Part shown: piece by piece, positions 1-64,000 of the stretch | How positions within the stretch are numbered: position 1 is the stretch's first letter | Layout: each line of letters starts with the position of its first letter | Source: Hyalangium versicolor | GTDB taxonomy: Bacteria > Myxococcota > Myxococcia > Myxococcales > Myxococcaceae | Length of the DNA stretch: 64,000 bases | NCBI RefSeq assembly: GCF_020103695.1 | Contig: NZ_JAHXBF010000010.1 | Span: 310,001 to 374,000, forward strand | Direction: 5' to 3' | The notes under the pieces: generated by a model | Told to the model about the DNA's origin: nothing | Seen by the model: only the letters and a program-made list of their open reading frames with translations | The model's database searches: none | Position numbers and translations under genes: made by a program

Positions 1-637
1 TGGTCCGGATGAGCAGGTCCACATACTCCATGAACTGGGAGTAGCTCTCGAACGTGGGCGGGATGCCGGTGCGCGGGAAGCGCTTGAAGATGAGCGTGCG
101 CTGCGACTGCTGGCCCGTGGCGCGCCCCAGCCAGAACGGCGACGAGGTGGAGAGCGCCAGCAGGTGCGGCAGGAAGTACCGGATCTGGTTGGCCAGGGCG
201 ATGGCCGTCTCGCGGTCCTTGATGCCCACGTGGACATGGAGCCCGAAGATCAGGTTGCCGCGCGCGATGTCCTGCAGGTCCTCCACGATGACGTGGTAGC
301 GCGGGTTGGGGGTGATCTCCTGGTTCTTCCAGTCGCTGAACGGGTGCGTGCCCGCGGCGACGATGTTCATCCCACCCTTCCGCGCCAGCCGGTCCAGCTC
401 GATCCGCATCTCGGTGAGCTCGTTGCGGACCTCGTGGATGCTCTTGCAGATACCCGTGCCGACCTCGACGACGGACTGGTGCATCTCCGCGCGAACCCGC
501 TCGCGGAGCACCGTCTTGCCGTCATCCATCATCTTGGAGATGTACGAGCGCAGCTCGTGCGTCTGCCCGTCGACGATCTGGAACTCTTCCTCGACACCCA
601 GCGTGAACTGCCCATCCAGCGGAGATGGCGCGCCCAT
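1..637 (-). CDS. Carboxylate-amine ligase, GCS2 (YbdK/glutamate-cysteine ligase type 2) family, partial
   Basis: About 212 N-terminal residues are visible; the gene runs off the left edge. The family joins an amine to a carboxylate, classically the gamma-carboxyl of glutamate, using ATP. Family hallmarks seen: LGVEEEFQIVD at residues 13-23, an EVGTG strand, AAGTHPF, and the GLHVHVGI metal-binding strand. The ATG at 637 lies 5 bases after the stop of the ATP-grasp gene, so it is the last visible gene of an amidoligase operon. The true substrate cannot be read from sequence; many YbdK-like proteins are not gamma-glutamylcysteine synthetases. The family call is firm, the substrate unknown. Confidence 0.88.
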   Translation of the reverse strand, partial: MGAPSPLDGQFTLGVEEEFQIVDGQTHELRSYISKMMDDGKTVLRERVRAEMHQSVVEVGTGICKSIHEVRNELTEMRIELDRLARKGGMNIVAAGTHPFSDWKNQEITPNPRYHVIVEDLQDIARGNLIFGLHVHVGIKDRETAIALANQIRYFLPHLLALSTSSPFWLGRATGQQSQRTLIFKRFPRTGIPPTFESYSQFMEYVDLLIRT

Positions 638-642
638 GTTCG

Positions 643-1650
643 TTACCTCGCCTTCGCGACGGCAGGAATCGCAGCAGCAGCAGTGGCCCGGGGGCTGGCC
701 GGAGTGGCCGCCTGTCGGGGTGCCTTCTTCTCCAGGTAGCGCTGCCACGCGTGGTTCGTGTCGTTCTTGCGGCCCTCACGCGCGGCGCTGATACACAGCT
801 CGGACATCTTCTCCAGGCACCACTCGTAGTTGTCCGGGAGGATGTGGTGCGGATACATGTCCGGCGCCGGGTTGGTGAAGTCGATCGCGTACGGAACGCC
901 GTCCTTGATCGCAAACTCCACCGAGTTCATGTCGTAGCCCAGCGCCCGGTTCAGCTCGCGCGCGTTGTCGATGATGCGGGCCTCGAGCGCGGCGGGCAGG
1001 AAGTTCTTGTCCGGCAGGTAGCTGCGAGTCTTCACGTCGTAGCGGATCATCCGCACGTGCTCGCGGCCGATGACCAGGCAGCGCACGTAGTCATCGAACT
1101 CGATGAACTGCTGCATCGTCAGCACCAGCTGGCCCGAGTCATTGTAGACGCGCATCAGCTCGTCCATGTTGTTGACGCGGTTGACGTTGCGCCAGCCACC
1201 GCCGTCCGCTGGCTTGCAGATGGCCGGGAAGCCCACGTACCGGGCGATGGCCTGCCAGTCGAGCGGGTAGACGAGGTTGTTCAGCGAACGCTGCGGATCG
1301 ATGGCGGGGATGTACTCGCGCTGCGGGAGCATCACCGTCCGGGGAACGGTGACGCCGATGCGCGCGGCCAGCGAGAAGCCGAAGAACTTGTCATCCGCCG
1401 AGAACCAGAACGGATCGTTGATGACGTAGGTGCCGGCCAGCATCGCCGCCTTGAGGTGGAACCGGTAGAACGGCACCTCGTGGCTGATACGGTCGACGAG
1501 CACGTCATACTTCGCGGTGAAGTTCTCCGGGGTGGCGTCGATCTTCGCCAGCTCCGCTTCGAAGCCGGGGACCTTGTTGATGCGCTCGATGAGCGCCATC
1601 GGGAAATGGTCCCACTCCATCCCTGCAATGATTCCAATCTTCTTGTTCAC
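643..1650 (-). CDS. ATP-grasp amidoligase-like protein
   Basis: 335 residues with GTG start. An ATP-grasp fold is indicated by a RimK-like nucleotide-binding stretch, GFPAICKPADGGGWRNV (conserved Lys plus Gly-rich loop), MQQFIEFDDYVRCLVIG, and the Mg-binding strand AIDFTNPAPDMYP. Such enzymes activate a carboxylate as acyl-phosphate and ligate it to an amine or thiol. The GTG start overlaps the TGA of the upstream amidotransferase gene (GTGA at 1647-1650), which implies translational coupling. A GCS2-type ligase follows after 5 bases. An Ala/Pro/Lys-rich tail of about 30 residues looks disordered. Substrate unknown; a short peptide or amino-acid ligation is the likeliest chemistry. Confidence 0.83.
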   Translation of the reverse strand: MNKKIGIIAGMEWDHFPMALIERINKVPGFEAELAKIDATPENFTAKYDVLVDRISHEVPFYRFHLKAAMLAGTYVINDPFWFSADDKFFGFSLAARIGVTVPRTVMLPQREYIPAIDPQRSLNNLVYPLDWQAIARYVGFPAICKPADGGGWRNVNRVNNMDELMRVYNDSGQLVLTMQQFIEFDDYVRCLVIGREHVRMIRYDVKTRSYLPDKNFLPAALEARIIDNARELNRALGYDMNSVEFAIKDGVPYAIDFTNPAPDMYPHHILPDNYEWCLEKMSELCISAAREGRKNDTNHAWQRYLEKKAPRQAATPASPRATAAAAIPAVAKAR

Positions 1651-2597
1651 GTATTGCTCTCCGCTGAAACCGCGGTTTCCGTAGGACGTCCGAAGGCATC
1701 CAGGCCCACGGCCGCGTCGTATGTCGGCATGTCCACCGGCGCCCAGTCACGATCCAGTGCCAGCGCGTTGAAGCTCCGAGCCATCCACCCCGGCAGCAGC
1801 AGCGCATAGGTGCGTGCCAGCCGCGTCGGATCGTCGATGGTCTTGCACATGCGGCGGTAGATGAGTTCGCCGTAGGTCTCGATGACGGCCTTGGCCTGCT
1901 CCGGGCGCTCGAGCCAGTTGAGCACCCCGGGCCGGTCCGCCTCGGGGTGGAAGATGGTGCCCTCGACACCCGAGGAGAAGCGGAAGGCCATCAGCCCTCG
2001 GCCCTTGCTGTGCCCATCACGGCTCTCGCGAGCCAGGAGCGTTCCGCCCAGCTCCTTCAGCCGCTTCTCGTCCACATCCACCGCCTGCCAGCTGCGGTGC
2101 TCCCAGACGAAGAGCCGGTCTCCGAACGGGGCGAACATGGGAGAGGCCAGGCCCTCCTCTGTCGGGTAGACGGGCATGATGCCGAACTTGCGCTCGCGCG
2201 GGATCATCGCCGCGAGGCCGAAGTGCATCACGGCGATCTCGAACGAGTAGCAGACGGCGAAGAGCGAGGCCGCGGAGCTGCCGTGCTGCAACTGCCCGTC
2301 GACGATCTTGTCGAAGAAGGTGCGGAGCTTGGGCGCCCAGCTCTCCTTGAAGCCGTCCACCGGCGCGTCAGGGCCCCCGGTGCTCAGGTAGAGATCGCAA
2401 TCCGGGGGCGGGGCCTCTCCGAGGTTGCGCGGCTGCACGTGCGCGGTGGTGACGGTGAGCCCCGGGTTACGGGCTCGAGCGCGCTCGGCGAAGGCGGCGA
2501 TGATCGACCGGAACGAGCGGATGGCCTGGTTGGGCACCCCGTTGTTCATGTCGATCAGGCCAATACGGAGGGTCCGGGAACGGCCTGCAGGAGTCAT
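1647..2597 (-). CDS. Class I glutamine amidotransferase-like protein (GATase1)
   Basis: 316 residues. The class I amidotransferase triad is readable: nucleophile Cys116 in SLFAVCYSFEIAV, His217 and Glu219 in GTIFHPEAD, and the oxyanion loop STGGPD near residue 74. The family releases ammonia from glutamine or hydrolyses gamma-glutamyl amides. About 80 extra C-terminal residues follow the core and match no family I recognise. It is coupled to the downstream ATP-grasp gene by a 4-base overlap and lies 62 bases after the subtilase gene. In this context it could feed ammonia to a ligase or trim a gamma-glutamyl group. Catalytic class is firm; partner and substrate are inference. Confidence 0.83.
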   Translation of the reverse strand: MTPAGRSRTLRIGLIDMNNGVPNQAIRSFRSIIAAFAERARARNPGLTVTTAHVQPRNLGEAPPPDCDLYLSTGGPDAPVDGFKESWAPKLRTFFDKIVDGQLQHGSSAASLFAVCYSFEIAVMHFGLAAMIPRERKFGIMPVYPTEEGLASPMFAPFGDRLFVWEHRSWQAVDVDEKRLKELGGTLLARESRDGHSKGRGLMAFRFSSGVEGTIFHPEADRPGVLNWLERPEQAKAVIETYGELIYRRMCKTIDDPTRLARTYALLLPGWMARSFNALALDRDWAPVDMPTYDAAVGLDAFGRPTETAVSAESNT

Positions 2598-2616
2598 GTG
2601 ACTCCCGTCCTACCTG

Positions 2617-2636
2617 TTTTCACTCCGCAGTGAAAA
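2617..2636. promoter_or_regulatory. Perfect 8-bp inverted repeat between subtilase and amidotransferase genes
   Basis: TTTTCACT and AGTGAAAA flank a CCGC loop. The element lies 19 bases upstream of the amidotransferase start on the minus strand, close to the ribosome-binding region. It could be an operator, an attenuator or an RNA-processing hairpin. No function can be assigned from sequence alone. Confidence 0.45.
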
Positions 2637-2640
2637 GGGG

Positions 2641-2660
2641 GGGAGGCCTCAAACCCTCCC
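2641..2660 (-). terminator. Possible terminator hairpin after the subtilase gene
   Basis: On the minus strand GGGAGG and CCTCCC form a 6-bp GC stem directly at the subtilase stop codon, followed by a run of C and then TTTT. It could attenuate read-through from the subtilase into the amidotransferase gene. The U-tract is short, so efficiency is doubtful. Confidence 0.35.
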
Positions 2661-3889
2661 TACCTGCGCCGTTCGGCCTCGGAGATGGCCGCGGCCGGCT
2701 GCACCACACCCCACCCCTGCCGCTCCACCGCCACGCTCGGGAGACGTCTCGCCGTCGCAATGAGGATTCGTTTGACCTCCCACGGTGGCAGACGTGGATT
2801 GGCCTCGAGCATCTGCGCGACGATGCTGGTGACGATGGGAGCGGCGAAGGAGGTGCCGTCCACGTGCTTGTAAGCCCCTGAAACGACTTTCTGATCTCGC
2901 AGCTTGGAGCCGATCAGCTGTCGGATGAGGTAGGGCTCGTCGTTCTTCACCGCGTCGAGTTCACGGATGACGCCCGGGTGCTGGCCCACGACTTTGCTGA
3001 GCTCGGCGTCCGGTGTCGTATCCAGCAGGGTGAGCAGCTCCGCCTCCTGGGCGGTGGGAGTGTCCGGGAGGATGGGGGCGACGACCCAGATGGCCGGGGC
3101 CATGACCTCCGGCTTCTGCAGCCCATCGATCGTGGGACCGAAGCAGGACCAGTAGGTGCCCATGCGGCCCTGGCGCGGGTCGCCGCGATCATCCAGCCCC
3201 CCCACCGTGATGACCGCAGGGGTGCTGGCGGGAGAGATGACGCGGTTGTTGCCGTGCGCGGCGTTGCCCACGGCGCAGACGACGGTGATGCCAGCGCGGA
3301 CGGCATCCTCGGCGGCCTGGCAGATGGGATCCACCAGGTAGCTCGCCTCGTAGTCACCGCCGGCGGAGATGTTGAGCACGCGGATGCCGAGCTCTTCCTT
3401 GTGCGCGATGACCCAGCGGATGCCTCGGGCGATGTCGTCGTGCTTCACGCGGGACAGGTGCCCCACCTTGACGAGGACGAGGTCCATCTCGGGGGCCAGG
3501 GACTTGAACTTCCCCTCGGAGAGGAATCCGTTCCCGGCGGCCACGGTGGACGTCATCATCCCGTGCCACATGGAGTTGTCCGGCTTGCTGATGAGGTCCA
3601 GGCCCTCCTTGTCGTTCACCAGATCGTAGTAGCGGCGGATGCGGCAGCGCGGCTGCATGAGATCCGAGTGGGCGAAGAAGCCCGAGTCCAGGAACGCAGC
3701 GGTGACGCCTCGACCCTGGTAGTGCGGGTTGACCGCGAGCCGGCTGGCGATCGGGAGGATCTCGATCAGGGCGGGCTCTCCCTGGGGCCAGACGGTGTGG
3801 GGCTCCTGCTCGAGGAGGGGGCGCTCTCCGTAGACGACGCTGCCAGAGGGCTTGGACGGGGTGTCGGACTTGGACGAAGTGTCGGACAT
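2660..3889 (-). CDS. Intracellular subtilisin-like serine protease (peptidase S8)
   Basis: 409 residues from the ATG at 3889. The reading frame stays open further upstream, but that part runs into the divergent M17 gene and looks non-coding. The S8 triad is complete: Asp68 in AAFLDSGFF, His109 in MWHGMMTS, Ser347 in GTSFAAPIV, with oxyanion Asn in AVGNAAHGNN. There is no signal peptide and no clear propeptide, which suggests cytoplasmic action. Between the Asn and Ser blocks there is a 70-residue insertion (roughly 245-325). It opens a same-strand cluster with amidotransferase, ATP-grasp and GCS2 genes and is divergent from an M17 aminopeptidase (79 bases between starts), suggesting peptide processing. 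Confidence 0.88.
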   Translation of the reverse strand: MSDTSSKSDTPSKPSGSVVYGERPLLEQEPHTVWPQGEPALIEILPIASRLAVNPHYQGRGVTAAFLDSGFFAHSDLMQPRCRIRRYYDLVNDKEGLDLISKPDNSMWHGMMTSTVAAGNGFLSEGKFKSLAPEMDLVLVKVGHLSRVKHDDIARGIRWVIAHKEELGIRVLNISAGGDYEASYLVDPICQAAEDAVRAGITVVCAVGNAAHGNNRVISPASTPAVITVGGLDDRGDPRQGRMGTYWSCFGPTIDGLQKPEVMAPAIWVVAPILPDTPTAQEAELLTLLDTTPDAELSKVVGQHPGVIRELDAVKNDEPYLIRQLIGSKLRDQKVVSGAYKHVDGTSFAAPIVTSIVAQMLEANPRLPPWEVKRILIATARRLPSVAVERQGWGVVQPAAAISEAERRR

Positions 3890-3968
3890 GAGGGGTCGCG
3901 GAAGATACCGGTCGGGTTCCGGTGCTGCCCAGTGGTTTTCCAGGCCAGTTCCCGAAAGGACCTGTGGG

Positions 3969-5531
3969 ATGGTGCCACGCGTGAACACGAAATTCAGCAT
4001 CGAGGGCGTCGCGGACATCTCCGCGGCTGCGAAGGACACGGACGCGCTGGTGGTGGTGGCCCCCGCGCCCTTGAAGGCATCACTGGAGACGCTGGGGCTG
4101 CCGCAGGAGTGGAAGCGCGCGGTGGAAGCAGCGCTCAGCGTGGATCGGGCGCTGGCGGAGGGAAGTCCCGGGCCCACGCTGGTGGCCGCGCCTTCCGCAC
4201 CGGGAGGCCGGATCATCGTCTCGCCGACCGCTCCCATCACCTACGACACGGACGACTGCCGGGTACTCTCGGAGGCGAGCGCCGCCGCCATTGCACGGGC
4301 AGTACAAGCGGGTGCGTCCCATCCCCTACTCGCCGTGGGGGTGCCGAAGGAGCAGCGCTTCGCTCGCACCCTGGAGGTCTGTGCCCTGTCGTCCGCGGCC
4401 ACCGCGTGGGAGCCGCTGGAGGCTCGGGAGTCTCCCTCGCGCAAGGCGCCCCCCACGCAACTGCGCAAGCTCTCGGTGTTGAACCTGTCGAGCCAGGCGG
4501 CGGCCCGAGCCTCCGCGCTGGAGACGGGACGGGCGCTCTGCCGGGATCTGGTGACGGGAGGCCCCGAGCGGCTCACCCCGCTGCGCTTCGCCGCGTACTG
4601 CGAGGAGGCCTTCGGGGGTACGGGCGTGAAGGTCTCGGTGCAGAAGGACGTGTCCGGCTATCCGCTGCTGGCGGCGGTGGCTCGGGCGTCGATGGTGGTG
4701 GAGCACCACAGGCCTTGCGTGGTGACGCTGGAGTTGGTCCCGGAGGGGCCTGTCACTCGCACGGTGCTCTTCGCCGGCAAGGGCGTCACCTATGACATGG
4801 GCGGCGCGGACCTGAAGACGAACGGCGGCATGGCGGGCATGTCTCGCGACAAGGGGGGCGCCGCGACGGTGGCGGGGCTCATCCGGGCGCTCGCCGAGCT
4901 GAAGATCCCGGGGCTCCGGGTCATCGCGCAGCTGGGCATGGTGCGCAACAGCATCGGAGAGGAGTCGTTCGTCTCGGATGAGATCATCACGTCTCGCGCG
5001 GGCGTGCGCGTGCGCATTGGGAACACGGACGCGGAGGGACGCCTGGTGCTGGCGGATCTGCTCGCGGCGCTCAAGGAGGGCGCGGATCCGGCGACCTCGG
5101 TGCTCGTCTCGGTGGCGACACTGACCGGGCACGTCTACCGGGCCTTTGGGCCCTACGTGGGAGCCATCGAGAACGGGGCGGCGCGAGCGCAGGGCTTCAT
5201 CCGGACGCTGAGCGAGGCCGGAGAGCTGCTGGGCGAGCCGCTGGAGTCCACCGTGCCCCGGCGCGAGGACTACCTCTTCGTGGCGCCCAAGGCTCCGACC
5301 GAGGATGTGCTGTCGAGCAACCGGCTCGCGAGCGTGGACACGCCGCGCGGGCACCAGGGCCCGTTTGCCTTCATCGATGTCACGTCCGGGCTGCGGTCCT
5401 CGAAGCTGCCGTTCGTCCACCTGGACATCTCGGGAGTGGTGGTGACGCCCGCCGACTGGCAAGCGGGCAAGCCCACCGCGTCGCCCATCGCAGCCCTGGT
5501 CGAGGCGCTCGAAGTCCGTCAGCGCGGCTGA
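3969..5531 (+). CDS. Leucyl aminopeptidase family protein (peptidase M17)
   Basis: 520 residues. The ATG at 3969 has AAGGA 8 bases upstream; a GTG at 3981 is the alternative. Catalytic-domain motifs of the two-metal M17 family are intact: GKGVTYDMGGADLK, MSRDKGGAATVAG and NTDAEGRLVLADLL. These supply the Lys, Asp, Asp, Asp and Glu metal ligands, the catalytic Lys and the Arg of the bicarbonate site. The N-terminal half is the usual variable domain. It removes N-terminal amino acids from peptides in the cytoplasm. It shares a 79-base divergent intergenic region with the subtilase gene, so co-regulation is plausible. Length is typical of the family. Confidence 0.9.
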   Translation: MVPRVNTKFSIEGVADISAAAKDTDALVVVAPAPLKASLETLGLPQEWKRAVEAALSVDRALAEGSPGPTLVAAPSAPGGRIIVSPTAPITYDTDDCRVLSEASAAAIARAVQAGASHPLLAVGVPKEQRFARTLEVCALSSAATAWEPLEARESPSRKAPPTQLRKLSVLNLSSQAAARASALETGRALCRDLVTGGPERLTPLRFAAYCEEAFGGTGVKVSVQKDVSGYPLLAAVARASMVVEHHRPCVVTLELVPEGPVTRTVLFAGKGVTYDMGGADLKTNGGMAGMSRDKGGAATVAGLIRALAELKIPGLRVIAQLGMVRNSIGEESFVSDEIITSRAGVRVRIGNTDAEGRLVLADLLAALKEGADPATSVLVSVATLTGHVYRAFGPYVGAIENGAARAQGFIRTLSEAGELLGEPLESTVPRREDYLFVAPKAPTEDVLSSNRLASVDTPRGHQGPFAFIDVTSGLRSSKLPFVHLDISGVVVTPADWQAGKPTASPIAALVEALEVRQRG

Positions 5532-5561
5532 GCAGAGCGGCACGGGAGCCGGTGCACCGGC

Positions 5562-5987
5562 TCACTCGTACCAAGTGGGAACAATCTGCTGGATCGCGGG
5601 TTCCGCCGCGATCCGGCAGACCTTCTCCCAGGCCGCATCGGTCATGGCCTTCGTGTCATCGACGCAACTGCCGTTCGATCCAGTATCGAAGAAGTAGAGC
5701 GTCTCCCTCGAAGGGTCACAGCCCGCGCGTCCCCGTGATTCCCCCGTGCGCAGGGTCGGCACCAGCGCTCGGAGCCGGGCTGCCAGTTGCACATCCTCCT
5801 TCGGCACGCAGAACTCGAGCGAGCCATCGCTGAGGCACCCCGTGGCCTGGGTGACGCGGATCTTCTCGAGCGGACAGGCTCCGGATGCGGCCTCCTGGGC
5901 CGCGGGCTCCCCTCCCCTCGACGTCGAGGAAGAGGAGCACCCGCAGAGAGCACTGGAGACGAGCAGGCACGGCAGCATCCACCGCAT
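5562..5987 (-). CDS. Small Cys-containing lipoprotein, unknown function
   Basis: 141 residues from the ATG at 5987, which has GGAGG 7 bases upstream. A short hydrophobic signal ends in LCGCSSSS, a probable lipobox with Cys at the mature N-terminus. The mature part has six further cysteines in addition to a Ser/Gly-rich linker, consistent with disulphide bonding outside the cytoplasm. It starts 30 bases after the stop of the ATP-grasp gene on the same strand and may be its downstream partner. I recognise no domain. An open frame upstream of 5987 overlaps the ATP-grasp gene end and is not needed. Confidence 0.7.
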   Translation of the reverse strand: MRWMLPCLLVSSALCGCSSSSTSRGGEPAAQEAASGACPLEKIRVTQATGCLSDGSLEFCVPKEDVQLAARLRALVPTLRTGESRGRAGCDPSRETLYFFDTGSNGSCVDDTKAMTDAAWEKVCRIAAEPAIQQIVPTWYE

Positions 5988-6016
5988 CCGGGCACCTCCG
6001 CCTCGCGCTGAGCCCG

Positions 6017-7222
6017 TCAAGAGGTCGACTTGGCCGGCGCGGGGAGCGAGGCGTGGAACTCGCGCGAGATGCGCTCCAGGTAGTTCTTGAGCAGCTCCTC
6101 GACCCGCTCCTGCTTCGGCGAGCGCACGACGAACCCGATGTGGTTCTTCTTCTTGAGGCGGTCGACGATCTCCGGGTCCGAGAACGAGGAGGTATCCGGG
6201 TACTCATCTCGGGCGAGCGAGATGATGACGCCACCGAACTCCTCGCGAGACCTCGGAGCCTTGTAGGCGAAACCCTCGCCTTCGATTTCGAGCTTGGCCC
6301 ACTCGCTCCAGAGATTGACGCCGGTAGCGGCCTCGACCGTCTCGGAGATGTTCGCCCCCCCCACGCGAGCAGAGGTCTCGATGAAGTAGGGCTTGCCGTC
6401 ATCGCGGCCGATGATGAACTCGGTGTGCGAGGCGCCTCGGCGCAAACCGAAGCCCTTGAGCACCGCAGCGTTGGCCTTGATGAGCTCAGCGGCTTCCTTG
6501 GAGTCACGTCGCATCGTCCGCGTCACATAGATGCCGCCCTCGTGAGCGACCTCCAGCAGGGGCCGGCCGTAGCGCCCTACCTCCACGAACGCGATCTCAC
6601 CGTCCTGCGTGATCGAGTCCACGTGGTAGAGGTCGCCGGGGATCATCTGCTCCAGGACGTGGAACGACTGGCGGTCGCCCAGCCCGTGAATGGTGGCCCA
6701 GGCCTCGTCGGCGGACTGGAGCTTCTTGATGCCGACAGCGGAGGCCTCGGAGCGCGGCTTGATGAGCCACGGAGCGGGCACCTCCTCCAGGAACTTCGCC
6801 ACGTCCGGGTAATGGAACACGGGTGTGAAACGCGGGACGTTGATGCCCAGCTCGCGCGCCTTCACGCGCATGGCGAGCTTGTCCCGGAAGAAGCGTGCGG
6901 CCGTGTCGCCCATGCCGGGCAGGCGGAAGTGCTCGCGCAGGGCGGCGCCGACCTCCACGTCGAAGTCATCCAGGGCGACGATCCGGTCGATGCGCCGTTC
7001 CCGGAACAACCACGCCACACCATTGATGAGCGCCGCGCGGTCCTCGAACGAGGGGACGGAGTGGAACTCGTGGATGTACTGGCGGGCCCAGTCCTCATCC
7101 TTGAAGCGCTCCGAGGTGATGAGGATGACGTAGCAGCCCTCTTCATGGAGTCGCTGGAAGAAGCGATTGCCCTTGAAGAAGCTGGCGAGACACAGCACGT
7201 TCAGGCGGGGGGAGGGGCTCAT
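6017..7222 (-). CDS. ATP-grasp domain protein (carboxylate-amine ligase type)
   Basis: 401 residues from the ATG at 7222 with GAGG upstream; a TTG at 7237 is an alternative. Order of parts: an N-terminal Rossmann-like domain (LNVLCLASFFKGNRFF, FRERRIDRIVALDDFDVE), then ATP-grasp with LIKPRSEASAVGIKK (Lys and loop), EQMIPGDLYHVDS and the metal-binding strand YFIETSARVGGANIS. This is the layout of carbamoyl-phosphate-synthase-L-like ligases that join amino acids or small acids to amines. It is separate from, but 1.5 kb away from, the amidoligase cluster. Substrate unknown. A lipoprotein gene follows closely on the same strand. Confidence 0.82.
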   Translation of the reverse strand: MSPSPRLNVLCLASFFKGNRFFQRLHEEGCYVILITSERFKDEDWARQYIHEFHSVPSFEDRAALINGVAWLFRERRIDRIVALDDFDVEVGAALREHFRLPGMGDTAARFFRDKLAMRVKARELGINVPRFTPVFHYPDVAKFLEEVPAPWLIKPRSEASAVGIKKLQSADEAWATIHGLGDRQSFHVLEQMIPGDLYHVDSITQDGEIAFVEVGRYGRPLLEVAHEGGIYVTRTMRRDSKEAAELIKANAAVLKGFGLRRGASHTEFIIGRDDGKPYFIETSARVGGANISETVEAATGVNLWSEWAKLEIEGEGFAYKAPRSREEFGGVIISLARDEYPDTSSFSDPEIVDRLKKKNHIGFVVRSPKQERVEELLKNYLERISREFHASLPAPAKSTS

Positions 7223-7271
7223 GTCCCTCAACCTCAACCCGACTTCAGCCTGAGATCAACTGGAAGACCTG

Positions 7272-7661
7272 ATGAGAATCCTGCATACCATGCTGCGCGT
7301 GGGAGACCTGGAGCGCTCCCTTGACTTCTACACCCGCGTGCTCGGAATGAAGCTGCTGCGCCGCAAGGACTATCCGGACGGGAAGTTCACCCTGGCCTTC
7401 GTGGGCTACGGCCCCGAAGAGACCCACCCGGCGCTGGAGCTCACCTACAACTGGGGCACCTCGAAGTACGAACTCGGCAGCGCCTATGGCCATGTCGCGC
7501 TGGGCGTTCAGGACATCCACGCCACGTGCGAGTCCATCCGTCAGGCCGGAGGGAAGATCGTCCGCGAGCCCGGCCCCATGAAGCACGGCACCACCGTCAT
7601 CGCTTTCGTCGAGGACCCGGACGGCTACCGGGTGGAGCTCATCGAGCAGCGCGCCTCCTGA
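7272..7661 (+). CDS. gloA: Lactoylglutathione lyase (glyoxalase I)
   Basis: 129 residues, a full-length single-domain glyoxalase I. It isomerises the hemithioacetal of methylglyoxal and a thiol to S-lactoyl thiol in the cytoplasm. All four metal ligands fall exactly at the E. coli GloA numbers: His5, Glu56 (ALELTYNW), His74 (YGHVALGV) and Glu122 (YRVELIE). The short form without the insert of Zn-type human enzyme suggests the Ni/Co class. The gene is divergent from the ATP-grasp gene (49 bases between starts) and convergent with the Spy-like lipoprotein gene. Confidence 0.95.
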
Positions 7662-7765
7662 ATGGAGCAGCCGCGCCCATCGGGATTGCCAGTTTTACTT
7701 GAATTACGAGAAGTAGACCCGCAGGCAGGAGACGACACGGGGCGCTCGCCACAGCGGGGGCGCCG

Positions 7766-8431
7766 TCACTCGGCGCCGCGCCGTCGCCGAGCCGCCTCGC
7801 GGCGCTTGAGCATCTCTTCCCGCTGCTGCGAGACGAGCTCGCGGGCGCGAGGCTTCTGCTGCTCCGTCAGCACCTTCTCCGCCTCCTCATAGGCGCTGTT
7901 GTCGTTCGCCTCCATCTCATCGAGCGTGGCCTTCATTTGAGCGAAGTGCTCCTGCATGGCTTCCCTGTCGGGTCCGCCACCGCGGCCTCCTCTGCCGCCA
8001 CCGCCCATGTGACCGCCCCCCATCCCTCCGCGACGGCCTCCGCCCATTCCGCCCATTCCGCCGCCCCCCATGGGCCCTCCCATTCCGCCACCACCCATGG
8101 GTCCTCCCATTCCGCCCTCCCCCTCTCCACCGCTGCTCCCACGGCCTCCACCTGGAGGCCCCCCCTGCCCTCGGGGAGGCCGAGACTCCTCCAGCTTCTT
8201 GCGCAGCGGTGCGTTCTTCTCCTGGAGACGGCCCTCGATCTCATCGAGCTGCGTCACCTGCTCTGGGCTCAGGGACAGTTCCTCACGGTGCTGGACCAGC
8301 AGCGCCACGGAGGAAGGAAAGTCCTTGAGCGCCGGCCCTGCCTCCGCGCTCGGCGGAGCTTCCTGGGGCGAGGAGTGAGAACAGGCGACGAGGGAGAGGG
8401 GCAGCAGGAGCGCTGCGAATCTGAGCGACAT
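7766..8431 (-). CDS. Spy/CpxP-like periplasmic lipoprotein with Gly/Met/Arg-rich core
   Basis: 221 residues from the ATG at 8431 (GAGG 6 bases upstream). A signal ends in LSLVACSHSS, a lipobox. Residues about 50-75 (LSPEQVTQLDEIEGRLQEK) and the C-terminus (LTEQQKPRARELV) are helical segments with the LTxxQ pattern of the Spy/CpxP/CnrX sensor-chaperone family. Between them lies a run of GGM, GGP and GGR triplets of about 70 residues, coded by imperfect repeats near 7975-8140. Met- and His-containing Gly stretches could bind metal, but that is speculation. It follows an esterase gene on the same strand. Confidence 0.72.
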   Translation of the reverse strand: MSLRFAALLLPLSLVACSHSSPQEAPPSAEAGPALKDFPSSVALLVQHREELSLSPEQVTQLDEIEGRLQEKNAPLRKKLEESRPPRGQGGPPGGGRGSSGGEGEGGMGGPMGGGGMGGPMGGGGMGGMGGGRRGGMGGGHMGGGGRGGRGGGPDREAMQEHFAQMKATLDEMEANDNSAYEEAEKVLTEQQKPRARELVSQQREEMLKRREAARRRRGAE

Positions 8432-8568
8432 GGAGGTCCTCGAAAAACAAAGGGGTGACGTCATCAAACCCCCGAGGGCCTCCAGAGTGAGTCCGTGAAA
8501 TATTTCTTCATCTGCCTGAAGCATTCGGTCATGCACAGGCATCGCTCGGCCACTCGCGTGGCCGGTTC

Positions 8569-9399
8569 CTACGGTCCGCGGGCCTCGGAGCCTGGAGCGA
8601 AACACTGGCGCAGCACCTGCGGTGAGGACGCGCGGTAGATGTTGTCGTGGCGCAGGTCCGGCCTGGGCACGTACTGCCAGTGCAGCCCGGCTGGTGCGTC
8701 CTTGCCAAGCACTTCCGCCAGGCGCGCGGCGGCGGAGACGATGTTGTCCTCATCGGCGGACGACAGGAACAGCGTCTTGCGCAGCTCCGACTGGGCCTTG
8801 AGCCGCTCATCAGCCTTGCGGACCAGCTCCTCGTTGTTCCACCAGAGGCTGGGGCTGAGGGCGATATAGGTGTCGAACATCTCGGGCTGCAGGAAGAAGG
8901 TCTCGACGATGAACAGCCCGGCGAGCGACTCGCCGATGATCGCGGTCTCGTCCGTCACCCGGTACCGGCGCCGCACCTCCGGCATCAACTCATTGCGGAT
9001 GAAGTCGCGGAAGGCCGCCGAGCCTCCGACACGCGGAGCAATCTTGCGATCCTCGTCCACCTCGGTCGGGCCGGTGACGTCGCGGCGCCGCTCGGTGTTC
9101 TCGATGCCGACCACGATCATCGGCCGCATCTCGCCAGCCCGGATGGCGGTGTCGACGGTGGCGGAGACGTGCGGGAAATCCTCCTGCTCGCCGCCATCGG
9201 GCATGTAGAGGACCGGATAGCGCGTGTCCGGCGCCGCGTCGTAGCCCGGCGGAGTGTAGACGTTGATGCGCCGGGTCTCCTTGAGCACCGCCGACTCGAT
9301 CGTGAAAGACGCGTGCGGAAGCACCGCCTCGGACGGCGCCACGGCCCGGTGGCAACCAGCCGCGAGCGCGGTGAACAGGAACAAGCAGGTGAGCTTCAT
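8569..9399 (-). CDS. Lipoprotein esterase, enterochelin-esterase/Fes-like alpha/beta hydrolase
   Basis: 276 residues from the ATG at 9399. The signal ends in ALAAGC, a classic lipobox with Cys16 as the lipidated residue. The esterase-D fold is shown by RINVYTPPGYD, PVLYMPDGGE, the nucleophile Ser158 in GESLAG, an acid candidate in LSSADEDN and His in RHDNIYR. Relatives hydrolyse siderophore trilactones or other esters and sit at the envelope. No iron-uptake genes are nearby, so the substrate is open. It lies 43 bases after the RNase H stop, same strand. No strong ribosome-binding site is visible. Confidence 0.82.
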   Translation of the reverse strand: MKLTCLFLFTALAAGCHRAVAPSEAVLPHASFTIESAVLKETRRINVYTPPGYDAAPDTRYPVLYMPDGGEQEDFPHVSATVDTAIRAGEMRPMIVVGIENTERRRDVTGPTEVDEDRKIAPRVGGSAAFRDFIRNELMPEVRRRYRVTDETAIIGESLAGLFIVETFFLQPEMFDTYIALSPSLWWNNEELVRKADERLKAQSELRKTLFLSSADEDNIVSAAARLAEVLGKDAPAGLHWQYVPRPDLRHDNIYRASSPQVLRQCFAPGSEARGP

Positions 9400-9442
9400 C
9401 GACAGTCGCGGCAACGTGTTCTCCTTGGCACGAGCATGAGTG

Positions 9443-10207
9443 TCAGTCTTCTGACTGAACGTCCTGGGCCATGACGCCCCAGTCCTCCAGAACCTTCGCT
9501 TCCTCCTGGGCACTCCGCGTCTTCTTGAAGCGGGCCCCGGATACGCCCTTCACTCTGCGCTCGCACGCAGCCCAGGAAGCATGGCGCTTCACGGACTGGC
9601 CCACCTGGCTCAAGTAGGAATACGCCTTGCCCGAACCCTCGCGCTTCTCGGACTTCTCCTCGGGAAGCGACGTGTCCTCGGGAAGCTCAAGCACCGCCAC
9701 GCCGTACCCTTGCAGGGAGCCGGCATAGAGCTTCACGGACCGGCCCTTGGAGAAGTCGACGGCGATGACATCCACCCGCTCGTTGCCCGGAACACCTGCG
9801 TGCCCTCGGACATAGTGCCACTCCACGGCGGCGGCCTCGGCGGAGAAGGTCTGTTTGCGCTGGGCCATCAGCGCCATCAGCCGTTTCCAGTACGCGGTAT
9901 TGGCCACCTCCTTGCCGTCGGCGGTCTTCCATCCGCGACGGCTCCAGCCGAAGGCCCAGCGGGTGATGCCCTGAATCACATAGGTGGAGTCCGTGTAGAT
10001 GTGCAGCGGGCCGGGCGTCTGCTCCAGGTGACGAAGCACCTTGCCCACGGCGGTCATCTCCATCCGGTTGTTGGTGGTCTCCGGCTCGAAGCCTCCAAGC
10101 TCCGTCACATCTCCTTCGGGGGAGACGATGATGACGCCCCAGCCTCCCGGACCGGGGTTGCCTGAGCAGGCGCCGTCAGTGAAGACCAGAAGGGGTCGGC
10201 TCTCCAT
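9443..10207 (-). CDS. rnhA: Ribonuclease HI with C-terminal viroplasmin/hybrid-binding-like domain
   Basis: 254 residues, about 100 longer than E. coli RNase HI. The N-terminal domain cuts RNA in RNA-DNA hybrids and has every catalytic residue: Asp11 (VFTDGACSGNPG), Glu50 (NNRMEMTA), Asp73 (YTDSTYV), His136 (VRGHAGVPGN) and Asp146. After a charged linker (about 178-195) the C-terminus reads WAACERRVKGVSGARFKKT followed by SAQEEAKVL. This fits the Trp/Cys/Gly/Phe-Lys pattern of the Caulimovirus viroplasmin / RNase H1 hybrid-binding domain, which usually sits at the N-terminus. The start at 10207 is well supported by conservation. Confidence 0.92.
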   Translation of the reverse strand: MESRPLLVFTDGACSGNPGPGGWGVIIVSPEGDVTELGGFEPETTNNRMEMTAVGKVLRHLEQTPGPLHIYTDSTYVIQGITRWAFGWSRRGWKTADGKEVANTAYWKRLMALMAQRKQTFSAEAAAVEWHYVRGHAGVPGNERVDVIAVDFSKGRSVKLYAGSLQGYGVAVLELPEDTSLPEEKSEKREGSGKAYSYLSQVGQSVKRHASWAACERRVKGVSGARFKKTRSAQEEAKVLEDWGVMAQDVQSED

Positions 10208-10313
10208 GCCTTCACCCTATGCGGCTACGGGCTCCCCTTCCAGGGAGAGCTCGAATCTCACCAGGCGTATGAATTGCCTTCGAACAGGGGCGCTCGGTGG
10301 CGGCGATGGACCG

Positions 10314-10338
10314 CACTGGTATGACCGCCATACCAGTG
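10314..10338. promoter_or_regulatory. Perfect 10-bp inverted repeat upstream of rnhA
   Basis: CACTGGTATG, a 5-base spacer ACCGC and CATACCAGTG form a perfect dyad about 107 bases upstream of the rnhA start and 74 bases beyond the protease stop. There is no U-tract on either strand, so a regulator binding site or an extragenic repeat is as likely as a terminator. Confidence 0.5.
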
Positions 10339-10361
10339 GGCGCGGACCGAGCCCGAAAGGC

Positions 10362-10400
10362 AGGGCCCTCCGCGGCGATGAACTGATCCGCGGAGGCCCT
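10362..10400 (-). terminator. Terminator-like hairpin after the M4 protease gene
   Basis: Arms at 10362-10375 and 10388-10400 pair over 13 bp with one bulged base (AGGGCCCTCCGCGG against CCGCGGAGGCCCT) around a 12-base loop. It begins 12 bases past the protease stop codon. No U-run follows, which is common in GC-rich genomes. Confidence 0.5.
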
Positions 10401-10411
10401 CGAGCCGTGGC

Positions 10412-12349
10412 TCAGTAGGTGCCCTTCATCGTGACGTTGGTGAAGGCGCTATAGCCGCGCGAGCACGCGTACCAGGTGCCGGCGGCCGGGTTGCTGAGAG
10501 TACACGTCTCGGAGTTGCCGCTCAGATAGGGACGGCAGTTGTAGGTAGTGGTCGTTGGCGCCGCGCCGAGCCGGACATACAGGTCCGCATCGCCTGTGTT
10601 GCCAGTCCCCCCCACCTGGTTGAACACCAAGGAGCTCTTGCCCGCAGGAACATCGAGCGTCCAGCACGTCATCGAGCCCACGGCGCCGCCATATGGAGCC
10701 GTGGCCACGCCATTGGTCAGCGGTTGGGTGGGCGGCGGAGGGGAAACCACACCCACGCCCACGGCCTGCCACGCAGCGCTCACGGCATTGGCCTCGGTCT
10801 GGCCGTAGAGCTGCAGTGCCGACTGCTCCGTGTACGTCTTCGCCTGCGCGAAGTTCGTCGAGGCCGTGAAGATGTTGGCGTTGGCCCAGTGCCAGATGTG
10901 CGCAGCCTTCTCGACACCGATGCCGGGCACCACCACGCTCGTCTTGCCGCGCGGGTGCGTGCCGCCCTTGGCCAGCAGCGCGAAGGCCAGGTTGGAGATC
11001 CCCGAGCTGTAGTGCACGTCCGTGTTCCCGTTGTAGTTCGGGTAGTAGTCGAGCGATATGCCGTCCCTGACTGGATCGTCCATGTAGCGCAGCGCATCCC
11101 CTGGGGTTGCGGGAGTCCAGACATCCTCGCCGATCTTCCAGATATCCGGGTCTGGCAGCACGAAGCCCCGGGTCCAGCTCTCGCAGATGGCGGCCGCGGC
11201 GTCCGAGAAGCTCTCATTGAGGCCGCCGGACTCACCCGCGTAGGTGAGGTTGGACGTCGATTCCGTCACCGCGTGGTACAGCTCGTGCGCCACCACATCC
11301 AGATCCTTGCAGAGCGCGGAGGAGTTCGCACCATCGCCATCTCCGCAAACCATCTGGGTGCCATTCCAGTAAGCGTTGACGTAGTTGGTGCTGTAGTGGG
11401 TCGTACTGATCAGCACCGCGCCCGCGTTGTTGTACGAGTCGATGCCGAAGACGGCCTTGAAGCACTCGTAGACAGTGCCCAACACGTCATAAGTGCCATC
11501 CACGTTGGTATCGCCAGTAGCCGCCCCTCCTTCCGAGCGCCTGAGCGTGCCGGGAAGGGTGGTCCTGTTGTTGCCGCTGTACACCTTGCGGTTCTTCGCG
11601 TTGAAGATCCGCGGAGCCCTCAACTCCACCGCGCTGGTATTGGCATTCACGTACACCCGGTCATCCACCGGGGTGTCATCCGCCAGCAGGCCCTGCACAC
11701 GCACCTCGTGCGCCAGGACGAGCTGGTCGCTGACGTCGCGCACGTACACCAGGCGCTCGGCCCTGGCCTCCCGGTTCGACGCGCTCGTCGCTTCGAGGGC
11801 CCCCCGGGCCGCGGCCTCCGCCGAGATTCGCGGCTGGACAAGCGGGAGGCTCGGCTGGAGCGAGTCGCGCGCGGAGCCGTTGGCGGCGTAGACGACTCCG
11901 TCTGGGTCCACGTGGAGGAGGAGCTCACCGCCGATGACGGGGAACCCGTTCTTCAGCTGGCTGAAGCGCAGGTGCTGGTGCCCCTGCTCATCCACCGTCA
12001 TGCGCTGGAACACCAGATCCTCCGTGTGGAGGCGGTAGACCGGAGCAATGCTTGCCAGCGCCGCTTTCACGGTCGCCTTCACATCCGCAGCGGCCAGGCC
12101 CCGTGCCGAGGCCGAGGCCGTGCCCAGATGTCCCTTGATGAAGTCCGGTGTCCCATCGCGCTGGGTGGAGAGGACAGAGACTCCGCTCATGGCACTGAGC
12201 GCCTGCTGGATGTCCGTGCCGTCCCTCTCGCTTGCCAACGACAGCGTGTCATCGGCCGCTGAGAGCAGTTCGGTGGAACCGCAAGCGACGAAGACAAAAC
12301 CCACGCACGCCGCGCGGAGCGTCCTTGAAAGTTGATGGCTCAAATCCAT
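10412..12349 (-). CDS. M4 family (thermolysin-like) metalloprotease with FTP, PepSY and PPC domains
   Basis: 645 residues. A signal ends in FVFVACGS, so the precursor may be lipidated at Cys23 or simply exported. Then follow an FTP propeptide region (about 45-95), a PepSY-like region (120-190) and the protease domain (250-530). Zinc ligands are His355 and His359 in VAHELYHAVTE and Glu379 in GGLNESFSD; DVHYSSGISN carries the transition-state His. The last about 100 residues (from GSMTCWTLDVPAG) are a pre-peptidase C-terminal domain with four Cys. It is an extracellular degradative enzyme of the kind used by predatory bacteria. A hairpin follows the stop. Confidence 0.93.
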   Translation of the reverse strand: MDLSHQLSRTLRAACVGFVFVACGSTELLSAADDTLSLASERDGTDIQQALSAMSGVSVLSTQRDGTPDFIKGHLGTASASARGLAAADVKATVKAALASIAPVYRLHTEDLVFQRMTVDEQGHQHLRFSQLKNGFPVIGGELLLHVDPDGVVYAANGSARDSLQPSLPLVQPRISAEAAARGALEATSASNREARAERLVYVRDVSDQLVLAHEVRVQGLLADDTPVDDRVYVNANTSAVELRAPRIFNAKNRKVYSGNNRTTLPGTLRRSEGGAATGDTNVDGTYDVLGTVYECFKAVFGIDSYNNAGAVLISTTHYSTNYVNAYWNGTQMVCGDGDGANSSALCKDLDVVAHELYHAVTESTSNLTYAGESGGLNESFSDAAAAICESWTRGFVLPDPDIWKIGEDVWTPATPGDALRYMDDPVRDGISLDYYPNYNGNTDVHYSSGISNLAFALLAKGGTHPRGKTSVVVPGIGVEKAAHIWHWANANIFTASTNFAQAKTYTEQSALQLYGQTEANAVSAAWQAVGVGVVSPPPPTQPLTNGVATAPYGGAVGSMTCWTLDVPAGKSSLVFNQVGGTGNTGDADLYVRLGAAPTTTTYNCRPYLSGNSETCTLSNPAAGTWYACSRGYSAFTNVTMKGTY

Positions 12350-12483
12350 TTCCTCCTGGGAAGGAGAAAGCGTCCATTCAAAGACTCATTTTGAAAAGCG
12401 ATTTCTGCCACTCGTGGTGAGGGGTCACCGGAAGTCATTGCCAGCACGGCTCGATGGTCCGATGGTGCGGCCTGGAGGAAGCC

Positions 12484-13530
12484 ATGTCCGACAGCACTCT
12501 CAAGAGCCGCCAGGTGGTCCTGGCCCGCTACATCCACGGGCACCCGTCGCCCGAGGACTTTCGCACCGAGACGATCGACATCCCTGCCCCCGGAGACGGC
12601 CAACTGCGAGTGCGCACGCTGTATGCCTCGGTGGATCCCGGCGCGCTCGCGAGGCTCGGCGGAGAGGCCTCGTATGTACCGCCCATGGCACTCGGGGACG
12701 TGATGGCGAGCGCCGTGGTGGGCGAGGTGGTGGACTCGCGCCACGAGCAGTTTTCCCCGGGAGACCTCGTGGTGGGCAGCTGGGGTTGGTGCGAGGTGGC
12801 GGTCGTGGGCCCGAAGGGGCTCCGCAAGGTGGAACCGGGCCCGGAGCCGCTGTCCGCCGAGCTCGGCGTGTTCGGCATCCCGGGGCTGACTTCGTACTTC
12901 AGCATTTTGGAGCTGGGAAAGCCGCGCGCGGGAGAGACGGTGCTCGTGTCCTCGGCCGCGGGGGCAGTGGGTTCCGTCGCCGGGCAGATCGCGAAGCTGC
13001 AGGGAGCGCGCGTGGTGGGGATCGCGGGAGGCCCGGCCAAGTGCGCCTGGGTGCGGGAGCTGGGCTTCGACGAGGTCCTCGACTACCGGGCGGAGAAGGA
13101 TCTCACCGCGGCCATCCAGCGCACGTGCCCCGAGGGCGTGGGCGTGTACCTGGACAACGTGGGAGGCGCGATGCTGGACGCGGCGCTCCTGAACATGGCG
13201 CTGCGAGGGCGCGTGGTGCTGTCCGGGCTGATCACGGAGTACGGCGTGCCTCCCGAGCAGCGGCACGGCCTGAAGCACACGCCCCGCTTCATCACCCACC
13301 GCCTGCGCATGGAAGGCTTCGTGGTGTTCGACTACGCCGATCGTTTCCGGGAGGCTCGCGCGGCGTTGTCGCGCTGGGTGAGCGAAGGCAAGGTGAAGTA
13401 CCGGGAGCACGTGGCGGAGGGGCTGGAGTCCGCTCCCTCCGCGTTCGCGGGCGTGTTCCGAGGAGAGAACCTCGGCCGCATGCTGGTGCGCGTGGGCTCT
13501 CCGTCTAGAACGCCTCGCGCGCCATCATGA
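12484..13530 (+). CDS. NADP-dependent oxidoreductase, MDR superfamily (CurA/leukotriene B4 dehydrogenase-like)
   Basis: 348 residues from the ATG at 12484 with GGAGG just upstream. A GroES-like domain is followed by a Rossmann domain with VLVSSAAGAVGSVAGQIAK and the long-chain MDR pattern YLDNVGGAMLDA. Catalytic Zn ligands are absent, as in the reductase branch that reduces enone or alkenal double bonds with NADPH. Its last 26 bases overlap the 3' end of the convergent iron alcohol dehydrogenase gene (13505-13530). Physiological substrate unknown; detoxification of reactive enones is typical of the family. Confidence 0.88.
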   Translation: MSDSTLKSRQVVLARYIHGHPSPEDFRTETIDIPAPGDGQLRVRTLYASVDPGALARLGGEASYVPPMALGDVMASAVVGEVVDSRHEQFSPGDLVVGSWGWCEVAVVGPKGLRKVEPGPEPLSAELGVFGIPGLTSYFSILELGKPRAGETVLVSSAAGAVGSVAGQIAKLQGARVVGIAGGPAKCAWVRELGFDEVLDYRAEKDLTAAIQRTCPEGVGVYLDNVGGAMLDAALLNMALRGRVVLSGLITEYGVPPEQRHGLKHTPRFITHRLRMEGFVVFDYADRFREARAALSRWVSEGKVKYREHVAEGLESAPSAFAGVFRGENLGRMLVRVGSPSRTPRAPS

Positions 13531-14689
13531 GCAGATCTTCCTCCGTGCACTTGCGCGGGTTGCTCAGGTGCGAGGCATCCTCGAAGGCCTTGGCGGCGAT
13601 GCGGGGCAGGTCCTTCTCCTGAACCCCCGCATCCCGCAGCCTCGCGGGGATGCCGATGGCCGCGTTCAGCTTGCGCACCCGCTCGATGGCATGGCCCGCG
13701 AGCACGTCCTCGCGCATGTTGGCGAACTCGCCCAGCGCCACCGCCACTCGAGCCAGCCGCGCCGTCGTCATCGGGCGGTTGAACTCCATCACCACCGGCA
13801 GGACGATCGCATTCGCCAGGCCATGATGGACGTTGGAGATGGGCGTCAGCGCGTGCGCCAGAGCGTGGCAGGCCCCCAGGCCCTTCTGGAAGGCCATGGC
13901 GCCCTCCATCGCGGCCACCATCATGTCCGCGCGCGCCGAGACGTTGCTGCCCTCCTTCACCGCCGTCACCAGCGAGCGCCCCACGCGGATGATGCCATCG
14001 ATGGCCACGGAGTCCGCCAGCGGATGGAACCCGTTGGACAGGTACGCCTCCAGACAGTGGGTGAAGGCATCCATGCCCGTGGCCGCCGTCACGCCCGGAG
14101 GCAGCCCCAGCGTCAACTCCGGATCGCAGATGGCCGCCTTGGGCATCAGGAACGGACTGAAGATGACCGTCTTGCGCCCCGTGTCCGCCAGCGTCGCCAC
14201 GCCCGAGCGGCTCACCTCCGAGCCCGTGCCCGCCGTGGTCGGAATCGCGATCAGCGGCGGCACATCATCCCGCACGTACTGGTCACCGCCCTTGGCGTCG
14301 TCATAGCGGGACAGCGGCGGCTCGTGGGTGGTGAGCAACTGGATCAGCTTGGCCGCGTCCAGCGGACTGCCGCCTCCGAGCGCCACGATGCCGTCGCACC
14401 CAGCGCTCCGATAGGCCTCCAGCCCCGCGAAAACGTCCTTCTCGGTGGGGTTCGGCTCCACGCGGTCGAACACCGCGTAGTCCACCCCGGCCTCCTTCAG
14501 CACGTCGAACACGCGCTGGGCCAGCCCCACCTTCACCACGCCGGCGTCGGTCACCACCAGCGGGCGCTTCATCTTCAGCCGCGCGACCTGCGCGGGCAGA
14601 CGCTTCAGTGCGCCCACGCCGAAGACGATCTTCGTGGGCCAGGACATCTCGGTGACGCGCGCTTCAGTCGGCATATCGAACGGATGCAT
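13505..14689 (-). CDS. Iron-containing (type III) alcohol dehydrogenase
   Basis: 394 residues. NAD-binding GGGSPLDAAK and PTTAGTGSEVS precede metal ligands Asp207 and His211 (GMDAFTHCLEAY), His279 (CHALAHAL) and His289 (VHHGLANAI). It interconverts primary alcohols and aldehydes using a divalent metal. An in-frame ATG at 14674 is an alternative start. It is the third gene of an operon with aldehyde dehydrogenase and a glutamine-synthetase-like ligase, 36 bases after the latter. In that setting it may oxidise the hydroxyl of a gamma-glutamylated amino alcohol before the aldehyde dehydrogenase acts. The family is certain, the substrate inferred. Confidence 0.92.
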   Translation of the reverse strand: MHPFDMPTEARVTEMSWPTKIVFGVGALKRLPAQVARLKMKRPLVVTDAGVVKVGLAQRVFDVLKEAGVDYAVFDRVEPNPTEKDVFAGLEAYRSAGCDGIVALGGGSPLDAAKLIQLLTTHEPPLSRYDDAKGGDQYVRDDVPPLIAIPTTAGTGSEVSRSGVATLADTGRKTVIFSPFLMPKAAICDPELTLGLPPGVTAATGMDAFTHCLEAYLSNGFHPLADSVAIDGIIRVGRSLVTAVKEGSNVSARADMMVAAMEGAMAFQKGLGACHALAHALTPISNVHHGLANAIVLPVVMEFNRPMTTARLARVAVALGEFANMREDVLAGHAIERVRKLNAAIGIPARLRDAGVQEKDLPRIAAKAFEDASHLSNPRKCTEEDLLMMAREAF

Positions 14690-14725
14690 CGTAACGGGAC
14701 CCGGTCCTTCCGTGTAGCGAGTGGA

Positions 14726-16183
14726 TCAAATGAGTTCCATGTAGCGTTCGAGCTCCCAGTTCGTGACAGCGCGCTCGTACTGGCGAACCTCCCACTGGCG
14801 CGTCCGGACGTAGTGGTCCACGAAGTCCTCCCCAAGCAGCTCCCTGGCGCGATCGGAGCGCTCGAGCAGCGCCACCGCATCCTTCAGGTTGCGCGGCAGC
14901 GGCTGGGCGTTGACTTCGTAGCCATTGCCCGAGCACAGGGCCGGAGGCTCCACTTCGTTCTGGATGCCCCACAGGCCCGCCGCCAGGCTCGTGGCCATGC
15001 CGATGTACGCGTTCATGTCGGCGGCCAGTTGCCGGTACTCCAGGCGCGTGGACTTGGGGCTGTCGCCGATGACGCGGATGGCCGTGGTGCGGTTCTCCCG
15101 GCCCCACGTCGCCGTGGTGGGCGCCCACGTGTTCTCGACGCTCCGCTTGTAGCTGTTCACCGTGGGCCAGTAGAGCGCCGTCAGCTCCGGCATCAGCTCC
15201 ACCAAGCCGCCGATGTAGTGCCGCATCGTCTGGCTCATGCCGTCCTTCGCGGACGAGTCATGGAAGAGGTTCTCGTCGCCCTTGAGGTCCCACAGCGACT
15301 GGTGCACGTGCCCCGAGCACCCCGGCAGCTTCGCGTTCACCTTCGCCATGAAGCACGCCGTCAGCCCGTGGCGCGCGCAGATCTCCTTCACCACCGTCTT
15401 GAAGAGCACCGCCTTGTCCGCGGCCTTCTCCAGCTCGTCGTAGCGGATGGCCGCCTCGAACACACCCGGGCCCGTCTCCGTGTGGAAGCCCTCGATGTCC
15501 ACCCCGAAGGCGTTGCACCCGTCGATCAGCGCGTGCACCAGCGACGAGTTCAACGACGTGCGCAGCCATGAGTAGCCGAACATCCCCGGCGTCAGCGGCG
15601 TGAGGTCGTGGAACCCCTTCTCCCTCAGCGAGTGCGGCGTCTCCTTGAAGATGAAGAACTCGTACTCGGCGCCGAACTTCGGCAGGAAGCCCAGATCCCT
15701 CGCGCGCTTCGCCACCTTCTGGAGCAGCTGGCGCGGGCTGGGACCGAAGGGCGTGCCGTCCGGGTTCACGAAGTCCAGCAGGAAGGCCGCCGTGTCCGGC
15801 TCCCAGGGGATGATGCGCCCCGAGGACACGTCCACCCGTGCCTGCGCGTCCGGGTAGCCCGTGTGCCAGCCCGTCACCTTCGTGTTGTCGAGCAGCTCGT
15901 CTCCCAGGTCCCAGCCGAAAACGACGTCACAGAAGCCCAGCCCGCTCTTTGCCGCGGAGAAGAACTTGTCCAACGAGATGTACTTGCCTCGCCACACCCC
16001 GTCGATGTCCACGGCACCCAACTTCACCTTGCGAACGCCCTTCTCCTCGAACCACTTCCTCAGGAAGTCCACGCCACCTGGCTCGCGGTGGAGATGGCGC
16101 ACGTTGTCGCCCTTCTCCTTCGCGCGAGCACGCCTCGCCATCACCGGATGAGAGATGACCTTCGCCTTGGAACGGATTGCCAT
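14726..16183 (-). CDS. Glutamine synthetase-like gamma-glutamylamine ligase (PuuA/GlnA4-type)
   Basis: 485 residues, in the range of PuuA and GlnA4-type ligases. GS motifs present: GAEYEFFIF (metal-binding Glu), GCSGHVHQSLWD, ENRTTAIRV and RLEYRQLAADMNAYIG. The adenylylation-site loop of type I GS is not evident. Members of this branch join glutamate to putrescine, ethanolamine or other amines instead of ammonia. The neighbours (aldehyde dehydrogenase 27 bases upstream, Fe-alcohol dehydrogenase downstream, divergent amidotransferase) match a gamma-glutamylation route for amine use and do not suggest ammonia assimilation. Ethanolamine-like substrates fit the alcohol dehydrogenase best. Confidence 0.87.
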   Translation of the reverse strand: MAIRSKAKVISHPVMARRARAKEKGDNVRHLHREPGGVDFLRKWFEEKGVRKVKLGAVDIDGVWRGKYISLDKFFSAAKSGLGFCDVVFGWDLGDELLDNTKVTGWHTGYPDAQARVDVSSGRIIPWEPDTAAFLLDFVNPDGTPFGPSPRQLLQKVAKRARDLGFLPKFGAEYEFFIFKETPHSLREKGFHDLTPLTPGMFGYSWLRTSLNSSLVHALIDGCNAFGVDIEGFHTETGPGVFEAAIRYDELEKAADKAVLFKTVVKEICARHGLTACFMAKVNAKLPGCSGHVHQSLWDLKGDENLFHDSSAKDGMSQTMRHYIGGLVELMPELTALYWPTVNSYKRSVENTWAPTTATWGRENRTTAIRVIGDSPKSTRLEYRQLAADMNAYIGMATSLAAGLWGIQNEVEPPALCSGNGYEVNAQPLPRNLKDAVALLERSDRARELLGEDFVDHYVRTRQWEVRQYERAVTNWELERYMELI

Positions 16184-16210
16184 GGGTACGCGCCCTCGTC
16201 TCGAGCTGAA

Positions 16211-17701
16211 TCAGAGGCCCGCCGGCAGCTTCGTCCACACCGCCTTGTACTGGAGGTATCCCTCCAGCGCGTGGTGAGACAGGTCCCGGCCCCAGCCGGA
16301 TTCCTTGTAGCCACCGAACGGCGCCGCGTCGTCGAACTCGTTGAAGCAGTTGATCCACACCACGCCACTCTTCACCTTGCGCGCCATGGCGTGCGCCTTC
16401 GCCACGTCGCGCGTCCAGATCGCCGCCGCCAGGCCGTAGTTGGTGCCGTTGGCGATCTCCAACGCATGCGCCTCATCCCGGAACCGGATGCAGCTGAGCA
16501 CCGGCCCGAAGATCTCCTCCTGGGCGATCTTCATCTCCGGCTGCACATCTCCGAAGATGGTGGGCTTCACGAAGTTGCCCTTCGCCTTGGAGCCCTGCGT
16601 GTCCCGCTCACCACCGGCCAGCAGCTTCGCGCCCTGCTTCTTGCCGCTCTCGATGTAGCTGAGGATCGTCTCCAGTTGCTTCGGGCTGATCTGCGAGCCC
16701 ATCTCCGTTTCGGGGTCCAGCGGATCGCCCACGCGCATCTTCTGAGCGCGCTCGGCGAGCCGGCCGACGAAAGTGTCATAGGCCTTCTCGTGGACGAGCA
16801 CGCGGCTGCCCGCGTTGCAGATCTCTCCCTTGTTGCCGAAGATGCCCCAGAAGCACGCCTCCACGGCCGTGTCGAAGTCCGCATCCGCGAGGACGATCTG
16901 CGGGCTCTTGCCGCCCAGTTCCAGCGTCAGCTTCTTCAGGTTGCTGCCCGCCGAGGCCTGCAACAGCCGACGCGCGGTGCGCCCCGATCCCGTGAAGGAG
17001 ATCTTGTCCACGTCCGGGTGCCGCGCGAGCGCCTCGCCCGTTGGATCGCCGTAGCCCGTCACCACGTTGAGGACGCCCGGCGGGAAGCCCGCCTCCAGCG
17101 CGAGCGCGCCCAGCTTGAGCGCGGTGAGCGGCGTGAGCTCCGAGGGCTTCACCACCACCGTGCATCCCGCCGCCAGCGCCGGGCCCAGCTTCCAGCACAG
17201 CAGGCACGTCGGGTAGTTCCACGGAACGATGGCTCCCACCACGCCCACCGGCTCCTTGAGGCAGTAGGTGAGGAAGGGCCCGTCCACCGGCAGCACCTCG
17301 CCGGTGATCTTGTTCGCCCAGTCCGAGAAGTAGGCCAGCGTGGCGGCGCCCGGCGACACGTCTCCGCGGATGGCCTCGCGGAACGTCTTGCCGTTGTTCA
17401 TGGACTCGACGAGCGCGAACTCCTCGCGCCGCTGCCACAGCAGCTCCGACAGCTTGCGGATGAGCTTGCCGCGCTCACTGGGGTTCATCCTGCTCCAGGG
17501 ACCGGACTCGAAGGCACGGCGCGCGGCCTTCACCGCCTTGTCCACATCCGCGCCCGAGGCAGATGGCACGTCACAGATCTTCTGACCTGTGGCAGGGTTC
17601 ATCACTGGAAGGCTGCCCCCTTCCACGGGGTCCACAGGTTGCCCATCGATGAGCAGCTTGAGGGCCGGAAGTTGTGGAGCGAGCGAGCGAGCGTCGGTCA
17701 T
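16211..17701 (-). CDS. NAD(P)-dependent aldehyde dehydrogenase (PuuC-like)
   Basis: 496 residues from the ATG at 17701, chosen because AAGGA lies 6 bases upstream; a longer in-frame start at 17719 lacks such a site. Catalytic residues are Glu261 (LTLELGGKSPQ) and Cys295 (GEICNAGSR). The cofactor site VVVKPSELTPLTA and the Asn in PWNYPT are also present. It oxidises aldehydes to acids. First gene of the aldehyde dehydrogenase / ligase / alcohol dehydrogenase operon, so the likely substrate is a gamma-glutamylaminoaldehyde. Betaine aldehyde or aminobutyraldehyde dehydrogenase activity cannot be excluded. Confidence 0.92.
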   Translation of the reverse strand: MTDARSLAPQLPALKLLIDGQPVDPVEGGSLPVMNPATGQKICDVPSASGADVDKAVKAARRAFESGPWSRMNPSERGKLIRKLSELLWQRREEFALVESMNNGKTFREAIRGDVSPGAATLAYFSDWANKITGEVLPVDGPFLTYCLKEPVGVVGAIVPWNYPTCLLCWKLGPALAAGCTVVVKPSELTPLTALKLGALALEAGFPPGVLNVVTGYGDPTGEALARHPDVDKISFTGSGRTARRLLQASAGSNLKKLTLELGGKSPQIVLADADFDTAVEACFWGIFGNKGEICNAGSRVLVHEKAYDTFVGRLAERAQKMRVGDPLDPETEMGSQISPKQLETILSYIESGKKQGAKLLAGGERDTQGSKAKGNFVKPTIFGDVQPEMKIAQEEIFGPVLSCIRFRDEAHALEIANGTNYGLAAAIWTRDVAKAHAMARKVKSGVVWINCFNEFDDAAPFGGYKESGWGRDLSHHALEGYLQYKAVWTKLPAGL

Positions 17702-17784
17702 GGAGATTCCTTGGATCACCTGGAGCGGCAGAGAACGGTAGGGATGGCCCAGAGGGGCGGCAACCCGGCGCGGAGAGAGGTTGG

Positions 17785-18522
17785 ATGAAGAACGTTCTGT
17801 TGCTGAAAGCAGGAGATGCCGCGGCCTCGGTGCGCCTCTTGGTAGGCGACTACGACAAGTGGTTCCTTCAGGCGCTTGGACTGTCCGGTTATCGATTCGA
17901 CGTCATCGCCGCGCACCAGGGCGCGAAGCTGCCCGCGGATGCCACGGGCTATGACGCGGTGATGATGACGGGCTCACCGCTCTCGGTGACGCAGTTGGAG
18001 CCGTGGATGGTGCGTGCGGCGGCGCTCATGGTGGATGCGGCGGAGCGGAGCATCCCGGTGCTCGGCGTGTGCTTCGGCCACCAGCTCCTGGCGCACGCGT
18101 ATGGTGGCCACGTGGTGCGCAACCCGCTGGGCCGGGAGATCGGCACCATCCAGGTGGACCTCACGCCCGAGGGCCAGGCGGATCCGCTCTTCCGGGGGAT
18201 GCCTCCGCGCGTCGCAGTGCAGGCCACCCACGAGGACATCGTCCCCGAGACTCCCAGTGGCACGGTGTTGCTCGCGGGCAATGCGAACACCGTTGTCCAG
18301 GCGCTCGCCTTCCGGCCGTGCTCGCGCGGCGTGCAGTTCCACCCGGAGGTACAGCCGGAGGCCATGCGGGCGCTCATCCAGGCCCGAGCGGAGCGGCTCG
18401 AGGAGGAGGCCACCGCGCGCGGCATGCCTCCCGGGGAGCGGGTGCTCCAACTGCTCGCGGGCATCACTCCGACGCCCTATGGGCGGCAGGTCCTGGTCAA
18501 CTTCCTCGAGCACTTCACCTGA
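17785..18522 (+). CDS. Type 1 glutamine amidotransferase (gamma-glutamyl hydrolase candidate)
   Basis: 245 residues from the ATG at 17785 with GAGAGAGG just upstream. Triad residues Cys96 (LGVCFGHQLLAH), His186 and Glu188 (VQFHPEVQPE) are intact, and TGSPLSV forms the oxyanion loop. It resembles the stand-alone GuaA-like GATases used as gamma-glutamyl hydrolases. Divergent from the aldehyde dehydrogenase operon with 83 bases between starts, it is well placed to remove the glutamyl group at the end of that pathway. Direct proof would need the substrate; amidotransferase chemistry is firm. Confidence 0.86.
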   Translation: MKNVLLLKAGDAAASVRLLVGDYDKWFLQALGLSGYRFDVIAAHQGAKLPADATGYDAVMMTGSPLSVTQLEPWMVRAAALMVDAAERSIPVLGVCFGHQLLAHAYGGHVVRNPLGREIGTIQVDLTPEGQADPLFRGMPPRVAVQATHEDIVPETPSGTVLLAGNANTVVQALAFRPCSRGVQFHPEVQPEAMRALIQARAERLEEEATARGMPPGERVLQLLAGITPTPYGRQVLVNFLEHFT

Positions 18523-18535
18523 CGACGAGGCCCCC

Positions 18536-18988
18536 GTGTCCCGAGCCCTGTTCCTCGCTCCCCTCTTCCTGCTGCTCTCCTGCTCCGACCGCGACTACTG
18601 CGCCGAGGCCCCGCTCTGCGAGAAGGACCAGGCCATCAACTGCGAGCGCTCGTGCTCGGTGGGTCCCTGCTCCACCGGCGCGAACATCGTCGAGTGCGGC
18701 CCCACCGCCAGCTGTGAGTTCGTCATCGGAGATACCACCTCGCCCCGCTTCTTCCGCTCCCGCGCGCTGTGCATCGAGGAGGGCTCCGCGTCCTGCGATC
18801 CGGACACCTCGGGCCCTCCGGTGTGCGACGGGCAGGGGTTGTTGATGGGCTGCAGCGGCTACAAGCGCATCATCCGCGCCTCGTGCTCGCAGGCGGCCCT
18901 CTACTTCACCAGTTCCGACTGCTGCCGGTCAGGCACCCCGAGCGATGGCGGCGTACCGGATGGCGGCTCCCCGGACGCGGGCCCGTGA
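18536..18988 (+). CDS. Cys-rich lipoprotein with DGG tail, unknown function
   Basis: 150 residues from a GTG at 18536, with GAGG 5 bases upstream and 13 bases after the amidotransferase stop. The signal APLFLLLSCSD has a lipobox (LLSC). The mature protein holds about 16 cysteines in short spacings (for example CERSCSVGPC and SDCC) and ends in a DGG/PDG-rich tail, a pattern common in myxobacterial surface lipoproteins. No domain is recognised. It may be co-transcribed with the amidotransferase by proximity only. Confidence 0.65.
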   Translation: MSRALFLAPLFLLLSCSDRDYCAEAPLCEKDQAINCERSCSVGPCSTGANIVECGPTASCEFVIGDTTSPRFFRSRALCIEEGSASCDPDTSGPPVCDGQGLLMGCSGYKRIIRASCSQAALYFTSSDCCRSGTPSDGGVPDGGSPDAGP

Positions 18989-19003
18989 GCTAGGGTGACA
19001 CGC

Positions 19004-19474
19004 ATGCCCTCGCGCTGGGATCATCTCTTCGAGGCGAAGCCCGTCCCCGTCCTGGACCATCTCCTGGAGGAGGTGGCGAAGCTGCTGGCCAAGGATCTGT
19101 CGAAGTGGCCTCCTCCTGTGCAGGAGCTCGATCTGGACGTGGGCGGCACATTCGCGCCGCTCTTCCTGGAGGCCACGCCCCGTCCCTCGCAGGCCGTTTA
19201 TGAAGAGGCGCTGAGGCTGTCCCGCTGGGAGCTGGAGCGCGAGTTCGAGGCCTACGACGACTACATGCGCAACAAGCGCTACCTCGAACGGGGGCTGGCG
19301 CCCACGGACCGGCTGGCGCTGCTCTTCCTCAACCGCTGGCTCGTGGAGCAGATGCTGGGGCTCGGCGAGGCCACCGAGGGCCGCGTGAAGCGCCCGATGA
19401 TGCGCCAGGTCCTCGACAAGGTGGAGGCACGCCTGCGCCTCGTCCAGCCGCCCCCCTCGGGCCTCATCCTCTGA
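19004..19474 (+). CDS. Conserved-looking hypothetical protein, soluble
   Basis: 156 residues from the ATG at 19004; GTG at 18995 is possible but the AGGG spacing favours the ATG. The protein is helical and charged, rich in Leu, Glu and Arg, with no signal peptide and no membrane segment. Segments such as RWDHLFEAKPVPVLDHLLEE and LALLFLNRWLVEQML look like helices of an all-alpha fold. I do not recognise the family. Start lies 15 bases after the lipoprotein stop. Codon use matches neighbours, so it is likely a real gene. Confidence 0.65.
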   Translation: MPSRWDHLFEAKPVPVLDHLLEEVAKLLAKDLSKWPPPVQELDLDVGGTFAPLFLEATPRPSQAVYEEALRLSRWELEREFEAYDDYMRNKRYLERGLAPTDRLALLFLNRWLVEQMLGLGEATEGRVKRPMMRQVLDKVEARLRLVQPPPSGLIL

Positions 19475-19601
19475 GAAGCCCCGGAGAGCCCCCCCGACGC
19501 CTGCTCCGTATGGGTCCCAACCATCGGGTTCTCCCCAGGGGAGAGCCCCCTCCTCGGGGAGCCTTGTGGGCAGGGCGAGACCTCTGCCATAAGCCGCGCC
19601 C

Positions 19602-20831
19602 ATGCTGCAGCCCCCTGAAGCCTCCGTCCTCTCCGAGCGCCGGAAGCGGCTCATCATCCTCGCCTGCCTGTGGGGAGCCATCGCGCTGGTGCTCGTCACC
19701 TTCCGCTCGGTGGTGATGCCCTTCGCGGGCGCGGCCCTCATCGCCTACCTCGTCCAGCCGTTCGTGGCGCGCATCACGCGGCTGCGAGTCGCGGGCCGCC
19801 AGGTGCCTCGGTGGGTGGCCATCCTGCTCATCTACGCCGTCTTCTTCGTGGGCATGTACCTGTTCTTCATCGCGCTGGTGCCGCAGCTCTACCGCGAGCT
19901 GGCGCGCATCAGCCGGGACGCGATCACCTTCGCCAACTCGCTCACTCCAGAGTACCTGCAGACGCTGGCCCACCGGGCCGAGGAGTGGCTGGGCGGCTAC
20001 GGGATCCCCATCGCGCTCTCCAACCGGGGCGTTGAGGGAGCGGACGACGTGCCGAGCCCCTCGCTCAGCTTCGCGGTGGATCTGGCGCAGCTGCTCAAGG
20101 ACATGGTGGCCCGGGCGTCCGGGCTGGCGCGCGAGAACCTGGGCAATATCGTCGGCATCTCGCGCAGCATCATCGGCGGGGTGCTGGCCGGCGTCTTCAG
20201 CCTCTTCTTCATCCTCATGGTGGCGGCGTTCTTCTCCATCGACGCGCAGGCCATCCGGCACTACTTCGGCACCCTCATTCCTCCCGAGTACGCCAGTGAC
20301 GCGCGCGTGCTGCTGGAGCGCATCGACCGCTCGCTGTCCGGCGTGGTGCGCGGGCAGGTGACGATCTGCGTGGTGAACGGCACGCTCACGGCCATCGGGC
20401 TGCTGATCTTCGGGGTGAAGTTCGCCTTCCTGCTGGCCACCATCGCCACGTTCTTCAGCCTCATCCCCATCTTCGGGACGATCATCAGCTCGGTGCCCAT
20501 CGTGCTGATCGCGATGGCGGACGGGTTCAACAAGGGGCTGATCATCCTGGCGTGGATCTGCGGCATCCACGCGCTGGAGGCCTACTTCCTCAACCCGAAG
20601 ATCATGGGCCAGGCGGCGCGCATCCACCCGGTCATCGTGGCCTTCAGCCTCATCGCCGGGGAGCGCCTCTACGGGCTGGTGGGCGCGCTGTTCGCGGTGC
20701 CCATCGCCGCCATCTTCGTGGCGTGCTTCGACTTCGCGCGGACCAAGGCACAGCCCGCGCTGGCCGAACCGGCCGTTCCCGAGGAGAACCCCGCGCCCGC
20801 CGTCCAGCCCGCCCCGCCGCCAGCGCCCTGA
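19602..20831 (+). CDS. AI-2E family transporter (PerM/TqsA-like membrane protein)
   Basis: 409 residues with about eight membrane segments. Two occur near the N-terminus (LIILACLWGAIALVLVTF; FAGAALIAYLVQPF), then AILLIYAVFFVGMYLFFI. A long amphipathic middle region follows, and a C-terminal cluster that includes ATIATFFSLIPIFGTIISS, a conserved signature of the family (FF.liPifG). Members export signalling molecules such as AI-2 or act as Na/H antiporters; the substrate cannot be read here. A Pro/Ala tail of 30 residues is low complexity. Monocistronic by position: 127 bases after the preceding gene and convergent with a small lipoprotein gene. Confidence 0.87.
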   Translation: MLQPPEASVLSERRKRLIILACLWGAIALVLVTFRSVVMPFAGAALIAYLVQPFVARITRLRVAGRQVPRWVAILLIYAVFFVGMYLFFIALVPQLYRELARISRDAITFANSLTPEYLQTLAHRAEEWLGGYGIPIALSNRGVEGADDVPSPSLSFAVDLAQLLKDMVARASGLARENLGNIVGISRSIIGGVLAGVFSLFFILMVAAFFSIDAQAIRHYFGTLIPPEYASDARVLLERIDRSLSGVVRGQVTICVVNGTLTAIGLLIFGVKFAFLLATIATFFSLIPIFGTIISSVPIVLIAMADGFNKGLIILAWICGIHALEAYFLNPKIMGQAARIHPVIVAFSLIAGERLYGLVGALFAVPIAAIFVACFDFARTKAQPALAEPAVPEENPAPAVQPAPPPAP

Positions 20832-20845
20832 GGCGTCTCAGGGCC

Positions 20846-21154
20846 TCACTGGCAGGCCGCTTCGCAGCGCGAGTCCCGGCAATAGGGGACACAGCGTCCG
20901 CAGTCGATGCTGTTGGCCTGACACGTCCCATCGCACCGGACGTTGGAACAGTCCGGCGCCTCCGACACATGCGTGGGGTGGGTGCCCTCGCCGCAGCATC
21001 CGTTGGGGGCGCAGTCGCTGTCCCGGTAGCAGGTCTTGTCCGACAGCCCGACGGGGATGTCGATCGGGTCGATGGGCTCACACCCCGTCCCCAGCAGGCC
21101 GAGTGACACTCCCAACACGAGGGCAGCCAATCGTCCGAGGCGGGGGCGGGGCAT
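20846..21154 (-). CDS. Small Cys-rich lipoprotein
   Basis: 102 residues. A signal with an Arg-rich start and a hydrophobic core ends in GLLGTGCEPID, a probable lipobox. The mature part of about 77 residues has 14 cysteines in pairs (DSDCAPNGCCGEG, CDGTC, CGRC, CRDSRCEAAC), suggesting a disulphide-knotted surface domain. No family recognised. It lies 10 bases after the rho stop on the same strand, so it may be transcribed with rho. Confidence 0.68.
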   Translation of the reverse strand: MPRPRLGRLAALVLGVSLGLLGTGCEPIDPIDIPVGLSDKTCYRDSDCAPNGCCGEGTHPTHVSEAPDCSNVRCDGTCQANSIDCGRCVPYCRDSRCEAACQ

Positions 21155-21164
21155 GAGGCTCCTC

Positions 21165-22778
21165 CTAGCGGTTCATCGAGCCCAGGAAGTCGATGTTCGA
21201 CGGCGTGGGGCGCATGTGCTTGAGCACGAACTCCATCGCGTCGATCGGCGTGAACGGGTGGAGCACCTGCCGCAGGGCGGTGATGCGGATGAGGTCCGCC
21301 TGGCTCAGCAGCAGCTCCTCCTTGCGCGTGCCGGACTTGTTGATGTCGAGGCACGGGAAGATGCGCTTCTCGAAGAGCTTGCGGTCCAGGACGATTTCCG
21401 AGTTACCGGTGCCCTTGAACTCCTCGAAGATGACCTCGTCCATGCGGCTGCCGGTGTCGATGAGCGCCGTGCCGATGATGGTGAGGCTGCCGCCCTCCTC
21501 GATGTTGCGCGCGGCGCCGAAGAAGCGCTTGGGCTTGTGGAGCGCGTTGGCGTCCACACCGCCGGAGAGGATCTTCCCGGAGGCCGGCACCACCGTGTTG
21601 TAGGCGCGCGCCAGACGGGTGATGGAGTCCAGCAGGATGCACACGTCGTACTTCTGCTCGACCAGGCGCTTGGCCTTGTCGATGACCATCTCGGCCACCT
21701 GCACGTGGCGCGTGGCGGGCTCGTCGAAGGTGGAGGAGACCACCTCGCCGCGCACGCTGCGCTCCATGTCCGTGACTTCCTCCGGGCGCTCGTCCACGAG
21801 CAGGACCATGAGGTAGACGTCCGGGTGGTTGCGCGCGATGGCGTGCGCGATGTTCTGCAGGAGCACCGTCTTACCGGCCTTCGGCGGCGCGACGATGAGG
21901 CAGCGCTGGCCCAGGCCGATGGGGCAGAACAGATCGATGATGCGGGTCGTCATCTCCGACCCCTCGTGCTCCAGCTTCAGCTTGCGCGTGGGGTAGAGCG
22001 GCGTGAGGTTGTCGAAGAGGATGCGCTCGCGGGCCGCCTCGGACATGGGGTCCGCGAAGTTGACCCTGTCCACCTTCTGGAGGGCGAAGAAGCGCTCGCC
22101 CTCGCGCGGCTGGCGGATGGGGCCCGTCACCGTGTCGCCGGGCCGCAGGTTGAAGCGGCGCACCTGCGACGGGGACACGTAGATGTCGTCCGGGCTGGGC
22201 TGGTAGTCGCTGTCGGAGCTGCGCAGGAAGCCGAAGCCGTCGCTGAGCAGCTCGAGCACGCCCTCGGCGTGGACCTCGAAACGCTTGTCGGCGATGCCCG
22301 AGAGCAGCGCGAAGATCAGGTCCTGCTTCTTCAGTCCCTGGTAGCCCTCGATGCTGAAGTCGTGGGCCATCTTCGCCAGCTCGGTGATCTTCATCCGCTT
22401 CAGGTCATTGAGCTTGATGACCTGCATCGGAGCGCCATCGCGTGTCACCTCCGTGACAGCGGGCATCTCGGAGGGCTCGGCGGCGGGGGCGGCCGGCTCG
22501 GCGGCGGCGACGGCGCGGGCTTCCTGGAATTCCTCGTCGCGCACTGGGCGCGGCATGGGGGTCAGCACGGGGCGGGGGGCCTCGGCGGCCTCCTCGGCGG
22601 CCTCGGGCTCGGGAGCCTCCTCCTCTTCGGTGCGGCGGGAGGCGGTGCGGCGGCGCGTGGGGCGCTCGGGTTCTTCACGCTCGCTGGCCTTGGCTGTCTT
22701 GCGGCCACGCTTGGGGCGCTCCTCTTCGGCAGGGAGGGCGTGATCAACCTTTTCTTTGGTGGAACGGGCTTTGCGCAT
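21165..22778 (-). CDS. rho: Transcription termination factor Rho
   Basis: 537 residues from the ATG at 22778. A charged Arg/Glu/Pro/Ala-rich N-terminal extension of about 105 residues precedes the Rho N domain ([19 protein letters not shown]) and the cold-shock-like RNA-binding domain ([20 protein letters not shown]). The ATPase core has Walker [13 protein letters not shown], Walker [19 protein letters not shown]-loop [20 protein letters not shown] and R-loop [10 protein letters not shown]. The ring ATPase ends transcription on C-rich RNA. The N-terminal extension, common in high-GC bacteria, may add RNA binding. The leader upstream is highly structured. Confidence 0.96.
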
Positions 22779-22955
22779 GATGGGGGAAGCGGTGCTGAGG
22801 GGCGCCCGAGGTTTCGAGCGCGGGGCTGTTGGCGGAAGTTTTCGCGGGGTGCGAGAAGGCACCGTCCTGGCGACACTGAGCGACTCGCCCGAAGCCCGCG
22901 GAGGACCGAAGGAGAGTCGAAGGGTGTTGGGAAGAAAGGGCACCAGGGGAACCCT

Positions 22956-23012
22956 GACGCCTTGAAACCGCTGGGCAGGTTATTGACGCCCCCTGGGGCT
23001 GTCAAGGCGTCG
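22956..23012 (-). promoter_or_regulatory. Nested inverted repeat in the rho leader
   Basis: GACGCCTTGA (22956-22965) and TCAAGGCGTC (23003-23012) form a perfect 10-bp stem. Inside lies a second imperfect dyad, TTGACGCCCCCTGGGGCTGTCAA (22984-23006), which competes for the TCAA bases of the outer stem. Alternative pairings just upstream of rho suggest attenuation or an operator. Rho is known to control its own synthesis by leader termination in E. coli; its use here is inference. Confidence 0.5.
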
Positions 23013-23021
23013 TTACCTCGC

Positions 23022-23050
23022 CTGCTCCCGGACGTCCTTTAGGGAGCAGG
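23022..23050. promoter_or_regulatory. 9-bp perfect hairpin upstream of rho
   Basis: CCTGCTCCC and GGGAGCAGG flank an 11-base loop (23031-23041). It sits 9 bases from the nested repeat and 163 bases before the divergent gene start. It could be part of the rho leader or a terminator-like element; no U-tract is present on either strand. Confidence 0.45.
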
Positions 23051-23212
23051 TGGTTCCCGGGGTTGGAACCGGTGGTGGGCGGTATTCCTTCCCGAAGCGA
23101 ATCGGTGCAGGGCCAACAATTCCAGGGCCACCGGGCAGGGCGGACCTGTCCTGGAGTCCATCTCCTCCTTTGACTCCCTCTGGATGCACCCTCGTCAGTC
23201 TACGGACCAGGT

Positions 23213-25327
23213 ATGCTGAGAGAGGTGCAACCCCCCACGTCGGCAGCCGTCTCCGCGCAGGCCCTGCTCAACGAGCTCAGAACGCGCTGGCAGCTTTGGC
23301 GCTTCAAACGAACCTTCTGGAAGTTCTTCGCACGGTGGCAACTGCTGGGCATCTTCCTGGTGCTGCTCACCGGTCTCCTCGTCTTGTCCTACCGAGGCTA
23401 CCCGTGGGGCATCTTCCTGGTGCTTCCCGCCGTGAGCTATCTGGCCCGGTGTTTCGAGGAGACGTGGGAGGAAGCCCGCGAGCCGCACGCCGAGAAGCTG
23501 CTGACTCGCGCTCGAGCAGCGCAACGAGCGGGCAAGCTGAACCGGGCACTCCAACTCGCGCGGACAGCTTGGGCCGTGACGAGGACTGCCGAGTGCCACG
23601 ACCAGGCCCTGGAGCAACAAGCCCGGAGCCTTCTCCTTCAAGGGGACGGCACCGCGGCGCTACGGGAACTCTCGCGCACCTCCTCGTATCACACGCCTTC
23701 TCCCACGCTGCGAATCCAAGCCCACCTGCTGGCCGGAGAGTCCTCCATCGCCCTGGCGCTGGCACGGCGGATGTTCGCGCAAGCGCCAAGACCGGAGACG
23801 GCGCGCCTCATTGCCCAGGCGCTCGTCCAATTGCAGCGTCCCGAGGAAGCGCGGCACTTTTCAAGCCTGGCGGGCAGGAGCGAGGAAAGCCCCCCAACCA
23901 CCGCTCTCCGCCCCCATCCGGCAGCGCCCGCGTTCCGCCCGTGGGAAGTGCACCTGCCGTTGGGGTTCCAGGCATCCTGGATGATGGCGACGACCGTGGG
24001 GGCGCTGTTGATTAGCGCGGCAGGGGAATTCCCTGTGTCCTGGTGGGCACCCAAGCCCCAGGATCCGTATGAGTCTCCGGGCGCCTGGCTCTTCTTCATC
24101 CCGGGCATGGTGCAAGGCGGCTTGCTGGGGCTCGCGCAATGGTCGGTGCTCCGGCGGGTCTTTCCGGAGACTGGCCGCTGGCCGTGGCTCACCGCTCTGG
24201 GGTACGGGCTGGGGAGGATGACGGTCAAACTCCTGGCGGATGCTCGCGATCCGTTCCATCCCTCCTCCTCCCTGCTCACCGACGTCGCGTACCTAAGCCT
24301 TCTGGACTTAGTACCCATGTGCTTTCAAGCCCTCGTGCTGGGGCGATGGGTTCGGCGCTCGGCGACCTGGCTGCTGGCCATGATGGGAGCAGCACCCCTG
24401 GCGGAACTCCTCTTGCTCGGACTCCTCGGCTGGGCATGGCAGCCGGACTCGCCGCTCGCGTGGGCCCTTGCCGTGTTGGGGAACCGCGTGGGCGCGACCT
24501 TGCTCGGCGCGCTCATCCGGGGGCTGATCCTCGGAGGAGTGGGAGGCGCGCTGCTCCAGCGAGAACTGGCTCGGTTGCGGCAGCGCCATCCAGTCCCTCT
24601 GCTCCGCCCCCTCACCGCGAGTTTCCCTCATCTCTTCGCGCGCACCAGGCCACCCGTCTTCGAGAAGGAGGAGCTCCCCGAGAGACCCTTCTCAGTGGCG
24701 CCCATGAGCGGCAACCTGTTCTGCCCCGGGGCCGATGCCTTCTTCAACCTGTCGGAGGCGGAGTACATGCGGCTCTCCCTGGCCTTCTCCACCCATCCCT
24801 TCGTCATCGTCCCAGGGCAGGCGGAAACACCCTCGTGGCCCGGAGAGGATCCACCCCAGGTAGGCGTGCTGGCCGGTCTGTACGAAGCCCTGCAGGTGTG
24901 GCCAGGAGAGGACTACCGGATGACGGTGCGCATGCTGGCGCGCGTCCGTCTCCGGGAGTTCGTCCCGTCGGAACAAGGCACTCAGGCATGGGTTGAACTG
25001 ATCGAGGACCTCCCCTGCACGCAGGCCCAGGTGCAGCTCGATCGGCTGCGGTACCGGCTCAACGATTACATCCGGAGCACTCTGGACCTGGGGTTGGAAG
25101 AGGCCCTGGGCTTGAGGGATCCGGTCTTCCTGGCGGACCTGATCGCCTCGGGCCTGGAGCTGTCGCTGGAGGAGCGCCGGGCCTTGCTGGAGGATTTGAA
25201 CCCGGACTCACGCGTCACGCGGGTCTGCGAGTGGCTGGATCGGGCACTGCTGGAACCTCCGCGGCAGCCTGAAGGCATCAAGGCCCGTATCACGAAAGTG
25301 TTCTTCAACCGTGCCTGGGACGAGTGA
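23213..25327 (+). CDS. Polytopic membrane protein with TPR-like region and C-terminal Lon-N-like domain
   Basis: 704 residues. Two membrane helices (about 45-82: LLGIFLVLLTGLLVLSY, WGIFLVLPAVSYLA) are followed by a soluble helical repeat region (95-240; AQRAGKLNRALQLARTAWAV, GDGTAALREL). A bundle of about six membrane helices (255-455) comes next. Residues 491-690 resemble the substrate-recognition N domain of Lon proteases: GVLAGLYEAL, MTVRMLARVRLREF, and DPVFLADLIASGLELSLEER followed by DLNPDSRV. No AAA or protease domain follows, so the domain stands alone. Function unknown; a membrane-anchored substrate receptor is one idea. ATG start has AGAGGTG nearby but weak spacing. I have not seen this architecture named. 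Confidence 0.75.
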   Translation: MLREVQPPTSAAVSAQALLNELRTRWQLWRFKRTFWKFFARWQLLGIFLVLLTGLLVLSYRGYPWGIFLVLPAVSYLARCFEETWEEAREPHAEKLLTRARAAQRAGKLNRALQLARTAWAVTRTAECHDQALEQQARSLLLQGDGTAALRELSRTSSYHTPSPTLRIQAHLLAGESSIALALARRMFAQAPRPETARLIAQALVQLQRPEEARHFSSLAGRSEESPPTTALRPHPAAPAFRPWEVHLPLGFQASWMMATTVGALLISAAGEFPVSWWAPKPQDPYESPGAWLFFIPGMVQGGLLGLAQWSVLRRVFPETGRWPWLTALGYGLGRMTVKLLADARDPFHPSSSLLTDVAYLSLLDLVPMCFQALVLGRWVRRSATWLLAMMGAAPLAELLLLGLLGWAWQPDSPLAWALAVLGNRVGATLLGALIRGLILGGVGGALLQRELARLRQRHPVPLLRPLTASFPHLFARTRPPVFEKEELPERPFSVAPMSGNLFCPGADAFFNLSEAEYMRLSLAFSTHPFVIVPGQAETPSWPGEDPPQVGVLAGLYEALQVWPGEDYRMTVRMLARVRLREFVPSEQGTQAWVELIEDLPCTQAQVQLDRLRYRLNDYIRSTLDLGLEEALGLRDPVFLADLIASGLELSLEERRALLEDLNPDSRVTRVCEWLDRALLEPPRQPEGIKARITKVFFNRAWDE

Positions 25328-25395
25328 GCGGGTTGAGCATGGAGCATGAGTTGTTGCTCACCGCAGACCCAGCACCTTGAACGAGGTTACTCCCA

Positions 25396-26778
25396 GTGAT
25401 TGAACCCAGCGGTCCCCCTCATCGCAGCATGTCCGTGCCACGCCCTACCCTGTGGACTGTCGGGTGTGGCGCGCTCTTGCTCATCGCCGCCTGTGCGGGG
25501 CTCCTCGCCTGGTTGCTGCTCCGCACGGGTCCTCTGGTCGAACGTCTGATCAGCGACACCAATGCCCTCGAAGGTGCATCCCACCCGCGTCCAGCGCACG
25601 TCTCTCCCTCCACACCGGGCACGTTCGCTCAAGCAATAAAGCCTCTGCTGCCAGAGCTCCGTGCTCTGCCCGAGCCTGAGACGAACTCCGTGCCTACCCC
25701 CAAGGAGGACGACAACGGGGCCGCGTGGGCGCGCTGGTACCAGAAGCAAGAGCAGCTCCGCGAGCAATGCCTCGCCGTTGCCTCGGGCAAAGCCCCGCTC
25801 GAGACAGTGCCAGCGCCCTGCCTCGCAGCGTTGGAGACCCACCGGAACGTCATGGGCAGGGTCCTGGCCGCCACCCATGCGGAGACAGGGGGACTCCCAT
25901 CTGGCGCCAACAGCCTGAACCGCTCCGACTCATTGCAGTCCGGAGGAATGGGCGCCATCGCGCGCGTGGTGCACCTGGCCGCTCTCGAAGTATGGGAGCT
26001 GCTGTCACGAGGACACCCAGTGGAGGCCATGAACACCTGCCTCGACGCACTGGCCTTGAGCCGCGAATTGGCCCTCGGAGGCGGGCTGTACGGCAGCAAG
26101 CTCTCCGCGCAGAGCCAGGAGATCGTCTACCCCTCTTGCGCGGCCGCGCTCGATGCCGTGCCCTTGGGGCGCAAGCGTGAGGCGCTGGAGCAACTGTCCC
26201 GGCTGCAGAGGGGCTTCCCGCCTCCATCCCGCCTCCTGCGAGAGGAGTCCGTCTTTCTTCAGCTCCGCACATTCGGTCCGGACTTCCTGCCCCTCGAAGC
26301 CCTCTCCAGGCTGCCCCCGGCCGCCAAGACGCTCGTCCATGGTGGAGGCGGATGGTTCTTCTTCACGAGCCGTGTCGGTCACCCGTTGGTGCGGCGATAC
26401 ATCTGGCGACGAAACGTCTCCCTGTTCGATCAGATGATGGCTGTGGCCGACCTGCCGCCCGATGAGCGCCAGCGCGCCTTCGCGAGGATTGATGCCGACC
26501 ATGCGCTGCTCGCAGACTACCCAGGCGCCGTCAGCGCCAGGACATTCCACCGCGAGTTGGCGCACCTCGAACCTCAACACCTCCGAGCCGTCGCGCTCGC
26601 CACGCTCGTCCAAGTGGACATCACCCGAACCGAGCAGGGCCGCTGGCCCACCACCCTGCCTGCTGACGCGACCGGCTTGTTCTCGCTCCAGCTCGTCAGT
26701 GCGCAGGAAGCACGGCTCGTGCCCCTGAACACCGAGGCTGCTGAAAACACCCTGAGCGTCACCGCCGACGAGAGGTGA
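25396..26778 (+). CDS. Membrane-anchored hypothetical protein
   Basis: 460 residues from a GTG at 25396, chosen because GAGG lies 9 bases upstream; ATG at 25429 has no such site. One N-terminal helix (VGCGALLLIAACAGLLAWLLL) anchors a mostly helical periplasmic part. Segments such as ALEVWELLSRGHPVEAMNTC and RAVALATLVQVDITRTEQGR are helical and resemble the periplasmic part of other myxobacterial orphans. No catalytic motif recognised. It sits between the Lon-N-like protein and the toxin-like lipoprotein, all on the plus strand, with 68 and 72 bases between. Real gene by length and codon use; role unknown. Confidence 0.72.
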   Translation: MIEPSGPPHRSMSVPRPTLWTVGCGALLLIAACAGLLAWLLLRTGPLVERLISDTNALEGASHPRPAHVSPSTPGTFAQAIKPLLPELRALPEPETNSVPTPKEDDNGAAWARWYQKQEQLREQCLAVASGKAPLETVPAPCLAALETHRNVMGRVLAATHAETGGLPSGANSLNRSDSLQSGGMGAIARVVHLAALEVWELLSRGHPVEAMNTCLDALALSRELALGGGLYGSKLSAQSQEIVYPSCAAALDAVPLGRKREALEQLSRLQRGFPPPSRLLREESVFLQLRTFGPDFLPLEALSRLPPAAKTLVHGGGGWFFFTSRVGHPLVRRYIWRRNVSLFDQMMAVADLPPDERQRAFARIDADHALLADYPGAVSARTFHRELAHLEPQHLRAVALATLVQVDITRTEQGRWPTTLPADATGLFSLQLVSAQEARLVPLNTEAAENTLSVTADER

Positions 26779-26850
26779 GGTGGCGGTGGCGTCATTACGG
26801 GCGAGGGAGCGGATCGAGCGCGCATGCTTGGGCTAACCTGGAGGCCTTGC

Positions 26851-28338
26851 ATGCCGCCTCTCTGGTTATCCGTCCTCTCTGAGTTCGCCCGCGCCCTGCG
26901 CTTGGGGCTGGTGCTGAGTGCTGTAGCCCTGGCTGCCGGGTGCGGCACCACTCAGTCCGCCTTGCCGTTCGTCCCTGCGGATGCGCCCCTGCGCTTCTCC
27001 ACCTATCTCAACTCCCACGGAGAGCTTCGCGGTGAGGATTGGGCGCTGGTGCTCATGGGGCACCCGGCTCACCGCGAGCAGGTGTTCCTCCAGGCGCGCC
27101 AAGGGCTCTTCCCCGCCTCAGAGGCCTGGTTCTATCTGGAGGCTGTCTGCCGAGGGGCTGGCGCGATAATGGCGCAAGAGCACGCCCGGACCCAGTGCAC
27201 GATGTTCCCTGGCGAGGCCGGATGCGAGTTCAACTGGCAACCCGTTAGCGCACTCATCCCAGGCACAGGCCCTGGCCGCGATCGCCTCACTGACGTCTAC
27301 AAGCAGGGCTACGACGAGCGCTGGGAACAGTTGCGGCGCGGCTTCCAACTCCGCTCGGAGATTGTCCGTGCCGGCACGCTCATGGCAGCCCCCTTGTTGG
27401 GGCGCACTCCGGCGGCGGCTGAGGGCCGCACCACGGCAGCTGAGAGCGGCGCTTCGGTGGCGGAAGGCAGAGCGCTGAGTGCGGAGAGTCGCGCCCTGGC
27501 GGCTGAGAGCGAAGTCGCTGGAGCGCGCGCCACCAGCCTGCTGTCCGCGGAGTCGCTGGGGCTCGGCAGAGCCCTGAGCGCCGAGGAGGCCAGCGCCCTG
27601 GAGTCGCGGCTTCTCGAATTGGAAGCGGAAGCCCCGGGCAAGCGGGAAGCCTTCTCCTCAGCGGAGCTCCGCAACGGCACGCTGACTCCCAGGCCGAAGC
27701 CCTCGGATTTGAACGCGGAGGGAAGCCTCCGCTGGGACGAGTTCGAGGCCTACCGCCAACGCCGGCTCCAGGAGGTGCGCTCCCAGAAACTCGGCGGCGC
27801 CAACTCGCTCTCGGTCAAGCCTCCTCTGCGCTGGGAGGCCTATCGCGACCTGCTCAATCACTTCCAACGTTGTTACCAGTTCGAGTCCAGGGTGGGCGGC
27901 ACCTTGCTTCAAGAGTTGGAGCAATCTGCGGGCTCTCGCAGAGTGCTCACCGGCTCACGCCAGCCGCTGCTGGCCCGCCACGTGGGGACGACGAAGGTGG
28001 GCCAGGAGGGCGTGCACTACCCGGACTACCTCGCGGTGGACGAAGCCACACTCAAGGAAGGCAGTGTGCCTCGCGTGGAGACCGTCAGCGTCAAGATGCG
28101 CAACTTCTCGAAACTGAGCGAAAGCGAGGTGCGAGATCTCGTCCAGGCTGACCTCCAGGAAGCCATGAACAAGTATGGAGGCAGGTTGGAAGTGCGACGT
28201 CCCGGACATCCGCTCTATGGCCGCACCGTGCAGGTCTCTCAGATCCACCTCGCCTATTCAGAGCAAAGCCTCGGAACATGGCGGGCACTCATCGAAAAGC
28301 TTTGCCAGCAAGCCCGCGTGAAGGTGCACTTCGAATGA
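26851..28338 (+). CDS. Toxin-like lipoprotein with candidate restriction-endonuclease-fold C-terminus
   Basis: 495 residues from the ATG at 26851 (GGAGG 6 bases upstream); the ATG at 26824 lacks a site. A signal ends in ALAAGCGTT (lipobox). Residues about 185-270 are an Ala/Glu/Ser repeat (AAES, ALSAESRALAAES) likely forming a coiled rod. The C-terminal 110 residues (from GVHYPDYLAVDEA through ETVSVKMRNFSKLSE) resemble PD-(D/E)xK nuclease toxins, with Asp and Lys in place but Ser where the second acid is expected. The next gene overlaps it by ATGA, as toxin-immunity pairs do. The layout of lipidated carrier, rod and C-terminal effector fits a polymorphic toxin; activity is unproven. Confidence 0.62.
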   Translation: MPPLWLSVLSEFARALRLGLVLSAVALAAGCGTTQSALPFVPADAPLRFSTYLNSHGELRGEDWALVLMGHPAHREQVFLQARQGLFPASEAWFYLEAVCRGAGAIMAQEHARTQCTMFPGEAGCEFNWQPVSALIPGTGPGRDRLTDVYKQGYDERWEQLRRGFQLRSEIVRAGTLMAAPLLGRTPAAAEGRTTAAESGASVAEGRALSAESRALAAESEVAGARATSLLSAESLGLGRALSAEEASALESRLLELEAEAPGKREAFSSAELRNGTLTPRPKPSDLNAEGSLRWDEFEAYRQRRLQEVRSQKLGGANSLSVKPPLRWEAYRDLLNHFQRCYQFESRVGGTLLQELEQSAGSRRVLTGSRQPLLARHVGTTKVGQEGVHYPDYLAVDEATLKEGSVPRVETVSVKMRNFSKLSESEVRDLVQADLQEAMNKYGGRLEVRRPGHPLYGRTVQVSQIHLAYSEQSLGTWRALIEKLCQQARVKVHFE

Positions 28339-29681
28339 TCAGCTACGAGGAATGGAACCGCTCCGACAAATTGGCCGTGGAGTTGCACTTCGCGACCAAT
28401 CCCTTGGACCAAGGTCCCTCGGGGCTGGACACGGTCCTGGAGCTCGTCGAGCGAGAAGCTGGCTTCCTCATGCCGGACAAGGTGATGCGGAAACGCACCT
28501 ACCGTTACTCCCGGCAGCGTGCTCGGGAACAACTCATGCGAGTCACCCCCTTTCTCGACTCACTCCTCCTGCCCAAAGAGAACGGCGACCTTCAAGGAGT
28601 CTGGAGCCTGAGCTTCGGGGGAACTCAAGGAGGCCTCACCTTCGAAGTGAGCCTCTACCCATTGAGCTTCTTCCGTCAGCAGGAGACGACCGAGGCCCGG
28701 TGCCAACACGTGATGCACGTGGTGCGCGCTCTCTGCCTGCACTTGGGTCCCGTCAAGTACGGCTTCGCGCACAGCGGCGCGGACTCCTTGCTGGGCACGG
28801 ATCCGCACACCACGGACCCGACCTCTCCTCCAGGCGCCTACGAGGCCTACTGGCTCAACGTCTACGGCAAGCCCCTGGTGGACGCCCTCGGGCGCGAGCG
28901 CGTGCTCTCCCTCCCTGCGCACTCCATCGAGCCCCTGCCCTGCGGCGGCGTGCTGTGGCTCTCACGCCCCACCCTGGCTGACTTCGACAGCCCACAGGGC
29001 CGCAGTTCCCAGGCTCGCTGCCTCGTCCACCTGCGCCCCGAACTCCGCCTCGAAGATGTCAAGCGCTCACTGCTCGAGCGCAGCCTCGCCTTTCAACCCG
29101 TGGAGAAGAACTTCGACCCCGACATCGCGGGCCTCATCGAGCTCATCCTCCAGCGCACGACAGGGCTCTCCACCCTCAGGAAGGAGATTGAGCGCTACAA
29201 CCTCTATCGCCCTCCTCCCGTCTCCGAATGGCGGCCTGCCCACGAAGTCCAATCCGATGTGGACAACCCCGCCAGCAAGCTCACCTTCTACGAGGTGCAG
29301 GCCGAGTCCCTCATCGCCCTCCTCCACACCGAGCACCCCTCCGTCGCAGGCCAGGAGCCTAGCTCCATCATCGAAGTCGATGACTACGTCGGCCGCGAGC
29401 GCTGGGCCGAGTTCAAGGAGTACATGACCCAAGCGCAGCGAGAGCTCCTCGTGCCCATGCTCGGCGCGTACTTGGGAGAGTTGCTCATCAAGCACCTCGG
29501 CGGGCGCTGGGTGCCTCGTCGCTCTCTCCTGGAGTCCTCCGTCGTCGTAGGCCCTCGCGCCTGGCTACCCTTCCTGCGCGCCCACCACCTGCTCCAGGTC
29601 CCCTCCAACTCCCTGGGCAAGTCGCTCGACTTCACCCTCTCCCAGCTCTTCCACCAGGCCGTCCGCCTCGCCAGCGTGTGA
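28335..29681 (+). CDS. Candidate immunity protein paired with the toxin-like lipoprotein
   Basis: 448 residues, no signal peptide, hence cytoplasmic. The ATG at 28335 overlaps the TGA of the preceding gene (ATGA), so production is coupled. The N-terminal half (to about 230) has the beta-rich pattern of myxobacterial immunity proteins of the TsiV/Imm52 kind: GVWSLSFGG, YGFAHSGADS, AYWLNVYGKPLVDALG, GGVLWLSRP. The C-terminal half (about 270-448) includes LGAYLGELLIKHLGGRWVPR, a pattern seen in DUF3806-like proteins. A two-module immunity protein would be unusual. Family names are tentative; pairing by overlap is seen in the sequence. Confidence 0.55.
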   Translation: MISYEEWNRSDKLAVELHFATNPLDQGPSGLDTVLELVEREAGFLMPDKVMRKRTYRYSRQRAREQLMRVTPFLDSLLLPKENGDLQGVWSLSFGGTQGGLTFEVSLYPLSFFRQQETTEARCQHVMHVVRALCLHLGPVKYGFAHSGADSLLGTDPHTTDPTSPPGAYEAYWLNVYGKPLVDALGRERVLSLPAHSIEPLPCGGVLWLSRPTLADFDSPQGRSSQARCLVHLRPELRLEDVKRSLLERSLAFQPVEKNFDPDIAGLIELILQRTTGLSTLRKEIERYNLYRPPPVSEWRPAHEVQSDVDNPASKLTFYEVQAESLIALLHTEHPSVAGQEPSSIIEVDDYVGRERWAEFKEYMTQAQRELLVPMLGAYLGELLIKHLGGRWVPRRSLLESSVVVGPRAWLPFLRAHHLLQVPSNSLGKSLDFTLSQLFHQAVRLASV

Positions 29682-29775
29682 GGGCCCTGCCCCAGGTGTT
29701 CTGTAGCAGAGACTCCCACCCGGAATGCACCCTACGTACTGGGTGGTCCCTTGCAACCCGTTCCGGCATCCGTGA

Positions 29776-31992
<2,217 letters not shown>

Positions 31993-32005
31993 GGGAGACC
32001 AAACC

Positions 32006-32290
32006 ATGAGCATGCGGCGAGCCACGCTGCGCATCCGCGGCAAGGTGCAGGGCGTCTTCTTCCGGGAGAGCTCCCGTCAGGAGGCCTCCCGCCTGGGCCT
32101 CACCGGCTGGGTGCGCAACCGAGACGACGGCTCCGTGGAGGCCGTCGCCGAGGGCGAGCCTGCCGCGCTCGAGGAATTCATCCGCTGGTGCCACCGAGGC
32201 CCCCAGGCCGCGCGCGTCACAGACGTCGAGCGCTCGGACGGAGAGGCCTCCGGTGAGTTCCGCACCTTTATCGTGGAGCGCTCGTCATGA
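32006..32290 (+). CDS. acyP: Acylphosphatase
   Basis: 94 residues, normal for the family. Active-site loop [12 protein letters not shown] places catalytic Arg at residue 20, and Asn38 lies in [13 protein letters not shown]; both are strictly conserved. It hydrolyses the carboxyl-phosphate bond of acyl phosphates in the cytoplasm. It starts 13 bases after ligA with GGGAGA upstream, and its stop overlaps the start of the next gene, so ligA, acyP and the DUF3052 gene probably share a transcript. Confidence 0.95.
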
Positions 32291-32733
32291 CGTCGTATGG
32301 AATGGGCTCGCTGCCCGTGATGCTCGGCATCCGCGCCGGCTCCAAGGTCTCCGTCATCAACCCCCCGCGCGGCTTCGTCCAGCGCCTCAATCCCCTGCCC
32401 GACGGCGTCGAGTTCCTCATCACCGCCCAGTCCGGCCTGGACGTCATCCTCTTCTTCACCTCGGATGCACACGAGCTCGTCCAGCGCCTGCCTGCCCTCT
32501 CGCGCGCCATGGCCCTCACCGGCGGCATCTGGATCTGCTGGCCCAGCGGCGAGGGCATCAAGAGCTCGCTGTCCGAGGACTTCGTCCGTCAGGCCGCGCT
32601 CGATATTGGTCTGGTGGACAACAAGATCTGCCTCATCGACCAGACCTGGACGGGCCTGCGGCTGGTCCGCCGGCCGCGCGGCCGCATCGACAAGCCCGAG
32701 GGGCGCAAGCAAGCGCCTACTGCGCAGGCCTGA
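32287..32733 (+). CDS. DUF3052 family protein
   Basis: 148 residues; ATG overlaps the acylphosphatase stop as ATGA. The family pattern is clear: [31 protein letters not shown] and [12 protein letters not shown]. Function of the family is not established; it is widespread in Actinobacteria and Myxobacteria. No membrane segment or signal peptide. A basic tail of about 20 residues follows the domain. The gene ends the ligA transcript by position, since a 539-base gap follows. Confidence 0.85.
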
Positions 32734-33272
32734 ATCCCGGGAAGCCAGGAACGACCTGTGACATCGGGTGGACAATCTCCACTTCTCGGCTTTACACGGC
32801 CGTCAAATGCATGAAAAACTCCATGTGTTTCTGGACAGTTGTGTGACGCCCCGCGTCGGCGGAGCGTTTGAGGTCCAGGTGACTTTTTGAGACGGGTTGC
32901 GTTCCCGGACTTCCTTGGGCGCGCCGGCTGCACCGATTTCTCCTGTCGCCCCCCCAAGGCGCCCGCGGATGGGTACCGACCGGGTGTGGAGGGCAGGAGC
33001 GGGCGGCACGCGCGAGCAAGAAGCTGAGAACGCTCGGAAGAAAAGGCCTCGCCCGGCGCGGTGCCGGTGGTCGCGAGGCGCATTGAACTCAGAGGTGCAG
33101 ACGGTGTTCCTCCCAACCCCCACCCGCGCGATGAGAGCAGACATGGGCTCCGCCGAGGCGGGAGGGTTCGAGGCCGCCCCCTGTCCTCTCGCAGCGCGCG
33201 TGGAAGCGCGAGGCCTTGTCGCCTCCCGTCCGGTGGGGCACGCCCGTCCGCGCGCGCGTCCAGGATTCGCCC
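32734..33272 (+). other. 539-base gene-free region, probable long leader of the RNase G/E gene
   Basis: No coding frame is convincing. An A/T-richer patch at 32796-32845 could carry a promoter. A CCTTGGG/CCCAAGG pair at 32913-32919 and 32953-32959, and a nested hairpin at 33046-33079, suggest a structured 5' leader. RNase E controls its own mRNA through its leader in E. coli; the same here is inference. Confidence 0.5.
33046..33079 (+). promoter_or_regulatory. Nested hairpin in the RNase G/E leader
   Basis: GCCTCGC (33046-33052) pairs with GCGAGGC (33073-33079) and encloses CCGGC/GCCGG (33053-33057, 33063-33067). The stem is almost continuous, 12 bp in all with a small internal loop. It lies 194 bases before the start codon. 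Confidence 0.45.
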
Positions 33273-36143
33273 ATGGGCAGCACCCTCGTTATCAACGCCT
33301 CGGGTCGGGAGACCCGGGTCGCCCTCGTCGAGGGCGGCCACATCGCGGAGTTCTATCTCGAGCGTAAGAAGGACAAGGGCGTCGTCGGAAACATCTACAA
33401 AGGCCGCGTCGTCCGGGTGCTCCCGGGCATGCAGGCGGCCTTCGTGGATATCGGGCTCGAGAAGGCCGCCTTCCTCTACGTCAGTGACGTCGTCTACGAC
33501 CCGGACTTCGCTCGCTCCCAGTTCGAGCTGACCGAGGGCGAGCACGAGGATTTCCCCGACGTGCCCTCGGAGATGGAAGCCGAGGCCGCCGAGGCCGCCG
33601 CCAGCAGCCCCGAGGCCGCGCCCCACGAGGTGGAGCTGGAGGTGCAGGAGTTGGCCCCTGGTGAGCTGGCTCCTCCTCCTCAGGGTGAGCCGGTCGCTCC
33701 CGCTGCTGCTGCCGAGCCTGCTGCTTCCGTTGCCGCCGCGCCTGCCGCCGAGACCCACCCGAGCGGCCTTCCTCCCGTGGAGTCGGGTGTCATCGCCGCG
33801 GCTGCGGTGATGACCGTGCCTCCTCCGAGCCCCGTGGAGACCACCGAGGCTCCCGCGGCTCCCGCCGAGCCTGCCGTGGCTTCGGCTCCGGTCGAGAGCG
33901 CTCCTGTGACCGCCGCTCCCGAGGCTGCGGCTTCTGTGGCTGCGCCTTCGGAGGCGCCTGCCTCCGTGGCTGCGGCTCCCGAGGCCACCGCCTCCGCGCC
34001 CACTGCCGAGCAGACCTCCGTGACTCCCGCCGAGGGCACGCCTGCTGTCAGCGCGCAGCCCGAGCCGCCTCCGCATGCGGCCTCCGCGCTGGGCGAAATC
34101 ATCCCTCCTCCCCCTCCCGCCGAGGCTCTGGCCCAGGCTCCCCGTGCCGAGGTGGCCACGGGTGAGCGCCGCGCGCCTCGCGAGGGCCGCGAGGGCCGTG
34201 ACGCCCGGTCCCGTGACCGCGAGAAGGACCGCGACTCTCGCGAGAAGGACAAGGACAAGGACAAGCGCCGCCAGCGCGATGACTCTCAGCGCCGCGACAA
34301 GGAGGAGAAGTCCAAGTCGCGCAAGAGCTCGCGCATCGAGGACCTGCTGAAGGTGGGCCAGGAGGTCGTGGTCCAGATCTCCAAGGATCCCATCGGCACC
34401 AAGGGCGCCCGCCTCACCTCGCACATCTCCATCCCCGGCCGCCACCTGGTGTTCATGCCCACGGTGGACCACGTGGGCATCAGCCGCCGCATCTCCAACG
34501 AGAAGGAGCGCAAGCGGCTGCGCGAGATCGTCGACCGGCTGCGCCCACCCGGAACGGGCTTCATCGTCCGCACCGTCGCGGAGAACGTTCCCCAGGAGAA
34601 GCTCGAGAGCGACATCCGCTTCCTCATCGAGGTGTGGAACCAGGTGGTGCGCCGCAACGAGAAGCGCGGCGGCCCGGGCCTGCTCCACCCCGACCTGGAC
34701 CTCATCCTCCGCGCCACCCGCGACCTGTTCGCGCACGACGTGGAGAAGCTCGTCGTGGACGACCGCGAGGAGTACGAGCGCATCCTCGCCTTCGTCACCG
34801 CGCAGGATCCGCTGCTCAAGGATCGCGTGGTGCTCCATGACGGCGACGAGCCCGTCTTCGACGCCTACGGCATCGAACAGGAGATGCACCGCGCCACCCA
34901 GCGCAAGGTGTGGCTCAAGAGCGGCGGCTACCTGATCATCGACCAGGCCGAGGCGCTCACCGCGATCGACGTCAACTCGGGCCGCTACGTCGGCAAGAAG
35001 AGCCTCGAGGAGACGATCACCAAGATCAACGTCGAGGCCGCCAAGGAGATCGTCTACCAGCTCCGGCTGCGGAACATCGGCGGCATCATCATCTGCGACT
35101 TCATCGACATGGAGAAGGCGCAGAACCGGGACAAGGTCTTCAAGGCGCTCCAGGAAGCGCTGGGCCGCGACAAGGCGAAGACGAACGTGCTGCGCATCTC
35201 CGAGCTGGGCCTCGTCGAGATGACGCGCAAGCGCGTGCGCGAATCCATCGGCCGCGTGCTCCACGAGGACTGCCCGTACTGCGACGGCAAGGGCTTCGTG
35301 AAGACGGCCACCACCGTCACCTACGAGATCTTCCGGGAGATCCGCCGCGAGGCCCCCGGCTACAAGGACTCCACGCTGGTCATCAACTGCAGCGCGGAGG
35401 TGGCCCGGCAGCTCCAGGGCGAGGAGCGCCAGGAATTGCGCCACCTGATGGACCGCTACAACAAGTCCATCCAGGTCAAGGCGCAGCAGAACTACCACCG
35501 CGAGCAGTACGACATCTACGGCCGCTCCGCACAGGGCCCCGAGCACAAGGTGGCCTCGTCGCCCGGCTCGGGAGACGGTGAGCTGTCCCTGCAGCGGCGC
35601 CCCGAGGGCCCGGGCCCCGGCGATCGCTACCGTCAGGACCAGGGCCGCAGGGGTGGCGGCAGGGATCGCGACCGCGACCGCGGCCATGGGGACCGCAGCC
35701 ACGGTGAGCGCGGAGACCGGGATCGTGGTGGTGACCGGGAGCGCGGTGGCGACCGGGAGCGCGGTGGTGACCGGGAGCGCGGTGGCGACCGGGAGCGCGG
35801 TGGCGACCGGGAGCGCGACCGTGGTGACCGTGGTGACCGCGGCGACAGGGATCGGGGCGACCGGCGAGAAGGACGCCGCCCGGATCGCGACCAGAACCGG
35901 GGAGACCGCAACCGGGGCGGAGAGCACCGCCGCGGAGACGACCGCCGAGGCGAGGACCGTCGCGGAGACGACCGTCGGGGCGAAGAGCGTCGCGGCGAGC
36001 AGTCCCAGCGGCCGCAGCAGCAGGCTCCGGCGAGCACCGAGTCCTCTTCCGGTGGCGGCAGCACGCCTCCGCCGACGCCTCCTTCTTCCTCGAATGAGGG
36101 ACAGGGAGGGAACGGGTCTCCTGGCGGCGGCGGCGAGTCCTGA
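33273..36143 (+). CDS. rng: Ribonuclease E/G family endoribonuclease with expanded low-complexity regions
   Basis: 956 residues from the ATG at 33273 (AGGA 7 bases upstream). The S1 domain starts normally (YKGRVVRVLPGMQAAFVDIG). It is interrupted at about residue 95 by some 255 residues of Ala/Pro/Glu-rich and then Arg/Lys/Asp/Glu-rich sequence, and resumes at DLLKVGQEVVVQISKDP. The catalytic domain has both Mg-binding Asp residues (IDVNSGRYVGKKS and IICDFIDME) and the zinc-link CPYCDGKG. The C-terminus of about 180 residues is Arg/Asp/Gly-rich with tandem RERGGD repeats. It cleaves single-stranded RNA in rRNA maturation and mRNA decay. The tail may bind RNA or partners as in RNase E. Confidence 0.93.
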   Translation: MGSTLVINASGRETRVALVEGGHIAEFYLERKKDKGVVGNIYKGRVVRVLPGMQAAFVDIGLEKAAFLYVSDVVYDPDFARSQFELTEGEHEDFPDVPSEMEAEAAEAAASSPEAAPHEVELEVQELAPGELAPPPQGEPVAPAAAAEPAASVAAAPAAETHPSGLPPVESGVIAAAAVMTVPPPSPVETTEAPAAPAEPAVASAPVESAPVTAAPEAAASVAAPSEAPASVAAAPEATASAPTAEQTSVTPAEGTPAVSAQPEPPPHAASALGEIIPPPPPAEALAQAPRAEVATGERRAPREGREGRDARSRDREKDRDSREKDKDKDKRRQRDDSQRRDKEEKSKSRKSSRIEDLLKVGQEVVVQISKDPIGTKGARLTSHISIPGRHLVFMPTVDHVGISRRISNEKERKRLREIVDRLRPPGTGFIVRTVAENVPQEKLESDIRFLIEVWNQVVRRNEKRGGPGLLHPDLDLILRATRDLFAHDVEKLVVDDREEYERILAFVTAQDPLLKDRVVLHDGDEPVFDAYGIEQEMHRATQRKVWLKSGGYLIIDQAEALTAIDVNSGRYVGKKSLEETITKINVEAAKEIVYQLRLRNIGGIIICDFIDMEKAQNRDKVFKALQEALGRDKAKTNVLRISELGLVEMTRKRVRESIGRVLHEDCPYCDGKGFVKTATTVTYEIFREIRREAPGYKDSTLVINCSAEVARQLQGEERQELRHLMDRYNKSIQVKAQQNYHREQYDIYGRSAQGPEHKVASSPGSGDGELSLQRRPEGPGPGDRYRQDQGRRGGGRDRDRDRGHGDRSHGERGDRDRGGDRERGGDRERGGDRERGGDRERGGDRERDRGDRGDRGDRDRGDRREGRRPDRDQNRGDRNRGGEHRRGDDRRGEDRRGDDRRGEERRGEQSQRPQQQAPASTESSSGGGSTPPPTPPSSSNEGQGGNGSPGGGGES
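35731..35820 (+). repeat. Five tandem 18-bp repeats in the RNase G/E tail
   Basis: Units of 18 bases, consensus GYGACCGGGAGCGCGGTG, run at 35731, 35749, 35767, 35785 and 35803, differing at one or two positions. The last unit diverges at its end. They code for the hexapeptide GDRERG in register with the frame. Such arrays change length by slippage, so the copy number may vary among strains. A second, more degenerate 15-bp array lies near 35929-36000. Confidence 0.9.
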
Positions 36144-36272
36144 CCGCTGCTCCTTGAAAGAGCCGTCCTGCCTGCTGGGAAGTCTGTCCGGCAGGCAGCC
36201 ATTCAGGCACGTACCGCCGAGGGAGGCTGGCCCATCGGGCGCGGGATTGACTAGCCTTGCGCCCCGCCTCAC

Positions 36273-37661
36273 ATGACCGGACTCCAACCCCTGCGTCACC
36301 TGCGCACGAAGCTGGCCGGATGGGCCCAGAAGACCTGGGAGCCCGTGTCGCAGACGTCCATGGGCCGCTTCGCGGCGGACGTCTACCTGGCCGCGCGGGC
36401 GCTGGTCCGAGACTTCCAGGGTGAGAACATCAGCCTCCGGGCGGCGGCGCTCACCTACATCAGCGTCTTCTCACTCATCCCGCTGGTGACCGTGGTGCTC
36501 GCGCTCCTGCGGAGCCTCCACCAGGAGGAGTTCCAGCGGCGCATGCGCAGCGCCATCTACGTGGCGCTCGCTCCGGGCATCCGTGAGCAGTCCTCCGAGT
36601 TCTTCGATCGCTTCCTCACGACAGCCAACTCGATCGCCATCGGCAGCGTGGGCTTCGTGGCGCTGCTGTTCTCCGCGGCCTCGCTGCTGCGCAACATCGA
36701 CGGGGCCGTCAACGAGGTGTGGGGCATCCGGCGCCAACGCCCCATCCTCGTCCGCGCGCTCATCTACCTGGGGTTGCTGCTGCTGGGGCCTGTGTTCCTC
36801 GCCGCCTCCTTCGCTGGCACGGGGGCGGTGCGCGGCCTCATCGTGAATGCGGGCTACTCCGTCGCACCGCAGATCCTCCTGATCACCACGACCGCGCTCG
36901 CCGTGTCGAGCATGACGCTGCTCTACTACTGGACGCCCTACGCCAAGGTGCAGGTGCGCTCGGCGCTGGCGGGGGGCATCGTGTCGGGGTTGGGGTGGGT
37001 GATCGCCAAGGAGCTCTACCAGCAGTTCGCCGAGCAGCTCTTCCGGTACGACAAGCTCTGGGGCTCTCTGAGCGTCGTGCCGCTGTTCCTGGCGTGGATC
37101 CACATCAGCTGGCTGCTGGTCCTCAGTGGTGCGCGTTTGTCCTACGCGGTGGAGCACGCCTCCTTCCGGGACTCGCTGTGGGCCTTTGGCAACCACCCGC
37201 GAGCCCTGGAGCTGGTCGCCACCCGTGTCGCCATGGAGGCCACCCTGGCCTGGGTCGACGGTCAGCCTCCCCCCCTGCCTCGGGAGATGGCGCTCCAACT
37301 GCGAGTACCCGAGTCCTTCGTCCATGACGTCATCGAGCGCATGGCGAACGCGAGCCTGCTGGTGCTGGGCCGGAAGGGGGGCGTCCAGCCAGCCCGGGAC
37401 CCCTCTGATCTCTCCCTGGCCGAGATCTCCAGCGCCATTCACGGCGTCACCATCCTGGGGGGACCGGAGACCTGGACGGGCCCTCGAGGGGCTACCGGCT
37501 TCGAGCAGGTGGAGGTTCTCTTCCACACCGCCGACTGCGCCACGGCGGACGTGCTGCGCCGGACGAAGTGGATCGATCTGATCGCCCCCCTGCGCCCCGG
37601 GCTGGCGGTGACGGCAACTCCCGAGGCCCCTGCCCCTTCGGCCACGGTGGCCCGCGGCTGA
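36273..37661 (+). CDS. YihY/BrkB-type membrane protein with C-terminal winged-helix domain
   Basis: 462 residues. Six membrane helices of the YihY fold occupy about 55-325; family signatures ALTYISVFSLIPLVTVVLA, WGIRRQRPILVRALIY and GSLSVVPLFLAWIHISWLLV are visible. The last about 130 residues are soluble and contain a winged-helix-like segment (LQLRVPESFVHDVIERMANASLLVLGRKGGV), as seen in YihY proteins of Deltaproteobacteria. The older label RNase BN for this family is known to be wrong. Function unknown. Codes between the RNase G/E and IHF genes on the same strand. Confidence 0.85.
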   Translation: MTGLQPLRHLRTKLAGWAQKTWEPVSQTSMGRFAADVYLAARALVRDFQGENISLRAAALTYISVFSLIPLVTVVLALLRSLHQEEFQRRMRSAIYVALAPGIREQSSEFFDRFLTTANSIAIGSVGFVALLFSAASLLRNIDGAVNEVWGIRRQRPILVRALIYLGLLLLGPVFLAASFAGTGAVRGLIVNAGYSVAPQILLITTTALAVSSMTLLYYWTPYAKVQVRSALAGGIVSGLGWVIAKELYQQFAEQLFRYDKLWGSLSVVPLFLAWIHISWLLVLSGARLSYAVEHASFRDSLWAFGNHPRALELVATRVAMEATLAWVDGQPPPLPREMALQLRVPESFVHDVIERMANASLLVLGRKGGVQPARDPSDLSLAEISSAIHGVTILGGPETWTGPRGATGFEQVEVLFHTADCATADVLRRTKWIDLIAPLRPGLAVTATPEAPAPSATVARG

Positions 37662-37795
37662 AATCCGTAAGGTTTCCAAGAGGTTCGAGCCCGTGGCTGC
37701 TTGCAACGGTGGCACGTTCTGTTAAGGTTTGCGGATTCGATCACGGGCCAAAGCGCCCTCCTTCCGAGGGGTCACGCGGTTTGCGGGAGCGTCCG

Positions 37796-38140
37796 ATGCT
37801 CAAGTCCGATTTGATCAACATCCTCGTCGCCAAGCGGGGCGTGACCCAGAAGCAGGCCGAGGCCACCATCGAGACGATCTTCGAATCGATGAAAGAGGCC
37901 CTCTGCCGCGGCGAGAACATCGAGATCCGCGGACTTGGAGCCTTCCACGTCAAGAACTACCAGGGATATCAAGGCCGTAACCCGAAGACGGGTCAGGTCA
38001 TCCCGGTGAAACCCAAGCGGGGTCTGCTGTTCCGGACCGGCAAGGAGCTGCGCGACCGGGTCAACCGGCCGGCACCCCAGTCGGCCCAGCCGGACCTGGC
38101 AGATCCCGGTAAGGGCAACACCGGCACCGGAAGCCTTTGA
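37796..38140 (+). CDS. ihfB: IHF/HU family DNA-binding protein (IHF beta-like)
   Basis: 114 residues from the ATG at 37796 with GGGAG 6 bases upstream. The HU/IHF core MLKSDLINILVAKRGVTQKQ, the signature GRNPKTGQ on the DNA-binding arm and KPKRGLLFRTGKELRDRVN are complete. A Gln/Pro/Gly tail of about 20 residues extends beyond the usual end. It bends DNA as a dimer. Its stop is 6 bases from the stop of sctV on the other strand. Alpha or beta subunit cannot be settled without alignment; the arm pattern fits beta. Confidence 0.9.
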   Translation: MLKSDLINILVAKRGVTQKQAEATIETIFESMKEALCRGENIEIRGLGAFHVKNYQGYQGRNPKTGQVIPVKPKRGLLFRTGKELRDRVNRPAPQSAQPDLADPGKGNTGTGSL

Positions 38141-38146
38141 TTTTCC

Positions 38147-40234
38147 TCATGCGGTGAGCGGCACGGGCGCCAGCCGTCCCAGCGGACGGATCTGCAGGTC
38201 CGCGTCCAGCTCGCCGTAGGTCAGCACGGCCACGTCGGGGAAGGCTCCCTCGATGAGGCGCCGAAGTGCCCTGCGGACATCTGGCGCCGCGAGGAGCACC
38301 GCCCTGCCCCCCGAGGCGATCCGCCGCACGCCTTCCAGGATCTCCGAGACGCGCTCCGGAGACGGAGCAGGCCCACGGGGGCCGCCTCCTCGCAGTGCTT
38401 CCTCCACCTCTGGGTCGACGAGGTAGGCAAAAAGAGGACCCGAGGGAGCGAACTTGTGGCTCAGGTAGCGGTGCAACGCCTGACGGCAGCGCTCGGCGAG
38501 GGCTGTGGCATCACCCTCGGTAGCGGGTGAGACGAGCGCTTCCAAGAGGCCCTTCATGTTCCGGATGCTCACCTGCTCCCGGACGAGCTTGCGCAGCACA
38601 TCGGTGAGCAGCGGCAGCGGCACCTTCTGCAACGCCTCCTTCACCAGCATCGGAGCCTGGGCCTCGAGTCCCTCCAGCAGCCCTTGCACCTCCTGAACAC
38701 CCAGCAGGCTGGCGGCCCGGGCGCGGAGGATGGCGCGGAAGTGGTCCACGATGAGCTCCCCCGGCCGCCGCAGGGGAATCTGCGCCATCTCGAGCCGCGA
38801 TCGACTGGACTCGCTCAGGCGGCTGATCGGTCTGCCCGTGACGGGCTCCACCGCGGGCTCGAGCCGGACTTCGAGGAACGACAGCTCCTCGGGCGAAGCC
38901 AGGGCGTAAAGGGCTCCCGGCGTCACCTGCCCTGTTCCAGCGGGGACCTCATCCACGAGGAGGGCGTAGCCTGCCGCGGGAAGGTAGCCCGCGTGGGTTC
39001 TCACCCGGATGCCCGGCACTCGCACTCCCAGCTCATAGAAGATGTCGTCTCGGAGCTGGTTGAGCAGTTGGTGCACGAAGGCGCCCCCCTGCTGTTCTGC
39101 GATAGCGGTGAGGTCCGGAGAGAGATCCACGGTCAGCGGAGAGACTCCCACCGGGGCCGCCGCGCTCGCTGGAGCCGCTCCCACTCCAGTGCCACCCCCT
39201 CCTCCCTCCGCAGCAGGCTGGGGCTTCTCGGCGGCTGAGGCATCCTTCTCTCCCGCAGCCTTCTTCATCTGCCCGAGCGAATACGCGACGGCTCCCAACA
39301 TGGCGCCCAGCCCGAGGAAGGTCAGGAGTGGCATCCCCGGCATCAACGCCAACGCGGAGCACAGGCCCGAAACGACCCAGAGCGCCCGGGACTGCCCGAA
39401 GAACTGAGCGCCGATCTCCGAGCCAAGTGAATCCTCCTCCTTCTCCGAGGCCACGCGCGTGACGACGAGCCCCGCCGCCACCGCGATGCACAGCGAAGGA
39501 ATCTGGGACACGAGCCCGTCACCGATGGCGATGAGCGCGAAGGTCGAGGCGGCCTCGGACAGGCTCATGCCCTGCTGCCAGACGCCGATGGTGATGCCCC
39601 CGAGCAGGTTCACCGCCACGATGACGAGGCCCGCGATGACATCGCCCTTCACGAACTTCATCGCGCCGTCCATCGCACCGAACATCTGCGACTCGCGCTC
39701 CAGGTTTCGCCTGCGCTGGCGAGCCTGTGCCTGATCGATGGCACCCGCGCGCAGGTCGGCATCAATGGACATCTGCTTGCCCGGCATCGCATCCAATGTG
39801 AAGCGCGCGGACACCTCCGCCACGCGCTCGGCTCCCTTGGCCACGACGAGGAACTGAACGAGAGTGAGGATGGAGAAGAGCACGGCTCCGACGACATAGT
39901 CCCCACGGACGACGAACTCGCCGAAGGCCTGGATGACCTCGCCCGCGTGTCCCTCGGCCAGCGCGAGCCGCGTGGACGACACGTTGAGCGCGAGCCGGAA
40001 GAGCGTGGTGAACAGCAGGAGCGTCGGGAACGCCGTCACCTTGAGCGCGTCCTGGGCGTAGAGGGCCGCGACGAGCAGCGCCACCGCCGCGGCCAGATTG
40101 ATGGCAAGCCCCAGGTCCAGGAGCCACGGTGGCAGTGGAATGATCAGGGCACCGAGCACGGCGGCCATGGCCACCGCGAGCACCACATCCGATGACTTCC
40201 GGGCCCTCGAGAGGATCTTCACAAGCAGGTTCAT
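38147..40234 (-). CDS. sctV: Type III secretion export gate protein SctV (FlhA/YscV family)
   Basis: 695 residues. The N-terminal about 330 residues carry eight membrane helices with the FHIPEP-family stretch FTLDAMPGKQMSIDAD near residue 145. After an Ala/Pro/Gly linker (about 330-365) comes the cytoplasmic domain that forms the nonameric export ring (from PLTVDLSPDLTAIAEQQ). SctV recruits substrate-chaperone complexes and uses the proton motive force. ATG overlaps the sctU stop (ATGA). It is the last gene of the operon and converges on ihfB. Length is typical. Confidence 0.94.
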   Translation of the reverse strand: MNLLVKILSRARKSSDVVLAVAMAAVLGALIIPLPPWLLDLGLAINLAAAVALLVAALYAQDALKVTAFPTLLLFTTLFRLALNVSSTRLALAEGHAGEVIQAFGEFVVRGDYVVGAVLFSILTLVQFLVVAKGAERVAEVSARFTLDAMPGKQMSIDADLRAGAIDQAQARQRRRNLERESQMFGAMDGAMKFVKGDVIAGLVIVAVNLLGGITIGVWQQGMSLSEAASTFALIAIGDGLVSQIPSLCIAVAAGLVVTRVASEKEEDSLGSEIGAQFFGQSRALWVVSGLCSALALMPGMPLLTFLGLGAMLGAVAYSLGQMKKAAGEKDASAAEKPQPAAEGGGGGTGVGAAPASAAAPVGVSPLTVDLSPDLTAIAEQQGGAFVHQLLNQLRDDIFYELGVRVPGIRVRTHAGYLPAAGYALLVDEVPAGTGQVTPGALYALASPEELSFLEVRLEPAVEPVTGRPISRLSESSRSRLEMAQIPLRRPGELIVDHFRAILRARAASLLGVQEVQGLLEGLEAQAPMLVKEALQKVPLPLLTDVLRKLVREQVSIRNMKGLLEALVSPATEGDATALAERCRQALHRYLSHKFAPSGPLFAYLVDPEVEEALRGGGPRGPAPSPERVSEILEGVRRIASGGRAVLLAAPDVRRALRRLIEGAFPDVAVLTYGELDADLQIRPLGRLAPVPLTA

Positions 40235-41277
40235 GATGTCTGACTCCGTGGACGGCCGTCCGTGTCACGAGACTCCATGGCCACGCGAAGCACGACGGCC
40301 GCCGTCTGGTAGAGCTCCTCGGGGATCTGCTCCCCGACGTCGTAGTGGATGAGGCTGCGAGCCAACGGAACGTCCCGAACCACAGGGATTCCGAGCCGTT
40401 GGGCCTCACGCCGGAGCCCGAGTGCATCCGCCTCGCGCCCCTTGGCCACGAGGTAGGGGGCTTCACACTCCTGAGTGTCGTAGCGGAGAGCGACCGCGAT
40501 ATGCGTCGGGTTGACGACCACGGCCGTGCCCCTCTGCACCCCACGTGCAGGTCCTCCCTGTGCCAACTGGCGATGGAGCGCCTTACGCTGCGCCTTGTGG
40601 TGCGGATCGCCCTCGCTCTCCTTGAACTCCCGCTTCACCTCTTCGCGGGTCATCATCAGGTCCTTGAGGTGCCGCCTCCGCGCCAACGCGTAATCGACAA
40701 GCCCCAGGACCAGCAGCACCCACGCGATGCGGGTCGCCAGCGGCACCAGCCGCTCCATCAGCTGGCTCAGCCCCACAGCGCCCTCCAACCACACCGCGCG
40801 CAGTGCATCCGGGCCGGCCGCTTCCGCTTCATTCCACACGAGGACCGCGACCACGCCCATCACCACCAGGGCCTTGGCCACATCCACCAGCGAGCGGACA
40901 CTGAAGAGACGCTTGAGGCCCGCGGCAGGACTGATGCGCTCCAGCTTGGGAGCCATGTGCTCCGGGTTCAGCTCGAACCCCACCATCGCTACCGAAACCC
41001 CCAAAGAGGCCACCAGCGCACCCCCAAGGGCAGGCCCGGACAGACGCGCCATCATCCACAGTGTTTCCTCCCAGGCTCCCTCACTTCGAGGCTCCAGCAA
41101 CAGGCGAGCGGTCCACTCCTTCAAACGCTCGAAGCCATCGGGGGCGAAGGCCGTGAAACCGAGCAGGCTGCCCAAGGTCACCGCGCTGGAGGACAGCAAC
41201 CGGCTGCGAGGTATCTGCCCCTTTCTGCGAGCATCACGCAGGCGCTTCGCGGAGGGCTTTTCTGTCTTCTCGCTCAT
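40231..41277 (-). CDS. sctU: Type III export switch protein SctU (FlhB/YscU family)
   Basis: 348 residues from the ATG at 41277, which overlaps the sctT stop (ATGA). Four membrane helices lie between about 28 and 195. The self-cleavage motif NPTH is at 256-259 (AVVVNPTHIAVAL), the switch that changes export specificity. The linker REEVKREFKESEGDPHHKAQ is the conserved cytoplasmic hinge. Gene order U before V matches both flagellar flhB-flhA and many injectisomes. Upstream in-frame sequence belongs to the sctT gene and is not part of this protein. Confidence 0.94.
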   Translation of the reverse strand: MSEKTEKPSAKRLRDARRKGQIPRSRLLSSSAVTLGSLLGFTAFAPDGFERLKEWTARLLLEPRSEGAWEETLWMMARLSGPALGGALVASLGVSVAMVGFELNPEHMAPKLERISPAAGLKRLFSVRSLVDVAKALVVMGVVAVLVWNEAEAAGPDALRAVWLEGAVGLSQLMERLVPLATRIAWVLLVLGLVDYALARRRHLKDLMMTREEVKREFKESEGDPHHKAQRKALHRQLAQGGPARGVQRGTAVVVNPTHIAVALRYDTQECEAPYLVAKGREADALGLRREAQRLGIPVVRDVPLARSLIHYDVGEQIPEELYQTAAVVLRVAMESRDTDGRPRSQTS

Positions 41278-42068
41278 CGCGCCATGTCCCCCAAGAGCCT
41301 CAGTGCCCCCTCCACCCCCGCAACCCCGCTGAGGAGACGTTCGGAGAGAACACCCACCCCGAGCCACACGAGCGCGCCGCCGCCCAGGACGCGCAGCGGA
41401 GTGCCCAGTTCGCGAAGATTCATCTGGGGCGCCGCACGGGATGCCATGCCCACGAGGCAGTCCACCATCATCACTGCTGCTGCGACCGGAGCCCCCACCG
41501 CCAACCCCGTCGCTATCGCTCCACCCGCGAGCGTCACGACGTAGAGCGCCGCAGTCTCCGAAGGAACGAAGGTCCCCAAACCCACCACCCCGAAGCCCCG
41601 TAGCAATCCCGAGAGGACCACCGGGAACACGCCACCCGTCACCACCAGCGAGACGAGCAACTGATACAGCGCATCCCCGGTAGCGGATTCACGAGTTCCC
41701 ACGAGAGGAAGGCTCGCCTCGGCGGACGTTCCCCTGAAGAGATCAATGAAGCGTCCTCCCATGCGGGCCGCATCGAAGGGCAACGCTGCGATGAGCCCCA
41801 CGGAGGTGCCATAGACCAGCTCCTTGATCACGAGCGCCACCAGCGTCACGGGCGTCTCCATCGGAACCGGCAGGCCAACTCCCGCGACCAGGTGAAGAAA
41901 GAGCGAGAGGCTCAATACGAGCGAGAGCCTGACGGTCGTAGGAGTCCCCTGCCCGCCCAGGAGCGGGCAGAGGAACGCCACCGGCAGGAGTCGTGACGCA
42001 CAGAGCGCTACGGAGACGATGTGCGGCCCCAGCAACTCGAGCTGCGCACGAAGAAGCGAGAGGTTCAT
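41274..42068 (-). CDS. sctT: Type III export apparatus protein SctT (FliR/YscT family)
   Basis: 264 residues from the ATG at 42068, overlapping the sctS stop. Six hydrophobic segments; LPVAFLCPLLGGQGTPTTVR and VIKELVYGTSVGLIAALPF match conserved FliR/SctT stretches near the first loop. It forms part of the helical export gate with SctR and SctS. A longer open frame upstream of 42068 lies inside sctS and is not used. Membrane location, essential role in export by family knowledge. Confidence 0.92.
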   Translation of the reverse strand: MNLSLLRAQLELLGPHIVSVALCASRLLPVAFLCPLLGGQGTPTTVRLSLVLSLSLFLHLVAGVGLPVPMETPVTLVALVIKELVYGTSVGLIAALPFDAARMGGRFIDLFRGTSAEASLPLVGTRESATGDALYQLLVSLVVTGGVFPVVLSGLLRGFGVVGLGTFVPSETAALYVVTLAGGAIATGLAVGAPVAAAVMMVDCLVGMASRAAPQMNLRELGTPLRVLGGGALVWLGVGVLSERLLSGVAGVEGALRLLGDMAR

Positions 42069-42334
42069 ATCGCCACCTCGGCGATGGCCATGAGCAACTG
42101 GTGGGTGAAGCGCGTGAGTTCCCCGGCAATCCAAGGTCCGGCGAGCACGAGCGCCAGCACCGCCGCGCACAGCTTCGGCACCACCGAGAGGGTGCTCTCC
42201 TGGAGCTGGGTGGTCGCCTGAAAGACGCTCATGATGAAGCCCACCACCAGGCTCGCGCCGATGGGTGGCAGCGAAGCGAGGACCATCAGGAGCAGGGCCT
42301 CGCGGCCGAGGGCCAGCAGGACATCCTGGGTCAT
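42065..42334 (-). CDS. sctS: Type III export apparatus protein SctS (FliQ/YscS family)
   Basis: 89 residues, exactly the usual size, from the ATG at 42334, 4 bases after the sctR stop. Two membrane helices; MTQDVLLALGREALLLMVLAS and GFIMSVFQATTQLQESTLS carry the family pattern (the Q.TQ.QE loop). It builds the outer turn of the export gate helix with SctR and SctT. Stop overlaps the sctT start (ATGA). Confidence 0.93.
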   Translation of the reverse strand: MTQDVLLALGREALLLMVLASLPPIGASLVVGFIMSVFQATTQLQESTLSVVPKLCAAVLALVLAGPWIAGELTRFTHQLLMAIAEVAI

Positions 42335-42338
42335 GGCA

Positions 42339-43064
42339 TCACCGGTACCCGAGGATGAGCCCGCGTGCGAGCAGCGACCAGCCATCCACGGCGACGAAGA
42401 GGAGGATCTTGAAGGGCAGACTCACCTGGCTCGGAGACAGCGTTTGCATGCCCAGGGCGAGCAGGACGTTGGCGATGACCATGTCAAGCACCAGGAACGG
42501 CAGGAAGATGAGGAAGCCGATCTGGAAGGCCTCCTTCAGCTCGGTGATGACAAAGGCCGGGACGACCACGAAGAGATCCGTGTCCTGCACCTGTCCTGCC
42601 TCCTCGGGCGGCCGGAGTTCGCGCGCGAGGTCCACGAAGAGCGCTCGCTCCTCCGGGCTCCCATGCTTGACCAGGAAGGTCCGCAGCGGGTCCGCCACCC
42701 GAGCCGTCGCGGCGAGGATCTGCGCGCCAGACTCCACCTCCTGGTAGGCCGACTGGCCCGCGTCGTACATGCGCTCCATCACCGGCGACATGATGTGCGC
42801 CGAGAGCACCGCCGCCAGTCCGGTCAGGACGATGGTCGGCGGAGCCTGCTGCGTTCCCATCGCCGTGCGCGCGAATGACAGCACCACGGCGATCTTCGAG
42901 AAGCTCGTCAGCATCAGCACCGCGAACGGCAGCAGCGACATCAGCGCGAGAACCGCCATCATCGCCAACGGGTTGCCGGCGTATGAGGCCTGCGAGAGCG
43001 TCTGCTCCCTTGCCATGGCCCACGCCGGCACCAGCAGAAGACCCACGAAGAATCCCGGCTTCAT
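42339..43064 (-). CDS. sctR: Type III export apparatus protein SctR (FliP/YscR family) with signal-peptide-like start
   Basis: 241 residues; ATG overlaps the stop of the FliO-like gene. The FliP/SctR core is clear: SLLPFAVLMLTSFSKIAVV, RTAMGTQQAPPTIVL, FVVVPAFVITELKEAFQIG and PSQVSLPFKILLFV. The first 18 residues (MKPGFFVGLLLVPAWAMA) look like a cleavable signal peptide, a feature of flagellar FliP that most injectisome SctR proteins lack. SctR pentamer forms the core of the export gate. The adjacent FliO-like gene fits this flagellar character. Confidence 0.94.
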   Translation of the reverse strand: MKPGFFVGLLLVPAWAMAREQTLSQASYAGNPLAMMAVLALMSLLPFAVLMLTSFSKIAVVLSFARTAMGTQQAPPTIVLTGLAAVLSAHIMSPVMERMYDAGQSAYQEVESGAQILAATARVADPLRTFLVKHGSPEERALFVDLARELRPPEEAGQVQDTDLFVVVPAFVITELKEAFQIGFLIFLPFLVLDMVIANVLLALGMQTLSPSQVSLPFKILLFVAVDGWSLLARGLILGYR

Positions 43065-43486
43065 CGCACAGCCCCTCTCAGCCGCTGCGGACCTCGGCGG
43101 CGCAGCCCAGACCCGCGCGCCTGCGCCAGCGCAGGCCTGAGAGCCGGAGCGGGATGGATCTCGGCGAAGGAGTCACCAAAGGCCACCAGGAAGCTGCGGC
43201 CATCCATCTCCACCAGCGCGAGGCCACACCGCTGGGAGAGACCAGCGCGGGAGACGACTCTCAAACGCTCGGGCAGCGTGAACCGAGGCCCAGCAGCGCC
43301 ACGGCTCCACAACCACGCGCCCAGCCCCACGAGGACCCCGGCGCCCAGCAACCACCGCGCCGCTCCCGAAGACGACAGCCCGCCCAAGGGAGCCACCACC
43401 GCGAGCCCAAGAATGAGTCCGCTCGCAATCAACAGGCGCTTCTGGGGAGACAGCGAGGCAAGCATGGCATTTCCTCGAGCGCTCAC
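43061..43486 (-). CDS. FliO-like small membrane protein of the type III operon
   Basis: 141 residues from a GTG at 43486 overlapping the sctQ stop (GTGA); ATG at 43465 is the alternative. Two hydrophobic segments (LLIASGLILGLAVVAPLGGL; ARWLLGAGVLVGLGAWLW) precede LRVVSRAGLSQRCGLALVEM and RSFLVAFGDSF, the FliO/MopB pattern of a small beta domain that follows a membrane helix. In flagella FliO helps FliP assemble. It sits directly before sctR, where fliO sits before fliP. Injectisomes normally have no FliO. Assignment rests on pattern, size and position. Confidence 0.65.
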   Translation of the reverse strand: MSARGNAMLASLSPQKRLLIASGLILGLAVVAPLGGLSSSGAARWLLGAGVLVGLGAWLWSRGAAGPRFTLPERLRVVSRAGLSQRCGLALVEMDGRSFLVAFGDSFAEIHPAPALRPALAQARGSGLRRRGPQRLRGAVR

Positions 43487-44634
43487 GGCAGCAGGCTCAG
43501 AATGCGGGCGCCGACTTCGCCGTCGATCTCGACCAACTCGGCCCGTGCCACCGCGCGCTCGCCCACTCGCAGCAGCACCGGCTCGCTGGCGTTGATGCGC
43601 AGCGGGAGCAGATGTCCCGGCTTGAGGGCCGCGAGTTCCGAGAGCGGCAGCATCAGCCGCGTCAATTCAATCTCCACATCCACGGGAAGCGGAGGCATGC
43701 CTCCACCCTGCTCGATGACAGTTGCCATGTTGGACTCCAGGGAAAGTGCGCGCCTCAGCGCGCGGGTCAGGGAAAATCCTTCGGGGGTGAAGTCCCCCAT
43801 CAACTCGAAGCCTCGGGTCACCAGGCGTCCTCTGCCTCTGAGGTGATCGCCTCCGTGCAGCACGCCCTCGAAGACGACGACGTCCCCCAGCGTGAGCGCC
43901 TCCAGCGCCGACGGAGTCAGTCGGGTGCGACCGAGAAAGCACCTCGCGCCAATGGACGCCGCGAGGATCTCCGGTGCGATGGTGGAGTCCCGTTGCGCAG
44001 GCAGTTCCTTGCAGACGGACTCGAACACCACCGAGGGCAGCACCAGCCGCCCCCCAGCGGATACCTCGCCCACCATGAGCGAGAGCTCCACACCCAGGTG
44101 AGGCTTGCGCCCCTCCATCCGAGCCAACGCCTCCGCCCGGTTCATCGTTACTCCCGCCAACCGAAAACCCAGGCGAGATTGCAGCTCCGAACGGGACCGA
44201 AGCACCGCCAGCCCGGACAGCACCAGAAAGGCGACCGTTGCCTCTTCCAAACGCGTGAGGCGTGTCACAGGGCTCGGCCGTTGACTGCTCCCCGCCATGC
44301 GCTCCAAAGCGGCGAAGAGGACCGGCAGCTCCAGCTCCAACACCGCCGTCCCTCCCGTCATCGATAGATCCAACAGAATGAAGGCCGCCGTGTGTGCCAG
44401 TCCCGCTGCGGGGATCACCACCGCATCCACCAGCCGCCCGGTGGCGCTCACAGCAGTGCTCAACTCGCGGCTCAGCACCTCACTGACGAGTTGAAGCGCC
44501 TGCCGCCCGAGCTGCGCGACCTGCGGGCGTGCCCCCAACGTCACATGGGCTCGGGTGAGCCGACGTGTGCCGAGCCTCGTCAGCCTGGAGACCTTCGGGA
44601 CTGGAGAGGACGTGCTACGGGATTCGATGTGCAT
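43483..44634 (-). CDS. sctQ: Type III cytoplasmic ring protein SctQ (FliM/FliN, YscQ family)
   Basis: 383 residues from the ATG at 44634. The C-terminal about 75 residues form a SpoA (surface presentation of antigens) domain: VDVEIELTRLMLPLSELAALKPGHLLPL and GERAVARAELVEIDGEVGARIL. A second SpoA-like segment occurs near 230-290 (TPSALEALTLGDVVVFEG). It forms the sorting platform or C-ring under the export gate. No separate fliN-like gene is present. Starts 27 bases after the FliG-like gene. Confidence 0.88.
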   Translation of the reverse strand: MHIESRSTSSPVPKVSRLTRLGTRRLTRAHVTLGARPQVAQLGRQALQLVSEVLSRELSTAVSATGRLVDAVVIPAAGLAHTAAFILLDLSMTGGTAVLELELPVLFAALERMAGSSQRPSPVTRLTRLEEATVAFLVLSGLAVLRSRSELQSRLGFRLAGVTMNRAEALARMEGRKPHLGVELSLMVGEVSAGGRLVLPSVVFESVCKELPAQRDSTIAPEILAASIGARCFLGRTRLTPSALEALTLGDVVVFEGVLHGGDHLRGRGRLVTRGFELMGDFTPEGFSLTRALRRALSLESNMATVIEQGGGMPPLPVDVEIELTRLMLPLSELAALKPGHLLPLRINASEPVLLRVGERAVARAELVEIDGEVGARILSLLP

Positions 44635-44661
44635 CGGAAACTCCTGTGCTGCGAAATAGGT

Positions 44662-45192
44662 TCAACGTGTGACTTCGCGGATCAACCGCTCCGCCAGCGC
44701 GGCCAGCGCGGGCGTCGGCGATGCATCGGCAGGCACCACGCGCCGCTTCGGGAAAAAGGTGCGGTGGTACGGCGGCAGCCTGCGGAAGATCTCCTGCTTG
44801 AGTGCTTCAGGAGCCTCTGACATCAAGGCTCGGAGTTCGTCCGCCGGGTCGCTCCGCATCCCGAACTCCCGTGCCACCCGGGCCTGCCGCTGAGCCGAGG
44901 TGAGCGCCGCGAATCCCGTCAGATGCTCCTTGGCTCGCTCTGCCTCGCGCTCTCCGAGCCCCTCGAGCAACTCCACGGCTCGCTCCCGCCCGAACACCAG
45001 CGCTACCAACGCGTACCTCGCCAGAGGCAGCAGGGCAGGAGGAGTTCTCGAAGCCGCCACCTTCCCGGTGGGAACTTTCCGCACCGGGGCTCGCACAGCC
45101 TTCGCTCCGGGCAGGGGATTGCGCGTGATGCGCGTGGCCTCATCGGCATTCCCCTTTGCGACCGGCTTCCGGACGATCCGTGTGACTTCCAT
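44662..45192 (-). CDS. FliG N-domain-like protein of the type III operon
   Basis: 176 residues from the ATG at 45192. A basic N-terminal part with two related blocks (VTRIVRKPVAKG and ATRITRNPLPGAK) is followed at about 75-125 by YALVALVFGRERAVELLEGL then EAERAKEHLTGF and VAREFG. This reproduces the FliG N-terminal domain pattern (Leu-rich helix, Gly, Glu-Arg-Ala, Leu-x-x-Leu, EF). The FliG middle and C-terminal torque domains are missing. It lies between sctJ (FliF) and sctQ (FliM/N), the exact place of fliG in flagellar operons. A SctK- or SctL-like role is the alternative. Not a sure call. Confidence 0.5.
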   Translation of the reverse strand: MEVTRIVRKPVAKGNADEATRITRNPLPGAKAVRAPVRKVPTGKVAASRTPPALLPLARYALVALVFGRERAVELLEGLGEREAERAKEHLTGFAALTSAQRQARVAREFGMRSDPADELRALMSEAPEALKQEIFRRLPPYHRTFFPKRRVVPADASPTPALAALAERLIREVTR

Positions 45193-45211
45193 GGAGTGCC
45201 CTCCCGACGGC

Positions 45212-46012
45212 TCACGCCACCTTGCGCGCGGCATTCGCCGCCACGACAGGGCGCGCAGGAACAGGCGGAACCACCGGCGCAGCAGCCTCGGTCTGGTACT
45301 GCCGCAGGCGCATCGCCACGTACACCAGAGCCCCCGCCAGTCCCGTGAGCACCACGCCCATCACCGCCAACAGCACCCGCAACCGCAGCACGGGCGAACT
45401 CCCAGGGGCCGCCACCTCCACCCGACTCACGGCCTCGTCCACGAGGAGCGACACCGCCTCGGGAGCGAGCCCCTCCACGCCTCCCGAGATGAGCGCCTTG
45501 AGCTGCTCCTGTGACTGGCGGACCCGATTGCCCTGCCCAGGCGCCGTGCGCACCATCGCCGACGCCTTCGCGGGCACCGCCGTCTGTCCAGGACGTGGAA
45601 CCGGAGGCACCATCAAGTGCACCCGCGCGACCAACACTCCCTCCACGCCCTGGAGTGTCTTCTCCAGCCCCCGCTCGAGCACCTGCACCCGGCAGAGCTG
45701 CTCCTCCACCGGCGAGCGGATGAGCCCACCCCCACCAAAGACATCACAGCCCTCTTCCTCCAAGGGCCTCGGCAATCCCAGCTCCGCCAGGATGCGCACG
45801 GCGTCCGAGGCCTGCTCCTCGTCCACCTCGATGGACCACGTGGGCCTCTTGCCCGCTTCCGGCACCTTGCGAGCATCCACACCTCGCTCGACGAGGACCG
45901 TCTGCAGTTCGTTGGCCTGGCGCTCGTCCAGCCCATGTTGGATGCGCTCCCGGCACGCGGTGATGCTCAGGAGCAGCAGAAGAGAAAGACCGTGTCGAAA
46001 AGTCAGAAACAT
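45212..46012 (-). CDS. sctJ: Type III inner-membrane ring lipoprotein SctJ (YscJ/PrgK, FliF-related)
   Basis: 266 residues from the ATG at 46012. Signal with lipobox SITACRERI makes a lipoprotein, as in injectisome SctJ. The RBM1 fold follows (LDERQANELQTVLVERGVDA, VRILAELGLPRP), then a second ring domain (VEGVLVARVHLMVPPVPRPG) and a C-terminal membrane helix (VLLAVMGVVLTGLAGALVYVAM). A short cytoplasmic tail ends it, shorter than the FliG-binding tail of FliF. The gene follows sctI by 10 bases. Confidence 0.92.
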   Translation of the reverse strand: MFLTFRHGLSLLLLLSITACRERIQHGLDERQANELQTVLVERGVDARKVPEAGKRPTWSIEVDEEQASDAVRILAELGLPRPLEEEGCDVFGGGGLIRSPVEEQLCRVQVLERGLEKTLQGVEGVLVARVHLMVPPVPRPGQTAVPAKASAMVRTAPGQGNRVRQSQEQLKALISGGVEGLAPEAVSLLVDEAVSRVEVAAPGSSPVLRLRVLLAVMGVVLTGLAGALVYVAMRLRQYQTEAAAPVVPPVPARPVVAANAARKVA

Positions 46013-46022
46013 GGGTCGTTCC

Positions 46023-46508
46023 TCAAACCTGCGTCTGCAGCACTTGCTTGATGCCGCCCGTCGCCTTCTCGACGACCTTCCCCGCAAGATCGAGCTCCTG
46101 GCTCGCGGCGTACACGTGGGCCTGGAAGGCGAGCAGCTCCGCGGGAGTGAACGTCCGCCCGGACTCGGCCAGCGCGAGGATGTGGTCCAGCCGCTTCTGC
46201 GCCTGACTCACCCGCTCGATCATCTGCGCGGCCTGTTGCTCTCGCGCCGACTGCACCGAGTCCGCCCGCGTCCCGGGCTTCACCTCCATCCTGCCCGCCG
46301 AGGCCCGCTCCACCGTCTGCGCCCGCTGCGGCCCGCTCACCGCCTCCGAGGGCGCAGAGCGAGCCGGCCCCTCCATCGACACGGGAATGCCCGCCCCGCC
46401 CCCTCCGCCCTTCACGCCCTCAAGCACCTTGCCGAACTGCTGCTTGCCGGTCTCCAGCGCAGGAGAGACTCCCGCGCCTCCGACCGAGCCCACCTTGTCG
46501 ATCGCCAT
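46023..46508 (-). CDS. sctI: Inner rod protein SctI/FliE-like
   Basis: 161 residues, longer than usual rods because of a Gly/Ser-rich N-terminal half. The C-terminal about 75 residues are helical and end LAFQAHVYAASQELDLAGK followed by VVEKATGGIKQVLQTQV. This matches the SctI (YscI/PrgJ) C-terminus and also recalls FliE, whose ends read near MQV. It anchors the filament base to the export gate. In flagellar operons fliE precedes fliF, as this gene precedes sctJ. Rod family call is probable; SctI versus FliE needs structure comparison. Confidence 0.68.
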   Translation of the reverse strand: MAIDKVGSVGGAGVSPALETGKQQFGKVLEGVKGGGGGAGIPVSMEGPARSAPSEAVSGPQRAQTVERASAGRMEVKPGTRADSVQSAREQQAAQMIERVSQAQKRLDHILALAESGRTFTPAELLAFQAHVYAASQELDLAGKVVEKATGGIKQVLQTQV

Positions 46509-46518
46509 GGAGCCGCCC

Positions 46519-46989
46519 CTAACGGATGTTGTTGATGGCGGCCTTCGCCGAGTCGTGGCGGACCTTCATGATGTTCGAGATGGCGTTGTGCTCGCGGCTC
46601 TCCTTCTGCATCTCGTTCTGGAGCCCCAGGTACGCCATGTTGAACTTCTGCCCGTCCTCAGCCATCAGACGCTGGGCCTCGAGCATGTCCCATGCGTCCC
46701 CCTGCCCCGTTGTCCCGGTCGTGCCCGTCACGCTCCCCGTGCTCCCCGTCCCGGGAATCGGCGTGATGGACGCGTTCGTCGAGCCCACCGACGCGACCGT
46801 CGAGCTCACGCTCGAGACGGCCGCGCTCATCACCGGCCCGCTGGGGACCATGCCTCCGACAATGCTCGCTCCCGTCTTGACGACCTCCTGAGCGGTGCGC
46901 GCAAGCACTGCTCCGAACTCGTTGCGCGGCGTCTGCCGCGCCAGGGTGGGGGTGATGGACAGCGACGCGATTCGATTGTTGTTCTCCAC
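46519..46989 (-). CDS. Needle-like (SctF/PrgI-type) protein with long N-terminal extension
   Basis: 156 residues from a GTG at 46989 with AGGAG 7 bases upstream. First gene of the type III operon. The last about 36 residues (LGLQNEMQKESREHNAISN, MKVRHDSAKAAINNIR) line up without gaps with PrgI as I recall it, sharing Q, N-A, S-N, K-V, D, A-I, N and the final R. The first about 100 residues are Thr/Ser/Gly/Val-rich and not needle-like; usual needles are 80 residues in all. It may be a needle, an early filament protein or a rod. The needle call is from pattern only. Confidence 0.5.
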   Translation of the reverse strand: MENNNRIASLSITPTLARQTPRNEFGAVLARTAQEVVKTGASIVGGMVPSGPVMSAAVSSVSSTVASVGSTNASITPIPGTGSTGSVTGTTGTTGQGDAWDMLEAQRLMAEDGQKFNMAYLGLQNEMQKESREHNAISNIMKVRHDSAKAAINNIR

Positions 46990-47100
46990 GTAGGGTCTCC
47001 TGGTTGAACTGCGCGGAGCCCCCTCTTCAGTTGTCGTGCCAGCGCGAAGTTCCTGGAAGCTCGCGGGGTTACCTACTCAGCAGGTTCAGCGGGAGCCCGC

Positions 47101-47135
47101 CCACCGTCTCGCGAGTCCACGCCGCGAGACGGTGG
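47101..47135. promoter_or_regulatory. Perfect 13-bp inverted repeat between the type III operon and the PilZ gene
   Basis: CCACCGTCTCGCG and CGCGAGACGGTGG flank a 9-base spacer. It lies 112 bases from the type III operon start and 91 bases from the PilZ gene start, in a divergent region of 236 bases. A shared operator or a strong cruciform/hairpin is plausible. No U-tract follows on either strand. Confidence 0.55.
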
Positions 47136-47225
47136 CCATCCCGCCGCGCGCGCCGCCCGAAAAGTTGCGAACTCGGATCCCTGCTTCAGACTGCTCCCGA
47201 CCTGTTGCACCGAGGAGATCCGGAA

Positions 47226-47552
47226 ATGCTACCCACCGCCAATCCCCGCACAGCCGATCGCTTCCACCCCCGCGTCGAGGCCCGGCTCATGGTCAAGGTC
47301 CTCCTCTCGGGGCGGCCCGCCGTCCTCGCCAAGGCGCGCGACGTGTCCATGGCGGGCCTCTTCCTCCACGCCCACCCCGCCAGCTCCCTGAGCGAGCTCA
47401 CCCTGGCCATCCCCCTGCCGGATGACCGGGAGATCACCGCCACCTGCACCATCGTCCGCCGGGAGCCCAATGGCGTGGCGCTCGAGTTCGGCACGCTCGA
47501 CTGGGATGACTTCCTCGCGCTGGCCCGCTACGTCCACCCGCTCCTGCCCTGA
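47226..47552 (+). CDS. PilZ domain protein (probable c-di-GMP receptor)
   Basis: 108 residues from the ATG at 47226 (GGAG 8 bases upstream). A single PilZ domain with both ligand motifs: RxxxR as R12-FHP-R16 and DxSxxG as D39-VSMA-G44. These contacts predict cyclic-di-GMP binding. The rest is a six-strand barrel (ELTLAIPLPDDREITATCTI, GVALEFGTL). It is divergent from the type III operon with a shared 236-base region and might sense c-di-GMP for a nearby process; that link is inference. It converges on the response regulator gene. Confidence 0.9.
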   Translation: MLPTANPRTADRFHPRVEARLMVKVLLSGRPAVLAKARDVSMAGLFLHAHPASSLSELTLAIPLPDDREITATCTIVRREPNGVALEFGTLDWDDFLALARYVHPLLP

Positions 47553-47575
47553 GCGGGCTGAACCTCAGCCGAACC

Positions 47576-47974
47576 TCAACGGACCGAGGCCGCCGCGCGC
47601 AGCCGGTCCACCAGGGCCATCAGCTCCGTGCCCTTGAACGGCTTCTGGATGTAGCCGTCCGCGCCCGCCGCCGTGGCGCTGTCCACATCCGCCTTCTTCG
47701 CCTTTGCCGTCAGCATGTAGAGCGGCACGCGCGACGTCGCTGGATCGCTCTTGAGGATCCGGCACACCGACACGCCATCCAGTTGCGGCAACACCACGTC
47801 CATCAAGATGAGATGGAAGGGCCGGCTCTTGGCCAGCTTCAGGCCCTCGACGCCATCCGCCGCGCACACCACGTCCACAGAGCCGTCGCTCAGCATCGAG
47901 CTCACCAGCTCGCGAATCACGGGCTCGTCCTCGACGAGCAGGATGTGGAAGGCGGATTGCGGATCAGCGGCCAT
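47576..47974 (-). CDS. Single-domain response regulator (CheY-like)
   Basis: 132 residues from the ATG at 47974. Receiver residues are all present: acidic pair Glu15-Asp16, phosphoacceptor Asp59 (LILMDVVLP), Thr89 and Lys111 (YIQKPFKG). There is no output domain, so it acts by protein contact. It starts 10 bases after the ABC permease stop and is probably in its transcript. No histidine kinase is nearby, so the partner is unknown. Confidence 0.9.
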   Translation of the reverse strand: MAADPQSAFHILLVEDEPVIRELVSSMLSDGSVDVVCAADGVEGLKLAKSRPFHLILMDVVLPQLDGVSVCRILKSDPATSRVPLYMLTAKAKKADVDSATAAGADGYIQKPFKGTELMALVDRLRAAASVR

Positions 47975-47984
47975 GGGATATTCC

Positions 47985-50561
47985 CTACTCGTAGGCGAGT
48001 GCCTCGACAACGTCCAGTGCCGCCGCTCTCCGTGCCGGATACAGACCTGCGACCGCAGCGCACAATGTGGACGTGAGCGACATCTGCAACGCCACTGCGG
48101 TAGGGAAGTGATACGGGACGCGCCAACCGGTGGCCTGTTCCCCCACCGTCGTCGTGACAATGAGCCCCAGTACGGCACCCGCCAGCACGCCGAGAAGCCC
48201 CCCGGACAGCCCAATGAAGGCGGCCTCTCCCACGAAGAGGCGCAGCACGTGCCCCCGAGCCGCTCCCACGGCCCGCAGCAGGCCGATCTCGCGCGTGCGA
48301 TCCAGCACCGCCGCCAGCAGCGTGTTGATGACTCCCAGCAGCGCCAACAGCACCGCCACGCCCTCCATGGCGTAGGTCACCCGGAACGCGTCATCCATGA
48401 GCGTGGAGATCTCCTGGCGCAGCTCGCTGTTGGACATCACGTAGAGATCGTATGAGCGCCCCCACTTCTCGGTGATGGCGCGACGGACCTCCTCCAGCCT
48501 TCCCGGGTCCGACAGGTACGTCTCGAAGATGTCCACCCGATCATCCTGGAAGTGCGCCTTGTACACCTCGCGCGCCATCACGAGGCCGCCCTGATTCGAG
48601 GTGTAGTCCACGACGACAGCGCCCACCGTATAGGTGCGCACCCCCGTAGGTGTGGACATCTCGATGGAGTCCCCCACGTGCAGATCGCGGCGGCGAGAGA
48701 AGTTCTCGGAGATGAGCACCCGCCCGGCCGCCCACTCCTCCGGGGTAGACATGCGCCCCTCGAGGAAGAGGGGCTTCGTCCGCTGCACGTAGACCTCCGG
48801 GTCCAGCGAGATGACGTAGATGCGTATGCCCAGGACTTCATGCGGGAGGATGCGAACCCGATCCACCTGAGCGACTCCCGGCAGCGCTATGATGGCGGTG
48901 CCCAACTCCGGGCGCATCGGCTGGTTCTTCAAGCCGGCCGTCCGTGCCGATGAGATGACAAAGAGATCCGCGGGCACCGACTGCTGGATCCAGCGATCCG
49001 ACGACTCCACGAACGAGTTCACGAACCCCGAGATGCACACCGCCATCGACACGCCGATGGTGAGCGCGGACACCGGCACCGCCGTCCGTCCCGGCGCACG
49101 GGAGAAGTTATCGGCCGCGAGCCTCCCGCTGATGCCCAGCAGCCGCTCGCCCGGAAACCGGTACACGCGCCCGAGCCCCTCCAGCACCGTCGGCGCCAGC
49201 AACGTGGTTCCCATGAGGACCAGGAAGACGGCCAGGTAGCCTCCCACCGGCATGTTCTCCATGGGAGACGGCAGTTGCGTCAGCGGGTACACCACCGCGA
49301 GACAGCCGAGCCCGGCCCACAGCGTCCACGGCCGCGCATCTCCCACCTGAAGGCCCGCCGCCGCATCCCGGCGCAGCGCCTCCACGGGCTGGACCCTCGA
49401 GGCGTGCAGCGCGGGCCTCAGCGCCGCGAACGCACTGCCCAACACGCCCAGGGCGACGCCCAGCCCCAGCTCCAGCACCGTCACCTGGATGTCTCGCGCG
49501 TTCACCTTCACATAGAGGGTGGAGATGGTCTGCGAGATCACGCCAATGGCCGCCCGGCCGACGAGCACTCCCAGTGGCAGACCCACCGCTGTCCCAACTC
49601 CGCCCAGCAGCATGGCCTCCAAGGTGAACAGCGCCCGGATGCGCAGGCGCGAGGCCCCCAGCGCACGCAGCGTGCCAATCTCCCTGCGCCGCTGCACCAC
49701 GCTGATCGAGATGGTGTTGTAGACCAGGAACACCCCCACCAGCAGCGCCACCCCCGAGCCCAGGTTCAGCCCCATCTGGAAGCTGCTGACCATCGCCTCC
49801 ACCGAGCCGCCGCGCCGGGACGGAGGCTCCACTTCGAACGCCCCGCCCAGCGCTCGGCGCAGGTTCTCCTGCGTTGCATCCACTCCCACCTTCGGATCCA
49901 CCGCCACGTCGATACGGTCCAGCTTCCGGTCCCGCCCGAAAGCCGCCTGCGCGGAGGCCACATCCATCACAGCCACCGAGCCCCCGAAGGCCTTGATGGG
50001 CCCGGACTCTCGGACGAGCGCATGGACGATGAAGTCCTGCGCCCCGCTAGAGGTCATCAGCGTGAAGGTGTCTCCCACCTTCAGCCCATGCTCCCGAGCG
50101 AAGCGCTCCGAGACCAGCATCCGATCCGTCGAGTTGAGGAACTCCAGGTCCTCCGTCAGTGAGCCCAGGTTCCGATCCACACCCTCATAGGTGCGGAAGT
50201 ACCCGTCATCGAGCAGATCCACGCCCATGACATAGAGGGACTCTCCCGGCGAGCCTTGCACCGGCGCGATCACCGCCAGATTCCCCGATGCATGCGCCAC
50301 CCCGGGCACGCTCCGGACCTGGGCCAGCACCTCCTCGGAGAACCCCACCTGCGAACCCGCCACCGTGAGGTCCGCCTTCCCCGCGACGGTGTCCACCGTG
50401 GAGCGGAACGCGTCCATTACCGAACGGTTGATGGCCGCCACGCCCACCATCGTCGCCACGCCCACCGCCACCCCCACCAGGGTCAATGCGGTGCGCAGCG
50501 GCGCCTGCACCAGGTGCCGCAGGGAGACGAGCCTCAACAGAGCCAGGAGCACACGCCGCAC
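47985..50561 (-). CDS. ABC transporter permease, YbbP-type with two FtsX domains
   Basis: 858 residues from GTG at 50561; GTG at 50552 has AAGG 8 bases upstream and is equally possible. One N-terminal helix (LTLVGVAVGVATMVGVAAI), a periplasmic MacB-like domain, then FtsX domain 1 (about 245-390; GLNLGSGVALLVGVFLVYNTISI). A second periplasmic region and FtsX domain 2 (about 720-855; EGVAVLLALLGVINTLLAAV) follow. Such permeases pull lipids, lipoproteins or peptides out of the membrane. A matching ATPase is not adjacent; the nearest (52308-53012) is 1.7 kb upstream on the same strand, separated by two other genes. Confidence 0.88.
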   Translation of the reverse strand: MRRVLLALLRLVSLRHLVQAPLRTALTLVGVAVGVATMVGVAAINRSVMDAFRSTVDTVAGKADLTVAGSQVGFSEEVLAQVRSVPGVAHASGNLAVIAPVQGSPGESLYVMGVDLLDDGYFRTYEGVDRNLGSLTEDLEFLNSTDRMLVSERFAREHGLKVGDTFTLMTSSGAQDFIVHALVRESGPIKAFGGSVAVMDVASAQAAFGRDRKLDRIDVAVDPKVGVDATQENLRRALGGAFEVEPPSRRGGSVEAMVSSFQMGLNLGSGVALLVGVFLVYNTISISVVQRRREIGTLRALGASRLRIRALFTLEAMLLGGVGTAVGLPLGVLVGRAAIGVISQTISTLYVKVNARDIQVTVLELGLGVALGVLGSAFAALRPALHASRVQPVEALRRDAAAGLQVGDARPWTLWAGLGCLAVVYPLTQLPSPMENMPVGGYLAVFLVLMGTTLLAPTVLEGLGRVYRFPGERLLGISGRLAADNFSRAPGRTAVPVSALTIGVSMAVCISGFVNSFVESSDRWIQQSVPADLFVISSARTAGLKNQPMRPELGTAIIALPGVAQVDRVRILPHEVLGIRIYVISLDPEVYVQRTKPLFLEGRMSTPEEWAAGRVLISENFSRRRDLHVGDSIEMSTPTGVRTYTVGAVVVDYTSNQGGLVMAREVYKAHFQDDRVDIFETYLSDPGRLEEVRRAITEKWGRSYDLYVMSNSELRQEISTLMDDAFRVTYAMEGVAVLLALLGVINTLLAAVLDRTREIGLLRAVGAARGHVLRLFVGEAAFIGLSGGLLGVLAGAVLGLIVTTTVGEQATGWRVPYHFPTAVALQMSLTSTLCAAVAGLYPARRAAALDVVEALAYE

Positions 50562-50614
50562 CTTACCCGGGCCCTCTCGCCCCTGTCCGACCCCTGATCT
50601 AGAATGAGTCTGGA

Positions 50615-51745
50615 ATGGCAGAAAACCTCGAATGTCCCGAGTGTCACGCGCCCATCGCACCGGATGACTTCCTGTGCGAGAGCTGCGAGCTGCTGCTCAA
50701 CCCCCAGGTCGCCTCGGGCGAGTACGTCATCACCGATCCGTCCATCGTCCGCGCCCTGCTCTCTCCGCCCCAGCGCACCTCGTCGCGGGAGACGCCGGCC
50801 ATCCCCCAGCGCGCCCTCGTGGACGACGCCGTCACCGTGCGCTTCAGCGTTCCGCTGGACGAGGACACGGTGCCCTACCTCATCGCGGGGCTCGACATCG
50901 CCCTCCAGCCGCTCCACCCCTTCGAGGCCTATGTCGCCTCCTTCATCGATGGGACGCAGACGGTGGCCGCCCTGGCTCGCGCCGCCCGGCTGCCAGTGAT
51001 CGAGATCAAGGTGGTGCTCAAATCACTCTTCGATCTGCACCTCGTGGAGTTCCATCGCCAGCCCGCACCGCGCACTCCCGAGGATGCGTTGCCTCTCCTC
51101 AATGGCGCGGAGTTCCTCGCGGAGGAGACCGCGGCGGCCCGCGCTCCGGAGCCCATCCCGCAGCCGCCACCGCCTCCCCGCCCCGAGCCACCACCCCCGC
51201 GCAACCCGTTCGCCCTGGAGCCCCCGCCGGTCCGCCCCCCCGTGGCCACTCCGTCTCCCACGCGGAAGGCCTCTCTGCCCACCCCTCCGCCCATCGCCCC
51301 AGTGCACGTCGGCTCGCCTGCTTCCCGAGCTTCCGTTCCGACACCGCCTCCCGCCCGGCCGCCTTCCCGCTCCACACCCACGGTGGCTCCGCCCCAGCCC
51401 TCCAGCCCCCCTCGTTCCCAGGAGCGCAACGAGGAGTTCCTCCAGCGCGCGGTCCGGCTCGAACGCGAGGGACAGGTGGATCGAGCCATCGAGGTGCTCA
51501 AGCGCGGACTGGCTCGCTCCACTTCGCCCGCGCCGCTCTACAACAAGCTGGCGCTCATCCTCGTCAACCAGCGCAAGGACTTCATGCAGGCCGCGGAGCT
51601 GCTCGAGCGCGCCGTGCAGCTCGAGCCACACAACGCCGTCTTCCAGCAGAACCTGCTCAAGATCACCGCCATGGTGGCGAACACGCCCGGGCTCCATGAC
51701 AAGAAGCCTCGTGGCACTCCGGGGCGCATCACCGGGCGAAGCTGA
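50615..51745 (+). CDS. Zinc-ribbon / DUF4388-like / TPR protein
   Basis: 376 residues. An N-terminal zinc ribbon (CPECHAPIAP, CESCELLL) leads into a helical domain (about 95-145; FIDGTQTVAALARAARLPVIE) typical of the winged-helix module DUF4388. Next is a Pro-rich linker of some 100 residues and C-terminal tetratricopeptide repeats (about 270-350; RAVRLEREGQVDRAIEVLKRG, QAAELLERAVQLEP). It is a cytoplasmic scaffold by appearance. Divergent from the permease gene (53 bases) and convergent with the STAS-like gene. Role unknown; similar proteins occur in myxobacterial motility and signalling clusters. Confidence 0.75.
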   Translation: MAENLECPECHAPIAPDDFLCESCELLLNPQVASGEYVITDPSIVRALLSPPQRTSSRETPAIPQRALVDDAVTVRFSVPLDEDTVPYLIAGLDIALQPLHPFEAYVASFIDGTQTVAALARAARLPVIEIKVVLKSLFDLHLVEFHRQPAPRTPEDALPLLNGAEFLAEETAAARAPEPIPQPPPPPRPEPPPPRNPFALEPPPVRPPVATPSPTRKASLPTPPPIAPVHVGSPASRASVPTPPPARPPSRSTPTVAPPQPSSPPRSQERNEEFLQRAVRLEREGQVDRAIEVLKRGLARSTSPAPLYNKLALILVNQRKDFMQAAELLERAVQLEPHNAVFQQNLLKITAMVANTPGLHDKKPRGTPGRITGRS

Positions 51746-51751
51746 GTCCCC

Positions 51752-52123
51752 TCAGGGCAACAGCCCGTCCAGCAGCCGCTCCGCCTCTTCCAGCGAGAAG
51801 GCCAGGTGCGGCTCGTGCTGCATCTCCTTGCTGTCTCGCGCGAACTGGAGCGCCGTCTGCGTGGACCGGCCGACGATCCGCACCGCACGGCCGTACTTCC
51901 GCTCGCGCTGCGCCTCCAGGACGCGCTTGAGCTGGGCGGAGCCCTCCGGCCCCAGGGGCTCGGCCTGCGTCAGGTCCGAGACCACGTCGAACCCGGGCCG
52001 CAGCCGATCCATCTCCTTGATGATGGCGTCCGCGATGCTCCGAGCCTGTGCGTCATCGAGCCGGCCTTCAATCCGAATGAAGAGCCGATTCTTGCCAACA
52101 TTGGCCTGAACGTCGACGACCAC
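51752..52123 (-). CDS. STAS-like (SpoIIAA-like) protein
   Basis: 123 residues from the GTG at 52123, with GGGAGG 9 bases upstream; a much longer open frame upstream shows no homology. The pattern NRLFIRIEGRLDDAQARSIA, GFDVVSDLTQAEPLGPEG and KYGRAVRIVGRS is that of SpoIIAA-like/STAS folds, which often carry a phosphorylatable Ser or bind nucleotides; the exact residue is not obvious. Small soluble regulator. It converges on the TPR gene with 6 bases between stops and lies 184 bases after the ABC ATPase stop. Confidence 0.65.
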   Translation of the reverse strand: MVVDVQANVGKNRLFIRIEGRLDDAQARSIADAIIKEMDRLRPGFDVVSDLTQAEPLGPEGSAQLKRVLEAQRERKYGRAVRIVGRSTQTALQFARDSKEMQHEPHLAFSLEEAERLLDGLLP

Positions 52124-52307
52124 GTGCGGTGACCTCCCCGATGCGGGATGGCAGGCCCCCCAGAGCCCCCAGTAATCTACCTGCCCGGGGCATCTGTCAA
52201 ACTGCCTGCCTGACCAGCCTGCATTTGAGCGCGGGGGATCACCACCGCCAGATCCAGCTGCTCGCACTGGAATTGCTGGACTGGCCACACGCAATGAGAG
52301 AGCGGCA

Positions 52308-53008
<701 letters not shown>

Positions 53009-53012
<4 letters not shown>

Positions 53013-53758
53013 ATCTCCGCCACGCCGTCGCGCTCCGTCCAGCCCTCCAGCCCGTTGGGGAGCCGGATGCGCACGTAGCGGCCCGTGTCCTCCAGCACGC
53101 GCACCTTCAGGCCGGCATGAACCTCGAAGAGCGACTTCGCATCGCTCTTGGGGAACTCGCGCGCCACCATCGTCGGGGAGAGCACCACCGCCTCATGCAC
53201 CGTGCGCTCCACCCACGCGTGCGCTGCCAGCAGCGCGCCGGACGGGAGCGACGCCAGCAGCGCCAGCGCCGCGAGCACCGCCGCCCAGGTACGGCCGCCC
53301 GGCTTGAGGAACCGGAAGAGCAGCAACAGCCCGAAGCCCACCGCCCACGCGGCCAGGAACGCGACGCCGACGATGTCCCCCGGCGTGGCCTTCACCAGGC
53401 GCGTCAGGAAGTCCTCCTCCACCGCCGCGCCCTCCACCTTGTCCTTCTGCTGCGCCCGGGCGAGCGAGAGGTTGGCCTCGAGATCCGGCGCGCGGCCGCC
53501 CTGCTTCCAGGCCCGCTCGAACGCGAGCACCGCGCGGCCCAGGTCCCCCTGCGCCATGTACGTGGTGCCCAGGTTGTACTGCACGTCCGGACCGGCCTGG
53601 CCGTGGGAGATCAGCTTCTCGTAGCCCTCCTGCGCGGCCTTGTAGTCCTCACGGGTATAGGCCTCGTTGGCCTGGGTGAAGAGGGCCTGTGCCTCCTCGG
53701 GCGTGTAGTAGCCCTGGCCCAGCAGCGTGGTGACGAGGATCGCGGTGATGGCGCTCAC
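53009..53758 (-). CDS. batE: BatE-like TPR/SH3 membrane protein
   Basis: 249 residues from the GTG at 53758, which overlaps the batD stop (GTGA); a GTG at 53767 is possible. N-terminal helix, then two tetratricopeptide repeats (EAQALFTQANEAYTREDYKA, DVQYNLGTTYMAQGDLGRA), two membrane helices (about 130-180) and a C-terminal SH3-like domain (VRVLEDTGRYVRIRLPNGLEGW). This is the BatE plan. It works with BatA-D in the envelope. ATPase gene follows by overlap. Confidence 0.85.
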
Positions 53759-55614
53759 TTCTCCCACCCCTCCATCACAGCCTCGGCTTCATCGAGGACC
53801 CGGTTGCGCTCGGACAGTTCCGAGCCTCCGCCAAAGCGCCCCATGTCACACGCCTCGAGCACGAAGAGCGTCCGCGAGCGCCGAGCGGGCTCCACTCCCG
53901 CCGCCGTCATCTTCTCGGCCAGCGCCTCTCGGGTGAGGCCCACCACGGGGATGTGCAGCCGGGCCTCCAGGAAGCCCGTCAGCGCCTTCTCCACCTCCGC
54001 ATAGAAGGCACTGGTGCTGCCCTCGCCCACCAACTTCTCCGCCGCGGCCAGCCGCTTGCGCGCCGCCTTCGCCTGCTGCTTGGTGCGGCCCGCCTCCGTC
54101 TGCGTGGAGAGCCGCCCGCGCACCTGTCCCAGCAGCATCACCCCGAACAGCAGCCCCACCGGAGCCAGCACCGCCGGCAGGAAGAAGCCCTGCCGCCACA
54201 GCGGCGTCGAGGGCTCCACGAAGCGCGCCTGGTAGCGCAGCGGACGCAGGCCGCCCGCGGTGAGCACGTTCTTCTGCTCGTTGGCGGCATCCTGGAGCGG
54301 CGCGGGCGTCGGGCCCACCGAAGCCACTCCTCCTGCCCCGGCCTCCACCGTGATGGTGATCGGGTCCGTGCGCGACACGTCATATTCGCGGCGGCGCGGA
54401 TCGAAGAAGGGGAACTCCATCGCCGGCAGCGTGAAGACGCCCGTGCGCTGCGGCATCACCAGGTACTCCTGCACCCGGCGGCCCTGGACCTTGTTCTTGT
54501 TGGGCGTGAGCCGATCCGTGGTGGTCGGATCATAGACCTTGAGCGCCGAGGGCGCCGTCAGCTTCGGCGGGGTGATGTTCTTCACGTTGCCGACGCCGTC
54601 GAGGATGACCTTCACGGTGATGGGCTGGCCCAATTCCACGCGCGTGGGAGTGACATCCATGGAGAGCTGCCAGCTGCCCACGTTGGCGGAGGCCATGCTC
54701 GCGGGCCCGCCCGGAGGCAGGGGCTTCACCTTCACCTTGAGCCCGTTGGACACGCGGTGCACCCGGTGGCCGGCGAAGAGGAAACCGGTGGTGATTTCCG
54801 CCTCCGCGGGGGTGATGGACAGCGTGCCCGACTTCACCGGGAACAGCGCCCGGCGGCGCAGCAGGTACGCGCGGTAGGGAATCCCGTTGACGACCTTCTG
54901 CTCCCCTGAGAGCTGCGTGGGGCTCTCGACGTCCTCGCTCCAGAAGCCCTCCAGCTTCGGCATCGTGACGGCGTCCACGCTGGACAGATCCACCCGCGAG
55001 TAGATGTAGAGCGACAACGTCGTCTGCTCGCCGATGAAGACCTCGTCCCGATCCAGGCTCTCACGCAGGAACAGGTCCGAGTCCCCGCGAGGAATGGTGG
55101 GTTCATCCGCCTCCTCGTCCATCTCCTCGAGGGGATCCATGGAGGGGAAGTTGCGGAACGGATCCGGCAGCGCCGGCCGCGTGGCCTGTCCCGGCGCAGG
55201 CCCCAGCCTTCCGGCCTTCACCGTCATCTCGATGGGCTCGGTGCGGTAGGTGCGCCCGGCGGTGATGAGCGCGGCGGGCGGAATGGTCAGCTTGCCCGGC
55301 CGCTTCGCCCGAAGGATGAGCAGGTGCTTGGTGATGTCCTGGATGACGGCGGGGCCGCCTCCCGACAGTTGGATGGAACGCTGGCTGCTCTGGGAACTGG
55401 AGAGGACATCGAAGTCCTTCGGGTTTGGCAGTTGCACCTGCGAGGACGGCGGCGCATCCACCGCCACCACCGTGAGGCGGAAGGTGTCCTCGGTGCCGAC
55501 CTCGTTGCGGTCCACCGATTGATAGAACTCGATGTCCGCGGCCCACACTGGCGCCGAGGCCAGCAAGGCGAGGCCGGCGAGCAGCGCCGTCCAGCCGCTA
55601 CCAGTCCTTCTCAT
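53755..55614 (-). CDS. batD: BatD-like membrane protein
   Basis: 619 residues. Signal peptide (LLAGLALLASAPVWA, cleavage before ADIEF), several Ig-like beta domains (about 30-440; motif SVDRNEVGTEDTFRLTV, RESLDRDEVFIGEQTTLSLYI), then one membrane helix near 470-490 (GFFLPAVLAPVGLLFGVMLL) and a cytoplasmic helical tail. This is the BatD layout. It overlaps batC by 17 bases and batE by 4. The family belongs to the MoxR/VWA stress-envelope systems; the exact role is not established. Confidence 0.88.
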   Translation of the reverse strand: MRRTGSGWTALLAGLALLASAPVWAADIEFYQSVDRNEVGTEDTFRLTVVAVDAPPSSQVQLPNPKDFDVLSSSQSSQRSIQLSGGGPAVIQDITKHLLILRAKRPGKLTIPPAALITAGRTYRTEPIEMTVKAGRLGPAPGQATRPALPDPFRNFPSMDPLEEMDEEADEPTIPRGDSDLFLRESLDRDEVFIGEQTTLSLYIYSRVDLSSVDAVTMPKLEGFWSEDVESPTQLSGEQKVVNGIPYRAYLLRRRALFPVKSGTLSITPAEAEITTGFLFAGHRVHRVSNGLKVKVKPLPPGGPASMASANVGSWQLSMDVTPTRVELGQPITVKVILDGVGNVKNITPPKLTAPSALKVYDPTTTDRLTPNKNKVQGRRVQEYLVMPQRTGVFTLPAMEFPFFDPRRREYDVSRTDPITITVEAGAGGVASVGPTPAPLQDAANEQKNVLTAGGLRPLRYQARFVEPSTPLWRQGFFLPAVLAPVGLLFGVMLLGQVRGRLSTQTEAGRTKQQAKAARKRLAAAEKLVGEGSTSAFYAEVEKALTGFLEARLHIPVVGLTREALAEKMTAAGVEPARRSRTLFVLEACDMGRFGGGSELSERNRVLDEAEAVMEGWEK

Positions 55615-56590
55615 TGGGCTTCCTCTGCTTCTTCTTCTGCTGGAAACGCCACAGCTGAAGATTCTTCTCGTTCTGCTTCATGGCATCCAGCAGGCGCTCC
55701 GCTTCCTGCCGGTCGATGTCCTCGGGGCTCACGCCCGCGTCCACCTCGGACTCCGTGCGCTCACCGGTCTCGCTGCCCCCGTCGGTCCCACCGTCCTGCC
55801 CCTCACCCTCACCTTCGCCCGAACCACCGTCGGAGCCACCATCCAGGCCGCCATCCCCCTGCCCATCCCCCTGCTGCCCGGCGTCCCCGCCGCCATCGCT
55901 CCCGCCATCACCGCCTCCGTCCGCTCCTCCGTCCGCCCCTCCGTCCGAGCCGCCATCGGAGCCACCATCCGGACCCCCATCGCCCTGCTGGCCTCCATCC
56001 GCGCCGCCGTCCGTGCCGCCATCCTTTGGCTGGCCACCGTCCTGGGGTTTGCCTCCATCCTGGCCCGCGTCGGGACGGCCTCCATCGTTACCTCCATCAT
56101 TGCCGCCGTCCGAGCCTCCATCCGGACCGCCCTGCTGGGGCGGAGGAAGGTTGCGCAGCACCACCTCGTAGTTGTGGCGGGCCATCTCGTCGTTCGGGTC
56201 CAGCTTCAGGGCGCGCCGATACGACTGCAGCGCCTCCTTCCGCTCGCCCGCCTGCGCGTGGACGTTGCCCAGGTCGTACCAGGCCTTCTCCTGGAGGTCC
56301 GGCCGGTTGGACTCGGTGACGCGCCGGAAGGCCGCCTTCGCCTCCTCCGCCCGGCCAAGCTGGGCGAGCGCGACGCCGCGGTTGTACTCCACCGCTGGAT
56401 CATCCGGCCGCTCCTTCTTCGCCTCCTCGAAGGCGGAGAGCGCGTCCTCGTACTTCCCCGCGTTGTACGCCGCGCGGCCCCTGGACACGAGCGGATGGTC
56501 CACCTCGAGTGGACCGGCCGCCCATGCTGGGGAGACCATCCCCACCACGAGCACCCACACCAGGACATGTCTGCCCAGGCCCTGGTTCAC
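55598..56590 (-). CDS. batC: BatC-like TPR protein with long Asp-Gly-Gly repeat region
   Basis: 330 residues, GTG start overlapping the batB stop (GTGA). A signal peptide (VWVLVVGMVSPAWA) precedes three tetratricopeptide repeats (about 33-145; GRAAYNAGKYEDALSAFEEA, ALQSYRRALKLDPNDEMARH). Residues 154-272 are mostly DGG, DGGS and DGGA units. The last 40 residues (RLLDAMKQNEKNLQLWRFQQ then basic KKKQRK) match the BatC/Bat-TPR tail. Acidic Gly repeats could bind calcium or act as a flexible spacer; not shown. Confidence 0.83.
   Translation of the reverse strand: MNQGLGRHVLVWVLVVGMVSPAWAAGPLEVDHPLVSRGRAAYNAGKYEDALSAFEEAKKERPDDPAVEYNRGVALAQLGRAEEAKAAFRRVTESNRPDLQEKAWYDLGNVHAQAGERKEALQSYRRALKLDPNDEMARHNYEVVLRNLPPPQQGGPDGGSDGGNDGGNDGGRPDAGQDGGKPQDGGQPKDGGTDGGADGGQQGDGGPDGGSDGGSDGGADGGADGGGDGGSDGGGDAGQQGDGQGDGGLDGGSDGGSGEGEGEGQDGGTDGGSETGERTESEVDAGVSPEDIDRQEAERLLDAMKQNEKNLQLWRFQQKKKQRKPNEKDW
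55775..56131 (-). repeat. Coding DGG-repeat region in batC
   Basis: About 120 codons, mostly GAC/GGC/GGT triplets that code for Asp-Gly-Gly with Ser, Ala, Asn, Pro or Gln between. Imperfect, 9- and 12-base periodicity. The reverse strand shows the corresponding CCGCC/ATCC repeats, which open several long false reading frames. Length variation among strains is likely. Confidence 0.85.
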
Positions 56591-57648
56591 GACGCCCTCC
56601 TGCGCGAGGAAGGCACCAGCAGCATGCCTCCGGCCAGCAGCGCCAGACCCGCGATGGCGTAGTCCTGGAAGCGCTCGTCGTAGCGCACGGTGACGCGGCT
56701 CTCGAGCTCGCTCTTCTGCATCTTGTCGATGCGCTCCACCACCTGCCCCATGGCCACGCCGCGAGGCTGGAAGAAGAAGGAGCCGCCCGTGGCCTCGGCG
56801 ATGGTCGTCAGCCCCGCGCGATCCAGGCGGGTGATGACCGTCTCTCCGTTGGTGTCCTTCTTGTAGTCCACGAACTCGCCGCGCCGGTTGTAGATGGGAA
56901 TGGGCTCGCCGCTCTCCGAGCCGACACCGATGGCCAGCACCTGCACGTTGCCATCCTTGAGCTGCTCCACCGCCTCGTTGACCTCACCGAAGAGGTCCTC
57001 GCCATCCGACAGCAGGACGACGACGCGCTCCTTGGCGCCACGGTCCGCGTTGTCGAGCACCTGTTTGGCCAGCGTCAGCGCCGAGCCGATGTTGCTGCCT
57101 CCCTGCGGCATCTGTTCCGGATCCACGGCGCGGAGGAACAGCTTCACCGCCGAGTAGTCAGAGGTCAGCGGCGACTGGATGAAGGCATCTCCCGCGAAGA
57201 CCACGAGCCCCACGCGGTCGCCCTTCAGCTCATCCAGCAACGTGGCCAGTTCGAGCTTGGCGCGCTCCAGGCGGCTGGGCTGGACGTCTCGCGCAAGCAT
57301 GGACTTGGAGGCATCCAGCACCACCACCACGTCGATGCCCTTGCGCTTCGTCAGCTCGCTCTTGCTGCCGCACTGGGGCTGCGCGAGCGCGAAGCCGAAG
57401 AGCAGCAGCCCCAGCCCATAGAGGCCGCTCTGCACCGCCGGACGCCACTCGGAGACACCGGGCGCGAGCTTCGGCGACAGACGCTCGCTCAGCAGCGCAC
57501 GCACCCGGGAGCGCCGGCGCAGCGCCAGCACCAGCGCCAGCGCGCCCAGCAACAGCCCTGCCGCGCACAGCCCCAGGAAGAGCGGCTGGGCCAGGCCCAG
57601 CTGGTAGCCGAGGAACGTGAATCGCCAGGGGCCCACGTTCGGAATCAC
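56587..57648 (-). CDS. batB: BatB-like VWA domain membrane protein
   Basis: 353 residues, GTG start overlapping the batA stop (GTGA). Two N-terminal membrane helices, a von Willebrand A domain with MIDAS residues Asp112-A-S-x-S (VVLDASKSMLARD), Thr in SPLTSDYS and Asp in LLSDGEDLF, and one C-terminal helix (YAIAGLALLAGGMLLV). A domain with this MIDAS binds Mg and a partner protein. Overlap with batC gives tight coupling. Confidence 0.9.
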   Translation of the reverse strand: MIPNVGPWRFTFLGYQLGLAQPLFLGLCAAGLLLGALALVLALRRRSRVRALLSERLSPKLAPGVSEWRPAVQSGLYGLGLLLFGFALAQPQCGSKSELTKRKGIDVVVVLDASKSMLARDVQPSRLERAKLELATLLDELKGDRVGLVVFAGDAFIQSPLTSDYSAVKLFLRAVDPEQMPQGGSNIGSALTLAKQVLDNADRGAKERVVVLLSDGEDLFGEVNEAVEQLKDGNVQVLAIGVGSESGEPIPIYNRRGEFVDYKKDTNGETVITRLDRAGLTTIAEATGGSFFFQPRGVAMGQVVERIDKMQKSELESRVTVRYDERFQDYAIAGLALLAGGMLLVPSSRRRAS

Positions 57649-58655
57649 GGGAAGACCCTCAGGAAGGTGGAGCGCAGGAGCAGCTCCAGCGCGGCCAGGC
57701 CGAAGGCCAGCAGCAGGAACGGGTGGTAGTCCTCGCGGTAGGTGGCCGACGCTCCGCCCTCCATCAGCTTGGAGCGCTCGAGAGAGTCCAGCACCTTCTG
57801 AAGGCCCTGCTTGAGGCCCTCGGGGTCCGTGGCGCGGTAGTACTCACCGCCGGTGCTCGAGGCGATGTCCTGCAGCAGCTCGGGGTTGATGGGGATCTCC
57901 GTCTCCCGCCACACCGTGTTGCCGAAGAGATCCTGCCCCTGCGGGAACGGCACCTTGCCGCCCTTGCCCACCAGGATGGTGTAGATGGGGATCTTCAGGG
58001 ACTTCGCCATCGCGGCGGCATCCAGCGGAGCGATCTTCCCCGCGTTGTTGTCGCCGTCGGTGATGAGCACTACCACGCGGCTCTTCGCCTCGGAGTCCCT
58101 CAGGCGGTTGAGCGAGGTGGCCAGCGCGTCGCCAATCGCGGTGCCGTCCTCCAGCACGCGGGTGCGCAGTTGCTTGAGGACCTCGCGCAGCACGCCGTAG
58201 TCCAACGTGAGCGGGGCCTGGGTGTAGGCGGCGCCCGCGAACACCACCAGGCCGATGCGGTCGTTGATGCGGTTGGCGATGAAGTCCGAGAGCACCTCCT
58301 TGGCCACGAAGAGGCGGTTCTGCGGCCGGAAGTCACCGGCCTCCATGGAGGTGGAGAGGTCCAGCGCGACGACGATGTCGATGCCCTCGACGTTGAGATC
58401 CTTCACGCGCGAGTCGCGGACCTGGGGCCGGGCGATGGCGATGATGGCCGCCGCCACCGCGATGACGCGCAGCAGGGGCAGCACGGGGAGCAGGTAGGTG
58501 CGCAGGCCTCGGCCCTGCTGGAGGAAGACGTGGGCCGCGGAGAAGCGCAGCACCGCGCGGCGGCGGCGCTCGCGCCATGCCTGGAACAGCAGCACGGGCA
58601 CCAGCAGGAGCCCCCAGAGCGCCTGGGGGCTATGAAACGCGAGATCCAGGGGCAT
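57645..58655 (-). CDS. batA: BatA-like VWA domain membrane protein
   Basis: 336 residues. N-terminal helices (ALWGLLLVPVLLFQAW; VLPLLRVIAVAAAIIAIA), VWA domain with MIDAS Asp99-L-S-T-S (VALDLSTSMEAGD), APLTLDYG and ITDGDNNAGK, and a C-terminal helix (FLLLAFGLAALELLL). It is the paralogue of BatB, as usual in these operons. The ATG at 58655 lies inside the preceding lipoprotein gene (26-base overlap). Confidence 0.9.
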   Translation of the reverse strand: MPLDLAFHSPQALWGLLLVPVLLFQAWRERRRRAVLRFSAAHVFLQQGRGLRTYLLPVLPLLRVIAVAAAIIAIARPQVRDSRVKDLNVEGIDIVVALDLSTSMEAGDFRPQNRLFVAKEVLSDFIANRINDRIGLVVFAGAAYTQAPLTLDYGVLREVLKQLRTRVLEDGTAIGDALATSLNRLRDSEAKSRVVVLITDGDNNAGKIAPLDAAAMAKSLKIPIYTILVGKGGKVPFPQGQDLFGNTVWRETEIPINPELLQDIASSTGGEYYRATDPEGLKQGLQKVLDSLERSKLMEGGASATYREDYHPFLLLAFGLAALELLLRSTFLRVFP

Positions 58656-59679
58656 TGGGCGGAGGTGTGGGAGCCGCGGGAGCGGGCGGGACGTAGGTCT
58701 TCTCGACGAGCTCGTAGCCGAAGGCGATGGACTGCGAGCAGGACTCCGGGGAGGCCTCGGCCTTGGCGTACTTCACCAAGTCCGACTCGGAGACGAAGCG
58801 CATCAGCTTTTCCTCGGGGAGCCCCGGCGTGCGCAGCTTGCGCAGCGAGGCGATCAGCTCGGAGCTGGTGCACTCCAGGGCCTCGAAGCCGTAGCGCTCG
58901 CCGAGGTAGCCGCGGATGATCTCCGAGAGGCGGAAGTAGAAGTCCTTCACGTGGCCGTGGGCGGGCAGGTCCTCAGCCTTGAGCTTGTCGAGCGCCTCGA
59001 GGGTGCGGACATTGAGCGGGGCCAGTGGCTTGACGACGGCGACCTGGGCACGCGGGCGACGCAGCCACTTCACCACGGCCCAGCCGATGAGCCCCACCGC
59101 GATCAACCCGAGCAGCACATAGAGGAGCCGCCACGAGCGGATGGGGACCTCGGTGGGCGGCTGGTAGTCGAGGAGGTTGGCGCCCTCCTTGTCCGCATCC
59201 TTCGGGAGCGTGGGCAGCACCTCCACCTGCATGCCGGGCACGGCGACGGTCTGCGTCACTCCCGGGGCAGTGAGCTCGAAGACGAGTTCCGGGAGCGTGA
59301 GCTGGCCCAGCTCGAAGGCGGACATCTTCAGGGTGAAGGTCGTCACCGAGCCATTCGCCCCATCGATGCGCTGGCGGGACTGCTCGACGATCTCGAACTG
59401 CTCCAGCTCCTTGGGCTGCACCAGCTCGAAGCGCTGGTCCTTGGCGTGCGTGAGGGTGATCTCGTAGACGAAGGGATCGCCGATGCGCGTCTGCTGCGGG
59501 ACGACGCGGCCCTTCACGTCCCAGGGCTCCACCTTCGCGGCGTCGCTCCCTGCATCGGGGACGCCTCCGTCCAGCACCTTGGGGATGAGAGACGTGGCCT
59601 CCGCGTTGTCCGCCGAGCGAGAGCCACCACCACAGGCGGCCAGCCCGAGCACGAGCGCAAGGAAGAGCAGCCGCCTCAT
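58630..59679 (-). CDS. BatG/DUF4381-like lipoprotein
   Basis: 349 residues; ATG overlaps the DUF58 gene stop. Signal and lipobox LGLAACGGG. A beta-rich domain (about 50-160; QTRIGDPFVYEITLTHAKDQ) precedes a membrane helix (about 180-200; LLYVLLGLIAVGLIGWAVV) and a helical cytoplasmic part (KDFYFRLSEIIRGYLGERYG), which fits the DUF4381-type partner of MoxR/VWA operons. A Pro/Ala tail ends it. The name BatG is by operon position. Confidence 0.75.
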   Translation of the reverse strand: MRRLLFLALVLGLAACGGGSRSADNAEATSLIPKVLDGGVPDAGSDAAKVEPWDVKGRVVPQQTRIGDPFVYEITLTHAKDQRFELVQPKELEQFEIVEQSRQRIDGANGSVTTFTLKMSAFELGQLTLPELVFELTAPGVTQTVAVPGMQVEVLPTLPKDADKEGANLLDYQPPTEVPIRSWRLLYVLLGLIAVGLIGWAVVKWLRRPRAQVAVVKPLAPLNVRTLEALDKLKAEDLPAHGHVKDFYFRLSEIIRGYLGERYGFEALECTSSELIASLRKLRTPGLPEEKLMRFVSESDLVKYAKAEASPESCSQSIAFGYELVEKTYVPPAPAAPTPPPNAPGSRVS

Positions 59680-60557
59680 GCCGCCAACCTCCGGGCCCGT
59701 GCGCGGAAGAACTGCGCGAGCGCCTTGCCGTGATCATCCCCGGCGCGCAGCTCCACGTGGTCGAGCTCCAGCTTCTTGAAGAGCTTCAGGCGCTCCTGGC
59801 GCTGGGCCTGCATGGCGCGAGAGAAGCGGCCGCGGATGCGCGGATCGCTGGTATCCACGATGAAGCGATCGCCCGTCTCGGGATCCTCCATCTCCACCAG
59901 CCCGAGCTTGGGGAACTGCACCTCCATGGGGTCGGCGATGACGACGGGTACGAGGTCATGCTTGCGGCCGACGAGCCGGAGCGGCTTCTCGTAGTCGCGG
60001 GCGATGAAGTCGGAGATGAGGAACGTCACGGCCTTCCGCTTGGCCACCTGGCGCAGGTACGTGAGGCCCGAGCCCAGATCCGTACCACGGCCCTTCGGCT
60101 GGAAGGTGAGGATGTCGCTGATGAGCCGCAGAACGTGCGAGCGGCCCTTGCGCGGCGGAACCACCTTCTCCACCCGATCCGAGAAGAGGATGAGCCCCAC
60201 GCGGTCATTGTTGGCGATGGCGCTGAAGGCGATCTGCGCGGCGACCTCGGCGGCGATCTCGGCCTTGCTGCGCTCGTGCGAGCCGAACTCCTTGGAGGCC
60301 GACACGTCCACCACGAGCATCACCGTGAGCTCGCGCTCCTCGGTGAAGACCTTGACGTAGGCCTCGTTCATGCGCGCGGTGACGTTCCAGTCGATGATGC
60401 GGATCTCGTCACCGGCCTGGTACTGGCGGACTTCGGAGAAGGCCATGCCGCGGCCCTTGAAGACCGAGTGGTACTGGCCCGCGAGCATGTCCGAGACCAC
60501 CTTGCGGGTCCGGATCTCCAGCTTGCGGATGCGGCGGATGAGGTCCTTCGGGAGCAC
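59676..60557 (-). CDS. DUF58 domain protein
   Basis: 293 residues from a GTG at 60557, 32 bases after the moxR stop. The family motif is plain: GQYHSVFKGRGMAFSEVR, YQAGDEIRIIDWNVTAR, then a VWA-like fold with a DxSxS site (VVDVSASKEFGS). DUF58 proteins always accompany MoxR ATPases and BatA-like proteins. Cytoplasmic or membrane-associated. No ribosome-binding site is evident before the GTG; no better start exists. Confidence 0.88.
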   Translation of the reverse strand: MLPKDLIRRIRKLEIRTRKVVSDMLAGQYHSVFKGRGMAFSEVRQYQAGDEIRIIDWNVTARMNEAYVKVFTEERELTVMLVVDVSASKEFGSHERSKAEIAAEVAAQIAFSAIANNDRVGLILFSDRVEKVVPPRKGRSHVLRLISDILTFQPKGRGTDLGSGLTYLRQVAKRKAVTFLISDFIARDYEKPLRLVGRKHDLVPVVIADPMEVQFPKLGLVEMEDPETGDRFIVDTSDPRIRGRFSRAMQAQRQERLKLFKKLELDHVELRAGDDHGKALAQFFRARARRLAA

Positions 60558-60589
60558 GGGGCGCTCGGGGGCTCGGACGCGGGGTGGGG

Positions 60590-61579
<990 letters not shown>

Positions 61580-61778
61580 GTCCCCTCTGGGCGAAACAGC
61601 CGGAAACGGCCGGCCAGACTAGGTTTTCAGGGCGACCGGCTCAACACCGCAGAATGAGGGACATTCCGGTAAGGTGCGTCTGTCCCCCTTCCGGAGACCC
61701 CATGCCCGTGTGTAGTCGGCCGTTCGCCCCGCTGTATCCCACATCCTGGAAGAAGGGTTCCAGGGGGGTGGGTCGGGC

Positions 61779-62681
61779 GTGAACCCGAACGTTCCGGGGC
61801 CCGTGGAGGCCCATATCCTGGCGCAGTTGGGCCCGGTGGTGGAGGCGAGCCTGTACGAGCTGCCGGGTGGCGGAGTGCTCCGGGCGTTGGAGGGAGGCGA
61901 GGGGCCTCCGGTGGTGCTGCTGCACGGGCGGGGACACGCGGCATCCATGTGGTTCTCCTACCTCACGGTGCTGGCGCGGGGGCGGAGGGTGGTGGCGTTG
62001 GATTTGCCGGGGTTCGGGCTGTCGTCGGCGCCCGGGGGTCCGCTGCGGACGGCGGAGGACGGGCTGCGGTTCTTCACCGATCCGGTGGAGGAGCTGCTGC
62101 TGGCGATGAAGGCGGGGCCGGTGGCGGTGGTGGGGCACTCGCTCGGGGGGTTGGTGGCGTTGGAGCTGGCGCTGCGGGGGAAGGTGCCCATCGAGCGGCT
62201 GGTGCTGATCGATGCGATGGGGCTGGGGCCGGAGATGAAGCCGCTGGCGCGGGCGTTCTTCCGGACCGGGCCGGAGCGGTTGGCGCGGGTGCTGGGGCAG
62301 GAGCTGTTCGATCGATTGCTGCCGCCACCGGAGACGCCGCTGGGCCGGAGGCTGGGGGCGCTCGGGTATGAGCTGCTGGCCGTGCCTGGGGGGCGGCCGC
62401 GTGCGACGCGAGCCTTCGACACGCTGGTGCCGATGGTGGGCGAGGTGTTCCACCGGTTGGAGCAGCTCGATTCGGTGAGGCAACCGGTGCTGCTGGTGTG
62501 GGGAGAGAAGGAGGATGCCCTGCCCGTGTCTCTGGCGGTCGAGGCTGCGAACCGGCTGCCCGAGGTGCGCCTGCTGCGCGTGGTGGCCGGGCACAGCCCT
62601 CATCTGGAACGACCGGAGGTGGTACTGCCGGCGCTCAGGGCGTTCCTCGACGACGCGCCTCAGCAATCGACAGCCGTTTGA
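61779..62681 (+). CDS. Alpha/beta hydrolase
   Basis: 300 residues from a GTG at 61779. Fold motifs: PPVVLLHGRGHAASMW (oxyanion strand), nucleophile Ser121 in VVGHSLGGL, acid in LVWGEKEDALP and His272 in VAGHSPHLERPE. No signal peptide, so cytoplasmic. Substrate specificity cannot be read. Divergent from moxR. G-rich codon bias is strong in the first half of the gene, which makes the antisense strand look open. Confidence 0.88.
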   Translation: MNPNVPGPVEAHILAQLGPVVEASLYELPGGGVLRALEGGEGPPVVLLHGRGHAASMWFSYLTVLARGRRVVALDLPGFGLSSAPGGPLRTAEDGLRFFTDPVEELLLAMKAGPVAVVGHSLGGLVALELALRGKVPIERLVLIDAMGLGPEMKPLARAFFRTGPERLARVLGQELFDRLLPPPETPLGRRLGALGYELLAVPGGRPRATRAFDTLVPMVGEVFHRLEQLDSVRQPVLLVWGEKEDALPVSLAVEAANRLPEVRLLRVVAGHSPHLERPEVVLPALRAFLDDAPQQSTAV

Positions 62682-62725
62682 TCATGAAACTCTCCTTGGC
62701 GCGCCACCCTCTTCCTGAGCCCCAC

Positions 62726-63595
62726 ATGCTCCGCACGCTCTGCCTTACCCTGCTCTCCCTCTCCCTCGCGTGCAGCGCACACTCGAGTTCCAACCCCACT
62801 CAGCCAACGCCTGCCTCGGGACCTGTGTCGAAAGAGGAACTGGCGCGCGTGCGCCAACGTGCCGAGTACATCCAGGCCTCCGAGCGCGCCTCCATCCGCG
62901 CCACGGATCTCCTCCTTGAGAGGAAGGACCTCGACACGAGCAAGCTGCAACGGTTCCTCACCGTCCCTCGTGAGGGCTTCTGGTACGCGCTGTTCGGCCA
63001 CTTCACGGAAGAAGAGACGTTCGTCCCTGCCTACGCGTACCGAGCACCTCTCTCCGAACCCGAGCAGATGGAGAGCGTCACCGTGGAATCACTCCCGGGA
63101 GACTTCAGCCCCGCGGCCCGAGCGGCGAAGAAGGCCGTAGAAGTCACCGCGAAGATCCACCAACGGGGGCAGGTCAACCCGGTGGTGCTCGAGGAAGCAG
63201 ATGAACTCACCCTCTATGTCATGCAGGGAAGCCACGTCGCGGGAGTCACCATCCTCGGAGGCGACTTCCGATTCCGCTTCAGCCAGGACGGACGCACGAT
63301 TCTCGAGCAAACCCCACTGCACCAGGGGCTGATCAGCGTGGACGTACGCGTGCGGCACGACGAGTACGCGGGAGCCATGCACACCCATGTGCTCTTCCCA
63401 GGCCCCCTCGAGACCGAGCTGGCCATGCTCATGCTCTTCCCCGAGATGCAGGTCCTCTATGTGGGGGACCCGCGCACGGGCTTTGTCTACCAACTCCTCC
63501 CGGATGGAACGATCGAGACGCTGAGCCTGGACGAGTTCGAGAAGCGCCAGAGGCCCCCAGGCCCGCCCCCGCATCCAGAGAGCACCCAGCTCTAA
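62726..63595 (+). CDS. Lipoprotein of unknown function with MPN-like C-terminal pattern
   Basis: 289 residues from the ATG at 62726; an ATG at 62684 is an alternative. Signal with lipobox LSLSLACSAH. A helical part (about 35-75) precedes a beta-rich domain. GAMHTHVLFPGPLETELAML and VLYVGDPRTGFVYQLLPDG recall the His-x-His strand of JAB/MPN folds, but the downstream Ser and Asp of the zinc site are not in register, so a catalytic role is unlikely. No close family recognised. Confidence 0.6.
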   Translation: MLRTLCLTLLSLSLACSAHSSSNPTQPTPASGPVSKEELARVRQRAEYIQASERASIRATDLLLERKDLDTSKLQRFLTVPREGFWYALFGHFTEEETFVPAYAYRAPLSEPEQMESVTVESLPGDFSPAARAAKKAVEVTAKIHQRGQVNPVVLEEADELTLYVMQGSHVAGVTILGGDFRFRFSQDGRTILEQTPLHQGLISVDVRVRHDEYAGAMHTHVLFPGPLETELAMLMLFPEMQVLYVGDPRTGFVYQLLPDGTIETLSLDEFEKRQRPPGPPPHPESTQL

Positions 63596-63654
63596 TCGGC
63601 CCGTCTCCCCTCCTTCGAGGCCAACCACCTGTTTTCTGGGGGTCTTTGGATCTG

Positions 63655-63701
63655 CAAATAGTCAGGCCCCAAATCATGTGTTGCCAAAATAGTCAGGGGC
63701 C
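63655..63701 (+). promoter_or_regulatory. Repeated candidate operator before the MarR gene
   Basis: AAATAGTCAGG occurs at 63656-63666 and again at 63687-63697, exactly 31 bases apart, so both copies face the same side of the helix. GGCCCC follows the first copy and GGGGCC overlaps the second, making an inverted pair. The A/T-rich stretch around TTATTAAG (63701-63709) may be the -10 region. MarR proteins often bind such sites in their own promoters; here that is inference. Confidence 0.5.
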
Positions 63702-63717
63702 TTATTAAGTGGGCCGC

Positions 63718-64000
63718 GTGACGACTCGATCTCCCCCGCGCCTGAAGCCTCCCGCGCCCCGCTATGAGCGGATGCAGCGGCTTGCGCAGCGCTTCCCGGA
63801 CCTGGACGCCAGCGCCATCGAGACGTGTCTGGCCATGCTGCGCACCTCGCAAGAGCTGAGGGAAGCCTACGACTCCCACTTCACGCGTCACGGCCTGTCC
63901 CAGGGCCGCTTCGTGGTGCTCATCCATCTGCTCTACGCGGAGGATGCCACCAGCGGAGGGCTCAGCCCCGCGGAGCTGGCCGACAGCTCCGAGTGCACCC
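63718..64000 (+). CDS. MarR family transcriptional regulator, partial (start only)
   Basis: 94 residues visible from the GTG at 63718; the gene continues past the window. The stretch YDSHFTRHGLSQGRFVVLIH followed by LLYAEDATSGGLSPAELADS is the winged-helix start of MarR proteins. The strongly basic Pro-rich first 15 residues are unusual. A repeated 11-base motif lies 21 bases upstream, in line with autoregulation. Confidence 0.82.
   Translation, partial: MTTRSPPRLKPPAPRYERMQRLAQRFPDLDASAIETCLAMLRTSQELREAYDSHFTRHGLSQGRFVVLIHLLYAEDATSGGLSPAELADSSECT

Follow-up and report, generated by a model that had tools for sequence, protein, structure and literature searches.

The operon and its flanks

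An operon of eleven genes was found on the minus strand at positions 38147–46989 of the window, the whole 64-kb stretch of DNA that was analysed. The genes run in the order F-like, SctI, SctJ, FliG-like, SctQ, FliO-like, SctR, S, T, U and V, at the positions given in the initial annotation. The features are as follows (profile matches in parentheses).

37568–38140, plus strand: HU/IHF-family gene, flanking marker (PF00216)
38147–40234, minus strand: SctV, export gate (PF00771, 686 bits; trees)
40231–41277, minus strand: SctU (PF01312, 316 bits; sequence NPTH present)
41274–42068, minus strand: SctT (PF01311, 118 bits)
42065–42334, minus strand: SctS (PF01313, 89.5 bits)
42339–43064, minus strand: SctR (Pfam/NCBIfam, 224 bits; TIGR01102, 225.8 bits, over the cut-off)
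43061–43486, minus strand: FliO-like (PF04347, 19 bits, E = 1.5e-3; TIGR03500, E = 9e-4; below the cut-offs)
43483–44634, minus strand: SctQ, C-ring/sorting platform (FliMN_C, 66 bits; SpaO_YscQ, 94.5 bits, just below the cut-off)
44662–45192, minus strand: putative FliG-like adaptor, 176 aa (FliG_N matches in relatives; weak fold search)
45212–46012, minus strand: SctJ, inner-ring protein (PF01514, 59 bits, over the cut-off; TIGR02544, YscJ, 137 bits versus 37 for FliF)
46023–46508, minus strand: SctI, inner rod (PF17001, E = 3e-4, below the curated cut-off)
46519–46989, minus strand: F-like candidate needle/filament subunit, GTG start, 156 aa (homologue of the long-locus gene L008:7275-7853)
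47004–47552 (ORF), plus strand: PilZ gene, flanking marker in Myxococcaceae, outside the machine (PF07238, 36 bits)

Using the likely starts, a 4-base overlap occurs at five of the six gene junctions between sctQ and sctV, with sctS and sctR lying 4 bases apart, and the remaining four intergenic gaps measure 10–27 bases. The SctJ reading frame opens at 46087, with the likely ATG start at 46012; its sequence LSITAC resembles a lipobox, and NPTH in SctU corresponds to the autocleavage motif. PF17001 was matched by 21 of 25 SctI relatives. The gene identities and order given by the initial annotation were borne out by coordinates and Pfam/NCBIfam matches, the needle and FliG calls being weak; its ihfB and PilZ flanks were recovered as HU/IHF-family and PilZ matches, and the operon carries no SctN, SctL or secretin gene, as had been claimed for the ATPase and secretin. 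SctN is absent from the entire 64-kb window, within which Rho (21165–22943) is the only one of the genomic PF00006 matches.

The FliG-like protein gave no profile match of its own; FliG_N was matched by 18 of 40 relatives (best E = 1.2e-3), FliG entries came weakly to the top of a fold search, and a search of solved structures with the sequence profile of the family returned no FliG match. The gene may play the part of FliG, its product probably linking the ring of SctJ to the C-ring of SctQ. A FliG-like adaptor in a system other than a flagellum would indicate how C-ring and inner ring were joined in the earliest non-flagellar systems. The F-like protein likewise had no match of its own. Among 25 relatives HrpF was matched in 11 and T3SS_needle_F (PF09392) in ten, none of these needle-type matches being better than E = 0.01 (PF09392 at best 0.017); no needle-model match above the cut-off was obtained for the family, and its sequence profile found no needle among solved structures. 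An AF2 model consisted of helices only, with one long C-terminal helix (pTM 0.27). Homology to SctI was not supported (profile-comparison probability 12 percent). These matches faintly suggest a needle subunit.

A survey covered 31 short loci, 27 of them spanning F to V. SctI, SctJ, SctQ and SctRSTUV are conserved in order within the suborder; the FliG-like gene was scored in 15 loci and FliO in 22, and an HU/IHF-family gene was matched in 30, directly after V in 28. Neither SctN nor SctL occurs in any of the 31. By order, synteny and tree the operon is almost certainly the published 'short' Myxo non-flagellar T3SS; not every published feature of that system is present, the ATPase being absent in cis. 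It corresponds by elimination, rather than by comparison with a named M. xanthus sequence, to M. xanthus T3SS(2), because each genome has two SctV genes and the other one is linked to SctN.

The long locus and genome-wide searches

The same genome also carries a long locus (T3SS*) with a paralogous export gate in nearly complete flagellar gene order, in which SctL, SctN, SctO and SctP lie between a FliG-like gene and SctQ, at the flagellar positions. The single T3SS ATPase of the genome is located there (SctN, C20:13863-15170, 641 bits, over the cut-off); the five genomic PF00006 matches are SctN, AtpA, AtpD and two Rho proteins. The identities of AtpA, AtpD, Rho, RpoC and NikR were confirmed by models. 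The initial annotation had named a complete standard T3SS at another place in the genome as telling against its reading; of such a system, the SctL-N-O-P part is present in the long locus and a secretin gene is absent from the stretch of it that was read.

Whole-genome searches for sctN, sctL, sctC and sctD had been proposed as a check. The first two genes are absent from the short operon and both present in the long locus; neither of the others was found over its cut-off. Of three PF00263 genes, PilQ and GspD scored over the cut-off, and the third is followed by a TadA-like frame below the cut-off; none of the secretin genes passed the SctC model. The SctD model TIGR02500 gave 14 matches, none over the cut-off and the best five within the first 60 model positions. 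SctD is listed for T3SS* in the available part of a review (PMC10433427), which was not confirmed here. With no dedicated secretin gene, the short system would deliver its cargo to the periplasm or depend on a borrowed channel for its exit.

ATPase supply and phylogenetic position

All 13 single-contig genomes coded as Myxococcaceae yielded a single SctN, situated 11.8–19.7 kb away from the long SctV and separated from the short SctV by 0.6 Mb or more; the SctN survey scored the best 13 candidates per genome in nearly every genome. Ten of the 17 Anaeromyxobacter-family genomes combine one FHIPEP gene with exactly one match of the SctN/FliI class above 300 bits, the two being 1.67 and 2.37 Mb apart in the single-contig genomes G026 and G063. 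The FHIPEP gene of G018 is split over two contigs. Single SctR, SctU and SctJ genes were confirmed in G026, G063, G054, G047, G038 and G031. SctL adjoins SctN in all seven of the ten short-only Anaeromyxobacter-family genomes for which the SctN surroundings were fetched. None of the 17 genomes has an SctN over the cut-off of 604.75 bits; the identity was assigned because of tree placement and the best score, which was with SctN (567 versus 545 for FliI). One branch (99) separates orphan and long SctN from FliI and injectisome SctN, and the orphans keep Walker A and have an SctL-like frame nearby in 15 of 15 cases. The candidate L160 was rejected as the orphan SctN of G050 because the tree groups it with FliI; the orphan of that genome is L180.

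The one short-only case with a long-type SctN is G031 (Myxococcaceae), which has lost the long gate and ring and kept SctL, SctN and an SctO-matching frame adjoining a homologue of a gene that flanks the long operon. Across 98 good genomes, SctN/FliI was found (mostly among the best 13 candidates) in 84 of the 85 with an SctV-class gene and in none of the 13 without one. Among all 117 genomes, G083, G025, G056 and G060, which are fragmented or incomplete, have SctV without SctN, and the incomplete G067 and G071 have SctN without SctV. Covariation of rates between orphan SctN and short SctV (ten genomes) was unspecific, RpoC correlating equally and an IHF control matching the residual correlation, and was therefore dropped as evidence.

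From the genomes that have only the short gate and keep one SctN elsewhere, we infer with a probability of about 0.6 that the short operon is half of a bipartite machine whose ATPase–stator module is supplied in trans. The operon itself encodes an export gate of the inner membrane (SctRSTUV plus a FliO-like factor), the SctJ ring, the putative FliG-like adaptor and, in SctI and the F-like subunit, two candidate early substrates. In most Myxococcaceae the source of SctL–SctN, perhaps with SctO, would be the T3SS* locus far away in the genome; Anaeromyxobacter-family genomes would draw on an sctL–sctN pair that stands alone downstream of rpoC. The short gate would physically use that ATPase. The retained SctN might serve something else.

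It is alternatively conceivable, if unlikely, that the short gate is driven by proton-motive force alone and that SctN serves only T3SS* or has another role. Flagellar export without FliI is possible under some conditions, and the lack of SctL and SctN from every short locus agrees with this; however, short-only genomes retain exactly one SctN with no other export gate present, SctL accompanies it in seven of the ten (those fetched), and sctL–sctN outlasted the long gate and ring in G031.

In a tree of concatenated SctRSTUV, the sampled injectisomes formed one clade (SH-aLRT 99), the short and long Myxo systems stood together beside it (93, below the 95 mark) and flagella lay outside (100). 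SctV alone left the order of short, long and injectisome systems unsettled: support for short and long as sisters was 15 percent, and AU tests rejected neither short plus injectisome (p = 0.61) nor long plus injectisome (p = 0.63). The deep non-flagellar placement put forward in the initial annotation agrees with these trees, which set the proteins outside the injectisome clade, and had been published in 2012 (PMC3459982, as available in part). Its further proposal, that the missing ATPase marks a layout intermediate between flagellum and injectisome, fared worse. Deep branching, FliO-like and FliG-like genes and flagellar gene order would suit a frozen ancestral intermediate that needs no ATPase in its own right, a view already in print (PMC3459982, same part), but the long paralogue keeps SctL-N-O-P at flagellar positions, so that the simplest account gives them to the ancestor and has them lost from the short locus or moved elsewhere, and SctN is retained in short-only genomes. 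The ATPase-bearing state would be ancestral if the sister grouping of short and long systems (93 percent for five proteins, 15 percent for SctV) is strong. The missing ATPase is thus probably not an ancestral state, and we regard the frozen intermediate as improbable. A decaying T3SS relic, as which missing components and older annotation of the M. xanthus loci as relics or degenerate (PMC3459982 and PMC10196010, parts available) might be read, is highly improbable, since order is conserved in two families, frames are intact and dN/dS against one relative is 0.12–0.29 (flanking genes 0.09–0.28).

Given supply in trans, T3SS(2) and the predatory T3SS* may, tentatively, share one SctN–SctL module as competing clients, the gate that obtains the ATPase setting export in growth or predation; each would also have retained a C-ring adaptor resembling FliG and a subunit of the needle class, making 'needleless' a misnomer. 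If the ATPase is shared, a T3SS* deletion that takes out sctN or sctL would disarm the second system as well, and the phenotypes of such deletions would have to be reinterpreted. With its ATPase module genetically separate, such a T3SS would also lend itself naturally to testing how far export gates rely on the ATPase.

Comparison with known systems

The flagellar export apparatus shares the order E/I-F/J-G-[HIJ]-M/N-O-P-Q-R-flhB-flhA and the FliO-like and FliG-like genes; the FliQ model gives SctS a higher score (87) than the SctS model does (74), and for SctT the flagellar and injectisome models score equally. Unlike a flagellum, the operon has an SctJ of the YscJ type rather than FliF and lacks rod, hook, filament and stator genes, and the trees do not place its proteins among flagellar ones. 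SctJ, SctI, SctQ, SctR, SctU and SctV prefer injectisome (Ysc, SPI, Hrp, Chlamydia) over flagellar models, whereas the operon has no SctC gene, the genome has no SctD over the cut-off and the proteins fall outside the injectisome clade.

T3SS* (MXAN_2434-2464) resembles the short system in its paralogous export gate, SctJ, SctI, SctQ, F-like and FliO components and in the absence of a secretin. It differs in having, in the long locus of this genome, SctL, SctN, SctO, SctP, a protein bearing FliG_C, a FliA/WhiG-like sigma factor and a stand-alone FlhB-C protein, and in being the locus to which prey lysis is linked in print. The prey-killing role that the initial annotation associated with the present operon belongs to T3SS* in the available part of PMC10196010, where T3SS(2) of M. 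xanthus is MXAN_5643-5654, its genes are down with prey and Thiery 2022 is cited for T3SS(2) having no role in killing.

The closest system is the Myxo 'short' NF-T3SS (Abby and Rocha 2012, PMC3459982, available in part), found in the same bacteria, conserved beside the long locus, devoid of a secretin and on a deep non-flagellar branch, as here. The same part of that paper states that FliG and SctF are lacking, whereas FliG-like and needle candidates occur here, and includes the ATPase in the core gene set that the short and the long variant have in common, which could mean a gene in cis in their set or a distant gene counted. The available parts of PMC3459982 and PMC10196010 do not describe the ATPase as distant and name no FliG-like gene or needle candidate; in the literature searched, as far as its text was available, nothing was found that had earlier described ATPase sharing, a FliG or a needle for Myxo systems. 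The kind of system is already known; its architecture is new.

Short loci and the ATPase complement of the host genome

SctN and SctL were absent from all 31 short loci compared, which comprise the export locus of the window, 28 loci from whole genomes and two from named records (contig ends cut four), the only match in the window being Rho; the initial description of an operon lacking an ATPase gene is confirmed. The gene order was preserved across the family taken as Myxococcaceae (f1), one genome of a further family (f2) and the Anaeromyxobacter family (f5), and neighbouring genes were kept (HU/IHF in 30/31, BrkB in 29/31). dN/dS values were 0.12–0.29 against a Hyalangium relative (flanking genes 0.09–0.28) and 0.14–0.49 against a farther relative (flanking genes 0.12–0.60), which speaks for a functional short locus. 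The nearest named relatives of the window FliG-like protein were Hyalangium proteins.

The H. versicolor genome (13.56 Mb, 101 contigs, completeness 100, contamination 6.92) contains two SctV genes, one in the window and one in a longer paralogous locus on contig C20. The SctN of this long locus was the sole T3SS-type ATPase found; the remaining four PF00006 matches were AtpA, AtpD and two Rho (window 21165–22943 and C20:57719–59458). Three secretin genes were present, PilQ and GspD (both above cut-off) and a third followed by a TadA-like frame. Of the four genes for which a genome-wide search was initially suggested, sctN and sctL were recovered at C20; nothing scored above cut-off for SctD, nor did any of the three secretins for SctC.

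The long locus and the probable M. xanthus counterparts

The C20 locus encodes, in order, an F-like protein, a small protein, a FliA/WhiG-like sigma factor, SctI, SctJ and a 688-aa protein matching FliG_C (24.3 bits, cut-off 23.3), followed by SctL, SctN, SctO, SctP (Flg_hook 28.6 bits, cut-off 29.8), SctQ, FliO, SctR, S, T and U, then a stand-alone FlhB C-terminal protein, several genes and SctV, an arrangement close to the complete flagellar one. The following features were recorded on contig C20.

L008:8753–9658, sigma factor in the long operon; best match FliA/WhiG subfamily, 110.6 bits, below the cut-off of 189.6
L009:1928–2209, 93-aa stand-alone FlhB C-terminal protein, immediately following a full SctU
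L009:4054–4275 and L009:4992–5213, a near-identical pair of 73-aa proteins encoded between SctU and SctV; no Pfam match for the first

The 73-aa proteins are possible substrates. The FliA/WhiG model was also matched by flhA-neighbouring genes in many flagellar loci. The stand-alone FlhB protein also occurs in genomes G074, G055 and G022 and is absent from G031. G022, G086 and G109 are genomes of 2.1–2.7 Mb sharing a family code, and the one SctV in each resembles the long type by score; the stretch fetched from G022 (L185) extends from SctV as far as SctI and the sigma factor.

M. xanthus carries T3SS* (MXAN_2434–2464) and T3SS(2) (MXAN_5643–5654), according to PMC10196010, where T3SS(2) genes are down with prey and Thiery 2022 is cited for their having no role in prey killing. 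In PMC12075869 and PMC10433427, T3SS* is described as required for prey lysis and as containing SctN; FliO is reported in both systems (PMC12248157). By elimination, the window locus probably corresponds to T3SS(2).

Distribution of SctN and the short-only genomes

An SctV/FlhA-class gene was found in 93 of 117 genomes of the order. Counting from the best 13 or fewer candidates per genome, SctN/FliI-class matches below 1e-100 occurred in 89/93 genomes with such a gene and 2/24 without; among 98 good genomes the figures were 84/85 and 0/13, the sole exception being G083 (930 contigs). The usual f1 state is two SctV and one SctN near the long SctV: in all 13 single-contig f1 genomes the start of SctN is separated from the long SctV by 11.8–19.7 kb and from the short SctV by 0.6 Mb or more.

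All 17 f5 genomes with a completeness of at least 90% carry an SctN/FliI-class gene, none passing the curated SctN cut-off. Ten have only a short FHIPEP gene, assigned by sequence in G026, G063, G047, G054 and G038 and inferred from scores in G044, G029, G041, G052 and G018, plus exactly one SctN-class gene each; SctN and SctV lie 1.67 and 2.37 Mb apart in single-contig G026 and G063. Of the f5 orphan SctN loci fetched, 15/15 have frames resembling SctL and a sigma factor in the vicinity, together with an RpoC homologue, and Walker A was retained in 15/15. L151 reads rpoC, sigma factor, NikR (214 bits, above cut-off), sctL, sctN; in 14 other f5 loci, too, rpoC and a sigma-factor gene precede sctL–sctN.

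In G031 (f1) the long SctV, SctR, SctU and SctJ are all gone; SctL, SctN and an SctO-matching frame are retained, adjoining a homologue of a gene flanking the long operon. Its SctN clusters with long-type SctN (support 100), and in the midpoint-rooted tree these and the orphans fall on one side of a branch (99), with FliI and injectisome SctN on the other. On the simplest reading of these sequences, the short system would need SctL–SctN and draw it from whichever locus encodes it. The ATPase module is split from the short gate and probably shared.

Phylogeny and comparison with known systems

The trees were quick searches with differing row compositions. That of SctV (69 rows) placed flagella (100), injectisomes (99) and short systems (100) in separate clades, leaving the branching order among short, long and injectisome unsettled; that of concatenated SctRSTUV (55 rows, six with under half of the columns filled) grouped injectisomes (99) and myxobacterial short plus long systems (93, not starred). 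This agrees with Abby and Rocha 2012 (PMC3459982), where the non-flagellar root lies between the myxobacterial systems and the rest and an intermediate ancestral form is mentioned. The deep evolutionary position claimed in the initial annotation is therefore supported and not new, and the window locus is a further case of an already published kind of T3SS.

In the literature as far as accessible, no mention was found of an ATPase module that is split off and probably shared, of FliG-like adaptors or of a needle candidate in myxobacterial T3SS; part may already be published. FliG and SctF are stated to be absent from the myxobacterial systems in PMC3459982, whereas candidate FliG-like adaptors and a candidate needle subunit are described here.
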